From contig JAKQEZ010000467.1 in assembly GCA_029558435.1 (NCBI GenBank), positions 1 to 52,854 of the forward strand: 52,854 nt of DNA. The letters are read 5' to 3'. Shown piece after piece: positions 1 through 52,854 of the stretch. Position 1 is the first letter of the stretch, and the number at the start of each line of letters is the position of its first letter. Under the pieces are notes generated by a model. That model searched no databases, had not been told where the DNA came from, and saw only the letters and a program-made list of their open reading frames with translations. The DNA comes from Bacteroidota bacterium. GTDB lineage: Bacteria; Bacteroidota; Bacteroidia; Flavobacteriales; Crocinitomicaceae. The translations under genes and the position numbers were made by a program.

Positions 1-7
1 TTTTAGG

Positions 8-35
8 GCGGACAAAATGCGGACAAATCATAATG
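8..35 (+). repeat. 28-bp tandem half-site element, copy 1
   Basis: Two GCGGACAAA half-sites start at 8 and 19, one helical turn apart, and are followed by a TAATG end. The second copy lies at 277-304 and matches at 25 of 28 positions. A protein-binding or recombinase-type site is an inference; no integrase gene is in the window. Confidence 0.6.
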
Positions 36-104
36 TGTTGTTTTACTGATTGTTACAAACTGTGTTTTATTCTAAAAGAGTAATGCCCAACTCTCAAAAA
101 CACC

Positions 105-131
105 AAAAGCGACCAAATTAAAGTCGCTTTT
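105..131. terminator. Hairpin, possible bidirectional terminator
   Basis: Perfect 9-bp arms AAAAGCGAC and GTCGCTTTT surround a 9-nt loop. Both strands end the stem in four U residues, so it could act in either direction. It lies about 200 bp downstream of the minus-strand regulator gene and might also serve a gene left of the window. Confidence 0.5.
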
Positions 132-276
132 GAATGCTGAATTTTAATTTAACATGATAGTAGTAGCTTTTTCATAAGCAGTATGAAATAGATAAAATAT
201 TCAACAAACTTTTAATTGGTTATTTGAAAATTGTTGGCAAATGTATTAGCATGATATACTATTAAAAAAAAATTAT

Positions 277-304
277 GCGGACAAAAAGCGGACAATTTAT
301 AATG
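277..304 (+). repeat. 28-bp tandem half-site element, copy 2
   Basis: Second copy of the element at 8-35, in the same orientation 269 bp downstream. GCGGACAA half-sites start at 277 and 288. It lies 31 bp beyond the stop codon of the minus-strand regulator gene. Confidence 0.6.
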
Positions 305-334
305 ATTTAACTATCAATTATTTGAAAATGAAAT

Positions 335-2026
335 CTAAAGATGTTTTTTCAAGGTTTGCAGCAAATCATTGTCTTTTGTTAAGTTAAAATGAGCTTTTAA
401 ACGTCTTTTTGAGCGGGCAACGCTCTCTTTACTTATACCCAAAGTTTGCCCAATTTGCATACTGTCTAGATCCAAAACAATTAAAGCTGCTAATCGTTCA
501 AGAGATGGTGTGAGTTGCTGTTGTTTATTAATATTGATAAAAAATTCAGGATAAACAATTGAAAATTCCTTTTTGAAATTCAACCAATGTTCATCGGTAA
601 GAATTGTTGTTTGTTTTAAAAGTTCAATACTATTGGGAGAAAGTTCATTTTGTAGTTTTTGAATTACTCCATTTTTTTGTTGAATATCTGCAATAAATTG
701 GTCGATTTGTTTTTTAGCATTTTCAACTAGAACACGCTGTTGTTCAATTTGTTTAATGTATTTATTTTTTTCTATTTCTATTCTTTTCTTACGTTTTCTG
801 AACACAACTGCAACTGTTGCAAGTATAAAAAGTATCGCAACAATAAAAATAACAGTATCTCTTTTGTTTTTATAACGTGTTTGTTCAATTAATCGTTTAT
901 TGGCAACATAGCGGTTGTAATTGTGTTTTTCTGCAGCTTGTTTTATTGAATTATCGGTAATAATTTGTGTTAAACTATCTTTGTGTTCTATATAAAGATT
1001 GGCAAAGTTTATAATTTGTTGTGCATCATTTTTGATTAAATAATAGTAATACAAAAGGTGAAAATAATCCGTTTTTGAATTCAACGTTAACTGTTGTATG
1101 TTTTTATCCAATAAATTAGCTTCAATGAAATGTATAAAGGTATTGTGGGGATCCAATTGATAAAGTAAATTTGCTTTTACCAATAAAAACTCAAAATATT
1201 CATTGGGAAAACTGTCACTATTCATTTTTTCACAAGCAGCAACAATTCGGCTAGCATTGGTGTAATCTTTTGTTTTTATATAGAGTTTTGCTAAATTAGT
1301 TGATGCTATTAAAAACCAAATATCGTTGTTTTCATTATGCGCTTTTTTGAGTAGGTTTTCTAATTCAATGGTGGCTTTTTCATTATTTCCACTATTTTGA
1401 TAAATAAGTGCTTTTGTATTAAGTAGGTTTAAATGTAGGTTTTTATCGTAACTAAATTCAATTTTTTGAGCTTCATTGATATAAAACAAAGCTTTTTGAT
1501 AATATCCAGTATGCAAACACATATTGGCAATGTCCAATAAGGCATTTTTCTTCTCTGGAAAATCTTCTTGCTTTATTTTGGATAAAAAATTATAGGATTC
1601 CAAGAACCAAAACAATGCTTTTCCATCGTAACGGTATTCGTAAAAATAATGGAAACCTAGTGCTTGTCGTGTTCTAATTTGGAGTTGTAAAATATGCTCA
1701 TCATCTGCTTTTTGCATCAGTTGATTCAACTCGGAAATGTAGTTTTTATAGCCTCTAGATGAAAGGTAGTTTAATTTCATGTAATCTGTTTCCAATTCCA
1801 ATTCTCTGTCGTTGTATTGTATCGCCAATTGCCTCAAACGTTTTATTTCGTTAAAATAACGAACAGAATCTTTTTTGTCGGAATGGTAATAAAAACGTTC
1901 AATTAGCAGTGGTTGTCTCTCTGCATAACTTTTGTTTAATAAAGGCTCATTAGCATTTGTTGGAAAGCTTGGATAAAGTAGTAGAAAAAATAGTAAACTG
2001 TAAATGAATTTCTTTGGCAGACACAT
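335..2026 (-). CDS. Membrane-anchored TPR protein with C-terminal LuxR-like HTH
   Basis: The predicted 563-residue protein begins with a hydrophobic signal segment (about residues 7-23). A long helical region with TPR-like repeats (about 60-370) follows, then one membrane segment (about 391-409), a charged coiled coil (about 411-460), and a cytoplasmic C-terminal helix-turn-helix domain (about 505-563) resembling the sigma-70 region 4/LuxR fold. This layout is common in Bacteroidota regulators that sense something outside or in the periplasm and act on DNA at the membrane; the ligand and targets are unknown. The ATG at 2026 gives a clean signal peptide, and a TATATTTG promoter core lies 27 bp upstream. 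It stands alone next to the RND efflux operon, so regulating that operon is possible but not shown. Confidence 0.75.
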   Translation of the reverse strand: MCLPKKFIYSLLFFLLLYPSFPTNANEPLLNKSYAERQPLLIERFYYHSDKKDSVRYFNEIKRLRQLAIQYNDRELELETDYMKLNYLSSRGYKNYISELNQLMQKADDEHILQLQIRTRQALGFHYFYEYRYDGKALFWFLESYNFLSKIKQEDFPEKKNALLDIANMCLHTGYYQKALFYINEAQKIEFSYDKNLHLNLLNTKALIYQNSGNNEKATIELENLLKKAHNENNDIWFLIASTNLAKLYIKTKDYTNASRIVAACEKMNSDSFPNEYFEFLLVKANLLYQLDPHNTFIHFIEANLLDKNIQQLTLNSKTDYFHLLYYYYLIKNDAQQIINFANLYIEHKDSLTQIITDNSIKQAAEKHNYNRYVANKRLIEQTRYKNKRDTVIFIVAILFILATVAVVFRKRKKRIEIEKNKYIKQIEQQRVLVENAKKQIDQFIADIQQKNGVIQKLQNELSPNSIELLKQTTILTDEHWLNFKKEFSIVYPEFFININKQQQLTPSLERLAALIVLDLDSMQIGQTLGISKESVARSKRRLKAHFNLTKDNDLLQTLKKHL

Positions 2027-2052
2027 TTAATTATATACTTTTTATTTCATTT

Positions 2053-2060
2053 CAAATATA
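2053..2060 (-). promoter_or_regulatory. Promoter -7 element of the TPR regulator
   Basis: The minus strand reads TATATTTG, an exact match to the Bacteroidota -7 consensus TAnnTTTG, 27 bp before the start codon. I see no TTG at the expected -33 distance, so the promoter may be weak or activated. Confidence 0.45.
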
Positions 2061-2103
2061 GTTAAGTTTTTAGATTTTAAACTAAAAACTGAAACATAAA
2101 CAC

Positions 2104-2135
2104 AAAAAAACCGCTTGCCTTTTCAGACAAACGGC
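2104..2135 (-). terminator. Rho-independent terminator of the RND efflux operon
   Basis: On the minus strand a 10-bp stem (GCCGTTTGTC with GGCAAGCGGT, counting G-U pairs) closes a 6-nt loop and runs into seven U residues. It lies 25 bp after the stop codon of the outer-membrane channel gene, the last gene of the operon. Confidence 0.85.
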
Positions 2136-2159
2136 TATTAACATTAAACCAAACATTAT

Positions 2160-3608
2160 TTATTTCCAACCGCCACCTAAAGCACGATAGATGCCTATCT
2201 TAGCTTCTTTCTCCTTTAAGATTGTTTCTATTAATTCCATTTTGGCATCCAAGGCTTCTTTTTGTGTCAACAACACTTCCATGTAATCGGCTCTGGCTGA
2301 CATAAACAAATCGTTAGAAATATCAACCGATTGATTGAGGATATCCACTTCCTTTGTTTTTGTTTGCAAACTCTCTGAAAAGTTTTTCACCATTGCCAAT
2401 TGATTGTTGATTTCAATAAAGGCTTTTAGAATTTTTTGTTGATAATCCACCAATGCTTGAGATTGTTTTGCTTTAGAGGCATTGTATTGCGCACGTATTG
2501 CATTTCTATTGATAAGTGGAGCAAACAAATCGCCCAGTAAATTGTAAAGCAACGATTTAGGATTGAACCACACCGCTGGATTAAAAGCTTGCATTCCTAC
2601 ATTTGCTGAAATACCCAATGAAGGATAAAATGCTGCTTTTGCTGCTTTTACATCATATTTTGCTGCAACCAAATCGCGTTCTGCTTTGCGAATATCAGGG
2701 CGGTAGGATAATAATTGCTCGGGCGAACCGGTAACTATTGTATCCAAAATTGTGCTATGAAACGATGTTATATCTCGCTCTACAGGTTGCGGAAAACGCC
2801 CCACCAAAAAATTGATTGTATTTTCTGTTTCCACCACCGATTGTTTGATGCTGTATTGCATGTTTTTAGTTTTTAGCAATTGTGCTTCAAAACGATTTAC
2901 AGCAAGTTCGGTTACTTTGGCTGCATCTTTTTGTTGTTGAACAATTTCTAACACATCTTCCTGAATATCGATAAAATGATTAACAATTGTCAATTGTTCA
3001 TCCAAGGCAAGTAACTTATAATAATTTTCTGCAATTTCTGAAACTAGGTTGGTTACCATGAAGTTTCGTCCTTCAATAGTGCCTAAATAGCGTGACAATG
3101 CAGCGTTTTTACTATTTCTCATTTTGCGCCAAATGTCCACTTCCCACGAAAAATGTGCTCCAACCATAAAATCGCCTAATGGTTCTGGGAATTTTTTGTC
3201 TTCCATTACGTGCAATTGACTTTCAACGGCCCCATTGCGTGTAAATTCGGCTGATTTATCCAATCCAGCACCCAATTGCAAGCCTCCAGTTGGCAAATAC
3301 TCTCCCTTTTTAGCTCGAACTTCACTTTTTGCCACTTCAATTTCTTGCATGGTGATGTTTAACTCCTGATTGTTGTGCAATGCTGAATCAATCAACGTAG
3401 TTAGATGTATATCCGAAAATACAGCTTTGAAATTTTTTGCTGCAATTGTATTGGTATCTTGTGTTTGAGCAGCATTATAAGCTGTTGGAATATAGTCTTT
3501 CCCTTGCTTATAGGTCTCGTCTTGCAATGCTGTTTTGGAGCTTTTACACCCCAAAACAACAAAACACAAGGCAATTACCATCCATTTTGATTTGAACTTA
3601 GTCATCAT
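2160..3608 (-). CDS. RND efflux outer-membrane channel lipoprotein (NodT/OprM type)
   Basis: This 482-residue protein is the trimeric outer-membrane channel of a tripartite efflux pump. It has a lipoprotein signal with lipobox VVLGC (acylated Cys about 21). Two homologous outer-membrane-factor repeats follow, rich in Ala/Gln/Lys helices, with the typical phrases SYRPDI and AFYPSL in the second repeat and a C-terminal RALGGGW end. It is the last gene of the adaptor-pump-channel operon: its first 11 bp overlap the end of the pump gene and a strong terminator follows. Two adjacent ATG codons (3608, 3605) are both possible starts. The substrate cannot be read from the sequence; drugs, dyes, bile salts or solvents are typical for the family. 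Confidence 0.92.
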   Translation of the reverse strand: MMTKFKSKWMVIALCFVVLGCKSSKTALQDETYKQGKDYIPTAYNAAQTQDTNTIAAKNFKAVFSDIHLTTLIDSALHNNQELNITMQEIEVAKSEVRAKKGEYLPTGGLQLGAGLDKSAEFTRNGAVESQLHVMEDKKFPEPLGDFMVGAHFSWEVDIWRKMRNSKNAALSRYLGTIEGRNFMVTNLVSEIAENYYKLLALDEQLTIVNHFIDIQEDVLEIVQQQKDAAKVTELAVNRFEAQLLKTKNMQYSIKQSVVETENTINFLVGRFPQPVERDITSFHSTILDTIVTGSPEQLLSYRPDIRKAERDLVAAKYDVKAAKAAFYPSLGISANVGMQAFNPAVWFNPKSLLYNLLGDLFAPLINRNAIRAQYNASKAKQSQALVDYQQKILKAFIEINNQLAMVKNFSESLQTKTKEVDILNQSVDISNDLFMSARADYMEVLLTQKEALDAKMELIETILKEKEAKIGIYRALGGGWK

Positions 3609-6600
3609 TTTTTTTTGTAATTTTTTTAATTAAACTGTTGATAGCTCGTTTCTTTTTGGTTTTAGGTTCTACATATTCCACAAAATCTTCACTCAATGGA
3701 GCGTCTTCTTGATCTTTTATGTAGTATTTTCCTTCTGCCAATGTCCCAAAAATGTAATACAATCCTGGCACAATAATCACCCCGAAGATGGTACCTGTCA
3801 ACATTCCACCAAGTGCCGAAGAACCAATAGTGTGGTTACTTACAGAACCGGGTCCGTGGGCAACAACTAACGGAATTAACCCCGCAATAAATGCAGATGA
3901 AGTCATCAAAATGGCTCTAAATCGGGCTTTTGCACCTTCAATTGCCGATTCAAAAACCGTTAATCCTTCTCGATGCTTCATAATGGCAAGCTCTACAATC
4001 AGGATGGCATTTTTACCCAGCAATCCGACCAGCATAATGAGTCCGATTTGTGCATAAATGTCGTTGGCTAATCCCATTAATTTAAGCATCATGAAAGAAC
4101 CAAAAATCCCCATAGGTAAGGATAAAATCACCACCAACGGAATTAAGAAACTTTCGTATTGAGCGGATAAAACCAAGTAAGTAAATAGAATTACGACGAT
4201 AAATATGACAACTGCTTCATTTCCACGAGCTGCTTCGGTATAGGTTAACCCTTCCCAAGCAATATCGTAACCTTTTGGCAATGTTTCTTTTGCTACTTCT
4301 TTGATGGCCTCAATTGCATCACCCGAAGTGTAGCCAGGTGCAGGAACCCCACGAATTGCTGAAGAAGTATAAAGGTTGTAACGTGTAATTTCATTTGGAC
4401 CTTGTGTTTTTTTCATGGTCATAAATGAAGAATACGGAACCATCTCGCCTTCTTCGTTTTTAATAAACAAATTCATCACATCGGAAGGCATTTTACGATA
4501 TTCAGGCGATGCTTGCGTATACACTTTATAGAAGTTGTTGAAACGGATAAAACCTTGCTCATAAGTTGAACCAATCAAAATATCCAAGTTATCCATTGCT
4601 TTGCCTATAGAAACTCCTTTTTGCATGGCGCGAAGGTTGTCTATTTCTAAGTCGTATTGTGGATAATTGGCTGCGTAAAATGTAAACAAACCAGCAAGTT
4701 CTTTACGTTTATGCAATGCTGCCATGAATTCATCGTTGATTTTGCTAAATTCTTGATAATCTGTTTCTTCTGCTTTATCCAATAAACGCAATGAAAAACC
4801 ATCAGACGAACCATAACCTGGAACTGCAGGTGGTTCAAAAAACTCAACCACCGTACCAATATCTTTGGTTTTTTCTTCTAATTCTTCGATAACTTTGTGT
4901 ACGTTATTTTTTCGGTCTTCCCAGTTTTTTAAGTTGATGACACAAGTACCCGCATTGGAGCCACGGCCTTCTGTCAAAACCTCATAACCTGCTAGTGATG
5001 TAACCGATTGCACACCTTCAATCTTTTCAGCAATATCTTGCAATTGGCGTGAAATTTCATTGGTCCGTTCCAACGTTGTTCCCGGAGGTGTTTGCACAAT
5101 GGCATAAATCATTCCTTGATCTTCATTAGGAATGAAACCTGTTGGTAATGTTTTATTGACCATAAAAATTCCAAATCCAAAAAGAAGAAATGTTGCCCAT
5201 GTTACCGTTTTGCGAGTAACAATTTTATGTAAAACATTGGTATAGCGACCTGTTAGCTTTTCAAACCCTCGGTTAAAAAAGTCGATAAACATTGTTATTG
5301 GCGTTTTACGTTTTGGTTTACCGTGATTATTTTTCAAAATCATGGCACATAAAACGGGAGTCAACGTCAAGGCAACCAAACCAGAAAGCACGATGGAACT
5401 TGCCATTGTGATGGAGAATTGACGATAGAACACCCCAACTGGTCCCGACATAAAGGAAATAGGCACAAACACCGAAGTCATTACCAAGGTGATGGCGATA
5501 ATTGCCCCACTGATTTCTTCCAATACTTCTTTTGTGGCTTTGAATGGTGATAGATGCTTTTCTTCCATTTTGGCATGCACCGCCTCGACGACGACAATGG
5601 CATCATCCACCACAATACCAATAGCCAACACCAATGCAAAGAGCGTAATTAAGTTGATTGTTAGCCCAAACAACTGCATAAAAATAAACGCACCAACCAA
5701 GGAAACTGGAACGGCAATAATTGGAATCAATGTAGAACGTAAATCACCTAAGAAAATGAATACCACAATGGCTACCAAAATGAAGGCTTCTACCAAGGTA
5801 TGAATTACTTTATCAATGGATGCATCAACGAATTTAGATACGTCGTAATTGATTTCATAATCCATTCCTGCAGGGAAACTTTGTTTTAATTCTTTTAATT
5901 TCTCTTTGGTTTGCTCAATTACCTCACTGGCGTTACTACCAATATTTTGTTTCAAGACAATGGACGCCGAAGGATAACCATCTTTGTTAGAATAAATGTC
6001 AAAAAATTCACTTCCAAATTCAACCGAAGCAATGTCTTTTAATTTCAACACTTCTCCATCGGCATTGGCACGAATGATGATGTTTTCATATTCTTCAGGC
6101 TTGTTAAAACGACCTTTGTAGGAGAGCGTGTACTCTAACGATTGAGCTTGTTTACCTGTACTTTGTCCTAAACGACCAGGGCGACCAATAACACTTTGCT
6201 CATTAATGGCTTCCATCACATCATCAGTAGAAACTTTATAAGCTCGCATTCTGTCGGGTTTTAGCCAAATACGCATTGCATATTTACGTGACCCCAAAAT
6301 TTGAGCACGCCCCATACCGTGAATACGTTGTATTTCTGGCAAAAGCGTTCCGTTGGCATAGTTGTACAAGAATTTTTCATCAGCACCTTTATCTTTACTA
6401 TACAAGTTGACATACATCAACATACTTGGCTGAATGGGTGTAATGATAACTCCTTCACGTTGCACCAACGGAGGTAAATTATTCATTACTTGGTCAATTC
6501 TTGTTTTAACGTTTACAACGGCATCACTTGGGTTGGTTCCTGGTTCAAAGATAATTTGAATGGTTGCTTCACCAGCACTGGTTGCATCCGAAACAATATA

Positions 6601-6828
6601 ACGCATTCCTTGCACACCATTGATGGCACGTTCAAGCGGAACCAAGGTAGATTTTACCAACACATTGGCACTTGCACCCGGAAAGGCAATAAATACGTTA
6701 ACTTGAGGAGGAGCAATTTCTGGAAACTGAGAAATTGGTCGAGTGTTGATGGCTAGAAATCCTAAAAAAAGGATGGCTAGCGATAACGACAAGGCTAATA
6801 CTGGTCGTTTTATAAATTTACTAAACAT
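3598..6828 (-). CDS. RND multidrug efflux permease (HAE1/AcrB family)
   Basis: The 1076-residue protein has the full length of an AcrB-type proton-driven inner-membrane pump: 12 membrane segments with two large periplasmic porter/docking loops. The N-terminus carries the family phrase RPISQFPEIAPP. The proton-relay residues are present: the Asp pair in GIVVDDAIVVVE (helix 4) and the Lys in LVGLLGKNAILIVE (helix 10). A charged tail after the last helix is usual. It works with the adaptor gene 16 bp upstream and the channel gene that overlaps its 3' end. Substrates are inferred only as amphiphilic toxic compounds; the protein is HAE1-like rather than the heavy-metal (HME) type. Confidence 0.95.
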   Translation of the reverse strand: MFSKFIKRPVLALSLSLAILFLGFLAINTRPISQFPEIAPPQVNVFIAFPGASANVLVKSTLVPLERAINGVQGMRYIVSDATSAGEATIQIIFEPGTNPSDAVVNVKTRIDQVMNNLPPLVQREGVIITPIQPSMLMYVNLYSKDKGADEKFLYNYANGTLLPEIQRIHGMGRAQILGSRKYAMRIWLKPDRMRAYKVSTDDVMEAINEQSVIGRPGRLGQSTGKQAQSLEYTLSYKGRFNKPEEYENIIIRANADGEVLKLKDIASVEFGSEFFDIYSNKDGYPSASIVLKQNIGSNASEVIEQTKEKLKELKQSFPAGMDYEINYDVSKFVDASIDKVIHTLVEAFILVAIVVFIFLGDLRSTLIPIIAVPVSLVGAFIFMQLFGLTINLITLFALVLAIGIVVDDAIVVVEAVHAKMEEKHLSPFKATKEVLEEISGAIIAITLVMTSVFVPISFMSGPVGVFYRQFSITMASSIVLSGLVALTLTPVLCAMILKNNHGKPKRKTPITMFIDFFNRGFEKLTGRYTNVLHKIVTRKTVTWATFLLFGFGIFMVNKTLPTGFIPNEDQGMIYAIVQTPPGTTLERTNEISRQLQDIAEKIEGVQSVTSLAGYEVLTEGRGSNAGTCVINLKNWEDRKNNVHKVIEELEEKTKDIGTVVEFFEPPAVPGYGSSDGFSLRLLDKAEETDYQEFSKINDEFMAALHKRKELAGLFTFYAANYPQYDLEIDNLRAMQKGVSIGKAMDNLDILIGSTYEQGFIRFNNFYKVYTQASPEYRKMPSDVMNLFIKNEEGEMVPYSSFMTMKKTQGPNEITRYNLYTSSAIRGVPAPGYTSGDAIEAIKEVAKETLPKGYDIAWEGLTYTEAARGNEAVVIFIVVILFTYLVLSAQYESFLIPLVVILSLPMGIFGSFMMLKLMGLANDIYAQIGLIMLVGLLGKNAILIVELAIMKHREGLTVFESAIEGAKARFRAILMTSSAFIAGLIPLVVAHGPGSVSNHTIGSSALGGMLTGTIFGVIIVPGLYYIFGTLAEGKYYIKDQEDAPLSEDFVEYVEPKTKKKRAINSLIKKITKKNDD

Positions 6829-6844
6829 CTTAACTTAATTTAGA

Positions 6845-7921
6845 TTATTCTGAAAACAAAGAATTCATTTCTTTCAATACATCCGTTGTTTTACGATAAG
6901 TGTATTGAATTTTATCGTTGTTTTTTACCTTTCGCAATCCGTTTAACAAGACTTTATCTTTAGTTGACAAGCCTTTAGAAACAACATACAACTGCGGTAA
7001 TTCTGCCTCGATTTGGATTTCTCGTGGATGAATAACATTGTTTTTGTTAACTACATACACATATTTTTTATCGAGTACTTCAAACGTAGCTGCTTGCGGA
7101 ATGATGACTGCATCTTTAATGTCATCTGGCACTAAAATGCTTCCTGTTTCACCGTGGCGTAAAATTCCTTTCGAGTTATCAAAAGTTGCTCTAAATGCAA
7201 TATTTCCTGTTTCACTATTGAAATCGGCAGCGATGGTTTCTATCTCCCCTTCCTTGTCAAAAAATTGATTATTCGCCATTAACAACTTCACTTTTGGCAT
7301 TTTCTCGTTGTGTTGTTTGTAATGCAAATATTCGGCTTCTGGAACATTGAAATAAACCCAAACTTTACTGTTATCAGAAAGCGTGGTCAGCAATTCACCT
7401 TCGTCTAACAAACTTCCCAAACGCACATTAAAACGCCCCATGTAACCATCAAAGGGTGCACGCACATCGGTAAAACCAAGGTGAGTATTGGCTAGTAATA
7501 ATTCTGCTTTTGCTTTCTCTAACTTAGCTTTTGACATTGCTAATTCATTTGGCGACACGATTTTTTTGTCGGCCAAACGTTGCGTTGTTTGGTATTCGAT
7601 TTCTTCAAACTCTTTTTGCGCCTTTGCAACACTTACCTCCGCTTCGTAAATAGTAGGTAGAATCTTGAACATCAATTGTCCCTTTTTGATGAATTGCCCC
7701 TCATCTACATAGATATTTTGCAAATACCCTTTTTCCAAAGCGCGCAATTCAATGTGCTGAATAGAATTGATGACACACACATAGTTTTTGTACACCACTG
7801 TGTCTTTTTGAATGGGATTAGTAACTTCAAATTTTGACTGTTCTTCGGTGTGTTCTTCCGATTTACATCCCACCATTAGCAACAATGCCGCAAAGCATGT
7901 CACCATTGACATTTTTTTCAT
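6845..7921 (-). CDS. RND efflux periplasmic adaptor lipoprotein
   Basis: The 358-residue membrane-fusion protein links the RND pump to the outer-membrane channel. It starts with a lipoprotein signal (lipobox LMVGC, Cys about 19). A lipoyl/barrel-sandwich half-motif (YVDEGQFIKKGQLMF) follows, then a short alpha-hairpin, the second lipoyl half with the family phrase VRAPFDGYMG, a beta-barrel and a membrane-proximal domain. The shortness of the hairpin agrees with the Bacteroidota subgroup of the AcrA family. It is the first gene of the clear three-gene operon; a small gene of unknown function lies about 105 bp further upstream in the same direction. Confidence 0.92.
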   Translation of the reverse strand: MKKMSMVTCFAALLLMVGCKSEEHTEEQSKFEVTNPIQKDTVVYKNYVCVINSIQHIELRALEKGYLQNIYVDEGQFIKKGQLMFKILPTIYEAEVSVAKAQKEFEEIEYQTTQRLADKKIVSPNELAMSKAKLEKAKAELLLANTHLGFTDVRAPFDGYMGRFNVRLGSLLDEGELLTTLSDNSKVWVYFNVPEAEYLHYKQHNEKMPKVKLLMANNQFFDKEGEIETIAADFNSETGNIAFRATFDNSKGILRHGETGSILVPDDIKDAVIIPQAATFEVLDKKYVYVVNKNNVIHPREIQIEAELPQLYVVSKGLSTKDKVLLNGLRKVKNNDKIQYTYRKTTDVLKEMNSLFSE

Positions 7922-8025
7922 AAAATAAACAGAAATTAATTAATAAATTGCATGAATTTGTTGCTCTAATAGCAACACCAAAAATGAGATTGACTTAAAA
8001 AACAATCTTTAAAACCTAAATCAAA

Positions 8026-8424
8026 TCAAATCAAGAGTTGGCAATTCTTAATCCAGAGAGGAACTTGCCCTTTAGCTTCTTGAAAATAGTTTGCAATTAT
8101 TAATTTCTTAGAAGTAAAGTCATTTAAAACAGCAGTAGATGGTAGTGTAAAATCATTAAGAAAAAGGTGAGAAAACAAATCTGATTCTGCTTCACCTTCT
8201 TTTTCTTTAAAAAATTCTTGTGCTAATGTGAGTTGATTTTCATCGTTGTCGGTATAAACAACATTATTTTTATTGTCTGTACCATTTTGAATGTTAAAAC
8301 CTGCTTCAACATGTGGAAAATCTTCGTAATTTAAAAAATATTGAGATGCGTTGTTATTTAAAGCAATAAGTATAATTGCTAACATGCAAAAAATGCGACC
8401 AATATGTAATCTAAAACATCTCAT
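8026..8424 (-). CDS. Small membrane-anchored or secreted protein of unknown function
   Basis: I do not recognise this 132-residue protein. It has one hydrophobic N-terminal segment (about residues 11-25; signal peptide or anchor) and then an acidic, Asn-rich soluble part with no cysteine motif until a single Cys near the C-terminus. The open frame extends to a TTG at 8436, but the ATG at 8424 is the better start. It precedes the RND efflux genes by about 105 bp on the same strand; small exported proteins in this position sometimes serve a sensor or accessory role, but nothing here shows that. A short hairpin at 7960-7976 separates it from the adaptor gene. Confidence 0.6.
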   Translation of the reverse strand: MRCFRLHIGRIFCMLAIILIALNNNASQYFLNYEDFPHVEAGFNIQNGTDNKNNVVYTDNDENQLTLAQEFFKEKEGEAESDLFSHLFLNDFTLPSTAVLNDFTSKKLIIANYFQEAKGQVPLWIKNCQLLI

Positions 8425-8622
8425 ATTTGACCTCAAAATTGACTATTTTTAAAGTTGCAAAACAAGTGATTCGTAATATTTAACACGAAATTTAACATTT
8501 GAAATCTATTTTTCTGAATATTTATGATTGAAGTAATAAATTATTAATCAAAAATAATAATTCTTAAAATCTCTTTGGCTTCTAAAAAATAAAGTGTAAA
8601 TTAACTGTCAAAATATACCTCT

Positions 8623-9870
8623 ATGAAAACCATGATGACTTTATTGAAGAAAACGTTGAAATTTGTTTTCTATTTACTTCTCGTTCTTTTGATTGTTGCC
8701 AATGGTTTCATTTTACTATCTGGAAGAACTTATTTGTATCGTGGAATATATTTAACCTATTTATCAGGCAAAACAGGACCTTCCATATACGATTTAGATA
8801 ATTTCCCCAAACGAAAAGTGGCTAAAGGAAATAAGCAACTACCTTGGATAAAAACGGCCAATTACACCCAAAATACGCAAATAAATGGCTTTGAACAGTA
8901 CAATGAAGGGCTAGAAACAAAAGCATTTTTGATTTTTAAAAACGATTCATTGTTGTTTGAAAAATACTGGGGCAATCATACTGTTTCAACGCTTTCAAAT
9001 TCATTTTCTGCAGCTAAAACGATGGTAGCATTGCTGATTGGTATTGCGGTTGAAGAAGGGAAGATAAAAAACTTAGATGAACCCGTTGGAAATTACCTAC
9101 CCGAGTTTAAGCGGGATGATTTATCCATCATTACCATTCGTGATTTATTGTTAATGGCTTCTGGATTAAATTGGTCGGAAAGTGGTAAAAATCCGTTGTC
9201 CAACAATGCAGAATCGTACTATGGCACCGATTTATATGGACTCGTAACCCGTCAAAAACGTATCAGCACACCTGGTCGGACATTTATTTATCAAAGTGGC
9301 AACAGTCAATTATTGGGCTACATTATTCAAAAGGCAACTGGCAAAAACGTTTCGGATTATTGTTCTGAAAAATTATGGTCAAAAATGGGAATGGATGCCG
9401 ATGCTTATTGGAGTTTAGACAAAGAAAATGGGGATGAAAAAGCATTCTGCTGTTTGTATGCCACAGCACGTGATTTTGGAAAAATTGGTCAGCTAATTGC
9501 CAACCGTGGAAAATGGGGAAATGAACAATTAATTCCAAGCTGGTATTTTGAAGAAATGGTAAGTGCTCCAGAGGATATGGACACTGAAGAAGCAATAAAA
9601 AATTACCAATACGGCTTGCATATTTGGACCTATCAAGGTTACAAATCGCCTATTTATTATTGTAGAGGAATTTTGGGACAATACATCATTGCTATCCCCG
9701 AAGAAAAAACGGTCATTGTTCGTTTAGGCGAAAAACGCAGCAAAACAATACAACCTACAGATGCTAAAATAAAACAGCGACAATTAAAGAAGATTGGTCA
9801 TACCCAAGATTTCATTCAATATATTAATTTTGCAGAAGAAATTATCAGCGAATTAGAAAATAAGAAATGA
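8623..9870 (+). CDS. Serine hydrolase, beta-lactamase/penicillin-binding fold (class C-like)
   Basis: The 415-residue protein has an N-terminal membrane segment (about 13-33) and an extracytoplasmic serine hydrolase domain of the COG1680 group. The nucleophile motif S-A-A-K is at 129-132, followed by the family helix VALLIGIAVEEGKI. The second motif is Y-Q-S at 223-225 in a FIYQSGNSQLLG context, closer to 6-aminohexanoate-dimer-hydrolase/esterase-type members than to true AmpC enzymes (usual Y-S-N). Substrates in the group include peptides, esters and amides, so neither antibiotic resistance nor a cell-wall role can be claimed. The stop codon overlaps the start of the next gene (ATGA), so the two are co-translated. 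Confidence 0.85.
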   Translation: MKTMMTLLKKTLKFVFYLLLVLLIVANGFILLSGRTYLYRGIYLTYLSGKTGPSIYDLDNFPKRKVAKGNKQLPWIKTANYTQNTQINGFEQYNEGLETKAFLIFKNDSLLFEKYWGNHTVSTLSNSFSAAKTMVALLIGIAVEEGKIKNLDEPVGNYLPEFKRDDLSIITIRDLLLMASGLNWSESGKNPLSNNAESYYGTDLYGLVTRQKRISTPGRTFIYQSGNSQLLGYIIQKATGKNVSDYCSEKLWSKMGMDADAYWSLDKENGDEKAFCCLYATARDFGKIGQLIANRGKWGNEQLIPSWYFEEMVSAPEDMDTEEAIKNYQYGLHIWTYQGYKSPIYYCRGILGQYIIAIPEEKTVIVRLGEKRSKTIQPTDAKIKQRQLKKIGHTQDFIQYINFAEEIISELENKK

Positions 9871-10277
9871 AAGAAGGGATTTTAGGACCAAAAGTAGAAG
9901 GTGTAGCATTTGCAGTTGTTCAAGATGTTAACGAATTAAACGAATTCATCTACAATGTTTATTTACTAAACTTGCGTGATGACATCATGGAGGGAATCAT
10001 CATAACTAGCAAAGGCTATGGCGAAAATTTGGAAACTGGAGAAAAAATTAAAACCTCTACCCTTCGTCATTGTTTAGAGTTATTGCTTCCAGACGAGGCT
10101 GCAAAAATAGAACCGATTATGCCCGAAGTATTCCACATTGCTAACGAATATTGGATAAGTTTTTGGGTAAACGAAGTAATGTACGATAAAAAATTTGTTT
10201 TCTTACCTGGCGTTATTACAGAAGAAAACATGGTGGAAATTCCTTTGTTGAACAAAAAAGGTGTGTTGATTAAATAG
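9867..10277 (+). CDS. Conserved hypothetical protein, co-translated with serine hydrolase
   Basis: I recognise no named domain in this 136-residue cytoplasmic-type protein. It has no signal peptide, no cysteines apart from one in the middle, and an alternating alpha/beta composition typical of a small globular domain. The 4-bp ATGA overlap with the serine hydrolase gene shows translational coupling. Convergent transcription with the AAA ATPase gene leaves only 10 bp between stop codons. Confidence 0.75.
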   Translation: MKEGILGPKVEGVAFAVVQDVNELNEFIYNVYLLNLRDDIMEGIIITSKGYGENLETGEKIKTSTLRHCLELLLPDEAAKIEPIMPEVFHIANEYWISFWVNEVMYDKKFVFLPGVITEENMVEIPLLNKKGVLIK

Positions 10278-10287
10278 AAAATTGAGT

Positions 10288-11457
10288 TTAATACAACATT
10301 CCAAAATGCCATAATGGAATAACTGATGCAAAACCAGTTTCAATCTCATCTTTAACAACGTATCCTTGTTGATGTGACTGCAATTGTTTAGCACTTTTTT
10401 TCTTTCCTCCGATTTCAAATTCCAGGTTGTTAACTGTAAAATCTACAAGAGAGGATGAATTTACAGGTGCAATACATTTTAATTGATTGATAAAAAACGT
10501 TTCTCTAACATTTCCAATGTTAAGTTTATTACCAACCAAGCTGTATATCAAATTTGAATTATCCAAATAGATTTTATCAACTTTTCCAAGGTTTCTTATG
10601 CCTCCAGTGTCTGCTTTTAATTGAATTATCATGCCCGCTTCTTCTAAAAAATAAAGATAATCCGTCATATTATTTCTACTAACTCCAATCATTTCAGCTA
10701 GTTTACTCATATTGGGTTTAAAAGGCACACTTTCTGAAACAATTGCAAGTAACTGTTTTAATTTACGTCCTGTAGCAACATTCATGTTAGAAAAAAAAGG
10801 AATATCCACTTCTAACGTTTGATTGATAATTTGCTTCAATTTTACATCAAAATCTTCTTCACGGGCAAATGGATAATAACCATTTTTCAAATAATCAGAA
10901 AAATAAAGTAAAGGGTGTTTTACAACTGAAAAATCTACACGGTGATTCAATACATCGTCCAAGGAATAGGTTGGTAATTCAATAGAATGAAAAATAGCCA
11001 AATACTCTCTAAACGACAATCCTTGCATTTGATAAACAACACTTCTTCTACTTAAATCGGAAGATCCTTTTTTAATATCCAATACAGAAGAACCTGTGAA
11101 AACAACATGCAATTCGGAATGGTAATCGTAAATCAACTTTAATTCTTTAGACCAATTAGGATATTTGTGAATTTCATCGATGAACAAATATTTACCTCCC
11201 AATTGAACAAACGTTGTTGCTAAATCTATTAATTTATTGGTCGAAAAATAGAAATCTTCTGCTGTAACGTATAATGTTTGATGATGTGGGAGTTTTGATT
11301 TAATGTGTTGTAAAATAAGTGTGGTTTTACCAACACCTCTTGGCCCTACCAAACCTATTTGCCTATTATTCCAATTAATTTTTTCATACAAATAGCGCAC
11401 AAAAACAAGTTCTGTTTCTGCAATTAATTTGGCTGAATGTGCAACTAGTTGTTCCAT
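10288..11457 (-). CDS. AAA ATPase with DUF4143 domain and winged-helix segment
   Basis: The 389-residue protein is a member of the archaeal/bacterial AAA (AAA_14) plus DUF4143 family. It has Walker A GPRGVGKTT (residues 38-46), Walker B YLFIDEIHKYPNW, a sensor phrase VFTGSSVLDI, and the RRSVVYQMQGLSFREYL strand typical of the family. A winged-helix-like stretch (KLAEMIGVSRNNMTDYLYFL) precedes the C-terminal DUF4143 nuclease-like part. The family's cellular role is unsettled. The frame is open to a GTG at 11484, but that codon lies inside a palindrome and upstream of the expected transcription start (promoter core 11465-11472), so the ATG at 11457 is preferred. The twin palindromes suggest tight repression, perhaps by its own winged helix. 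Confidence 0.85.
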   Translation of the reverse strand: MEQLVAHSAKLIAETELVFVRYLYEKINWNNRQIGLVGPRGVGKTTLILQHIKSKLPHHQTLYVTAEDFYFSTNKLIDLATTFVQLGGKYLFIDEIHKYPNWSKELKLIYDYHSELHVVFTGSSVLDIKKGSSDLSRRSVVYQMQGLSFREYLAIFHSIELPTYSLDDVLNHRVDFSVVKHPLLYFSDYLKNGYYPFAREEDFDVKLKQIINQTLEVDIPFFSNMNVATGRKLKQLLAIVSESVPFKPNMSKLAEMIGVSRNNMTDYLYFLEEAGMIIQLKADTGGIRNLGKVDKIYLDNSNLIYSLVGNKLNIGNVRETFFINQLKCIAPVNSSSLVDFTVNNLEFEIGGKKKSAKQLQSHQQGYVVKDEIETGFASVIPLWHFGMLY

Positions 11458-11464
11458 AACACTA

Positions 11465-11472
11465 CAAAAATA
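11465..11472 (-). promoter_or_regulatory. Promoter -7 element of the AAA ATPase gene
   Basis: The minus strand reads TATTTTTG, an exact TAnnTTTG match, ending 8 bp before the ATG at 11457. The predicted transcript would be nearly leaderless. The first palindrome occupies the -33 region. Confidence 0.6.
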
Positions 11473-11479
11473 CACTTTT

Positions 11480-11496
11480 TGCACTATTATAGTGCA
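11480..11496. promoter_or_regulatory. Perfect 17-bp palindrome, operator candidate 1
   Basis: The sequence TGCACTATTATAGTGCA has 8-bp perfect arms around one central base. It covers the -33 region of the AAA ATPase promoter, so a bound protein would block polymerase. An identical pair of arms lies 32 bp away. Confidence 0.75.
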
Positions 11497-11511
11497 TTTA
11501 TTTTATTTTTT

Positions 11512-11528
11512 TGCACTATCATAGTGCA
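11512..11528. promoter_or_regulatory. Perfect 17-bp palindrome, operator candidate 2
   Basis: The sequence TGCACTATCATAGTGCA is identical to operator candidate 1 except for the central base. The centre-to-centre distance of 32 bp is three helical turns, so two dimers would sit on the same DNA face. Confidence 0.75.
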
Positions 11529-11544
11529 TTTAGGGAAATAATCA

Positions 11545-11607
11545 TAAAAAAACCTGAGATTCGATGGCCGCTGTTACACTTGGTCTATCTCAGGTTAAAC
11601 TCTGCAA
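11545..11607 (-). ncRNA. Candidate small RNA ending in a terminator hairpin
   Basis: A 10-bp perfect stem (AACCTGAGAT with ATCTCAGGTT, arms 11551-11560 and 11587-11596) with a 26-nt loop is followed by seven U residues on the minus strand. The upstream protein operon already has its own terminator at 11668-11698. A separate promoter (TTG, 18 bp, TAGGTTTT) lies just upstream, predicting a transcript of about 60 nt. No open frame fits. I do not recognise an Rfam family. Confidence 0.5.
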
Positions 11608-11613
11608 GAATAT

Positions 11614-11642
11614 AAAACCTATTTACTTTATTGACGCAACAA
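11614..11642 (-). promoter_or_regulatory. Promoter of the candidate small RNA
   Basis: On the minus strand TTG (11642-11640), an 18-bp spacer and TAGGTTTT (11621-11614) match the Bacteroidota -33/-7 pattern TTG-N17-23-TAnnTTTG at all but the last base. The predicted start is near 11607. Confidence 0.5.
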
Positions 11643-11667
11643 TTTTAAAAAGGTTGGGTTGATACAT

Positions 11668-11698
11668 AAAAAAAGGTGAAATTTTCATTCCACCTTTT
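11668..11698 (-). terminator. Terminator after mreB-lipoprotein genes
   Basis: On the minus strand an 8-bp stem AAAAGGTG/CACCTTTT with a 12-nt loop runs into a tract of seven U residues, 19 bp after the stop of the small lipoprotein gene. Confidence 0.8.
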
Positions 11699-11716
11699 CA
11701 ATTATTTAATCGAAAC

Positions 11717-11980
11717 TTATTTACAAGCTTCTTGTTTTTTCAACATTTCAGGTCCAGCCATTGTTTCGTAAGGAGCACAAATTTTTTCTTTTTTTTCTTT
11801 TAAAGCTTTCAATTTTGCAACATCTTTATCGGTAATCTTGTCCAACTCTATGGAACTATATTTAGCTGCTTCTTGGTTCAATTCATTGCCTACCTCCAAA
11901 CACTCACAAAACTGTTTATCCTTGTTGGAACAAGAAAAAACGAGCATCAAACTAGCTACAACAACGCCAACTTTTTTCAT
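11717..11980 (-). CDS. Small lipoprotein downstream of mreB
   Basis: The 87-residue precursor has a lipoprotein signal with lipobox LVFSC (Cys 17), leaving a mature peptide of about 70 residues that is Lys/Glu-rich and helical, with four further cysteines (FCECL, KICAPY and the penultimate Cys). Disulfide bonding in the periplasm is likely. I recognise no family. Its start overlaps the mreB stop codon by one base (TAATG), so it is translationally coupled to mreB, in the place where mreC is usual. A role near the elongation machinery is only an inference from position. Confidence 0.75.
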   Translation of the reverse strand: MKKVGVVVASLMLVFSCSNKDKQFCECLEVGNELNQEAAKYSSIELDKITDKDVAKLKALKEKKEKICAPYETMAGPEMLKKQEACK

Positions 11981-13005
11981 TAATCTTTGATTAAGAATAC
12001 GTAACGACCAATATTTTTCAATGCGATTGCAGTTCCACGAACAACGGCTCTTTGTGGATCTTCTGCAATGTGCACTGGCAATTTTGTGCGAGCAGAAATA
12101 CGCTTATCCAAACCTCTCAACTGGCTACCACCTCCTGCTAAATAGATACCTGTTTTATAGATATCGGCAGATAATTCGGGTGGTGTCATTTCCAAAGCAC
12201 TTAAGATGGCTTCTTCTATTTTTGAAATGGTTTTATCCAATGCATGTGCAATTTCAGAATAGGTTACCACAATTTCTTTTGGAATACCCGTCATTAAGTC
12301 ACGCCCTCGAACAGCAAAGTCTGCTGGTGGATTATCTAATTCTGGCAAGGCTGAACCTACTTCTATTTTAATTAGCTCAGCAGTGCGTTCACCCACCAAA
12401 ATATTGTGTTGACGGCGCATGTAATCTTCAATATCTGCACTAAAATCGTCACCCGCAACACGAATGGATTTATCACAAACAATACCACCTAAAGCTATTA
12501 CGGCAATTTCGGAAGTACCACCACCTATGTCAATTATCATATTTCCCATAGGTTCTTCCACATCGATACCAATACCGATTGCAGCAGCCATAGGTTCGTG
12601 AATCAAATATACTTCTTTAGCACCTGCACGTTCTGCCGAGTCACGAACGGCACGTTTTTCTACTTCGGTAATACCTGAAGGAATACAAATTACCATTCTT
12701 AACGAAGGAGTAAATAAGCTTTTACCTGGATTGATCATTTTAATCATTCCACGCATCATTTGCTCGGCACTATGGAAATCGGCAATAACGCCATCTTGCA
12801 ACGGACGAATTGTTTCAATCAACTTGTGTGTTTTACCATGCATTTGTTGCGCTTTTTTTCCAATTGCTACAATGGCACCCGTTTGAATGTCTTTTGCAAC
12901 AATTGAAGGCTCATCCACAACCACTTTATCGTTCATGATAATCAACGTGTTGGCTGTACCTAAGTCAATTGCAATTTCTTGAGTTAAAAAGCTAAATAAT
13001 CCCAT
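11980..13005 (-). CDS. mreB: Rod-shape-determining actin-like protein MreB
   Basis: The 341-residue protein is a full-length MreB, the bacterial actin that forms membrane-bound filaments guiding lateral cell-wall synthesis. It has the actin-fold phosphate-1 motif IAIDLGTANTLI near the N-terminus, phosphate-2 IDIGGGTSEIAVI, and the adenosine motif GIYLAGGGSQLRGLD. The N-terminal MGLFSFL segment fits the short membrane-binding start of the family. Upstream is purH, the usual Bacteroidota neighbour; downstream, a small lipoprotein and a terminator replace mreC-mreD. Confidence 0.96.
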   Translation of the reverse strand: MGLFSFLTQEIAIDLGTANTLIIMNDKVVVDEPSIVAKDIQTGAIVAIGKKAQQMHGKTHKLIETIRPLQDGVIADFHSAEQMMRGMIKMINPGKSLFTPSLRMVICIPSGITEVEKRAVRDSAERAGAKEVYLIHEPMAAAIGIGIDVEEPMGNMIIDIGGGTSEIAVIALGGIVCDKSIRVAGDDFSADIEDYMRRQHNILVGERTAELIKIEVGSALPELDNPPADFAVRGRDLMTGIPKEIVVTYSEIAHALDKTISKIEEAILSALEMTPPELSADIYKTGIYLAGGGSQLRGLDKRISARTKLPVHIAEDPQRAVVRGTAIALKNIGRYVFLIKD

Positions 13006-13102
13006 TTGGTAATGCTTATTTTTTGTTTTCGGTTATAATGTTAATCAGATTCTTCGTATTTATAGCAAAAAAGTTACATTTTTTTTGTTAAAAACACAAT
13101 TT

Positions 13103-14632
13103 TTAGTGTTTGAAATGTCTATTTCCTGTAAACACCATTGCCATGTTGTGTTCATTACAATAATCGATGGATAATTCATCTTTTATTGAACCACCTGGCT
13201 GGATTACAGCAGTTATACCAGCATTGTTGGCAATTTCAACACAATCTGGGAAAGGGAAAAATGCGTCCGAAGCCATCACAGCACCATTCAAATCAAAGTT
13301 GAACGATTTTGCTTTGTGAATGGCTTGTTGCAAGGCATCCACACGTGATGTTTGCCCAGTACCACTTGCCAATAATGTTTTATTTTTTGCCAAAACAATA
13401 GTGTTTGATTTGGTGTGTTTTACCAATTTATTAGCAAACAACAAATCGGTAATTTCATCCGCTGTTGGTTGTTTGTTGGTGCGTGGTGTTAAATCTGCAG
13501 CAGTTTCTTGCAACAAATCTTTATCTTGTTCCAACACGCCATTTAAAATGGTGCGGAATTGTTTTTTAGGTAATTCAATATCTTTTTGAACCAAAATAAT
13601 TCTGTTTTTCTTGCTTTGCAATAATTCAATTGCTTTTTGGTCGTATGCTGGAGCAATAACAACTTCGCAGAACAATTCATTAACCAATTCAGCAGTTGCA
13701 AAATCAATTGTTTTGTTGGCAATTAAAATTCCGCCAAAAGCACTTACAGGGTCGCCTGCCAATGCAGCTTCGTAGGCTTCTTTAATGGTTGAGCGTGTTG
13801 CCAAACCACATGCGTTGTTGTGTTTTAAAATTGCAAATGTTGGATCGTCGTTTTTAAACTCAGCCATCAATGCTACAGCCGCATCAACGTCTAACAAATT
13901 ATTGTATGACAATTCTTTACCGTGCAATTTATCAAACATAGCATCCAAATCACCGTAGAAAACACCTTTTTGGTGTGGGTTTTCACCGTAACGCAACACT
14001 TGAGAAGTTGCAATACTTTGTTTAAACACATCCAACTCACCGTTGTTGAAGTAGTTGAAAATATGTGTATCGTAATTGGATGAAACATGGAATGCATCGC
14101 GAGCAAAAGCTTGACGTTGCTCAATAGTTGTTGCACTATTTGACGCTGAAATGATGCTTAAAAATTCGCCATATTGTGCTTGCGAAGGAATAATCACTAC
14201 ATCTTGGTAATTTTTTGCAGCAGCACGAATCAATGAAATTCCACCGATATCGATTTTCTCAATAATTGCTTCATGAGTAGCTCCAGATGCTACTGTTTGC
14301 TCAAAAGGATATAAATCAACAATCACTAAATCCAATTCTGGAATTTCGTATTCTGCAATTTGTGCTTGATCTTCTGCCAAACCACGACGGTTCAAAATCC
14401 CACCAAAAACTTTTGGATGCAAGGTTTTAACACGACCTCCTAAAATAGAAGGATAAGACGTTAAATCTTCCACTCTTTCTACTGGAATACCAAATCCTTC
14501 GATGAACGATTGTGTTCCACCTGTTGAATAAATTGTTACACCATCGTTGTGTAATTGCTTGATAATCGGCTCTAAACCTGTTTTATCAAATACTGAAATT
14601 AATGCTGATTTAATTTTTTTTGTTGCACTCAT
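13103..14632 (-). CDS. purH: Bifunctional AICAR transformylase/IMP cyclohydrolase
   Basis: The 509-residue enzyme carries out the last two steps of de novo purine synthesis: formyl transfer to AICAR, then ring closure to IMP. The N-terminal IMP cyclohydrolase domain (about 1-200) has the MGS-like phrase STGGTQSFIEGFGIPVERVE. The C-terminal AICAR transformylase domain follows (about 200-509) with RYGENPHQKGVFYG and KHNNACG, the region of the catalytic Lys-His. The C-terminal half ends in FTGNRHFKH, as in other PurH proteins. A promoter core lies 24 bp upstream. It precedes mreB with a 97-bp gap. Confidence 0.96.
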   Translation of the reverse strand: MSATKKIKSALISVFDKTGLEPIIKQLHNDGVTIYSTGGTQSFIEGFGIPVERVEDLTSYPSILGGRVKTLHPKVFGGILNRRGLAEDQAQIAEYEIPELDLVIVDLYPFEQTVASGATHEAIIEKIDIGGISLIRAAAKNYQDVVIIPSQAQYGEFLSIISASNSATTIEQRQAFARDAFHVSSNYDTHIFNYFNNGELDVFKQSIATSQVLRYGENPHQKGVFYGDLDAMFDKLHGKELSYNNLLDVDAAVALMAEFKNDDPTFAILKHNNACGLATRSTIKEAYEAALAGDPVSAFGGILIANKTIDFATAELVNELFCEVVIAPAYDQKAIELLQSKKNRIILVQKDIELPKKQFRTILNGVLEQDKDLLQETAADLTPRTNKQPTADEITDLLFANKLVKHTKSNTIVLAKNKTLLASGTGQTSRVDALQQAIHKAKSFNFDLNGAVMASDAFFPFPDCVEIANNAGITAVIQPGGSIKDELSIDYCNEHNMAMVFTGNRHFKH

Positions 14633-14655
14633 GAAATCTAACTAAAAAGAAAGTG

Positions 14656-14672
14656 CAAAATTAGCTAATTTT
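14656..14672 (-). promoter_or_regulatory. purH promoter core with overlapping palindrome
   Basis: The minus strand reads TAATTTTG at 14663-14656, an exact TAnnTTTG match 24 bp before the purH start. It overlaps the 16-bp perfect palindrome AAAATTAGCTAATTTT (14657-14672), which could be an operator or a weak terminator for the operon upstream. Confidence 0.45.
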
Positions 14673-14698
14673 TAAAAGAAACTTGGGAAAAAAACAAA

Positions 14699-15121
14699 TT
14701 ATTTTGCCTTTATTTTTTTGAGCACCAAATGGTAGTTGAGATAATCAACATTTGGAAAATCAAGAACTAAATCTTCTTTGGTTTTGTAAACAATAATCAT
14801 ATCTCTGTTTTTACCATCGGAAGAAACTAATTTTGCAATATTTTTATTTTCAATGTGATAGGTTCCTTTTTCAATAAAATTCAACGGACTTCCATTAAAA
14901 TCAAAATACAATTGAAAATCATAGGTTCCGGTTTTTGATTTTTTGCCATCGTTGTTAAAAATCAATGTTCCCGTACAGGTAGGCGTGTGTTTAATGCCAT
15001 CGTAATCATTGAGGTAAAAATCTACAGGAATCCATTTGCCATCAATGGCTTTATTGTTCTCAATTTCTTTAGAGCAACCCCATATTGATATCAGTAAAAT
15101 GAAAATTCCTAAATATTTCAT
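14699..15121 (-). CDS. Lipoprotein, lipocalin-like
   Basis: The 140-residue precursor has a lipoprotein signal (lipobox SIWGC, Cys 16) and a mature domain of alternating beta strands beginning IDGKWIPVDFYLNDYDG, resembling the lipocalin-like domains of Bacteroidota lipoproteins. No ligand can be named. It is the last gene of a four-gene operon: its start overlaps the upstream DUF4230 gene by 4 bp. Confidence 0.75.
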   Translation of the reverse strand: MKYLGIFILLISIWGCSKEIENNKAIDGKWIPVDFYLNDYDGIKHTPTCTGTLIFNNDGKKSKTGTYDFQLYFDFNGSPLNFIEKGTYHIENKNIAKLVSSDGKNRDMIIVYKTKEDLVLDFPNVDYLNYHLVLKKIKAK

Positions 15122-15774
15122 TCCTTATATGTTACAATTAAATGATGTTTGTTGGTGATTAACTTTTGAAGCAATTGTTCAAACTGTTTTTTTGCTCTTT
15201 CATCAAATTGCATTGCTTGAGCATGCTTTTCAATTTTTAAAATCGCCTTTTTTTGAAGTTTTTTACGTGCCGTGTCCTTCCAATCACCATGTTCTAAAAA
15301 AACAGATGTTCCTGAGGGAATAACCACACAACTTAAAATTTTGGGGGCATGAACAACAACATGCGCGGTGTCGTTTATTACATTCACTTTAAATTCATCG
15401 GATTTTAAATCAAAGCCATAATTTAATTCGCCATTTACAATTAAGGTGAGGCGTTTTTCTATTGCAGAACCTCTTAGGGCATATCCCCAAGAACTTGGAT
15501 CGATTATTTTACTCACATTTCCAACTACTTGTTCATTAACGTTTTTGTAATAAACAATAGAATCTACAACCACTTCATCTTTAAAGTTGATTAAACTTAG
15601 TTGTGCAATTTTTTTAATACTTTCAATTTTAAGAGGATGATTTTCTAGGGTCCATTCTTTTTCTTCGCTGGATGTACATTTTTTAAACCCAACAACAATA
15701 AATCCAATTAAAGCGCTAATAATTGCAAGTTTAGCCACTAATTTCAACCAATAAAGTTTGTTTTTTACTTTCAT
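15118..15774 (-). CDS. DUF4230 family protein, membrane-anchored
   Basis: The 218-residue protein has a single N-terminal membrane anchor (about 12-30) and an extracytoplasmic DUF4230 domain: a strand motif around YYKNVNEQVVG, then ERLTLIVNGELNYGFDL, and the pattern VVHAPKILSCVV, which matches the family core (charged strand, proline-rich turn). The function of DUF4230 is unknown. It overlaps both neighbours by 4 bp (ATGA type), and its upstream neighbour is a second, lipid-anchored DUF4230 protein, so the two may act as a pair. Confidence 0.8.
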   Translation of the reverse strand: MKVKNKLYWLKLVAKLAIISALIGFIVVGFKKCTSSEEKEWTLENHPLKIESIKKIAQLSLINFKDEVVVDSIVYYKNVNEQVVGNVSKIIDPSSWGYALRGSAIEKRLTLIVNGELNYGFDLKSDEFKVNVINDTAHVVVHAPKILSCVVIPSGTSVFLEHGDWKDTARKKLQKKAILKIEKHAQAMQFDERAKKQFEQLLQKLITNKHHLIVTYKE

Positions 15775-16331
15775 AATTTGGCTGATTTAGTTTCAATAGT
15801 AACCGATTCATAACCAAGGTTGGTATAAAAATCAACTAAAAAGGCGTGTGTATTTTTTTTAGCAACTTGAAGAATAGCACTTTTTCCCATGTCTTCTTTG
15901 ATGCTTTTTTCACCCAGTTTTAAAATCTTCAATTTTTCCTGTTGGCTAAATTCAAAACGCAAACCGCTTATATCTTCCATTTCTGTTTGCACATCATCCG
16001 GATTAATTTCAAAGGCTAAAATTTCGGCTTCTGGCAATTTAATGTGGATGGATTTTTTACCATCAATGGTTACATCTTCTGGTTGTACTTTATTAAAATC
16101 TATACCTGCTTTTACTTTTGCTTTAACACTGAACAATATTTTGCGATTACCTATTTTGTACCAATCTTTATCATCGTTGAGTTGCACAATTTTGCTAAAG
16201 GTGTATTCTGTAGTTGCTAAGGAACCAATGTCTTGAATTTGAATAATATTCGTATTTGCTACTTCTTGCGCATCGTTATTTGCACAGGAAACAACAAAAA
16301 GAAATACAAAACAAAAACTGAATATTTTCAT
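15771..16331 (-). CDS. DUF4230 family lipoprotein
   Basis: The 186-residue precursor has a lipobox FVVSC (Cys 16) and a DUF4230 domain with the family phrases LATTEYTFSKIV, RKILFSVKAKVKAGID and LPEAEILAFEINPD. It follows the M20 peptidase gene by 3 bp and overlaps the second DUF4230 gene by 4 bp. The first copy is lipid-anchored and the second has a transmembrane anchor, so the two could face each other across the periplasm; that is inference. No enzymatic motif is visible. Confidence 0.85.
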   Translation of the reverse strand: MKIFSFCFVFLFVVSCANNDAQEVANTNIIQIQDIGSLATTEYTFSKIVQLNDDKDWYKIGNRKILFSVKAKVKAGIDFNKVQPEDVTIDGKKSIHIKLPEAEILAFEINPDDVQTEMEDISGLRFEFSQQEKLKILKLGEKSIKEDMGKSAILQVAKKNTHAFLVDFYTNLGYESVTIETKSAKL

Positions 16332-16334
16332 AGA

Positions 16335-17519
16335 TTAAAAAACAGCTAAACTCATCATTTGCATACCAATTTTCAATGCTTGTGGGTCGATATCAAAACG
16401 TGCATGGTGTGCACCAAAGATAATTCCATTTTTTTCATCCCTCACACCTATTCTAAAAAAACAAGCTGGAATTTCTTGTGCATAATACGAAAAATCTTCA
16501 CTTCCCATGCGGATAGGTAAATCAACCACATTGTCACTACCCAATAAATCAATAGATTTTTGTTTCAGTTGAGCAGTTAGCGTTTCGTCGTTTTCCAAAT
16601 AGGGATAGCCCTTGCTAATTTCCAACTCCAGCGTTGCGCCATTTCCTTCCACTATTGCTTTGGCTTGTTGTTGCAATAATTCAAGAGCTTCTGCACGCCA
16701 TTCTTCATTCATGGTACGAAAAGTTCCTTTCAAAACCGCTTTGGCTGGAATGATATTGGTTGCCCCCAATGCTTCAAAATATCCAAAGGTTAATACACCC
16801 GGAATTTTTGGATCTCGTCTTCTACTGATGATGGTTTGCAAATTTAAAATCAATTCTGCACCAATCGTTATTGGGTCGATGCATTGGTGTGGAGTTGCTC
16901 CGTGACCACCTTTACCGTGAATGGTAATATAAATTTCATCGCAACTAGCCATGTAGAGTCCGCCTTTAAACCCTGTCATTCCAGCCGGTAAATCTGGAAA
17001 AACATGCAATCCATAAATAGTTTTAACAGTAGGATTTTGCAACACTCCATCCTTAATCATCAACGATGCGCCACCTGGATTTTTTTCTTCGCCCGGTTGG
17101 AAAATCAGTTTGACAGGTTGAGGCAATTGCTCTTTAATTTCTTGCAGTATTTCTGCTGTTCCCAACAAAATAGCTGTGTGTGCATCGTGTCCGCAAGCAT
17201 GCATCACGCCATCCACTTTTGATTTATAGGGAACATTATTTTCTTCATGAATGGGCAATGCGTCCATATCAGCACGCAAGGCAACAACTTCCATATCGTT
17301 GGTGTGGTGAGAGGCTTTAATAATCCCTACGACACCTGTTCCACCTACACCTGTTTGATGTTCAACACCCAATTCTGTTAATTTATCAGCGACAAACTTC
17401 ATGGTTTGATGCTCTTGGTATGACAATTCCGGATATTGATGAAGGTGCTCGCGATAAGCCTTCACTTTTTCAAACAATTCGTGAGAACGTTGAACAATAT
17501 GTGTTTTTATTTCACTCAT
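16335..17519 (-). CDS. M20 family amidohydrolase/aminoacylase
   Basis: The 394-residue cytoplasmic enzyme belongs to the M20D group (HipO/ILL1-type amidohydrolases that cleave N-acyl amino acids or related amides). Metal-site motifs are present: RADMDALP, MHACGHDAHTA, FQPGEEKNPGGA with the catalytic Glu pair, and the dimerisation-domain phrase GKGGHGATPH. The last metal-binding His is in FGAHHARFD. Length and motif order are complete. The physiological substrate is unknown. It is the first gene of an operon with two DUF4230 genes and a lipoprotein, an unexplained partnership. Confidence 0.9.
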   Translation of the reverse strand: MSEIKTHIVQRSHELFEKVKAYREHLHQYPELSYQEHQTMKFVADKLTELGVEHQTGVGGTGVVGIIKASHHTNDMEVVALRADMDALPIHEENNVPYKSKVDGVMHACGHDAHTAILLGTAEILQEIKEQLPQPVKLIFQPGEEKNPGGASLMIKDGVLQNPTVKTIYGLHVFPDLPAGMTGFKGGLYMASCDEIYITIHGKGGHGATPHQCIDPITIGAELILNLQTIISRRRDPKIPGVLTFGYFEALGATNIIPAKAVLKGTFRTMNEEWRAEALELLQQQAKAIVEGNGATLELEISKGYPYLENDETLTAQLKQKSIDLLGSDNVVDLPIRMGSEDFSYYAQEIPACFFRIGVRDEKNGIIFGAHHARFDIDPQALKIGMQMMSLAVF

Positions 17520-17629
17520 GATGCGTAAAATTAATAAAAAATGAAATTCAATGAATGAAAATAGAATTCTCTGATAAAAAGTAGAAATATTTTCCTAAAT
17601 TCGTAGAAGTTGACTTGCAAGATGTTAAA

Positions 17630-18400
17630 ATGAATAATTCTTTAAAAAAACACATTTTAGATAATTGGAAAAAAGTAGGGCATTATAAAACTTTAGGTGA
17701 TTATGAGCGTGAAATTTCCATTCAAAAGAAGTTAATGGAATTAATGCAAGTTGGTGATTTCTATTACTTTATTTTTGCACCTCCGATGAATAAAATAGAA
17801 TTTGTTTCAGCAGAAATGGAAACTATTTTAGGATACAAACCATCTGAATTTACAGTTGAAAAATTATTATCCATCATTCACCCTGATGATTTACCCTATT
17901 TCATTGATTTTGAAAACACGGTAATTGATTTTAAAATGAAGTTGCCACCAGATAAAGTGATGAAATACAAATCGCGTTACAATTATAGGATTCGAAAAAG
18001 CAATGGTGAATACATGCATATTTTGCAACAATCTACTACTATACAAACCGATGAAGAGGGTGCTATTTTGAGAAACTTTGCCATTCATACCGATATTTCA
18101 CATTTAAAAAGAAAATCGGATACCAAAATGGAACTCTCATTTATTGGGTTAGATGGAGAACAATCGTTTATCAATGTTAGTCCCCAAAAAGAATTCATAG
18201 AATTAGCCGCTGTTCTCACTCCTCGAGAAATGGAAATTGTTCAATTAATTGCCACCAATTTAACCTCCAAAGAAATTGCCAAGCAACTTCAAATTAGCCC
18301 AGAAACAGTAAATACTCACCGCAAAAATATACATATAAAAACGGGAACAAAAAGTGCAATAGAGCTGGTTTTATTTGCGCAAGATAAAGGATGGATATAA
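17630..18400 (+). CDS. PAS domain transcription regulator with LuxR-type HTH
   Basis: The 256-residue protein has an N-terminal helical segment, a PAS fold (about 45-155: ISAEMETILGYKPSEF-like start, a central HPDD turn and a terminal TDISHLKRK), and a C-terminal LuxR/GerE HTH with LTPREMEIVQLIATN and SPETVNTHRKNIH. It lacks a response-regulator receiver domain, so it probably senses a small ligand or redox state directly through PAS. A TTG at 17615 could extend the frame, but the ATG at 17630 fits better. A -7-like TAAATTCG lies at 17596-17603. A terminator follows directly. Its targets are unknown. Confidence 0.85.
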   Translation: MNNSLKKHILDNWKKVGHYKTLGDYEREISIQKKLMELMQVGDFYYFIFAPPMNKIEFVSAEMETILGYKPSEFTVEKLLSIIHPDDLPYFIDFENTVIDFKMKLPPDKVMKYKSRYNYRIRKSNGEYMHILQQSTTIQTDEEGAILRNFAIHTDISHLKRKSDTKMELSFIGLDGEQSFINVSPQKEFIELAAVLTPREMEIVQLIATNLTSKEIAKQLQISPETVNTHRKNIHIKTGTKSAIELVLFAQDKGWI

Positions 18401-18401
18401 C

Positions 18402-18430
18402 AAAGGCTATTCTTCAATAGAACAGCCTTT
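18402..18430 (+). terminator. Terminator after PAS-LuxR gene
   Basis: A 7-bp stem AAAGGCT/AGCCTTT with a 15-nt loop begins 2 bp after the stop codon; the strand continues into a U/A-rich tract. Confidence 0.65.
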
Positions 18431-18524
18431 ATTTATATAAATTGTGGATAGGTGTAATTTCTAGTTGCTAAGATTTGTACTTTTTATAAGTATTGTTCAA
18501 ATGTACAATTATCAAATGGAGTGG

Positions 18525-18546
18525 ATATACCCACTATTGGGTATAT
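18525..18546. promoter_or_regulatory. 8-bp inverted repeat upstream of the ChaN-like gene
   Basis: Perfect arms ATATACCC and GGGTATAT flank a 6-nt spacer, about 130 bp upstream of the ChaN-like promoter. It may be an operator, for example for the neighbouring PAS-LuxR regulator, or a second terminator, since GCGGTTTTTT follows. The sequence alone does not decide. Confidence 0.4.
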
Positions 18547-18653
18547 GCGGTTTTTTGGTTAATTAATTTTCGATTTTTAAGTCATCTAACACAAAAACCA
18601 TCGCATTCTTGCTTATACAACCTCTTTCATTTTTAAATATTCTGGTGCTGTAA

Positions 18654-18686
18654 TTGCCAACACTTTCGTAAATATGTGTATTTTTG
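18654..18686 (+). promoter_or_regulatory. Promoter of the ChaN-like gene
   Basis: TTG at 18654-18656, a 22-bp spacer and TATTTTTG at 18679-18686 match the Bacteroidota consensus exactly. The ATG at 18699 lies 12 bp after the -7 element, giving a very short leader and excluding the TTG at 18684 as start. Confidence 0.7.
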
Positions 18687-18698
18687 AAAGAAAAAAAC

Positions 18699-19568
18699 AT
18701 GAAATTTATCCTCGTTTCCCTTTTAGTAGGCTTTAGCTTTTTAACATTTTCTCAAAACAAACCTGCTTATGTTATTTACAATGCAAAAGGAAAAAAAGTA
18801 AGTTACAAAAAGATGCTTCAAGCAGCAATAGCATCTGACATTACTTTTTTTGGTGAATTTCATGACAACACAATTGCCCATTGGTTAGAATTGGAGCTAA
18901 CGATGGATATGGCTCGTTTAACCAACAACCAGCTTACATTGGGCTTTGAAATGTTTGAACAAGATCAACAACAATTGCTTTCCGATTATCAAAGTGGAAA
19001 AATTACTGCCAAACAATTTGAAGATAGCACGCGTTTGTGGAACAACTATAAAACTGACTATAAACCGATTGTAAATTTTGCTAAGGACAACAATTTAATT
19101 TGTGTTGCATCTAACATTCCACGTTGGATTGCAAGTTTAGTTTACAAAAAAGGGCGTGTTGCTTTGGATTCACTAAAACCAATAGATTACAACCACATGT
19201 GTGATAAAAATTATGTGGTGGATACTTCACTTTCGCAATACAAAAAAATGTTGGGAATGATGCCCGATCACAACAAAGGTTTAAATTTCATTTATTCGCA
19301 AGCAAGCAAAGACGCTACAATGGCGCATTTTATTGATAAATATTGGAAAAACTATCCAACCAATAAATTCATTCATTTCAATGGTTCGTTTCATACCGAT
19401 TTTGACCAAGGAATTATTTGGTATCTAAAACGTTTGCGTCCAAATTTGCACTACACAACCATTACAGTGGTTGAACAAAGTGATTTCAAAAAAATGGACA
19501 AAGAACATATAGACAAAGCACACTTCATTATTTGTGTGGATGAGCACATGACCAAAACCATTCATTAA
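18699..19568 (+). CDS. ChaN-like (DUF399) exported protein
   Basis: The 289-residue protein has a cleavable signal peptide (about 1-18, ending FLTFSQ) and the ChaN/DUF399 fold with the hallmark FFGEFHDNTIAHWLE and the phrase LTLGFEMFEQDQQQLL. ChaN family members bind heme on their surface and are tied to iron/heme acquisition in some bacteria; others are uncharacterised. No lipobox is visible, unlike many ChaN homologues, so this one should be periplasmic or secreted. The C-terminus ends with MTKTIH. A strong promoter precedes it and the glycosyltransferase gene follows 9 bp later, so the two probably form an operon. Confidence 0.8.
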   Translation: MKFILVSLLVGFSFLTFSQNKPAYVIYNAKGKKVSYKKMLQAAIASDITFFGEFHDNTIAHWLELELTMDMARLTNNQLTLGFEMFEQDQQQLLSDYQSGKITAKQFEDSTRLWNNYKTDYKPIVNFAKDNNLICVASNIPRWIASLVYKKGRVALDSLKPIDYNHMCDKNYVVDTSLSQYKKMLGMMPDHNKGLNFIYSQASKDATMAHFIDKYWKNYPTNKFIHFNGSFHTDFDQGIIWYLKRLRPNLHYTTITVVEQSDFKKMDKEHIDKAHFIICVDEHMTKTIH

Positions 19569-19577
19569 AGAATAAAT

Positions 19578-20489
19578 TTGCTACCACTCCATGAAATAAC
19601 TAACACGCGCATTCTCTATTCTTTTCTTAATTGGGGAAAGGGACATTTATCGCGTTCCATTGGTATATGCAAACAGTTGGTGCAACAAGGTAATCGTTTA
19701 GTTATAGCCTGCGAAAAAGAAGATTTTTTGGTGCTTGCCGAATACTTGGATGACTTGGAATTTGTGGAATTGGCAAACTACCCATTTCATTTTTCGGGAA
19801 AGGGGAATTTTGCCGTTGATTTATGGAAGAGTCGTAAAGCATTGCTTCAACACCTACAAAACGAACATGTTTTAGTAGAAAATATAGTGAAAGAATACCA
19901 GATTGATGTTGTCCTTTCTGATCATCGATATGGGTTTTATTCCAAACACATTCCTTCTGTTTTTATCACCCACCAAGTAAATTTGGCGTTAAAATGGTGG
20001 CAATTTCCAGCGCAAATGATTCACAACCGATGGATGCAAGCTTTTAATTGGATTTGGATTTTAGACGATACTACACAATCATTGGCAGGTAAATTAAGTG
20101 CAAACAATCGTTGGGCTAACAGTTCTTACATTGGTCATTTCAGTCGATTTGACACAACGACAATAGATACTCCTAAAAAATTAGTCATAGGGGTTTGTAA
20201 CGGTCCTTTTCCCTATAATTTTCAGCTTTTACAACAACTGGAAGCAATAAAGCATTTGGATTACATCATAACCTCGTTGCCAAGCAAAGATAAAAGAGCC
20301 ATCCAACCAAGGTCGTGGAAAGAAAGCGATGTATTGTTTTATCAAGCAAAAACCATTTATAGTTATTGTGGTTACACCACCTTGATGGATCTAAAAGCGT
20401 TGGGGTGTGAGGGGAATTTATATCCAACACCCGGACAAAGCGAGCAAGTATATTTACATCGATTGCATAAAAGCAAAATTGAGCGATAA
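19578..20489 (+). CDS. Glycosyltransferase family 28-like protein (MurG fold)
   Basis: The 303-residue protein has the N-terminal signature of a group of MurG-like putative glycosyltransferases (ILYSFLNWGKGHLSRS) and a C-terminal glycine/serine-rich donor-binding segment with CGYTTLMDLKALG and TPGQSEQVYL. The acceptor and donor sugars are unknown. The only plausible start is a TTG at 19578, since the first strand ILYSF needs to lie near the N-terminus and no ATG or GTG is in frame before it. It ends just before a bidirectional terminator. Confidence 0.75.
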   Translation: MLPLHEITNTRILYSFLNWGKGHLSRSIGICKQLVQQGNRLVIACEKEDFLVLAEYLDDLEFVELANYPFHFSGKGNFAVDLWKSRKALLQHLQNEHVLVENIVKEYQIDVVLSDHRYGFYSKHIPSVFITHQVNLALKWWQFPAQMIHNRWMQAFNWIWILDDTTQSLAGKLSANNRWANSSYIGHFSRFDTTTIDTPKKLVIGVCNGPFPYNFQLLQQLEAIKHLDYIITSLPSKDKRAIQPRSWKESDVLFYQAKTIYSYCGYTTLMDLKALGCEGNLYPTPGQSEQVYLHRLHKSKIER

Positions 20490-20492
20490 TAA

Positions 20493-20525
20493 AAAAGTCG
20501 CTCTACCTGTAACAGAGCGACTTTT
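20493..20525. terminator. Bidirectional terminator between convergent genes
   Basis: A perfect 12-bp stem AAAAGTCGCTCT/AGAGCGACTTTT closes a 9-nt loop and ends in U residues on both strands. It lies between the stop of the glycosyltransferase (plus) and yqeY (minus), terminating both, including the whole dcw operon. Confidence 0.9.
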
Positions 20526-20558
20526 ACAACGAAAAATTTATGTTGTTTTGTAGAATGC

Positions 20559-21005
20559 TTATTTGGCCAATTCTTCTTTCACCATTGCCGAGATGATTTT
20601 ACCATCTGCTTTTCCGGCCAATTGTTTTGTAAGAACTCCCATTACTTTACCCATATCTGCTGGTCCAGATGCACCAACTGCTTGGATAGCTGCTTTTACT
20701 TCGTTTCTGATTTCATCTTCAGAAAGTTGTTTTGGCAAATATTCTTCGATAACTTTTGCTTGAAATAGTTCATCATCGGCTAAATCTTGGCGACCTTGTT
20801 CGATGTACAAGTTATAGGTATCTATGCGTTGTTTGTGTAATTTTAAAACAATTTTTGCAGCAGCTTCTTCTGTTACTTCACCAGCTCCAGAAGTTGCTTC
20901 TAACATTAATTTTGATTTAATATCGCGCAATGCGGCTAAGCGTTCTTTGTCCTTAGCCAACATTGCCGTTTTAATATCTGCGTTTATTTTATCTGTAAAA
21001 CTCAT
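20559..21005 (-). CDS. YqeY-like (GatB/YqeY domain) protein
   Basis: The 148-residue protein is a stand-alone GatB/YqeY domain: an N-terminal helical bundle (LNADIKTAMLAKDKERLAALRDIKS-type, with variations) and a C-terminal three-helix tail region with GASGPADMGKVMG, the same tRNA-interacting tail module found in the amidotransferase subunit GatB. The free-standing protein's role is not firmly known. The ATG at 21005 follows the ftsZ stop by 5 bp; the upstream TTG at 21014 inside ftsZ is not needed. The position after ftsZ is conserved in Bacteroidota. Confidence 0.9.
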   Translation of the reverse strand: MSFTDKINADIKTAMLAKDKERLAALRDIKSKLMLEATSGAGEVTEEAAAKIVLKLHKQRIDTYNLYIEQGRQDLADDELFQAKVIEEYLPKQLSEDEIRNEVKAAIQAVGASGPADMGKVMGVLTKQLAGKADGKIISAMVKEELAK

Positions 21006-21010
21006 TTGTA

Positions 21011-22666
21011 TCAATCTACGTTATCGTGTAAAAAAGAATTTCCACCATTCAATCTGTACCCTCCATTTTCATCAGAATTAACTCCAAAACGTGAAGATTC
21101 AGAAGAAGAGCTGTAGTTATTACTGTTATCAATAGTGATATTTCTTCTTGTGAAAGCCGGTTCTTTTTCCAATTCAATCACACCATCTGCTTTTTTCAAG
21201 CGAGTAGTGTATTCGTGAATACGGCTCATTCTTTCTTGTTGTTTTCTCAATTGCTCCTCAGGTGAAAGAACGTGTCTTTTTTCTGTAGATTCAACATTAT
21301 CCGTTGTATTCATCGTTTCATCCTCTTCATCTAATGTATAACGAACAAATTCGCTTGTTGTATTTTCTGCAACAGGAATAGATGGAGTTTCAGCAATTGG
21401 CGCTGGTGAACTTACTTCCCAGTCAAAGTTAATTGCACCTTGTTGTTCTGTAACTTCATCATCTAAATTAACTTTTTTCACTTCAGCAACTGGTTCTGTT
21501 GGCATTGAAACAAATTGTGGTTTATCTTCCACTTTCGTTTCAACAACTTGCTTGATGAACGGTTCTTCTTGTTCAGCAGTTACTTCTTTGGCCCCACTCC
21601 ACACAGCAGATTCAGTTGGAGAAGTCATGGGCATTTTAATTTCATTTTTTGGTTCTTCGTCCAACACTTTTTTGATTTGCTCTGGTGCTTTTTCAAAACC
21701 TGTAATTGGAGAAGATGCGAAACCTGTTGCAATAACAGTAACGCTCAATTTATTTCCTAAAGACGCATCGTAGCCATGTCCGAAGATAATTTCAGCAGTT
21801 GAACCAGCAGCTTCTTGGATGTAATCCGTAACTTCTGCCATTTCATCCATAGTAATTTCAGCATCGCCGTATGTAATGTTCAACAACACATATTTAGCTC
21901 CACTGATATCGTTATCGTTTAACAATGGAGAAGCCAACGCATTTTGTACAGCAACAATTGATCTATTTTCACCTTCAGCCGCAGCGCTTCCCATGATAGC
22001 AACACCAGAGTTACGCATAACTGTATTTACGTCATTTAAGTCAGTATTGATAATACCAGTAACCGAAATTACTTCTGCAATACCTTTAGCAGCCACTGCC
22101 AACACGTCATCTGCTTGAGCGAACGCATTGCTCAATGATAAATTACCAGTTAATTCACGCAAACGTTCGTTATTGATAATCAACAAAGCATCCACGTTTT
22201 TGCGCAATTCATCCAAACCTTCTTCCGCTTGTTGACGGCGTTTTTTACCTTCAAAACCAAATGGAACAGTAACAATACCAACTGTTAAAATACCCATGTC
22301 TTTGGCAACACTAGCAATTACAGGAGCAGCACCAGTACCAGTACCACCACCCATTCCTGCAGTAATAAACACCATTTTAGTGTTGTTTGAAAGCAAGTTT
22401 TGAATTTCTTCAATGTTTTCTACGGCAGCATTTTTACCAATTTCTGGAATAGAACCAGCTCCTCTTCCTTCAGTTAAAGATGGTCCTAACTGAATTTTGT
22501 AAGGCACAGGTGAAATGTCCAATGCTTGTTTATCGGTATTACACACGATGAAATCTACACCTATAATTCCTTGGTTATACATGTGATTAACAGCGTTGCT
22601 ACCACCACCTCCTACACCAATTACTTTGATGATTGAAGCGTTGTCTTTCGGTAATTCAAATTCCAT
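21011..22666 (-). CDS. ftsZ: Cell division tubulin homologue FtsZ
   Basis: The 551-residue protein polymerises with GTP into the Z ring. The GTPase domain (about 1-315) has [15 protein letters not shown] at the N-terminus, the tubulin signature GGGTGTG at 106-112 and the T7-loop [11 protein letters not shown]. The remaining 235 residues are an acidic, Glu/Pro/Thr-rich linker with a charged patch ([13 protein letters not shown]) and a Ser/Asn-rich end; this long tail is characteristic of Bacteroidota FtsZ. Transcription comes from the dcw operon upstream; a 42-bp gap separates it from ftsA. Confidence 0.97.
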
Positions 22667-22708
22667 TCTATTTAGTTTTTCGTTGTTGTATAATTTATTA
22701 TAATCAGC

Positions 22709-24055
22709 TTATTCTTCGTCCATAAAGAAATCTCTGCCTATATCTTTACTTTTAGAGATTAATGACTCAAAGAATCCTTTGCGCTCTTTGATGCGTTTTG
22801 GTTCTTCTACCTTTTTCTCTTCTTTATCGTTTTTAATTTCAGCATTAACAGCATTGGCATTTATTGCATATCCTTCGCGTTTATCTAGTTCTTTAAATCC
22901 TGTCAACACCAAGCCAATACCAGTTGAATAAATTGGGCTTTCTATATTTTCAATTTCATTATTATTTGCTAAATGTTCAGTTGGATATCCAATACGTGTA
23001 TCCATTCCTGTATGGAATTCAAACAATTGTTTCAAGTGTTTTAATTGTGATCCTCCACCTGTTACAACAATTCCACCGATTAATTTTTTCTTTAATCCTG
23101 TATTAATTATTTCGTAATCAATCAACTCAATGATTTCTGTCATACGTGCATTGATGATTCCTGCTAAGCTGCTTACTGTTATTTCTTTAGGCTCACGTCC
23201 TCTTAAGCCTGGAATGCAAACAATTTCATTGGATTGATTTTCATTGACGATTGCAGAGCCAAACTTCACTTTCAAGCGTTCTGCTTGTTTTTGCATAATT
23301 TGACATCCCTCTTTAATATCTTGTGTAATAACATTTCCACCAAATGGGATGATTGCTGTATGTTGAATTATACCGTCATGGAAAATGGCAATATCTGTTG
23401 TTCCACCACCTATATCAACCAATACTACACCTGCTTCTTTTTCTTCTTCAGAAAGCACAGCTTCGGCAGATGCCATTGGCTCCAACACCATATCTTGAAC
23501 ATGATACCCAGCACGCGTTACACAACGCACTATATTCGTACAAGCCCCAACATTTCCAGTAATCATGTGGAAATTAGCCTCAATTTTAACACCAGCATGG
23601 CCAATTGGGTCTTTAATTCCCTGGTGGCCATCAATATCGTATTGTTTTGGAATAACTTTGATGATTTGTTCTCCAGGAGGCATTAACATTCTGTACATAT
23701 CATCTTCCAATATGTCTAAATCTTTTTGCGAAATTTCATTTTCAACATTGGTACGCACTAACATACCTCTGTGCTGCATACTTTTGATGTGCTGTCCAGC
23801 AACACCAACATAAACACTTCTTAATGTAATTTCAACGCCATCTTTTTGCTGTTCAATATATTCTTTAGCATCTTCGATAGCTCCTTTAATAGATTGGATC
23901 GTTTTTTCAATGTTTTCAACCACCCCTCGATTTACTCCAAGAGATTCCTTTTGGCCGATTGCTAAAATTTCAATCTTACCATATTCATTACGTTGCCCCA
24001 CAAAACAAGCTATTTTTGTGGTTCCAATATCCAATCCTACAACAACTTTTGACAT
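22709..24055 (-). CDS. ftsA: Cell division actin homologue FtsA
   Basis: The 448-residue protein anchors FtsZ polymers to the membrane. Actin-fold motifs are VVGLDIGTTKIACFVG at the N-terminus, VLVDIGGGTTDIAIF and GIVVTGGGSQLKHL; the SHS2-type 1C subdomain lies between about 85 and 165. The C-terminal region ends in a basic/amphipathic helix (about 425-443, GFFESLISKSKDIGRDFF), the expected membrane-binding segment. It sits between ftsQ (8-bp gap) and ftsZ. Confidence 0.96.
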   Translation of the reverse strand: MSKVVVGLDIGTTKIACFVGQRNEYGKIEILAIGQKESLGVNRGVVENIEKTIQSIKGAIEDAKEYIEQQKDGVEITLRSVYVGVAGQHIKSMQHRGMLVRTNVENEISQKDLDILEDDMYRMLMPPGEQIIKVIPKQYDIDGHQGIKDPIGHAGVKIEANFHMITGNVGACTNIVRCVTRAGYHVQDMVLEPMASAEAVLSEEEKEAGVVLVDIGGGTTDIAIFHDGIIQHTAIIPFGGNVITQDIKEGCQIMQKQAERLKVKFGSAIVNENQSNEIVCIPGLRGREPKEITVSSLAGIINARMTEIIELIDYEIINTGLKKKLIGGIVVTGGGSQLKHLKQLFEFHTGMDTRIGYPTEHLANNNEIENIESPIYSTGIGLVLTGFKELDKREGYAINANAVNAEIKNDKEEKKVEEPKRIKERKGFFESLISKSKDIGRDFFMDEE

Positions 24056-24063
24056 ACTTTCCG

Positions 24064-24861
24064 TTATTCTTTTTTCTTACAAACAATCTGCTTATCGTAT
24101 TTCAGTGAAATCTCACTGTATGTGCTCCATCCTTCATACGGTATCGCTTCTTTGTAAAATATCTTCAATTTTTCAAATTTATTCTCTATTTCTTTTTCAG
24201 TATTTGCCATACCAAAAACAATAGTTTGATCACCAACTACTGGTATCAAAACAAAATCACCGTTATTTTTCAAATGAATTTGCCCGATTAAAGACCTCAT
24301 TAGTGGATCATTACAAACATAATTTGAAATTCTATACACATTATCAATTTTTTGAATAGTTTTCAAACTATCGTTGTTAATAATTTCAAACACTGTTTTC
24401 TGATTGAATTTCAATGGTTTATCTGCTGTAATAATTAAAACACGTGCTGCATGGTCAATTGTACTACTAATTTTATATCCCTCAGTATCAACATAATAAT
24501 TTTCACCCGATGGATTATAAACATGAAACAATGGCTTTCTTAACACGATAGAAATAGTCCATTTTCCACCAAAAGATGAATAAATTTTCACATTTTTCAC
24601 TTCTTCCATGTTGGAAATAAACCGCTCAATGCGCTCCGTATTTAGGTCTTTTACACGTTGGTTGACATAAATCAAATTTTGCCGTTGCAACCTTGTCATT
24701 ACCTCTTCTTTGTTGAGAATAGCATTTTCTCCATCAACGCTAATTTCGATAGTAGGCGCTAGCAAAGTCATGTTATTAATTGCTTTTTGAGCAAAAACCA
24801 CACCCACAACCACTGCAATTGCAACGATGGACCACAACGTTATTTTAATCCATTTATTCAC
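24064..24861 (-). CDS. ftsQ: Cell division protein FtsQ/DivIB
   Basis: The 265-residue bitopic protein has a short cytoplasmic start, one membrane helix (about 6-25), a POTRA domain (about 35-105, with VKDLNTERIERFISNMEEVKNV) and a beta domain. It is part of the FtsQLB complex that links the Z ring to septal wall synthesis. Sequence conservation in this family is low; the call rests on topology and on its position between murC and ftsA. It overlaps the murC end by 8 bp. Confidence 0.9.
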   Translation of the reverse strand: MNKWIKITLWSIVAIAVVVGVVFAQKAINNMTLLAPTIEISVDGENAILNKEEVMTRLQRQNLIYVNQRVKDLNTERIERFISNMEEVKNVKIYSSFGGKWTISIVLRKPLFHVYNPSGENYYVDTEGYKISSTIDHAARVLIITADKPLKFNQKTVFEIINNDSLKTIQKIDNVYRISNYVCNDPLMRSLIGQIHLKNNGDFVLIPVVGDQTIVFGMANTEKEIENKFEKLKIFYKEAIPYEGWSTYSEISLKYDKQIVCKKKE

Positions 24862-26239
24862 TTAAAACTTTCGTTAATGGTTCAACAATTCTATCAATAT
24901 CACCAGCTCCAACAGTTAAAATCACACCTTCTTCAATTGTAGATAGGTAATCTATCACTGCTTGAGAGGCTAACAATTGTTTTGCAGGCGCATGAACTTT
25001 ATCGAGCAATGCATCACTGGTTACTCCAGCAATTGGTTCTTCGCGAGCAGGGTAAATCGGCATTAAAATAGCTTCGTCAAAACGCGATAATTGCTCTGCA
25101 AATCCATCAAAAAAATCGCGTGTGCGGGTAAACAAATGTGGCTGAAAAACACCTGTAATTTTTCGATTAGGATAGATCAACTTAATGGAATCAATCAACG
25201 CTTTTAATTCCGTTGGGTGGTGCGCATAATCGTCGATATAAATTAATTTTTGCGATTTTATATGGTATTCAAAGCGACGTTTAACTCCTAAAAAGCTTTT
25301 TAATCCCTTGCGAATGGTTTCCATTTCAACACCCAATTCTAAACATAACGCTATGCAAGCAACTGCATTTTCGGCATTGTGACTACCGGGTACTCCCAAT
25401 TCAATGGCTTCAAAAAATCCAAAAGGAGTAACAACATCCATCCAAAATTGTTCATCCACATAACGCAAATTAACACCATTAAAATCGGCATCTTTTTGTT
25501 CAATACCATAGGTATATACCTTTGCTTTGGTGGGTAAATTCAACCCGAATTTTTGCACTACTATTCCATTTTCTGGATGCAAATTGGCATACATTTCAAA
25601 ACCTTCTCTAAAATGAGCTGCATCGCCATAAATATCCAAATGATCGGGATCTGCAGACGTTATGATGCTTGAAAATGGCGACAAACGCAAAAACGAACGG
25701 TCAAACTCATCGGATTCAATTACCGTATATCGGGACGTTGGTTTTAGCAATAAATTGGAATTATAATTGGATGAAATGCCTCCTAAAAATGCTGTGCATC
25801 CTTCCTCAGTTTGGTTGATGATGTGCGCCAACATGGTACTTGTGGTTGTTTTTCCATGCGTACCAGCAACACCCAAACCTAAAGAATTTTGTGTAATTAA
25901 ACCCAACACTTCTGAGCGTTTAACCAATACAAATTCTTGGTGTTGGAAATGCATCAATTCTCCATGATTTTTTGGGATAGCAGGGGTATAAATAACCAAC
26001 GTTTTCGCCTTATCGCAATATGGCGATATGATGCTTGAATTTCGATCTTCAAAATGCACCTCAATTCCTTCCTGCACCAAGCTTTCTGTTAATTGAGAAG
26101 GTGTTTTATCGTAACCAGCTACATTTTTTCCAAGCGCTTTAAAATAACGTGCCAAGGCCGACATGCCGATACCGCCTATTCCTAAAAAATAGATGTTTTC
26201 AAATTGCTTTAAGTCGATATTTAATTTTCTAATTTCCAT
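24854..26239 (-). CDS. murC: UDP-N-acetylmuramate--L-alanine ligase
   Basis: The 461-residue cytoplasmic ligase adds L-Ala to UDP-MurNAc with ATP. Its domains appear in order: the Rossmann UDP-binding domain (FLGIGGIGMSALARYF), the ATP-binding P-loop GVAGTHGKTTTS, and the ligase C-terminal domain with YIDDYAHHPTE and a FQPHLFTRT phrase characteristic of MurC. It lies between murG (3-bp gap) and ftsQ (overlap). One copy of the dispersed palindrome (26011-26029) lies inside it. Confidence 0.97.
   Translation of the reverse strand: MEIRKLNIDLKQFENIYFLGIGGIGMSALARYFKALGKNVAGYDKTPSQLTESLVQEGIEVHFEDRNSSIISPYCDKAKTLVIYTPAIPKNHGELMHFQHQEFVLVKRSEVLGLITQNSLGLGVAGTHGKTTTSTMLAHIINQTEEGCTAFLGGISSNYNSNLLLKPTSRYTVIESDEFDRSFLRLSPFSSIITSADPDHLDIYGDAAHFREGFEMYANLHPENGIVVQKFGLNLPTKAKVYTYGIEQKDADFNGVNLRYVDEQFWMDVVTPFGFFEAIELGVPGSHNAENAVACIALCLELGVEMETIRKGLKSFLGVKRRFEYHIKSQKLIYIDDYAHHPTELKALIDSIKLIYPNRKITGVFQPHLFTRTRDFFDGFAEQLSRFDEAILMPIYPAREEPIAGVTSDALLDKVHAPAKQLLASQAVIDYLSTIEEGVILTVGAGDIDRIVEPLTKVLSE
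26011..26029. repeat. Dispersed palindrome, copy 1 (imperfect)
   Basis: TATCGCAATATGGCGATAT lies inside murC. It differs from the perfect copies by one base in the centre. The murC reading frame passes through it as Pro-Tyr-Cys-Asp. Confidence 0.65.
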
Positions 26240-26242
26240 CGG

Positions 26243-27337
26243 TTATTTTACAATTTTGACTATTTCTGCAACGATATCCTTTGTAGCATTCGGTTTGCCC
26301 AATTGCGCTATATTTTGTGCTAAGGTTTGTTGTTTTTCTTTATTATTTAATAAATCTATTGCAACATCTACTAATTGATTTCTTGCCTCGCTGTCTTTCA
26401 CTAAAATGGCTGCGTTTTTATTCACTAAGGCCATTGCATTGTGTGTTTGATGGTCTTCTGCTACATTTGGGGATGGCACTAAAATTACAGGTTTATGGAC
26501 CAAGCACAATTCTGAAACAGAAATGGCACCAGCACGCGAAATAATCACATCGGCAGCAGCGTAGGCCAAATCCATTTTTGCTATAAACTGCGTAAGATGA
26601 ATCCCCGTTAAATCTTTGCCTTTTAAACGATTGGTTAAATCATCAAAATACAATTTACCACATTGCCACACCAACTGAATACCGTGTTGTTGAAATTGTT
26701 CTATCCCAGCAATAATCGACTCATTCAATGTTTTTGCACCCAATGAACCACCAATTACCAACAAAACAGGTTTTGATGCATCCAATTGATAATGTGCAAT
26801 AGCTGCTTCTCTTTTTCCTTCAATTTGGGTTACTTCAAAACGAACAGGATTTCCGGTTAATACTATTTTATTTTTTGGAAAAAACTTTTCCATTCCCTCA
26901 TAAGCAACACACAATTTATGTGCTTTTTTTGCCAGCAACATGTTTGTTTTACCAGCAAAAGAATTTTGTTCTTGCACCAAGGTTGGAATACCCAACAAGG
27001 CGGCCATTTTTAAAGTTGGACCCGAAGCATAGCCTCCAACACCAATAACAATTTCAGGATTGAAATTTTTAATAACTTTTCTTGCCAGCAATAAACTTTT
27101 GATGATTTTAAACGGTAAAGCCAAGTTTTGAAGTGTAATTTTTCGTTGCAAACCAGAAATAGGCAACCCGATAATTTTATATCCAGCTTGTGGCACTTTT
27201 TCCATTTCCATTTTCCCTTCGGCTCCAATAAAAAGTAGTTCTATGGAAGGAAATTGACGTTTCAATTCATCTGCAATTGCAACGGCAGGAAAAATATGTC
27301 CACCTGTACCACCACCCGAAATTATTACCTTTTTCAT
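26243..27337 (-). CDS. murG: Lipid II synthase, MurG glycosyltransferase
   Basis: The 364-residue peripheral membrane GT28 enzyme transfers GlcNAc to lipid I to make lipid II. The N-terminal glycine-rich loop is ISGGGTGGHIFPA, a second Gly-rich loop is IGVGGYASGP, and the donor-binding half has VIGGSLGAKTLN and IISRAGAISVSELCL. The final segment is the usual long helix. Its start codon follows directly on the ftsW stop, with murC 3 bp downstream. Confidence 0.97.
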   Translation of the reverse strand: MKKVIISGGGTGGHIFPAVAIADELKRQFPSIELLFIGAEGKMEMEKVPQAGYKIIGLPISGLQRKITLQNLALPFKIIKSLLLARKVIKNFNPEIVIGVGGYASGPTLKMAALLGIPTLVQEQNSFAGKTNMLLAKKAHKLCVAYEGMEKFFPKNKIVLTGNPVRFEVTQIEGKREAAIAHYQLDASKPVLLVIGGSLGAKTLNESIIAGIEQFQQHGIQLVWQCGKLYFDDLTNRLKGKDLTGIHLTQFIAKMDLAYAAADVIISRAGAISVSELCLVHKPVILVPSPNVAEDHQTHNAMALVNKNAAILVKDSEARNQLVDVAIDLLNNKEKQQTLAQNIAQLGKPNATKDIVAEIVKIVK

Positions 27338-28558
27338 TTACGCTTCGTCGTTATTATCACTATTATCTTCTTTACTTTTTTTGGATTGCTTAACGGCAAT
27401 ACTTTGAATCATTCCCAATGATGTGCAAGTGACTATCATGGCAGAACCTCCCATTGCTAGTAAAGGCATATTTTGCCCAGTAACTGGAAAAACTCCTGTA
27501 CAAACCAACATATTTACAGAGGCTTGCGTTAAGAATAACATTCCCAATCCCACACACAAATAGGTTTCAAATAAATTATCTGATTTTAAAGCAATTCTAA
27601 AAATACGAAAGAGCAAAACAAGGTAGATAAACACCAAAAAAATGGCAGCAATAAATCCAAATTCCTCTACAAATGATGAATAATAAAAATCTGCATACGC
27701 TTCAGGTAAATATTCTTTTAACTTACCATCACCTACTCCTTGCCCAAAAACACCTCCATTGTAAATAGCTAATTGCGCATTAACAACTTGTGCATTTTCT
27801 ACCACATCATTTTCTGCAGCAATACGGTTAAAAATACGATTTTCCCATGTTTCTAAACGTGGAAGAATATTCAACTCTGGCAATGCCTTTTGCACCCCAA
27901 CAGCCAACAAACCTAGTCCAACTATAATTCCTCCCATTGCAAAAATGCGTGAGAAAGGGTATTTTCCTACAAACAACAAAGCAACAGCCAACGCAAAAAT
28001 GATGGCTGCTGTTGAAAAGTTATCTTTAAAAATTAATATAAAAACACCAAGAATAGCACTAGCAATAGGCACAAACCCTTCTTTCCAATCTAAAAAAACA
28101 TCTTTTTTCTTAGCTAATTGACGCGATAAAAACATGATAAGCGCCACCTTTGCAAAGTCGGATGCTTGAAAGGTTAAACCAATAAATGGTACCTTTATCC
28201 AACGTTTTGCATTATTAACCTCATTGGGCATTAAGAGTGTGAGAAACAACAAGCCAATTCCAACATACAATGAAAGTTTAGCAACTTGTGAAAAATATTT
28301 CGGATCGCGTTTATGCATCCACAACATCACCACAAAACTGATGATAATGTAAATAAAATGCTTGAACAAATAACGAAATGGAGTGCCACCTTCCACTTTC
28401 ACCAAAATTGGAACAAAGCTAAAAACGGTTAACAATGAAAAAGCAAGCAACAACAAAGTAATAATCCAAATTACTTTATCGCCTCCCAGTAAATTTAGCA
28501 AACGATTTACTGAAAAAAATTGGGAAGGAACAAATGCTTTTTCCTTTGTTGTATCCAT
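27338..28558 (-). CDS. ftsW: SEDS-family lipid II polymerase FtsW
   Basis: The 406-residue polytopic protein has about ten membrane helices and SEDS-family phrases: KRWIKVPFIGLTFQASDFAKVALI, written here only as the key residues Arg-Trp-Ile and the P-F-I-G loop, the periplasmic loop with GGVFGQGVGDGKLKEYLPEA and the conserved end FPVTGQNMPLLAMGGSAM. Its place before murG in the dcw order identifies it as FtsW rather than RodA. The C-terminal 20 residues are charged and cytoplasmic. No ftsI lies nearby, although FtsW normally works with this transpeptidase. Confidence 0.94.
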   Translation of the reverse strand: MDTTKEKAFVPSQFFSVNRLLNLLGGDKVIWIITLLLLAFSLLTVFSFVPILVKVEGGTPFRYLFKHFIYIIISFVVMLWMHKRDPKYFSQVAKLSLYVGIGLLFLTLLMPNEVNNAKRWIKVPFIGLTFQASDFAKVALIMFLSRQLAKKKDVFLDWKEGFVPIASAILGVFILIFKDNFSTAAIIFALAVALLFVGKYPFSRIFAMGGIIVGLGLLAVGVQKALPELNILPRLETWENRIFNRIAAENDVVENAQVVNAQLAIYNGGVFGQGVGDGKLKEYLPEAYADFYYSSFVEEFGFIAAIFLVFIYLVLLFRIFRIALKSDNLFETYLCVGLGMLFLTQASVNMLVCTGVFPVTGQNMPLLAMGGSAMIVTCTSLGMIQSIAVKQSKKSKEDNSDNNDEA

Positions 28559-28561
28559 TTG

Positions 28562-29035
28562 TTATTGATGTAGGGTTAAAAACTCCAAAAATTTCTTTGT
28601 ATTTATTTGCGTATCTTGCCCTTCTTGGCAGAACAAAACTATGCCACGTGGAATTTTGCATTGCTGTAATTCTTCCAACGATTCTTCCATTGACTCAGTT
28701 AGTGCAATTGTTGGAATGGCATTTAAAAGCTGCATGTTCAACGTGCAATTATCGTCTATAGAAACAATCGTTGCGTTGATATTTAATTTTACAGTTGAAT
28801 CAAAATCTACAACTGTCATCAACAAGGATGCAGGTGTTAACAAAACAACTGGAAATGGAAATGCTTGAATGGTGGATGCCAACATGCTTACATCTGGATT
28901 ATTCCACGTAAACACATCCATTCCCCACAATTTTCCGTGTGGACGAATGGTCTCGTTTGACACATTCTTTAACGTCTCTTGTCTTATTTCCAGTAAATTA
29001 TCATTAGTTTTAGTTAGGGTCTTTTTCTGTTTCAT
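28562..29035 (-). CDS. Orphan protein at the head of the dcw operon
   Basis: I do not recognise this 157-residue soluble protein. It has no signal peptide or membrane segment; hydrophobic strands (VVLLTPASLLMTVV) and helices alternate, suggesting one alpha/beta domain. It starts the operon and lies 3 bp before ftsW, where murD normally stands in Bacteroidota. The C-terminal part (SMEESLEELQQ then GIVLFC) faintly resembles the layout of the MurD C-terminal domain, but the family's substrate-binding phrase is missing, so it is not a functional MurD. It may be a domain remnant or an unrelated small gene. Confidence 0.65.
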   Translation of the reverse strand: MKQKKTLTKTNDNLLEIRQETLKNVSNETIRPHGKLWGMDVFTWNNPDVSMLASTIQAFPFPVVLLTPASLLMTVVDFDSTVKLNINATIVSIDDNCTLNMQLLNAIPTIALTESMEESLEELQQCKIPRGIVLFCQEGQDTQINTKKFLEFLTLHQ

Positions 29036-29060
29036 GCTCTTTTATTCATGTTTAACCTAA

Positions 29061-29086
29061 CAAAAATAAATGATAAGAACATGCAA
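29061..29086 (-). promoter_or_regulatory. Possible promoter of the ftsW-ftsZ operon
   Basis: The minus strand reads TATTTTTG at 29068-29061, an exact -7 match, with a TTG at 29086-29084; the 15-bp spacer is shorter than usual. It lies 26 bp before the orphan gene, in the 161-bp divergent gap with xseA. Confidence 0.45.
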
Positions 29087-29196
29087 TTTGAAGTCGTTTA
29101 AAACAGATTATGAACAGTTTGTTGGTAATAAAATAAAAATGGATTTTCAAGAAAATAATTTGGTTGTTATCCATAAGTTTTTACTAATTTCAAAGT

Positions 29197-30588
29197 ATGA
29201 ATGAGCAAAGAAAAATATTTACGTTGAAGCAAGTTGTTTCCTCTATTCGGAAGACAATTGAAGAACGTTATCAACAATTTTATTGGATCAAAGCAGAAAT
29301 GCACAAGCTCAATTTATATCCAAGTGGTCATGCATTTCCAGAATTGGTGTATAAAGAAGATGGGAAAATTGTTGCACAAATCAACGCATCTATTTGGAAG
29401 CACAACTTGCAAAAAATTAATCAGCAATTTGTACAAATTTTAAAAGAACCGCTCAAAGAAGGTTCCACACTTTTATTGTGTGCAAAAATTAGTTTTTCAG
29501 AGTCTTACGGCATTTCATTGCAAATTATTGACATAGATCCAAGTTATACCCTGGGCGAATTGCAACGTGAACGCCAAGAAACTTTGTTGCGCTTGCAAAA
29601 AGAAGGACTCATCAACAAAAATCAGCAGGTAGAGTTCCCATTACTTCCTCAGCGTATTGCCATAATTTCTGCCGATACGAGTAAAGGATTGTCGGATTTT
29701 ATGAAAGTATTGAACCAAAATAAATTTGGCTATGCTTTTTTTACCCACCTCTTTTTTGCTTATCTGCAAGGCGATAATGCGGTTGATTCCATAACAAAAC
29801 AACTGCAAGCCATTGAAAAAGTTAAACGCCATTTTGATATTGTGGTGATTGTTCGTGGTGGCGGTGGCGAAGTTGGGCTTGCTTGCTACAACAATTATGA
29901 GTTATGCAAAGCCATTGCCAATTGCTCGCTGCCTGTTTTAACTGGTATTGGACACTCCACTAACCTTACTGTTGCCGAAATGATTTCGTATCGCAATGCC
30001 ATTACACCAACAGAATTGGGCGAATATTTATTGCAGGTTTTTCATGAATTCAGCGTTCCCGTGGATAGAGCGTTGGAAAAAATTCAACAACTTCCATTGC
30101 AACTGCTAGAGCAAAATAAAATAGCATTCACCCAAACGGTAAAACACCTTAAATTGAATGTTCAAAACAATTTATTGACCCATCACAACCGTTGGCAAAC
30201 CATCAGCAGAAAATTAAACACCAAAACCGAGCTTTCTATTCAACGTCAGCGCGAACGAATTGGGTTTTTGAAACAAAGTTTAAGTTCGTTAACCAAACGT
30301 TATTGCCTTGAAAAACAGAATTACCTCAACGATGCGTCCATGTTTTTACGTCAAAATGTACAAAAGAAATTTCAACAAGAAAATGATGCTTTAATATTGG
30401 CACAAAAACACATTCAACTCCTCGACCCTAAAAATGTATTGAAAAGAGGATACAGCATTGCACGTTATAATGGAAAAACTATTCAAGCCAACAACACACC
30501 TCAAACGGGTGAACAAATAGAAATTGAAACACTTAACCACATCATTTCTGCAACAACTACCGTTGTGAATGAAACAAAAAAAGAGTAA
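29197..30588 (+). CDS. xseA: Exodeoxyribonuclease VII large subunit
   Basis: The 463-residue protein is the catalytic subunit of exonuclease VII, which degrades single-stranded DNA from both ends. It has the N-terminal OB fold (about 20-105), the core with RIAIISADTSKGLSDF and the signature VIVRGGGGEVGLACYNNYELC, then GIGHSTNLTVAEM, a long coiled-coil region (about 275-410) and a C-terminal barrel with NVLKRGYSIARYNG. The glycine signature reads GGGGEVGLACYNN rather than the common GGGS.DL..FN, a variant seen in Bacteroidota. xseB follows directly. Confidence 0.92.
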   Translation: MNEQRKIFTLKQVVSSIRKTIEERYQQFYWIKAEMHKLNLYPSGHAFPELVYKEDGKIVAQINASIWKHNLQKINQQFVQILKEPLKEGSTLLLCAKISFSESYGISLQIIDIDPSYTLGELQRERQETLLRLQKEGLINKNQQVEFPLLPQRIAIISADTSKGLSDFMKVLNQNKFGYAFFTHLFFAYLQGDNAVDSITKQLQAIEKVKRHFDIVVIVRGGGGEVGLACYNNYELCKAIANCSLPVLTGIGHSTNLTVAEMISYRNAITPTELGEYLLQVFHEFSVPVDRALEKIQQLPLQLLEQNKIAFTQTVKHLKLNVQNNLLTHHNRWQTISRKLNTKTELSIQRQRERIGFLKQSLSSLTKRYCLEKQNYLNDASMFLRQNVQKKFQQENDALILAQKHIQLLDPKNVLKRGYSIARYNGKTIQANNTPQTGEQIEIETLNHIISATTTVVNETKKE

Positions 30589-30598
30589 TTTTACACCA

Positions 30599-30796
30599 AT
30601 GACAGAAGAAATAAAATATACCGAAGCTTTTGAAGAATTACAAACCATCGTTGCCGATTTAGAAGATGGCGAAATTTCTGTTGATGAACTTTCCATCAAA
30701 ATAAAACGTGCCTCCGAACTAATTAAAATCTGCAAAAAGAAATTGGTAACTACCGAAGAGGACGTCAATCAAATACTTAAAGAATTGGAAGAATAA
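30599..30796 (+). CDS. xseB: Exodeoxyribonuclease VII small subunit
   Basis: The 65-residue helical-hairpin protein binds the XseA coiled coil in several copies. It has the family phrase YTEAFEELQTIVADLEDGE and the second helix KRASELIKICKKKL. An upstream in-frame ATG at 30569 would add ten residues and overlap xseA; the ATG at 30599, 10 bp after the xseA stop, fits the usual family start. Its stop codon abuts the stop codon of the convergent glycosyltransferase gene with no intervening base. Confidence 0.9.
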   Translation: MTEEIKYTEAFEELQTIVADLEDGEISVDELSIKIKRASELIKICKKKLVTTEEDVNQILKELEE

Positions 30797-32026
30797 TTAA
30801 TTGTTTTTATTCTTTTCCATAATCCATTTGGATAAATAGCGCGTGCTCATTAAACTATGGTGCTGAACCAATTGCGAGAAATAACGTTTTTTGCGATTGG
30901 CTGCATAATTTTTCAGTTGATTAGAAACAAAATCAATAAAGGGTTGCTCGTGTTTTTGCTTGCTAAAATAACGTTGCAGGTGCTCCCATCCTTTGGATTG
31001 AAAATGCAACCATTTTTCTTTATCGGTATATAATGTAATCGCTTTTTGTTCAAATTCTTGCCAATCATCAGCAATGCAAGCATCCCAACTCGCATCTAAA
31101 AACAAACCTTCGGCACCAATGGAAGTGGTAATAAACGGCACTCCTTGTTCCATTGCTTCCAAAATTTTACCTTTAATTCCGGCGCCAAAACGCAAGGGTG
31201 CCAAGCTGATTTTTATGGGTGCATAGACCTCTGAAATAGTTGCAATTTGACCTGCAATTTTCACCTTTATCGACATATCGCAATATTGCGATATGGTGTT
31301 ATTTTGATACGCTCCAACCACTATCAATTGCGCTTCTGGCATGGATTCACTCACATTTTTCCAAATTCCTTTTTCCAACAACATACGAATTGCATCAGCA
31401 TTTGGTTCGTGGCGATAATTGCCAATAAACAAGCAATCTTTTTTAGCTTCAAAAGTTGGTGTTTCAGAAATTGCAGATGAGAAAATAGGCAAGTAATACA
31501 ATAATTCTTCTGGCACTTGCATTTCGGTTGTGAGCAACTCCATTTCGAAAGGTGAAATTATGAGAGAAACATCACAACGATAAATAGATGCCAATTCACG
31601 CAAGGTATCGTTATTTTGAAAATCTAATGCTTCTAATTTATTAGCAACTGCATTGTTTTTTTTAACAAATTGATGGCGTGTGCGGCGTAAAAAATGTAAA
31701 TCTTCGGTATCTAAAATCCGCAAGGCATTCGGACATTGTTCAATGATGCGCCAACCATATTGTTCTTCGGTTAGAAAACGGTCAAACACAACAATTGCTG
31801 GATTTAATTCTACAAAAAATTGGTCAACAGTGTCGTTATTCAGTTCTATAAAATGCGGTTGGATTCCAAACTTTTGAAAATCTATCTCATTCCCCGTCAA
31901 CTGATTGGCACAAGCAAAATGGATTTCTCCAAAATTGGAAAAAAGGTCAATTAATTGTGTCATTCGCTTACCAGCAGCCGAAGAATTGGGTTCTGGCCAA
32001 ACATTTCCGATGATTAAAATTTTCAT
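30797..32026 (-). CDS. Glycosyltransferase, family 4 type
   Basis: The 409-residue GT-B enzyme begins with KILIIGNVWPEPNSSAAGKR, the usual GT4 N-terminal loop. The C-terminal donor domain has LFIGNYRHEPNADAI, KISLAPLRFGAGIKGKILEAM with the conserved Glu of the EX7E-like motif, and GVPFITTSIGAEGL. It probably adds a sugar to a surface polysaccharide or glycolipid; donor and acceptor are unknown. No polysaccharide cluster surrounds it. It contains a perfect copy of the dispersed palindrome (31274-31295). Confidence 0.85.
   Translation of the reverse strand: MKILIIGNVWPEPNSSAAGKRMTQLIDLFSNFGEIHFACANQLTGNEIDFQKFGIQPHFIELNNDTVDQFFVELNPAIVVFDRFLTEEQYGWRIIEQCPNALRILDTEDLHFLRRTRHQFVKKNNAVANKLEALDFQNNDTLRELASIYRCDVSLIISPFEMELLTTEMQVPEELLYYLPIFSSAISETPTFEAKKDCLFIGNYRHEPNADAIRMLLEKGIWKNVSESMPEAQLIVVGAYQNNTISQYCDMSIKVKIAGQIATISEVYAPIKISLAPLRFGAGIKGKILEAMEQGVPFITTSIGAEGLFLDASWDACIADDWQEFEQKAITLYTDKEKWLHFQSKGWEHLQRYFSKQKHEQPFIDFVSNQLKNYAANRKKRYFSQLVQHHSLMSTRYLSKWIMEKNKNN
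31274..31295. repeat. Dispersed palindrome, copy 2 (22-bp perfect)
   Basis: A perfect 22-bp palindrome with core ATATCGCAATATTGCGATAT and outer C/G, inside the GT4 gene, read there as Gln-Tyr-Cys-Asp-Met. Confidence 0.8.
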
Positions 32027-32105
32027 TCAATGAAATTATGCAACAAAAATAGAGATAGATATCAGAAAAAATGATTAATTTGTAGAATATTTGAATTTCG
32101 GTATT

Positions 32106-32495
32106 ATGAAACATTTACTACTTCTATTGGTTGCTTTTAGTTTGTTTTCTTGCACGAAAAAACAAGATAAAGCTTGCACAGCATTATTTGCAATGATTAC
32201 TATACAAGTTAAGGATACACTTAACAATCCAGTGCTACTTGATTCGACCAGTATTTTTGTACCTTCAACTAATAGTTATCTATCCATTCTAACCGATGAT
32301 TTTTACAAATCGAATGGTGAATATGTTGTTTTTTCTGACGAGTTTATTCATTTAACATCCGAGAAAAAATCACTGGAAATTATTTTTAGAGGCTTTAAAA
32401 ACAATAGTTTAAAGGTTAATGAATCAATAAAAGTTTCACAAGACGGGTGTCATGTCACCAAAGTTTCTGGAAACTCTTCGGTTATTGTTCAGTAG
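32106..32495 (+). CDS. Small lipoprotein of unknown function
   Basis: The 129-residue precursor (ATG at 32106; a GTG/ATT-type extension from 32091 is not needed) has a lipobox SLFSC (Cys 16) followed by a beta-rich domain of about 110 residues with three further cysteines. The strand pattern (ITIQVKDTLNNPVLLDS then a SYLSILTDDFY stretch) resembles carboxypeptidase-regulatory/Ig-like domains but no family can be named. It is a monocistronic gene between the divergent glycosyltransferase and kmo. Confidence 0.7.
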   Translation: MKHLLLLLVAFSLFSCTKKQDKACTALFAMITIQVKDTLNNPVLLDSTSIFVPSTNSYLSILTDDFYKSNGEYVVFSDEFIHLTSEKKSLEIIFRGFKNNSLKVNESIKVSQDGCHVTKVSGNSSVIVQ

Positions 32496-32577
32496 TGTTA
32501 AAAACAAACCTCGCATAGCTGAATACTAAAATTTCATTATTTTTAGCCTCATTATCAAACCATACACAGACTAAAAA

Positions 32578-33918
32578 ATGAAACAAGCAACAATTGTGGG
32601 AGCTGGATTAGTGGGTTCTTTATGGGCAACTTATCTTGCAAAAGCGGGTTATCAAGTTACTATTTTTGAAAGCAGAAGCGATTTAAGAAAATTGCAATTA
32701 ACTGCTGGAAAATCAATCAATTTAGCGCTTTCAAACAGAGGATGGAAAGCCCTTGAAACGGTTGGCATTGCTGATGAAGTGAGAAAAATTGCCATTCCTA
32801 TGTATGGTCGCACCATGCACGATTTGGAAGGTAACCTTACTTTTCAACCGTATGGGAAAGAAAACGAAGCTATTTTTTCTACTTCTCGCGCACATTTGAA
32901 TTGCATTTTGATGGATTTTGCTGAACAAAAAGCACAAACAAAAATTCATTTCAATCAACAATGCATTGATTTTGATAGTAATAAAAATTGTTTAACTTTC
33001 AAAAACACAGAAACAGGAGAAATTACTCAGCACACATCAGATTTAGTGTTTGGTTGCGATGGTGCTTTTTCAGCCGTACGTTTTTTTGGTTTGCAACGCA
33101 CCGATCGTTTCGGATTTCAACAAAATTTTATTGCAGATGGTTACCGCGAAATTTTATTGCCAGCTAATGAAGATGGTACACATAAATTAGCAAAAAACAC
33201 TCTGCATATCTGGCCTCGAGGTCGTTTTATGTTGATTGCTCTTCCTAACGAAGATGGTTCATACACATGTACGCTTTTCATGCCGCACGAAGGTGGTGAA
33301 AATGCTTTTGACAAAGTGAATACGAAGGAAGAAGTTACGGCATTTTTTCAAAAAACGTTCCCAGATTTTTATGCATTGATGCCTCAAATTGCAGATGAGT
33401 GGGAAAACCATCCACTATCGTCGTTGTGCATTATGAAATGTAGCAAATACCATTATAAAAACACCGTATTGATGGGCGATGCAGCGCATGCAACGGTACC
33501 ATTTTATGGTCAAGGAATGAATGCTGGATTTGAAGATTGCACGGTAATGTGGCAATTGATGCAAAAACACAACGAAAATTGGGAGGCTATTTTTGAAGAA
33601 TACAGTCAATTAAGAAAACCCGATGGCGATGCACTGCAAGAATTGTCGCTTTTCAATTACCTTGTAATGCGTGATTTTGTAGCTGACGAACAGTTTTTAT
33701 TACGCAAAAAAATTGAAGCAAAATTCAGTTTATTGTACCCAAATAAGTGGATGCCGTTATATTCTCAAGTTACTTTTTCAGAAATTCGCTATTCGGATGC
33801 ACACGCAGCGGGCGAACGTCAAAGTCAAATAATGGATGAAATTATGTTAATTCCAAACATTGAAGCTAAGTGGGATTCGCAAGAAGTTATGGACAAAATT
33901 TTAAGTTTAGTAGGATGA
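32578..33918 (+). CDS. kmo: Kynurenine 3-monooxygenase
   Basis: The 446-residue flavoprotein hydroxylates L-kynurenine to 3-hydroxykynurenine with NADPH and O2. It has the FAD dinucleotide fold ATIVGAGLVGSLWATYLAK, the KMO-specific AGKSINLALSNRGW, the LVFGCDGAFSAVR segment, and the second FAD motif VLMGDAAHATVPFYGQGMNAG. C-terminal hydrophobic residues correspond to the membrane-associated end of the family. Neither kynureninase nor tryptophan dioxygenase is next to it, so the rest of the pathway must lie elsewhere. The stop codon overlaps the next start (ATGA). Confidence 0.95.
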   Translation: MKQATIVGAGLVGSLWATYLAKAGYQVTIFESRSDLRKLQLTAGKSINLALSNRGWKALETVGIADEVRKIAIPMYGRTMHDLEGNLTFQPYGKENEAIFSTSRAHLNCILMDFAEQKAQTKIHFNQQCIDFDSNKNCLTFKNTETGEITQHTSDLVFGCDGAFSAVRFFGLQRTDRFGFQQNFIADGYREILLPANEDGTHKLAKNTLHIWPRGRFMLIALPNEDGSYTCTLFMPHEGGENAFDKVNTKEEVTAFFQKTFPDFYALMPQIADEWENHPLSSLCIMKCSKYHYKNTVLMGDAAHATVPFYGQGMNAGFEDCTVMWQLMQKHNENWEAIFEEYSQLRKPDGDALQELSLFNYLVMRDFVADEQFLLRKKIEAKFSLLYPNKWMPLYSQVTFSEIRYSDAHAAGERQSQIMDEIMLIPNIEAKWDSQEVMDKILSLVG

Positions 33919-34811
33919 AAAAAGTTTTAATTGTTTTGTTCTTTTTGGGTTTTACGCAAGTAGGATTTAGTCAGCGCAACCTTGTGCCAGGAAAAGGAAA
34001 AAGTAAAAAAGATTTTTTTGGTGGAGCAGCCGACTTTAAGGAATACCGCCCGTTTGGCTTGCAATTATCGGTTGGACCAACATTTACAATTCCTACGCGT
34101 CCACGTCCCATTACACAAGATTTTATTTCTTCTGGAAGATCGTATCAGTTGACTACAAAAGCCAATGGTATTCCAGGAATTTTTGCTGAAATTGGCATGA
34201 TACATTTACCTCAAAAACGTTCTAAGTTATCGCAAGCGTGGAACTACATTTTTATTTCCTACATTGATTGGGGAATTGGTTTTAAAATGCTCAACGGTGC
34301 TGAAACAACACGCATTAGTCAGCTTGACCCTGTGACTGGAAATGTGCTCAATACAGCGGAGCAAACTGGAACTTTTAACAACCTTTTTGTTACAGCACGT
34401 GTGGCAGTGCACAAGAATTTTTACATCGGTAAAAAATATTTTATTGACAATGGATTTGGAGTAAACGTTGATTTTAACTTTAAACGCAACACTACCAATT
34501 ACACACCATTTGTAGAAAACGCTGTGCCGGGTAAACATTATTTTCACGAACCTGTAATGGCACACATCCACTATGAATTAGGCTTTGGATTTCGATTAAG
34601 CAGAAGAAGTATGCTCATTCCATCGGTGCAAGTTCCAATTTTTGGAATTTATGAATGGCGCAAAGGTGCTTCGGATTTCAAATGGTTTGATTCCAACTAT
34701 TACCCAATGTTGGTTAAAGTAAAATGGACGTATTTGTTTGAGAAAAAAGTTAAAGGTTGCGCTCCTGCACGTGTCAACGATCAAGATAAAAACACCATGA
34801 AAAACCAATAA
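33915..34811 (+). CDS. Predicted outer-membrane beta-barrel protein
   Basis: The 298-residue protein has a signal peptide (about 1-19, LGFTQVGFSQ) and a series of amphipathic strands with aromatic belts (GLQLSVGPTFTIP, IDWGIGFKML, NFYIGKKYFIDNGFGVNVDF, LGFGFRLSRRSMLIP), as expected for an outer-membrane barrel of about eight or more strands. I recognise no family. The ATG at 33915 overlaps the kmo stop by 4 bp and gives the clean signal peptide; the upstream start at 33870 lies inside kmo. It ends by one-base overlap with the ArsC-like gene, so three genes are co-translated. Confidence 0.8.
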   Translation: MKKVLIVLFFLGFTQVGFSQRNLVPGKGKSKKDFFGGAADFKEYRPFGLQLSVGPTFTIPTRPRPITQDFISSGRSYQLTTKANGIPGIFAEIGMIHLPQKRSKLSQAWNYIFISYIDWGIGFKMLNGAETTRISQLDPVTGNVLNTAEQTGTFNNLFVTARVAVHKNFYIGKKYFIDNGFGVNVDFNFKRNTTNYTPFVENAVPGKHYFHEPVMAHIHYELGFGFRLSRRSMLIPSVQVPIFGIYEWRKGASDFKWFDSNYYPMLVKVKWTYLFEKKVKGCAPARVNDQDKNTMKNQ

Positions 34812-35161
34812 TGAAACGCATTTATCATCTCAAAACGTGTTCTACCAATCAACGCATTCTCAAAGAATTGAATACCGATGGTTTTGAACTCATTAACATT
34901 AAAGAAAATAACATTGATGAGCAAACATTGGATTGGTTGGCTCAAAAAGTAGGTTCTTACGAAGCTTTGTTTTCAAAAAAATCGGTGAAATACAAAACTT
35001 TGGGACTGAATGAGCAACAACTATCCGAATCGGATTATAAACGTTGGATGTTGGAAGAATACACTTTTTTGAAACGCCCTTTTATTATCAACGGCGATGC
35101 AGTTTTTATTGGTAACGCAAAAGAAACTGTGGCAATGGCTCAACAATCGTTGAATAAATAA
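34811..35161 (+). CDS. ArsC/Spx-like thioredoxin-fold protein
   Basis: The 116-residue protein has the ArsC/Spx/YffB fold: HLKTCSTNQRIL with a single N-terminal Cys (Cys 10), the helix TLDWLAQKVGSYEALFSKKS, and the conserved FLKRPFIINGDAVFIGN near the C-terminus. The resolving cysteines of true arsenate reductases are absent, and there is no arsenic operon, so a thiol-transfer or regulator-type role is more likely than arsenate reduction. It overlaps the barrel-protein gene by one base. Confidence 0.85.
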   Translation: MKRIYHLKTCSTNQRILKELNTDGFELINIKENNIDEQTLDWLAQKVGSYEALFSKKSVKYKTLGLNEQQLSESDYKRWMLEEYTFLKRPFIINGDAVFIGNAKETVAMAQQSLNK

Positions 35162-35187
35162 CGATATTTGTCGCCAAAATAGTGGGG

Positions 35188-36138
35188 ATGAACAACAAAA
35201 TCAAAGCACACGTAGCTCTTTTTTCGGTCAATGCATTTTATGGTGCCAACAACATCATAGCCAAAGATGTAATGCCTACTTATCTTACTCCCAATGTTTT
35301 TATCGCATTTAGAGTACTTGGTGCAACGTTTCTTTTTTGGCTAATTTCATTGCTATCAAAACGTGAGAAAGTTGAACGAAAAGACCTCATCTTATTAGCA
35401 ATATGTGGAATTTTTGGTGTTGCAATTAACCAATTGTGCTTTTTTCATGGATTGAACCGTTCTTCGGCCATCAATTCGGGAATTATTATGACCATTAATC
35501 CAATTGCTGTGGCTATCATGGCTTATTTCATTTTAAAAGAATCTCTGAACGCCACAAAAATTATTGGAATTTTTATTGGAGCCATTGGAGCCAGTTTGTT
35601 AGCCATTCAATCCAACTCAACTGGTGGTGGCACTTTGCTAGGCGATGTTTTATTGCTCATCAATGCTTTGAGTTATGCCGTTTATCTCATCTTAGTAAAG
35701 CCATTGATGAGTAAATATTCAGCATTAACCGTTACAACCTATGTTTTTTCGTTTGGTGCATTGTATGTTTTCATTTTTCCGCAAACGTTGTTTGATTTTG
35801 CAACTATTGATTTTGCTGCCATTCCGTGGGATGTGTGGTTGCGCATTGCATACGTTATTGTCTGTGTAACGTTTTTAACCTATTTACTCACCATGTATGC
35901 CATGAAATTTGTGAGTACATCGGTAACCAGTTCCTACATTTATTTGCAACCGATTTTGGTCATCGTTTTTGCTTATTTGTTTTATTATTTAGGAATTTCT
36001 GGCGATTACACAAAATCCATCACAACTACCAAAATCGCACTTATGTTTTTGGTGTTTTTTGGCGTTTATTTGGTTATTCGTTCCGAGAAAATCAGCACCA
36101 ATTTCCAACAAATAAAGGGGAAATTTAAAAGAAATTAA
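35188..36138 (+). CDS. EamA-family (DMT) transporter
   Basis: The 316-residue inner-membrane protein has two EamA repeats, about ten membrane helices, with phrases FFHGLNRSSAINSGIIMTI and SVTSSYIYLQPILVIVFAY that mark the fourth helices of each repeat. Family members export or import metabolites such as amino acids; substrate unknown. The ATG at 35188 is chosen over the in-frame GTG two codons upstream. The stop codon lies 2 bp from the stop of the convergent TonB receptor gene. Confidence 0.9.
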   Translation: MNNKIKAHVALFSVNAFYGANNIIAKDVMPTYLTPNVFIAFRVLGATFLFWLISLLSKREKVERKDLILLAICGIFGVAINQLCFFHGLNRSSAINSGIIMTINPIAVAIMAYFILKESLNATKIIGIFIGAIGASLLAIQSNSTGGGTLLGDVLLLINALSYAVYLILVKPLMSKYSALTVTTYVFSFGALYVFIFPQTLFDFATIDFAAIPWDVWLRIAYVIVCVTFLTYLLTMYAMKFVSTSVTSSYIYLQPILVIVFAYLFYYLGISGDYTKSITTTKIALMFLVFFGVYLVIRSEKISTNFQQIKGKFKRN

Positions 36139-36140
36139 GC

Positions 36141-38156
36141 TCAAAATCCCCACACAATATTCAAATAGAAGTTACGTCCCATACGTGGAATGCGGTTCCA
36201 ATCTGCAAAAGTGGTATAGTAACTATCCAATATATTCTCAACACCTGCTTTGAAAGCCAATGTGTGTCTTTTTATCTCCAATTTATAGGCTGCCGAAAAA
36301 TTAAGAACGGCGTATGCTGGCACTGCTGATTCACCAAACTCTTTACTGGCAAAATATTGTTTTGCAGCTCCTGCAACTTCCAACTGACTACTAAAACCTC
36401 CATAATTGCATTCTAATGCAGAAGAATAGGTAAAAGGTTGAATCATTGGTAAATTAATGGATTGCTCACCCACTCCTCTACGGATACTTAATTTATTATT
36501 CCATTTCCAGTGGTCCACAAAACGGTATTCAATGTTTAGATTTCCGTTAAACAAATGAGCATAATTTAACTGTTCATATACTTTCACCCCGTTTGCACCA
36601 ATGGTCATGGCACTTAAAATACTATCTTGTCGCCCAATGATGTAATCCTTGATAAAAAAGTAATTAGCCGACAAACGCACAGTTAGTTTTGAATGAATAA
36701 ATGCTGCCGAAGTTGCAAAAGAAGCTGATTTTTCGTTTTTAAGGAGTGGATTGCCAATGTAATCAAACTTATCAAAACTATTGAACAAATAAAATCCATA
36801 TCCTTCGGAAACGCTTGGAGCACGTTCGCCATAATTTATACCAGCGGTGTATTCCCAAAATGCTTTGTTGTATTTTTTGTAAGTGAAATTAATTGCAGTA
36901 CGAGGTAAAACTCGCACTTTATCGGGGTTAAATTGCGGGTAAAAAATTGCAAGGCTTTTGTAGCCAAAATCATCGTAAATGCGGTTGTGGTGAACGCCAA
37001 TACCTGCGTTGATTGCTATCTTAATATCGTCATATCGCAATATTGCGATATCACCATAAAGGTCACCATAATTGGTGTGCACACCAGGCCAAGTCAACAT
37101 AAACATTTCCTTTTCATTGGGATTATTTGGATACATGGTCATCTCTGCCAACGATTGGTTGTGGTGTCCACTTATATTAAATTTCCACGCTAAAAAGTCG
37201 TTTGCATTCCCTTCCAACAAGGTATAAAATCCAGCGGTTTTACTCCATCCAGGCATATCCATTCGAATAGGTACAATTGGTCGTTTGGAATCATCCATGA
37301 TATGAGTTACATCATTGTAGTACACTTTTGCTTTTATCAAATGTAATTTTTCAGAAATGTGGTGTTGACTGTATTCGATGGCTCCAATAAATGCTTTTGC
37401 GGTGGAAACGTCCATGGGCAAGGCCGGATAGCCAATGTTGAGGGCATGATCGTAAATAAATGTTCCTTCCAACTGACGGTGTTCTCCCAATTTTACGCCT
37501 AAATTGGTCGATGTGTTGAATTTTGTGTATTGAGAATACAGCACTTCTTTTCGTTTTCCTGCTTTGTAATTTTCAGCATCTCGAAACGTAAAATCAAAGT
37601 CGGTGTAGAATTTGGGACGCGAATAGGACAAACTTGTACCACCTATTTTTTGCCAATTATTGGTTTCAATTCCAGTAAAAACAGCTCCTTTAAATTGTTG
37701 TGCGCCAAAACCAGCTCTTTTTCGTACCAAGTCTAAACTTCCAGCAATGGATGCACCTGTTGCAGAATTGGTTGCTCCTCCATGCACCGTTGCTTTTTCC
37801 AAATTTGTTGTTTCTACATAAGAAGTAACTGGATCCATTTTATCAGTACAAGCTCCGTAAATTCGCATTCCGTCGATGGTGACAACGCTACGTTCGGTGG
37901 ACATTCCATTAATATATGGTTCCGAAGCATAACCACCACGTTGAACCAAGTTTAAAGCATCCATTTTATTCAAAAATCCTTCAATTCCAGAAAGAGGTTT
38001 AGCCATTCCGTCTGCTAAAATTTTTCGCGTACTGATAATTACCTCATCCAATTGTTGCGAGGTCATTGAATCCGATTTTTGCAACGAATCGGATTGTGAA
38101 AAGGCATTGCCAACAACAATTAGCAAACTACCAATAATTAGTGCTAACCTGAACAT
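36141..38156 (-). CDS. TonB-dependent receptor, OprC/NosA-like copper receptor
   Basis: The 671-residue protein has a signal peptide (about 1-20, VVGNAFS), a plug domain (about 40-150) and a 22-strand barrel ending in an aromatic residue (NIVWGF). In the plug, GACTDKMDPV carries C-x-x-x-M at Cys 103-Met 107, and VTHIMDDS carries H-x-M at His 285-Met 287. OprC of Pseudomonas binds copper through a CxxxM...HxM site at 143/147 and 323/325; the spacing (about 180 residues) agrees well here (182). The preceding genes encode Met/His/Cys-rich copper-type proteins. The ATG at 38156 gives a proper signal peptide; the longer frame from 38204 runs through a hairpin. A perfect dispersed palindrome lies at 37031-37052. 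Confidence 0.88.
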   Translation of the reverse strand: MFRLALIIGSLLIVVGNAFSQSDSLQKSDSMTSQQLDEVIISTRKILADGMAKPLSGIEGFLNKMDALNLVQRGGYASEPYINGMSTERSVVTIDGMRIYGACTDKMDPVTSYVETTNLEKATVHGGATNSATGASIAGSLDLVRKRAGFGAQQFKGAVFTGIETNNWQKIGGTSLSYSRPKFYTDFDFTFRDAENYKAGKRKEVLYSQYTKFNTSTNLGVKLGEHRQLEGTFIYDHALNIGYPALPMDVSTAKAFIGAIEYSQHHISEKLHLIKAKVYYNDVTHIMDDSKRPIVPIRMDMPGWSKTAGFYTLLEGNANDFLAWKFNISGHHNQSLAEMTMYPNNPNEKEMFMLTWPGVHTNYGDLYGDIAILRYDDIKIAINAGIGVHHNRIYDDFGYKSLAIFYPQFNPDKVRVLPRTAINFTYKKYNKAFWEYTAGINYGERAPSVSEGYGFYLFNSFDKFDYIGNPLLKNEKSASFATSAAFIHSKLTVRLSANYFFIKDYIIGRQDSILSAMTIGANGVKVYEQLNYAHLFNGNLNIEYRFVDHWKWNNKLSIRRGVGEQSINLPMIQPFTYSSALECNYGGFSSQLEVAGAAKQYFASKEFGESAVPAYAVLNFSAAYKLEIKRHTLAFKAGVENILDSYYTTFADWNRIPRMGRNFYLNIVWGF
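37032..37051. repeat. Dispersed palindrome, copy 3 (20-bp perfect)
   Basis: ATATCGCAATATTGCGATAT inside the copper receptor gene, read as Asp-Ile-Ala-Ile-Leu-Arg-Tyr, a different frame from copies 1 and 2. Confidence 0.8.
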
Positions 38157-38171
38157 ATCAATCGATATTAA

Positions 38172-38203
38172 TGAGCGACCCCCATCATGAAAAGAGTCGC
38201 TCA
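38172..38203. other. Intercistronic hairpin in the copper operon
   Basis: Perfect 8-bp arms TGAGCGAC and GTCGCTCA surround a 16-nt loop between the lipoprotein stop and the receptor start. No U tract follows, so it may set relative mRNA stability or block the ribosome site rather than terminate. Confidence 0.55.
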
Positions 38204-38218
38204 ATTAATAAATAAACC

Positions 38219-39112
38219 TTAAAACTCTACCTCAAAATAAATGCTGCTAGCTTCGACAGTTGAGGTCACTTCTTCGCCTTTTAAAACAGTGCCAGCATTG
38301 TCTAACAATTGCAAGTTGATTTTCCAATAACCTGTCATTGTTAAATTCAATTTACCGTAATAAAACTCGTCACTTCCTTGAGTTAAATGTACGTTGTTAG
38401 GTGAACTGTGATTTCCCATACTTGGCATACGTGGATCAATTTTTACAGAATAAGATTCAACTGGTAAAAAACTAGTCATTGAAGCCATTTTATAAAGTAC
38501 CATTTTCACGTCGTTTGTACCAACAATTGGTGATTTTGGTTCAACCAATGCCAAAATATACTTCACATTATCAGTTCCTTTGAACGATTGAACAATGCGT
38601 TTTGGTGCGCTTTCAACTACAACAACACTTGTATTGGAATGTTCTACTCCGTTGATGGTGTAATTCAAAGTAATGTCCCAATATTCTGTATCGTTTGATG
38701 CCATTTGAAAAACCATATACCCTTCATTGTAAGTCCCTTTGTTAGTAAGCGACGAAGCAGGGCAAGCGTGACTCATACTAGTCATGTGCATAAGTGGCGC
38801 CCAAGTCATAGAAACATTTTCAACATACGTTCCATCTGCTTTTTTGATTTTTACTTTAATGGCATTGTAACCAGTTAAAAACTTACCTTTTTCGGTATAA
38901 TATTCCAACGTATAATCGCCATCAACAACGCTTTTTGCTAACACATACGTTTCTGTTTCTTGTGTTTCATACTTACAAGTTCCATCGTCTTTTTTGGCTT
39001 TAACGCTATAATTAATTGCATTTTTATCGGTACAACCCTCTTTTTTACAAGCGTTCAACCCTATAATTGCTACCCCTAGCAACATGTATTTAAAGAAATT
39101 TAAAGTTCTCAT
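38219..39112 (-). CDS. Met/His-rich lipoprotein with YtkA-like domains, probable copper binding
   Basis: The 297-residue precursor has a lipobox GLNAC (Cys 22) and a short Cys-containing segment (GCTDKNAINY to DDGTC, 26-46) like those of Bacteroidota surface proteins. Two beta-sandwich parts follow. The first carries MHMTSMSHAC (108-117), and the second RMPSMGNHSSPNNVH (about 228-242), the YtkA-like signature. Such Met/His clusters bind Cu(I)/Cu(II) in known copper carriers. It sits between a Cys-rich small protein and the OprC-like receptor on one strand, so it is the likely periplasmic or surface-exposed copper-binding partner. The hairpin GTAATGG/CCATTAC (39143-39167) lies upstream. Confidence 0.85.
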   Translation of the reverse strand: MRTLNFFKYMLLGVAIIGLNACKKEGCTDKNAINYSVKAKKDDGTCKYETQETETYVLAKSVVDGDYTLEYYTEKGKFLTGYNAIKVKIKKADGTYVENVSMTWAPLMHMTSMSHACPASSLTNKGTYNEGYMVFQMASNDTEYWDITLNYTINGVEHSNTSVVVVESAPKRIVQSFKGTDNVKYILALVEPKSPIVGTNDVKMVLYKMASMTSFLPVESYSVKIDPRMPSMGNHSSPNNVHLTQGSDEFYYGKLNLTMTGYWKINLQLLDNAGTVLKGEEVTSTVEASSIYFEVEF

Positions 39113-39214
39113 CTTTTCAAAATTTAATTCATTATTATTTTGGTAATGGTTGTATAAACCCCATTACACTCCGTAAAAACGTGTGTTTATTTCAACTGAA
39201 ATAAAATCAATGAA

Positions 39215-39601
39215 TTAGAAAGATGTGGGTGGTTTTGCTGTTAAATCAGCATATTCAAAAGAATAGTTATTGCTATATGCTGGTAATAAATGTATCGGTT
39301 CTTCAGTAGTGAAAAACGAATAATAGGCATCAAAATTAAACGCTTGCACCAAAGCAATTGTTTCTATTTGTAATTTGCTTAAAGTTTTATTGGCATCGTC
39401 CTCTTTTTGTTCTTTTTGCATTTTTGACATGGCACATTTTCCATCACAATGCATTTCTGGCTTATCGGTATTTTCACAAAAAAGGGAAATGAATAATTCT
39501 TGATCATAATTGTAAACAGATGTAATCACCGTGTTTTTTACGATTCCAAATAGAAAGGCAAAAACAAGAAATTGGACTACTATTTTCTGAATTGTTCTCA
39601 A
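39215..39601 (-). CDS. Small Cys/Met/His-rich membrane protein of the copper operon
   Basis: The 128-residue protein has one N-terminal membrane helix (about 7-27) and then a metal-site-like motif: Cys 42 followed by KPEMHCDGKCAMSKM (Met 50, His 51, Cys 52, Cys 56, Met 58, Met 61). The C-terminal half is low-complexity, ending with PPTSF. Proteins of this layout occur next to heavy-metal and copper genes in Bacteroidota; I know no named family. It is the first gene of the copper operon, with a promoter core at 39631 and operator-like repeats over the -33 region. Confidence 0.75.
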   Translation of the reverse strand: MRTIQKIVVQFLVFAFLFGIVKNTVITSVYNYDQELFISLFCENTDKPEMHCDGKCAMSKMQKEQKEDDANKTLSKLQIETIALVQAFNFDAYYSFFTTEEPIHLLPAYSNNYSFEYADLTAKPPTSF

Positions 39602-39630
39602 TTTACAATTAGATTAAAAGTATAACACCA

Positions 39631-39638
39631 CAAAAGTA
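39631..39638 (-). promoter_or_regulatory. Promoter -7 element of the copper operon
   Basis: The minus strand reads TACTTTTG, an exact TAnnTTTG match, 30 bp before the start codon of the small Cys/Met/His-rich protein. The region where -33 should lie is covered by the first AAGA-TCTT repeat and has no TTG, suggesting regulated activation or repression. Confidence 0.55.
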
Positions 39639-39659
39639 ATAAATTATTTAATATAATAA

Positions 39660-39675
39660 AAGACATTTTTATCTT
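39660..39675. promoter_or_regulatory. Operator-like repeat 1 (AAGACATTTTTATCTT)
   Basis: A 16-bp imperfect palindrome with AAGA and TCTT ends, repeated 30 bp away with 13 of 16 bases identical. It overlaps the -33 region of the copper operon promoter. Confidence 0.55.
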
Positions 39676-39689
39676 TTTTGTAATTATTT

Positions 39690-39705
39690 AAGATGTTTTT
39701 GTCTT
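39690..39705. promoter_or_regulatory. Operator-like repeat 2 (AAGATGTTTTTGTCTT)
   Basis: The second copy, about three helical turns from the first. It overlaps the -33 TTG (39699-39701) of the divergent T9SS-cargo gene, so one regulator could control both directions. Confidence 0.55.
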
Positions 39706-39728
39706 ATTAAAAATTTTTGTTATATTTA
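39699..39728 (+). promoter_or_regulatory. Promoter of the T9SS-cargo gene
   Basis: TTG (39699-39701), a 19-bp spacer and TATATTTA (39721-39728) match the Bacteroidota pattern at all but one base. The leader to the ATG at 39785 is about 50 nt. Confidence 0.55.
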
Positions 39729-39784
39729 CCCCCTATAAATAGCTATCAATTAATATATTACTATTTTTTAAATTTTTAGAACTT

Positions 39785-40846
39785 ATGAAACATCTATTTT
39801 TTTCTGGTGTACTATTATTGTTATCTACACCAACTTTTTCTCAAATAACTATCACTCACACTTCTTTGCCACAACCTGGCGATACATTTGCAATGCATTA
39901 CGATGCCAATCCAACAATTAATTATGGTACGGCTTCATCATCATCCCAACATTTTGATTTTACGCAATTGCAAACCGATGAAGATAAATATGCTGCCTAT
40001 GGTATAACCGCCAATTTGCCTTTTGCAAGTGAGTTTCCACAGTCTAATTTATATACGTATGGACCTTCTGTAATTTATGGTGGACCCGGAGCTTCTGTTC
40101 CAACAGGAAATGGTTGGATGTTGTTCAGAACGGATGTCAACGGAATGGACGTAATTGGTTATAAAACCGATAATGGGGCTAATGATGTTTCAACCGTTGA
40201 AGTTCCACCACGTATGTTGATGCGAACTCCTTGCACTTTAGGAACGAATGAAACACAAGATGCTGTTTGGACCTATGTGTACGATGCTGTTGCAACAGAT
40301 TATGATACCATTGTTAAAAGTTTTAGCCATACGGTATTAAATTGCGATGCTTGGGGAACAATCAGCACACCTGTTGCAAGCAATGTGGATGTTGTTCGTG
40401 TTAACAAAACAACACTAATGATTGATTCTGCTTATGTTGTAATGAATGGTATTACCTACTGGAAAGGAGAAATTCAACGTGCATCATCCAATAATTTTGA
40501 TTTTTATGCAACCACTAAACGCCACCCAATTGCAACCGTTTTTTGCGATCAAAATGGAACTGCTTATGGTGCCGAATATTTGTTTTATGAAGATTTATAC
40601 AATTCAACAGAAAATTTAACTTCAACATCGTTTTCAATTTATCCCAATCCAGTTAAAAACCAATTGAAAATATCTACAAACGCCTCCAATTTATCCTACG
40701 AAATTGTAGATATTAATGGTTCTTTAATTCAAGCTGGCGCTGTAAACAATAACATTATTGATACAAAAGAATTGAATGCAGGATTGTACCTCATCCGATT
40801 GTCATCTCCTTCATCTATCCAAACCTTGCGATTTGTTAAGGAATAG
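39785..40846 (+). CDS. Secreted protein with T9SS C-terminal sorting domain
   Basis: The 353-residue protein has a signal peptide (about 1-19, STPTFSQ), a large beta-rich region of unknown fold with many Asp/Asn/Thr and aromatic residues (about 20-265), and a C-terminal type A T9SS sorting domain (about 275-353) with FSIYPNPVKNQLKIS and the end LNAGLYLIRL to LRFVKE. It is therefore exported across the outer membrane by the Por secretion system. No catalytic motif is visible. It is divergent from the copper operon and shares its control region, so a copper link is possible. Confidence 0.85.
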   Translation: MKHLFFSGVLLLLSTPTFSQITITHTSLPQPGDTFAMHYDANPTINYGTASSSSQHFDFTQLQTDEDKYAAYGITANLPFASEFPQSNLYTYGPSVIYGGPGASVPTGNGWMLFRTDVNGMDVIGYKTDNGANDVSTVEVPPRMLMRTPCTLGTNETQDAVWTYVYDAVATDYDTIVKSFSHTVLNCDAWGTISTPVASNVDVVRVNKTTLMIDSAYVVMNGITYWKGEIQRASSNNFDFYATTKRHPIATVFCDQNGTAYGAEYLFYEDLYNSTENLTSTSFSIYPNPVKNQLKISTNASNLSYEIVDINGSLIQAGAVNNNIIDTKELNAGLYLIRLSSPSSIQTLRFVKE

Positions 40847-40870
40847 ATAAAACAATTGATTCTACAAATT

Positions 40871-40921
40871 ATTTTAACAAAATGTGATAAATAAATAAAA
40901 AAGTATTGCATTTGTTAAAAT
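40871..40921. terminator. AT-rich bidirectional inverted repeat after the T9SS-cargo gene
   Basis: Arms of 13 bp (ATTTTAACAAA-TG and CATTTGTTAAAAT, one bulged A on the left) surround a 24-nt loop, 25 bp after the stop codon. It has the form of a long AT-rich terminator or a protein-binding inverted repeat. Confidence 0.5.
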
Positions 40922-40967
40922 CCAATTATATAAAAGACTTTTAAGTCCGATTTATTGATTTTTATTT

Positions 40968-41107
40968 TATATTTGTCGAAATTAATGCGTGAAATCATAA
41001 AATACTTCATAAACTGATTTCCCCTTTGATTGAATGACCAGATTATTACTTTGAAAAAAACTATACTTTTTAATTGTACGCATTGAGCTAAGTAATAAGA
41101 ATTTAAA
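40968..41107 (+). promoter_or_regulatory. nadA promoter core and 125-nt leader
   Basis: TATATTTG at 40968-40975 is an exact -7 match with no TTG at -33 distance. The predicted transcript would start near 40982, at the left arm AATGCGT (40984-40990) whose complement ACGCATT (41078-41084) lies 88 nt later, so the leader could close on itself. A riboswitch is possible but no known class is recognised. Confidence 0.4.
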
Positions 41108-42052
41108 ATGAAAAGAGAAGAATTAAAGGCGGAAATCTTACGGTTGAAGAAGGAAAAAAACACGGTAATTTTGGCCCATTATTACCAAGAAGATGACATT
41201 CAAGAGATAGCCGACTTTGTTGGAGACAGTTATGGATTATCAGTAGAAGCATCTAAAACAAACGCTGAGATGATTTTGTTTTGTGGGGTGCATTTTATGG
41301 CAGAAACCGCAAAAATTTTAAATCCAACAAAAAAAGTATTGTTACCTGATCTTAATGCAGGTTGCTCACTTGCAGATGGTTGTAAATACGATGAATTTAA
41401 AGCTTTTAAAGACGAACATCCCGATCATGAAGTGGTGATGTATATTAACTGTTCTGCTGAAGTAAAATCTATTTCAGATTACATCTGTACATCTTCCAAT
41501 GCCGTAAAAATTGTCAATTCTATTCCAGCCGATAAAAAAGTGATTTTTGCTCCCGACCGCAATTTGGGTCGCTATGTAAAAAAAGCTACTGGTCGTGATT
41601 TGGTGCTATGGAACGGAAAATGCATTGTGCATGAAGCTTTTTCTTTTGATAAAATCATGAAACTTATTCTTGCACACCCTAATGCCGATTTAATTGCGCA
41701 TCCAGAATCAACGGCAGATGTATTAGAACTAGCACAATTTGTTGGTTCAACTGCCGCAATGATTAATTATGTGAAAGAATCACCAAAAGATGAGTTCATC
41801 ATTGCTACTGAAGCAGGAATTTTACATAAAATGCACGAAGTAGTGCCTCACAAAACATTAATTCCCGCACCAATTGATGAAGATAATACATGTGCGTGTA
41901 GTGAATGCGCATTTATGAAGATGAACACGCTTCAAAAAGTGTACGATTGTTTGGTAAACGAATATCCAGTTATTGATTTAACAACAGAAGTAATGGATGC
42001 TGCACGTTTGCCTATTGAACGAATGATACAAATTACAGAAAGTGCAAAATAA
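41108..42052 (+). CDS. nadA: Quinolinate synthase A
   Basis: The 314-residue [4Fe-4S] enzyme condenses iminoaspartate with dihydroxyacetone phosphate to quinolinate, the precursor of NAD. The N-terminal repeat carries VILAHYYQEDDIQEIADFVGDS; cysteines likely to bind the cluster lie in the LNAGCSLADGC region, in LWNGKCIVHE, and in CACSECAFMKMNTL. Length and repeat layout match the family. It overlaps nadB by 11 bp and heads a long co-directional gene run. Confidence 0.97.
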   Translation: MKREELKAEILRLKKEKNTVILAHYYQEDDIQEIADFVGDSYGLSVEASKTNAEMILFCGVHFMAETAKILNPTKKVLLPDLNAGCSLADGCKYDEFKAFKDEHPDHEVVMYINCSAEVKSISDYICTSSNAVKIVNSIPADKKVIFAPDRNLGRYVKKATGRDLVLWNGKCIVHEAFSFDKIMKLILAHPNADLIAHPESTADVLELAQFVGSTAAMINYVKESPKDEFIIATEAGILHKMHEVVPHKTLIPAPIDEDNTCACSECAFMKMNTLQKVYDCLVNEYPVIDLTTEVMDAARLPIERMIQITESAK

Positions 42053-43571
42053 GAGCGATATAGTAGTTGTAGGCTCTGGAATTGCCGGACTATCATTTGC
42101 AATAAAAATTGCAGAAAAAATGCCTAATTGTACAATCAACGTGTTGACGAAATCACAAGTGGCATTGTCAAATTCTAATTTTGCTCAAGGTGGTATTGCC
42201 GTTGTAACCAATTTGGTAAAAGATTCCTACGAAGCCCATATTCAAGATACTCTTGCTAGTGGTGGCGGTTTATCTAAACCTTCCATCGTAAAATTGGTAA
42301 TTGAAACAGCTTATGAGCGTTTGAAAGAATTGGTGGCTTATGGCGTTGAATTTAACAAAACCCCTGAAGGTGATTTTGACTTAGCGCTGGAAGGCGGACA
42401 CAGCACCCATCGTGTGGTGCATTCCTATGATCACACGGGTGAAAATGTTGTAAAAGGCCTAATCAAAAAAGCATCAACTTTTAAAAACATTCAGTTTTTT
42501 GAAAACCGATTTTGCATTGAACTCATTAAAAATGAACACGGAGCTGTAAAAGGATTAACGGCATTGAACCTCAACACCAACGAATTGGAAACTTATGTCA
42601 GTAATTTGGTGGTGCTGGCATCTGGTGGTTCGGGGCAAGTTTACAAATACACAACCAATCCCGATGTGGCAACAGGCGATGGCGTGGCAATGGGAATCAA
42701 GTGTGGTGCAATGGTATCTAATTTGAATTTTATCCAGTTCCACCCTACTGCTTTGTACGAAGAAAATAAACCTCGTTTGGATTTGTTAACCGAGGCAATC
42801 AGAGGGTTTGGTGCCCACATCGTTAATAAAAACGGTAAACGCTTTGTGTTTGATTACGATAACCGAGGCGAATTGGCAACGCGCGATATTGTTTCGAAAG
42901 CAATTTTTAGCGAACTCAGAAAAAGTGATGAAAAATGTGTGTATTTGGATTGCAAACATTTGGATAAAGATAAATTCAACGAAAAATTCCCACAAATTGC
43001 AGCTAATTTACAATCGAAAAACTTAGATATTGCAATTGATTTAATTCCGGTTGTACCAGCAACACACTATCAATGTGGCGGATTAAAAGTTGACGTTGAT
43101 GGTCAAACAACAGTTACAGGTTTATTTGCCATTGGCGAATGTGCAGAAACAGGCTTGCACGGTGCCAATCGTTTAGCTTCCAACTCGCTTTTAGAAGGAT
43201 TGGTTTTTGCACATCAAGCAGCCAATTTCATTGCAGAAAATTACGAGCAATTTGTGAGCGATTCATCGATAGAATCTCCAACTTATACCCTCGATAAAAG
43301 CAATGATGCTGTTTTTGAAACTGCTATTGACCAGTTGAGAAATACCATGTCAAAATATGCAACCATCGCTTCAAGTTTAGACGACATAGAGCTATGCATG
43401 CAACAGTTGGATGCTATCAATAATTCTATTGAATCCATCAAAAACAATCAAATCATTTCAGAGCAACGATTGATTTTCAACAACTTAATGGTGAATGCAC
43501 GTGCAATTGCAAAATTTAAACGCTTACACATTTTGCATGCTCAAAAAACTGAAACATTAGAGAAACACTAA
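42042..43571 (+). CDS. nadB: L-aspartate oxidase
   Basis: The 509-residue flavoenzyme oxidises L-aspartate to iminoaspartate, which NadA uses directly. It has the FAD motif VVVGSGIAGLSFAI, the flavin-loop SNSNFAQGGIA, the succinate-dehydrogenase-like HSTHRVVHSYDHTGE and GLFAIGECAETGLHGANRLASNSLLEG. The start is a GTG at 42042, inside nadA by 11 bp, because no ATG lies between it and the FAD motif. Tight coupling to nadA favours handing on of the unstable intermediate. The presence of the aspartate route means kmo is not needed for NAD synthesis unless the rest of the kynurenine route is present elsewhere. Confidence 0.97.
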   Translation: MQNKSDIVVVGSGIAGLSFAIKIAEKMPNCTINVLTKSQVALSNSNFAQGGIAVVTNLVKDSYEAHIQDTLASGGGLSKPSIVKLVIETAYERLKELVAYGVEFNKTPEGDFDLALEGGHSTHRVVHSYDHTGENVVKGLIKKASTFKNIQFFENRFCIELIKNEHGAVKGLTALNLNTNELETYVSNLVVLASGGSGQVYKYTTNPDVATGDGVAMGIKCGAMVSNLNFIQFHPTALYEENKPRLDLLTEAIRGFGAHIVNKNGKRFVFDYDNRGELATRDIVSKAIFSELRKSDEKCVYLDCKHLDKDKFNEKFPQIAANLQSKNLDIAIDLIPVVPATHYQCGGLKVDVDGQTTVTGLFAIGECAETGLHGANRLASNSLLEGLVFAHQAANFIAENYEQFVSDSSIESPTYTLDKSNDAVFETAIDQLRNTMSKYATIASSLDDIELCMQQLDAINNSIESIKNNQIISEQRLIFNNLMVNARAIAKFKRLHILHAQKTETLEKH

Positions 43572-43587
43572 CTATAAAACAAAAACT

Positions 43588-46390
<2,803 letters not shown>

Positions 46391-46402
46391 AAAAATTTTT
46401 AT

Positions 46403-48454
46403 ATGATTACGTCTCAACTTATTTCGCCAAAAAGCATCGCAATTATTGGTGCATCTGAAAACACAAGCAAACCTGGAGGTAAAGTGTTGCAAAATATATT
46501 GGAAGGAAAATTTAAAGGTCCAGTTTATGCTGTCAACAAAAAACCAATTGACATAAAAGGTGTAATCTATGTTTCAGAAATTGAGCAAATTGAACAAGTT
46601 GATTTAGCAATTATTTCCATTCCGGCAAGCCAGTGTTTGGAAGCAATTCAAAAGCTACTCAACAAAGGTGCAAAGGCATTCATTATTTATTCTGCTGGAT
46701 TTTCTGAAGCAGGCGAAGAGGGAATTGCCATTGAGAAAGAAATTGTGGCGTTAATCAATAAAAACAATGCAACATTGATTGGTCCAAACTGTATTGGCGT
46801 TATCAATGATGTGTATAAAGGTGTGTTTACAACGCCCGTTCCAAATTACGACAAATTGGGCTGCGAATTGATTTCAAGTTCGGGTGCAACTGCCGTTTTT
46901 ATTATGGAATCGGCTTTGGGAACTGGACTTAAATTCTCCAATATCTACTCCATCGGAAATGCTTCGCAAACTGGTGTTGAAGAAATTTTGGAGTACATGG
47001 ATCAAACGTTCGACCCCGAAAATAGTCCGAAAGTAAAGCTGTTGTACTTAGAACACATCAAAAATCCATTTAAGTTTATTAAACATGCAACTTCATTAAG
47101 AAAAAAAGGTTGTCGTATTGCGGCAATCAAATCAGGATACTCCGAGGCGGGAGGAAGAGCGGCTTCCTCCCACACTGGAGCACTTGCAACATCAGATACT
47201 GTTATTCGTGCTTTGTTTAAAAAATGTGGCATCGTTTATTGCAGTAGTCGAGATGAATTAATTGCCGTTGCAGGAGTTTTCCAAAACAAAGAAGTCACAG
47301 GAAAAAATATTGCCATCATCACACACGCCGGCGGTTCGGCAGTAATGCTTACAGATGCTCTTACATCCAATGGAATGAATGTTCCTCCATTCGATGCAAA
47401 AGACACCAAAGAATTATTGGCTAAACTCAACCCTGGCTCATCGGTGAGCAACCCTATTGATTTCTTGGCAACTGGAACAGCAGAGCAATTGGGAGAAATC
47501 ATTGATTTTTGCGACAATTACAAGGCCGTTGATGGAATGGTAGTTGTATTTGGTAGTCCCGGATTGTTCAACGTAAAAGACGTATACGAAGTGTTGGACA
47601 ACAAGATGAGAAAATGCAAAAAGCCAATTTTCCCTGTTCTCCCATCCCTCATCAATGCAGAAAAAGAAATTAAACATTTCTTATCCAAAGGGCGTGTTAA
47701 CTTTCCAGATGAAGTAAACTTAGGAAAGGCGCTGGCACACGTTTACAAATCAACAGAAATTTCGTTTGACAAAGTTAAACTTCCAGAAATGGATTTACCT
47801 GCCATTCGCTCATTGGTGAATGCCGCTTCTAATGGATTTTTAAACCAAGATGCTTGTCGCGAATTGCTCGAAGCTGCTGGTATTGAATTGGTGAAACAAC
47901 AGGAATACACCGACAGCCAACAGCTGGCAACATTGAAAGACAACATGCGCTTTCCAATTGTTATGAAAGTTACCGGACCTGTACATAAAACAGAAGTTGG
48001 TGGTGTTATTCTCAACATTCACGATGAAAACCAAGCAATGGACGCATTCAACCAATTAATGAAAATTCCTGATGCAAAAGGTGTGTTGGTGCAAGAAATG
48101 TTGAAAGGCGAAGAATTGTATTGTGGCGCTGTAAAACAAGGAGATTTTGGTCACGTGGTGCTTTGTGGTTTGGGAGGAATATTTCTTGAATTACTCAACG
48201 ATACAGCTTCGGCATTGGCACCTATGAGTCAGCTTGAAGTATCCACCATGGTTGAATCACTCAAAGGATATGCCCTCATTGAAGGTTACCGCAACAAAAA
48301 AGGACTGGATAAAAACAAATACATCGACATCATTATGCGCATTGGGGCATTGGTACACTTGGCACCAGAAATTGCCGAGTTGGATTTAAACCCTATCATG
48401 GCCAATGAAACACAAATGACCGTTGTGGATGTACGAATTAAAATAGAAAAATAA
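46403..48454 (+). CDS. ADP-forming acetate/acyl-CoA ligase, fused alpha-beta
   Basis: The 683-residue protein contains the alpha part (CoA-binding Rossmann domain with SIAIIGASENTSKPGGKV, then the succinyl-CoA-synthetase-like flavodoxin domain with the phosphohistidine in ASSHTGALATSD, His 257) and the beta part (ATP-grasp, with RFPIVMKVTGPVHKTEVGGV). Fused forms make acetate or other acids plus ATP from acyl-CoA, ADP and phosphate, as an energy-saving final step of amino-acid breakdown. The position after tnaA and tpl fits this role. Acyl specificity is unknown. Confidence 0.92.
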   Translation: MITSQLISPKSIAIIGASENTSKPGGKVLQNILEGKFKGPVYAVNKKPIDIKGVIYVSEIEQIEQVDLAIISIPASQCLEAIQKLLNKGAKAFIIYSAGFSEAGEEGIAIEKEIVALINKNNATLIGPNCIGVINDVYKGVFTTPVPNYDKLGCELISSSGATAVFIMESALGTGLKFSNIYSIGNASQTGVEEILEYMDQTFDPENSPKVKLLYLEHIKNPFKFIKHATSLRKKGCRIAAIKSGYSEAGGRAASSHTGALATSDTVIRALFKKCGIVYCSSRDELIAVAGVFQNKEVTGKNIAIITHAGGSAVMLTDALTSNGMNVPPFDAKDTKELLAKLNPGSSVSNPIDFLATGTAEQLGEIIDFCDNYKAVDGMVVVFGSPGLFNVKDVYEVLDNKMRKCKKPIFPVLPSLINAEKEIKHFLSKGRVNFPDEVNLGKALAHVYKSTEISFDKVKLPEMDLPAIRSLVNAASNGFLNQDACRELLEAAGIELVKQQEYTDSQQLATLKDNMRFPIVMKVTGPVHKTEVGGVILNIHDENQAMDAFNQLMKIPDAKGVLVQEMLKGEELYCGAVKQGDFGHVVLCGLGGIFLELLNDTASALAPMSQLEVSTMVESLKGYALIEGYRNKKGLDKNKYIDIIMRIGALVHLAPEIAELDLNPIMANETQMTVVDVRIKIEK

Positions 48455-48456
48455 CA

Positions 48457-48879
48457 ATGAAACTTAGACCAATACACGTATTTGCTACTTTGTGTATTTT
48501 GTTTTTGGCTTACTCAATTGATATTTATTTAAAACCGATGCAGGTGAAAGAAGTCACAACAATCAATACACACGACATGACCGAAGGCAGATTGGTATGG
48601 CAAAAATACAATTGCCAGGCATGTCACCAATTATACCATTTGGGTGGTTATCTGGGTCCAGATTTAACAAACGTTTATTCCAAATACAACGGAAATGGCG
48701 AAGTTATTAAAGGATTTTTAAAAGCTGGTATTCGTCAAATGCCTAGTTACAACATGACAGCAGAAGAAGAACGTTTGCTTATTGAATTTCTGAAAGAGGT
48801 AGATGCTACTGGTAGTTCAGATATGAAAAATTTTGAGGTTTTACCAAACGGAATGATAGAACAATATGGAAAGAGATAA
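48457..48879 (+). CDS. norC: Membrane-anchored cytochrome c, NorC-like subunit
   Basis: The 140-residue protein has one N-terminal membrane helix (about 6-24) and a periplasmic cytochrome c domain with the heme site C-Q-A-C-H at 53-57 and Met 95 in RQMPSYNM as likely sixth ligand. The length and the phrase GRLVWQKYNCQACHQLYHLGG agree with NorC, which passes electrons to the NorB subunit of cytochrome-c-dependent nitric oxide reductase. The stop overlaps the norB start by 14 bp. No norD/norQ maturation genes are adjacent. Confidence 0.85.
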   Translation: MKLRPIHVFATLCILFLAYSIDIYLKPMQVKEVTTINTHDMTEGRLVWQKYNCQACHQLYHLGGYLGPDLTNVYSKYNGNGEVIKGFLKAGIRQMPSYNMTAEEERLLIEFLKEVDATGSSDMKNFEVLPNGMIEQYGKR

Positions 48880-50206
48880 AACAGCTACAGGAAGAAGTTT
48901 TTTAAGTCTGGCAATGGTTTCTCTTTTTGTTGGACTAATTGGTGGTGTTTTGGCTTCCATCACCTATATCAAACCTGATTTTATGGATAATTTTCAAGGA
49001 TTATCTAAATTACGTCCCATCCACGTTTCTTTTGTGATGTTTTGGATCATCATCGGGGCAAGTGGCGGCGTGTATATGGGCATGTCTATCCTCTCCAAAA
49101 GTAAACCAATCAAGTGGATTGCTAACCTTCAATTGAGTTTATGGATAGTTGCCTTAATTGGCATTGGATATTCTTATTTAGTTGGCGATTTTGGAGGACG
49201 TGAATATTGGGAGTTCAATCCCATTTGGGCACTTCCAATTTTGCTTGCTTGGCTTTTGCAATTGATCAATTTTATTCACCTGGCAAGAACGGTTAAAAAA
49301 TGGCCCGTTTATGTTTGGATGTGGATGTCGGGAACGGTGTTTTTTCTACTCATTTTTATAGAAAATTACTTGTGGATATTTCCCTACTTCCGTGCGCATT
49401 TCATAACCGATATGACCATTCAATGGAAAGTAAACGGCTCATTGGTAGGTTCTTTTAACCAATTAATTTATGCTACCGCATTTTTTATGATGGACCGCAT
49501 TAATGGTACCAATGAACATAAAATTGGAAGTAGCAAATTGGCTTTTGCCATGTATTTTCTTGGATTAGGCAATATGATGTTTAATTGGAGTCACCACATT
49601 TATACCTTGCCTACCGAAAGTTACATTCGCTATGTGGGATATGCCGTGAGCATGACCGAATGGATAATTTTCCTTCGCATTGTGGCTTTGTGGAAAAACT
49701 CGCTTACAGAATTTAAGAAAAACTACCATTTTTTCCCTTATCGTTTTATCATGGCCTCCGATATTTGGGTGTTTATCAACGTTGGATTTGCCTGCTTTAT
49801 GTCTATTCCCGCGTTTAACATTTATACACATGGAACGCATTTTACAGTTGCGCATTCCATGGGAACAACCATAGGCATCAACACCATGATACTTTTTGCA
49901 GCTGTTTTTATGTTTTTTACTCCAAAAACAGCGCACGAAGGTAAACCAAGCATCGTTCTTCGCAGCACTTTTTGGGTTATTCAAATTGCGCTTTTGTGCC
50001 TGTTCTTATCGCTTAAAACTGCTGGATTATTGAAAGGATTTTGGCAATTAGACGAAAATCAAGTTTCTTTTTACGATATGATGCAAAGTCTGCAACCCCT
50101 GTTTATCGTGTTTGTAACATCGGGAACAATTTTAATGATTGCATTCTTTTATTTACTTGGAACCATTTTTAAATACAGTCGAATTAATAAAAATTTAAAC
50201 GCATGA
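48866..50206 (+). CDS. norB: NorB-like heme-copper oxidase superfamily catalytic subunit with altered FeB site
   Basis: The 446-residue protein has about 12 membrane helices and best fits the NorB group. Low-spin heme ligand His 53 is in LRPIHVSF; His 243/His 244 (WSHH) match FeB ligands His 258/259 of Pseudomonas NorB; and His 330 (FTVAHSMG) matches the heme b3 ligand His 347. My alignment by eye, anchored on KITG/RING and the surrounding glycine, puts Asn 190 at His 207, Val 194 at Glu 211, Asn 198 at Glu 215, and Met 332 at His 349. Glu 280 is retained as Glu 265. Thus two FeB ligands and one low-spin heme His are changed. NO reduction remains the likely activity, but a variant NOR, or a dismutase-like enzyme, must be considered. 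Confidence 0.82.
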   Translation: MERDKTATGRSFLSLAMVSLFVGLIGGVLASITYIKPDFMDNFQGLSKLRPIHVSFVMFWIIIGASGGVYMGMSILSKSKPIKWIANLQLSLWIVALIGIGYSYLVGDFGGREYWEFNPIWALPILLAWLLQLINFIHLARTVKKWPVYVWMWMSGTVFFLLIFIENYLWIFPYFRAHFITDMTIQWKVNGSLVGSFNQLIYATAFFMMDRINGTNEHKIGSSKLAFAMYFLGLGNMMFNWSHHIYTLPTESYIRYVGYAVSMTEWIIFLRIVALWKNSLTEFKKNYHFFPYRFIMASDIWVFINVGFACFMSIPAFNIYTHGTHFTVAHSMGTTIGINTMILFAAVFMFFTPKTAHEGKPSIVLRSTFWVIQIALLCLFLSLKTAGLLKGFWQLDENQVSFYDMMQSLQPLFIVFVTSGTILMIAFFYLLGTIFKYSRINKNLNA

Positions 50207-51375
50207 AATCATCCATCAATCTAAACAACACCGAAAAAGCTTTTGCTTATAAATCGGATGCTGAATTGAAAAACACCATCTTTATTTTTGGGTTGTTGCA
50301 AAAACCATTTTTGGTTAAAATGCTCATGAAAATTGCCGATTGGATCATCACATTCAAATTGCCGTTGAAATTTATTTTGAGAAAAACGGTATTTCAAGTT
50401 TTTTGTGCGGGCGAAAACAGATCGGAAGCTGCAAAAACAATCCAACACATTAAAAAATACAATGTAAATACGGTTTTAGATTACGTTGCAGAAGGCGATA
50501 ATTCGGAAGCAAGTTTTGAGAATAATTTGCAAACAATTTTAGACAACATTCAATTTGTGAGCAAGAATGCAGCAGACGCTACGGTTGGTGTTAAACTATC
50601 TGGTTTAGAAGATGTTGCGTTTTTAAAACAATTTAAAACCATCGACGAAGGAAATAGTGATATCGCAATATTGCGATTAGCTAAATTTACCGAAAGAGTG
50701 GAGAAAATTTGCCAATTAGGAAGCGATTTACACGTAAAAATCTACATTGATGCCGAAGAATATTCTACGCAATTCATTTTCGATAATGTGGTGGAATTAA
50801 TGATGGAGAAATTCAATAAAAAAGAGGTAATTGTTTACAACACGTTGCAGATGTATCTAACCGACAGAGTGGATTATTTGAACAAAGCTATTTCTGATGC
50901 ACGTGCAAAAGGATATTTATTGGGTATGAAATTGGTGCGTGGTGCTTATGTTGAAAAAGAACGCGAATATGCCAAAAGAGATGGTGTACCGAGCCCTGTT
51001 TTTGACACCAAAGAAGGAACCGACCGTTCGTATGATACAGCATTGGAAATTTGTTTAAGAGAAAATAGTCTTATAAACACGTGTTTAGCCACGCATAATC
51101 AAGCAAGTGTGGAACTTGCCGTGCAATTAATTGAAGAATTTAAGATAGAAAATCATCACCAAAAGATATTTTTTTCGCAACTTTACGGAATGAGTGACAA
51201 TCTAACTTTTAATTTAGCTGCGTCCAATTACAATTCTTCCAAATACGTGCCTTATGGTGAGGTAGAAAAAGCGATTCCATATTTGATGCGAAGAGCCGAA
51301 GAAAATTCATCCATTGAGGGTCAGGTTGGTAGAGAGTATGAATTATTATTACTTGAAAAAAATAGGAGAAAGTAA
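50203..51375 (+). CDS. Proline dehydrogenase
   Basis: The 390-residue monofunctional enzyme is a PutA-type FAD barrel that oxidises L-proline to pyrroline-5-carboxylate and gives electrons to quinone. The characteristic C-terminal motif YLMRRAEENSSIEGQ with the substrate-binding Arg pair is present, as are the barrel phrases VRGAYVEKEREYA and CLATHNQASVELA. There is no aldehyde dehydrogenase domain. It overlaps norB by 4 bp and precedes the Rrf2 gene by 3 bp. A dispersed palindrome lies at 50659-50678. Confidence 0.93.
   Translation: MKSSINLNNTEKAFAYKSDAELKNTIFIFGLLQKPFLVKMLMKIADWIITFKLPLKFILRKTVFQVFCAGENRSEAAKTIQHIKKYNVNTVLDYVAEGDNSEASFENNLQTILDNIQFVSKNAADATVGVKLSGLEDVAFLKQFKTIDEGNSDIAILRLAKFTERVEKICQLGSDLHVKIYIDAEEYSTQFIFDNVVELMMEKFNKKEVIVYNTLQMYLTDRVDYLNKAISDARAKGYLLGMKLVRGAYVEKEREYAKRDGVPSPVFDTKEGTDRSYDTALEICLRENSLINTCLATHNQASVELAVQLIEEFKIENHHQKIFFSQLYGMSDNLTFNLAASNYNSSKYVPYGEVEKAIPYLMRRAEENSSIEGQVGREYELLLLEKNRRK
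50660..50678. repeat. Dispersed palindrome, copy 4
   Basis: ATATCGCAATATTGCGATT inside the proline dehydrogenase gene, with 18 palindromic bases; read as Asp-Ile-Ala-Ile-Leu-Arg-Leu. Confidence 0.75.
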
Positions 51376-51378
51376 AAA

Positions 51379-51825
51379 ATGTTTACAAAAGCGTGTGAGT
51401 ATGGTATTAGAGCTTGTTTAATTGTGGCTCAATATTCATTAAATGAAACAAGAATAAGTTTAAAGGAAATTGCCAAATTGGTAGATTCGCCCGAAGCGTT
51501 TACAGCCAAGATTTTACAAAAATTGGTAAAAAGTAAAATTTTATACTCCATCCAAGGACCACAAGGAGGTTTTGGAATGACACCCGAAAACATAAAAAAC
51601 ACAACATTAGAGCGCATTGTTTATGCCATTGATGGCGATTCATCCTACACGGCATGTGTTTTAGGTTTAAAAGATTGTTCAGACACCAACCCTTGTCCGG
51701 CGCACAAAAAATACAAGTTTATCAAGGCAGAATTTTTGGAAATGATTCACAAAACAACGGTTGACGAAATGGTAAACGATATAGAAAACGGATTGGCATT
51801 CTTAAAAAACAATACAGGCTGTTAA
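51379..51825 (+). CDS. Rrf2-family iron-sulfur regulator, NsrR/IscR-like
   Basis: The 148-residue regulator has an N-terminal winged helix (about 1-80, YGIRACLIVAQYS, ISLKEIAKLVDSPEAFTAKILQKLVK) and three cysteines C93-x6-C100-x5-C106 in the loop after the dimerisation helix, the Rrf2 Fe-S binding pattern. Position and spacing resemble NsrR (Cys 93, 99, 105 in Streptomyces), which senses NO through a [4Fe-4S] cluster; IscR has a similar pattern. Since it ends the gene run containing norCB, NO sensing is a reasonable inference. The next gene has its own -7 element. Confidence 0.88.
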   Translation: MFTKACEYGIRACLIVAQYSLNETRISLKEIAKLVDSPEAFTAKILQKLVKSKILYSIQGPQGGFGMTPENIKNTTLERIVYAIDGDSSYTACVLGLKDCSDTNPCPAHKKYKFIKAEFLEMIHKTTVDEMVNDIENGLAFLKNNTGC

Positions 51826-51873
51826 TTGTTCTTTACATTTCCAAAAAAATAGCTTTCTATTGCTTTTTAAGCG

Positions 51874-51881
51874 TATCTTTG
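51874..51881 (+). promoter_or_regulatory. Promoter -7 element of queD
   Basis: TATCTTTG is an exact TAnnTTTG match 13 bp before the queD ATG. No TTG is at the usual -33 distance. Confidence 0.5.
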
Positions 51882-51894
51882 CAAAAAAATTAAA

Positions 51895-52341
51895 ATGTCT
51901 GCAATTCGTATCACAAAGAGTTTTACATTCGACATGGCGCACGCCCTTGAAGGATACAACGGTCTTTGTAAAAACATCCACGGTCATACATACGTGTTAC
52001 ACGTTACAGTTTTAGGTAAACCAATAGATGAAAATTCCAATCCAGAAAATGGTTTAGTGATGGATTTTGGTGATTTAAAAAAAATCGTCAAAAAAGGAGT
52101 TTTAGATACATTTGATCATGCATTGGTTATCAAAGAAGGTTCGTCCATTTTAAAATCATTGAATTTAACAGAAAACGAGCGTTTAATTACCACTCCTTTT
52201 CAACCAAGTTGCGAAAACTTATTAATTCATTACGTAGGTATCATACAATCCCTACTTCCACAACAAGTAAAATTGGTAGCTGTTCGCTTAAACGAAACTC
52301 CAACTTCTTATGCAGAATGGTTGCTTGAAGACCAACTGTAG
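51895..52341 (+). CDS. queD: 6-pyruvoyltetrahydropterin synthase/QueD-like
   Basis: The 148-residue T-fold enzyme has the zinc ligands His 16 (FDMAHAL), His 29 and His 31 (NIHGHTY), the catalytic Cys 25 (NGLCKN) and the His/Glu pair near the C-terminus (RLNETPTSYAEW). It most likely converts dihydroneopterin triphosphate to 6-carboxytetrahydropterin in queuosine synthesis; sepiapterin-type or PTPS activity is the alternative. No other queuosine gene is beside it. Confidence 0.92.
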   Translation: MSAIRITKSFTFDMAHALEGYNGLCKNIHGHTYVLHVTVLGKPIDENSNPENGLVMDFGDLKKIVKKGVLDTFDHALVIKEGSSILKSLNLTENERLITTPFQPSCENLLIHYVGIIQSLLPQQVKLVAVRLNETPTSYAEWLLEDQL

Positions 52342-52354
52342 TTGAAATAGTTAG

Positions 52355-52588
52355 GCTTTTGGTGCCACTGTTGGTGAGAGAAGAATAACTATTATTTGTG
52401 TCTTTTGTGAGAGAAATAATTGTTCTCAAGGCAACTTAACACCAGGCTTCAACCCACTGTGGAGCACACCCGCAATAGATGGTGTGTATTTTTATGAGGT
52501 GATATTTACATTGGACGATACGATTGTTAACTGCCAATTGCAAAATTGCCTTTTAACAAAAGAAGGATTTATAACGGTAGTAAGGTAA
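52355..52588 (+). pseudogene. 3' remnant of a gliding-motility-type secreted protein
   Basis: A 77-residue open stretch without start codon, bounded upstream by a TAG at 52352, encodes a plausible C-terminal end: TPGFNPLWSTPAIDGVYFYE, then a beta strand, and a final KEGFITVVR. The order W-x-G/ST-x2-A-x-DGVYFY ... G-x-IT-x-x-R resembles the C-terminal domain of gliding-motility-associated secreted proteins (CHU_C type). The rest of the gene is absent, because the upstream sequence is queD. It is therefore a truncated remnant, possibly left by a deletion or rearrangement. Confidence 0.6.
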
Positions 52589-52646
52589 GGTTTAAATGGG
52601 ATTTAGTTGATTATTTTATGATTCTAGGGGTCACACCTCCCTTAAT

Positions 52647-52663
52647 CCCTCCTCAAAGGAGGG
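52647..52663. repeat. CCCTCC/GGAGGG hairpin repeat
   Basis: Perfect 6-bp arms CCCTCC and GGAGGG with a 5-nt loop. Such pyrimidine/purine intergenic elements are common in Bacteroidota; this one lies just after the pseudogene. Confidence 0.6.
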
Positions 52664-52719
52664 AAACAATAGCTATTTTGCAAATTCCTATAACAAGAAA
52701 GGCGCTCAATTGAGCACGA

Positions 52720-52748
52720 ATGGTCGGAAGAAATTCCGGCCATTTTTT
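52720..52748 (+). terminator. Rho-independent terminator
   Basis: An 8-bp stem ATGGTCGG/CCGGCCAT (one G-U pair) closes an 8-nt loop and runs directly into six U residues. It could end transcripts from queD and the pseudogene. Confidence 0.8.
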
Positions 52749-52854
52749 ATGTTTTAAAAAATAGCTTTGGATCACCGCCGCATTGTACAACTATTAAAGC
52801 GATTGTTAGGTTTCTGATTTCCATTGCAAATCGTCTTTTAGCTGTTTTGTATCC

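What the first reader, a model, noticed from the sequence alone, without database searches (positions are those of the whole stretch)
48866..50206. NorB-like subunit lacks one His and the Glu ligand of FeB and has Met in place of a low-spin heme His
Seen: His 53, His 243/244 and His 330 align with NorB His 60, 258/259 and 347. By eye, Asn 190 aligns with FeB ligand His 207, Val 194 with FeB ligand Glu 211, Asn 198 with Glu 215, and Met 332 with the low-spin heme ligand His 349. Known: these residues are the metal and heme ligands in the Pseudomonas cNOR structure. As far as I recall, NO dismutase-type proteins also show a His-to-Asn change in the FeB site. Inference: a divergent Bacteroidota NOR clade with altered chemistry (NO reduction with a two-His FeB, or NO dismutation), with His/Met coordinated low-spin heme.
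Basis: partly seen in the sequence, partly recalled or inferred. Interest (0 to 1): 0.78.

Follow-up and report, generated by a model that had tools for sequence, protein, structure and literature searches.

The report
NOR-like complex with rebuilt heme site
The gene belongs to a distinct family of membrane respiratory enzymes in Bacteroidota that resembles nitric oxide reductase but lacks some of its metal-binding residues, and it tends to occur with the gene for nitrous oxide reductase, so it may be the missing nitric-oxide-consuming step in some of these bacteria.

Summary
The ORF and residues are as described. The protein belongs to a conserved, monophyletic family (321 rows; 335 stretches in GTDB genomes) of C-family heme-copper oxidases. 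It is sister to cNOR plus NOD-like proteins (92/89, moderate) and outside cbb3. Met332 at the low-spin-heme His349 position is invariant (320 of 320 aligned). Helix VI has no His or Glu at the FeB positions. The NO-dismutase parallel fails: NOD-like proteins from six carrier genomes have Asn at His259 and Gln at Glu280, both intact here. A NorC-like cytochrome c gene lies directly upstream in 79 of 79. Within one order NosZ is in 24 of 26 carriers versus 4 of 38 others. There, no cNOR or NOD-like protein was found in 64 genomes, five of which carry the family, NirK and NosZ; B-family NORs were not searched. Most likely a cytochrome-c-fed NO reductase with a rebuilt non-heme site. No activity is shown.

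The parts
48866..50206 (+). NorB-like catalytic subunit (446 aa, about 12 long helices in the model, heme-copper oxidase fold)
48457..48879 (+). NorC-like membrane cytochrome c (140 aa), overlapping the NorB-like ORF by 14 bases
   Evidence: best solved relative NorC 3o0r_C, 37 bits; C53, C56, H57 and M95 in 79 of 79 rows; directly upstream in 79 of 79 (78 loci and the window) where the NorB-like ORF was called
49022..49024 (+). His53 codon: low-spin heme ligand equivalent to NorB His60
   Evidence: 321 of 321
49427..49438 (+). Lys188-Val-Asn190-Gly191 codons, helix VI: Gly191 opposite FeB ligand His207 in profile alignments; Lys188 one turn before
   Evidence: K188 and G191 321 of 321, N190 221 of 321; register
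49457..49459 (+). Asn198 codon, opposite Glu215 in the cNOR alignments
   Evidence: 321 of 321
49592..49597 (+). His243-His244 codons: the two retained non-heme metal ligands (His258/259)
   Evidence: 321 of 321
49853..49855 (+). His330 codon: proximal ligand of heme b3 (His347)
   Evidence: 320 of 320 aligned
49859..49861 (+). Met332 codon: Met at the second low-spin heme ligand (His349)
   Evidence: 320 of 320 aligned; opposite His in the cNOR, cbb3 and NOD-like profiles
41108..48454 (+). Same-strand upstream genes, closely spaced: nadA (41108-42052), nadB (42042-43571), tryptophanase-type lyase (43588-44988), tyrosine phenol-lyase (45005-46390), ADP-forming acyl-CoA synthetase-type protein (46403-48454, only below-cutoff CoA-ligase matches)
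   Evidence: recurrence of such genes in related loci
50203..52341 (+). Downstream genes: proline dehydrogenase (50203-51375), Rrf2 regulator with three C-terminal cysteines (51379-51825), QueD-like (51895-52341)
   Evidence: Rrf2-type gene cluster in 41 of 79 neighbourhoods

Best explanation
It is the catalytic subunit of a cytochrome-c-fed nitric oxide reductase (2 NO to N2O) of a class not separated before, in the C-family of heme-copper oxidases. Electrons enter through the NorC-like heme c, pass to a low-spin heme b held by His53 and Met332 (expected to have a raised potential), then to heme b3 (His330). Heme b3 faces a non-heme metal held by His243 and His244; the third His and the Glu of cNOR are gone, and the invariant Lys188/Asn198 on that helix take over as ligand or proton donor. 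The N2O made is passed to NosZ. Shown: the residues and their conservation, the partner gene, the clade, and the co-distribution and linkage with NosZ. Inferred: which cofactors bind, the role of Lys188, and the reaction.
Against: The helix VI His, Glu211 and Glu215, conserved in known cNOR/qNOR, are all gone. Most carriers examined lack NirK over its cut-off (25 of 36; 21 of 26 in the order), so the NO supply is not obvious. 11 of 36 carriers also have an ordinary cNOR and 6 a NOD-like protein. The gene tracks NosZ more closely than nirK. The fold match is no better to NOR than to cbb3. B-family NORs were not searched for. No biochemistry. Many genomes are MAGs, so absences are soft.
Confidence: 0.5

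Rival explanations
1. An accessory or electron-transfer module of N2O respiration: the heme c/heme b complex moves electrons between the cytochrome pool and NosZ, or protects NosZ from trace NO or O2, without true NO turnover.
For: Co-distribution is with NosZ rather than with nirK or cNOR. In F. orientale locus L070 the pair lies 756 bases before nosZ, in one strand run with nosZ and genes that look by eye like nosD, nosF and nosY. The FeB site is altered, while low-spin heme and heme c positions are conserved.
Against: Heme b3 His330 and His243/244 are invariant across the 321 rows, which an electron wire does not need. In the window the pair sits among amino-acid catabolism genes, with no NosZ found in 52.8 kb. 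2 of 26 carriers in the order have no NosZ match at E<=1e-60, and 3 of 36 in the hand-picked set have none over cut-off.
Confidence: 0.22
2. A heme-based NO sensor or scavenger, or NO-binding electron valve, without N2O formation.
For: Rrf2-type genes in 41 and FeS-repair RIC-type genes in 19 of 79 neighbourhoods (each cluster named from one representative). A two-His site may bind no metal.
Against: Membrane complex with a dedicated cytochrome c donor in 79 of 79 and retained Glu/Ca/propionate region, suited to turnover.
Confidence: 0.13
3. NO dismutase (2 NO to N2 + O2).
For: A missing non-heme His, and Asn at the neighbouring position in 221 of 321 members.
Against: NOD-like proteins carry Asn at His259 and Gln at Glu280 and keep His207, Glu211 and Glu215 (6 of 6), the opposite pattern. 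Asn190 is not conserved. A cytochrome c donor gene is always next to it (79 of 79), while putative NODs are described as unable to accept external electrons (PMC3413370). NOD-like proteins co-occur as separate genes in 6 of 36 carriers.
Confidence: 0.04
4. A cbb3-like O2 reductase or a low-activity oxidase.
Against: No helix VI CuB His, no Tyr at the cross-link position (position recalled); A-type and cbb3-type oxidases, told apart by score and length, are each present in 12 of 12 carrier genomes.
Confidence: 0.05

Closest known systems
cNOR (NorCB), e.g. Pseudomonas aeruginosa 3O0R and Roseobacter denitrificans 4XYD
   Same: NorC-type single-heme cytochrome plus a NorB fold; heme b3 His347, His258/259, low-spin His60, Glu280, Arg134/Glu135/Glu138 and Asn335/His339 equivalents
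   Different: 17-19% identity to five Bacteroidota cNORs; His207, Glu211 and Glu215 replaced; His349 replaced by Met; its own clade outside cNOR+NOD-like
cbb3 oxidase CcoN (3MK7, 6XKW)
   Different: No CuB His in helix VI, no Tyr at the recalled cross-link position, Met for the low-spin His; a NorC-like gene directly upstream (CcoO/CcoP neighbours were not searched for)
NO dismutase (NOD) / qNOR
   Same: C-family NOR side; one non-heme His lost in NOD
   Different: NOD-like proteins lose His259 and Glu280, this loses His207, Glu211 and Glu215; NOD-like proteins are ~800 aa, and putative NODs are described as lacking a donor site
B-family NORs (eNOR, sNOR, gNOR, CuA-NOR/bNOR)
   Same: Precedent for NORs without the active-site Glu: Q, N, D and N in PMC8756737 Table A4 (passage seen)
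   Different: Cupredoxin-type second subunit and B-family kinship (PMC11388526 passage); not aligned here

Membership tests
Heme-copper oxidase superfamily | PF00115 over its gathering cut-off | tested here: met
   95 bits versus 34.8
Heme-copper oxidase superfamily | Histidine sextet (two low-spin, one b3, three non-heme metal), as stated in PMC3413370 | tested here: not met
   Four of six present; the helix VI His is Gly (or N/L/M/Y and others in the other register) and the second low-spin His is Met
cNOR | NorC-type cytochrome c partner | tested here: met
cNOR | Three His plus Glu211 at FeB | tested here: not met
cNOR | Groups with cNOR in a tree | tested here: not met
   Outside a 99/99 cNOR+NOD-like clade; family 100/99 (55 rows; cNORs only from Bacteroidota)
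cNOR | Reduces NO to N2O | not testable with these tools
   needs the protein
NO dismutase | His->Asn and Glu->Gln at the catalytic site | tested here: not met
   His259 and Glu280 equivalents intact in 321 of 321
NO dismutase | Fused qNOR-type architecture without electron input | tested here: not met
   446 aa plus an adjacent cytochrome c gene
cbb3 O2 reductase | Three CuB His and cross-link Tyr (Tyr position recalled) | tested here: not met
B-family NORs (eNOR, sNOR, gNOR, nNOR, bNOR) | Place in the B-family tree | not tested
   no named sequences of these classes were used

The most novel reading that the evidence does not exclude
A third class of C-family NO reductase, with a His/Met low-spin heme b and a two-His non-heme site completed by an invariant Lys. 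It supplies the missing NO-reduction step in Bacteroidota that carry nirK and nosZ but no recognised nor, and it was missed because surveys discard homologues without the canonical ligands.
Probability: 0.38. Interest if true: 0.86.

Novelty: new variant of a known kind. Interest (0 to 1): 0.74.

Why it matters
A 2025 survey reports that 9% of Bacteroidota denitrifier genomes have nir and nosZ but no nor, and that homologues lacking conserved ligand-binding domains were excluded by curation (PMC12569097, passages seen). In one order this family is the only NOR-like protein found (cNOR and NOD-like proteins were searched, B-family NORs not) in five such genomes. If it reduces NO, N2O budgets and 'partial denitrifier' labels for a large phylum change. 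It would also show that the third non-heme His and the bis-His low-spin heme of this superfamily are dispensable, which bears directly on the NOR mechanism debate. Carriers include Flavobacterium isolates such as F. sasangense, F. aquaticum and F. orientale, so it can be tested.

Tried and rejected
Rejected: Asn190 as a conserved FeB ligand (221 of 321); NO dismutation (pattern); pseudogene or sequencing error (dN/dS 0.04-0.055 in four pairs, and 321 aligned homologues); a DNRA partner role as a general rule (NrfA in 2 of 36); NirS as NO source (only short partial matches, 8 of 36 over a low cut-off). A replacement third His: H322 is the cNOR H339 equivalent, and H325 is 315 of 321 (Q 3, F 2, gap 1), so it is not strictly required; not excluded.

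Led nowhere: a scan of viral contigs for close relatives found none. The first structure model, from 20 rows, was weak at the active site (pLDDT 79). The second, from 86 rows, gave 89, but five of those rows are cNORs, and no coordinates were available to measure distances. No whole genome is held for the window, so whether its own genome has NosZ, NirK or cNOR is unknown. Eight literature searches listed no paper that appeared to describe this family; a ninth failed. I saw passages only of PMC3413370, PMC12569097, PMC11388526, PMC4816578, PMC10256718, PMC5723336, PMC10359470, PMC13386854, PMC8756737 and PMC8780969; a term search in PMC6636425 returned no passage. The NOR diversity papers by Murali and by Hemp and Gennis were not read (recalled, or cited in the papers above), so the family may be in print there.

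Limits of counts: the 36 carrier genomes were chosen by hand from the genomes of 80 loci (favouring long contigs and isolates), the 12 likewise. In some searches two of 81 sequences (L049, L060) gave no matching ORF and were dropped; the window is counted twice in the 80 rows. Gene clusters were named from one representative each. One search's 321 rows include near-identical sequences; the tree used 26 of the family. NosZ counts in the order are at E<=1e-60 (28 genomes; 27 are over the curated cut-off, G383 has fragments only). The two protein searches listed only their best 120 matches each.

Full report
**What is there.** Window 48866-50206 (+) encodes a 446-aa protein with PF00115 at 95 bits. 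A 140-aa cytochrome c ORF (48457-48879) overlaps its start. The nearest solved sequences are NorB 4xyd_A (33.7 bits) and cbb3 CcoN 6xkw (24.4 bits) for the large subunit, and NorC 3o0r_C (37.2 bits) for the small one. The genes around it run on the same strand with little space: nadA, nadB, a tryptophanase-type lyase, tyrosine phenol-lyase, an ADP-forming acyl-CoA synthetase-type protein, the pair, proline dehydrogenase, an Rrf2 regulator and a QueD-like gene.

**The residues are a family trait.** A protein search gave 2421 homologues, of which the best 120 were listed. A second search from a distant member gave 2404, best 120 listed. A scan of GTDB species genomes found 335 encoding stretches, of which 80 were kept, nearly all titled Bacteroidota, including named Flavobacterium isolates. 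In 321 family rows H53, W187, K188, G191, G195, N198, Y202, W241, H243, H244, E265 and H322 are 321 of 321. H330 and M332 are 320, with one cut-off row. Four pairs give dN/dS 0.04-0.055 (in the window-L001 pair dS is near saturation).

**Register of helix VI.** Position 190 varies (N 221, L 47, M 23, Y 17, S 7, A 3, others 3), so it cannot be a general ligand. Either way the third non-heme His and both Glu are gone. Invariant polar residues on that helix include Lys188 and Asn198; that Lys188 reaches the metal is my inference. M332 faces His349 in all four profile alignments. In PMC10256718 (passages) His347 and His349 of P. aeruginosa cNOR hold heme b3 and heme b, and Glu211 binds FeB.

**Not a dismutase.** PMC3413370 (passages) states that putative NODs replace one metal His by Asn and a nearby Glu by Gln. 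Six ~800-aa proteins from family-carrying genomes show this signature at the His259 and Glu280 positions, while keeping His207, Glu211 and Glu215. The family shows the reverse. I call these proteins NOD-like from that signature only; PMC5723336 (passages) argues that some such proteins may still be NO reductases.

**Genomic association.** The cytochrome gene is directly upstream in 79 of 79 (78 loci and the window) where the NorB-like ORF was called. Other recurrent neighbours in 79: tyrosine phenol-lyase/tryptophanase-type lyase in 47, Rrf2 in 41, NadA and NadB in 37 each, a +1 gene of the window's proline dehydrogenase size in 24, FeS-repair RIC in 19, NrdD and NrdG in 18 each, Crp-type in 13 (named from one representative each). 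NosZ over cut-off: 33 of 36 hand-picked carrier genomes against 99 of 296 phylum genomes. In those 296 the family is in five at 190 bits or more (two as partial matches), all NosZ+; one of the five is the search centre. In the order of G006 (64 genomes) the family is in 26 and NosZ in 28; both in 24, family only 2, NosZ only 4, neither 34 (Fisher 2e-11, which ignores shared ancestry and genome completeness). NosZ lies within 20 kb on the same contig in 17 of 33 NosZ+ carriers of the first set and in 12 of 24 of the second. In one carrier of the first set (G005) it is on the same contig but 178 kb away; the others are on different contigs or were not placed. In F. orientale (L070) the strand run is nrdD, nrdG, rrf2, nadA, nadB, the pair, a small lipoprotein-like ORF, nosZ, a further ORF, then nosD/F/Y-like genes (several names by eye).

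**Other NO enzymes.** Of the 36 carriers, 11 have cNOR, six a NOD-like protein, 19 neither. NirK is over cut-off in 11 of 36; three of these (G014, G017, G018) have neither cNOR nor a NOD-like protein. In the 64-genome order all eight matches to cNOR at E<=1e-15 are the family itself, so no cNOR or NOD-like protein was found. NirK is in six, five of them carriers with NosZ; the sixth (G368) has NosZ without a family match. B-family NORs were not searched. Such nir+nosZ-without-nor genomes are what PMC12569097 calls initiator-terminators, 9% of Bacteroidota denitrifier genomes, for which it offers NO reduction by other organisms or Nor-independent pathways. Absences in MAGs are weak evidence.

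**Reading.** The retained b3, Ca and proton-side residues and a dedicated cytochrome c argue for a working reductase. The gene company argues for an N-oxide substrate. NO is the most likely, because the clade is on the NOR side and fills a NOR gap in NirK+ genomes. The closer tie to NosZ than to NirK keeps an accessory role in N2O respiration as the main rival.

**Novelty.** Names given by sources are 'cbb3-type cytochrome c oxidase subunit I' or 'nitric oxide reductase subunit B'. No paper listed in the searches named in Tried and rejected appeared to describe it, but key NOR diversity papers are not in the library.

Noticed in passing
L141-L146 (genomes of L059, L062, L063, L033, L080, L042): Six carrier genomes hold an ~800-aa NOD-like protein (His259->Asn, Glu280->Gln) together with the Met332 family and NosZ; Bacteroidota NOD clades are known (PMC13386854, passages seen).
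   Followed up: partly
L065:6347-7582 and 15 other loci (cluster 13): A ~405-aa protein with an HGHSHF motif recurs near the pair in 16 of 79 loci; the one representative scanned has no Pfam or NCBIfam match. Proteins of similar length with weak PF00115 matches lie near the pair in G002 and G003. Possibly another divergent heme-copper oxidase-like protein.
   Followed up: no
L027:1808-3697 and 30 other loci (cluster 6): A ~600-aa protein family recurs near the pair in 31 of 79 loci; the representative scanned has no Pfam or NCBIfam match.
   Followed up: no
window 41108-51375: The pair sits among amino-acid catabolism genes (tryptophanase-type lyase, tyrosine phenol-lyase, acyl-CoA synthetase-type, proline dehydrogenase) and NadA/NadB, an unusual setting for a respiratory complex.
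   Followed up: partly
window 51379-51825: The Rrf2 regulator has cysteines spaced C-x6-C-x5-C near its end, as in Fe-S binding members (recalled); its NsrR model match is far below cut-off (26.8 versus 182 bits).
   Followed up: no
L116, L117, L120, L122: A further cbb3-like group (476-529 aa) in Bacteroidota genomes forms a clade beside cbb3.
   Followed up: no
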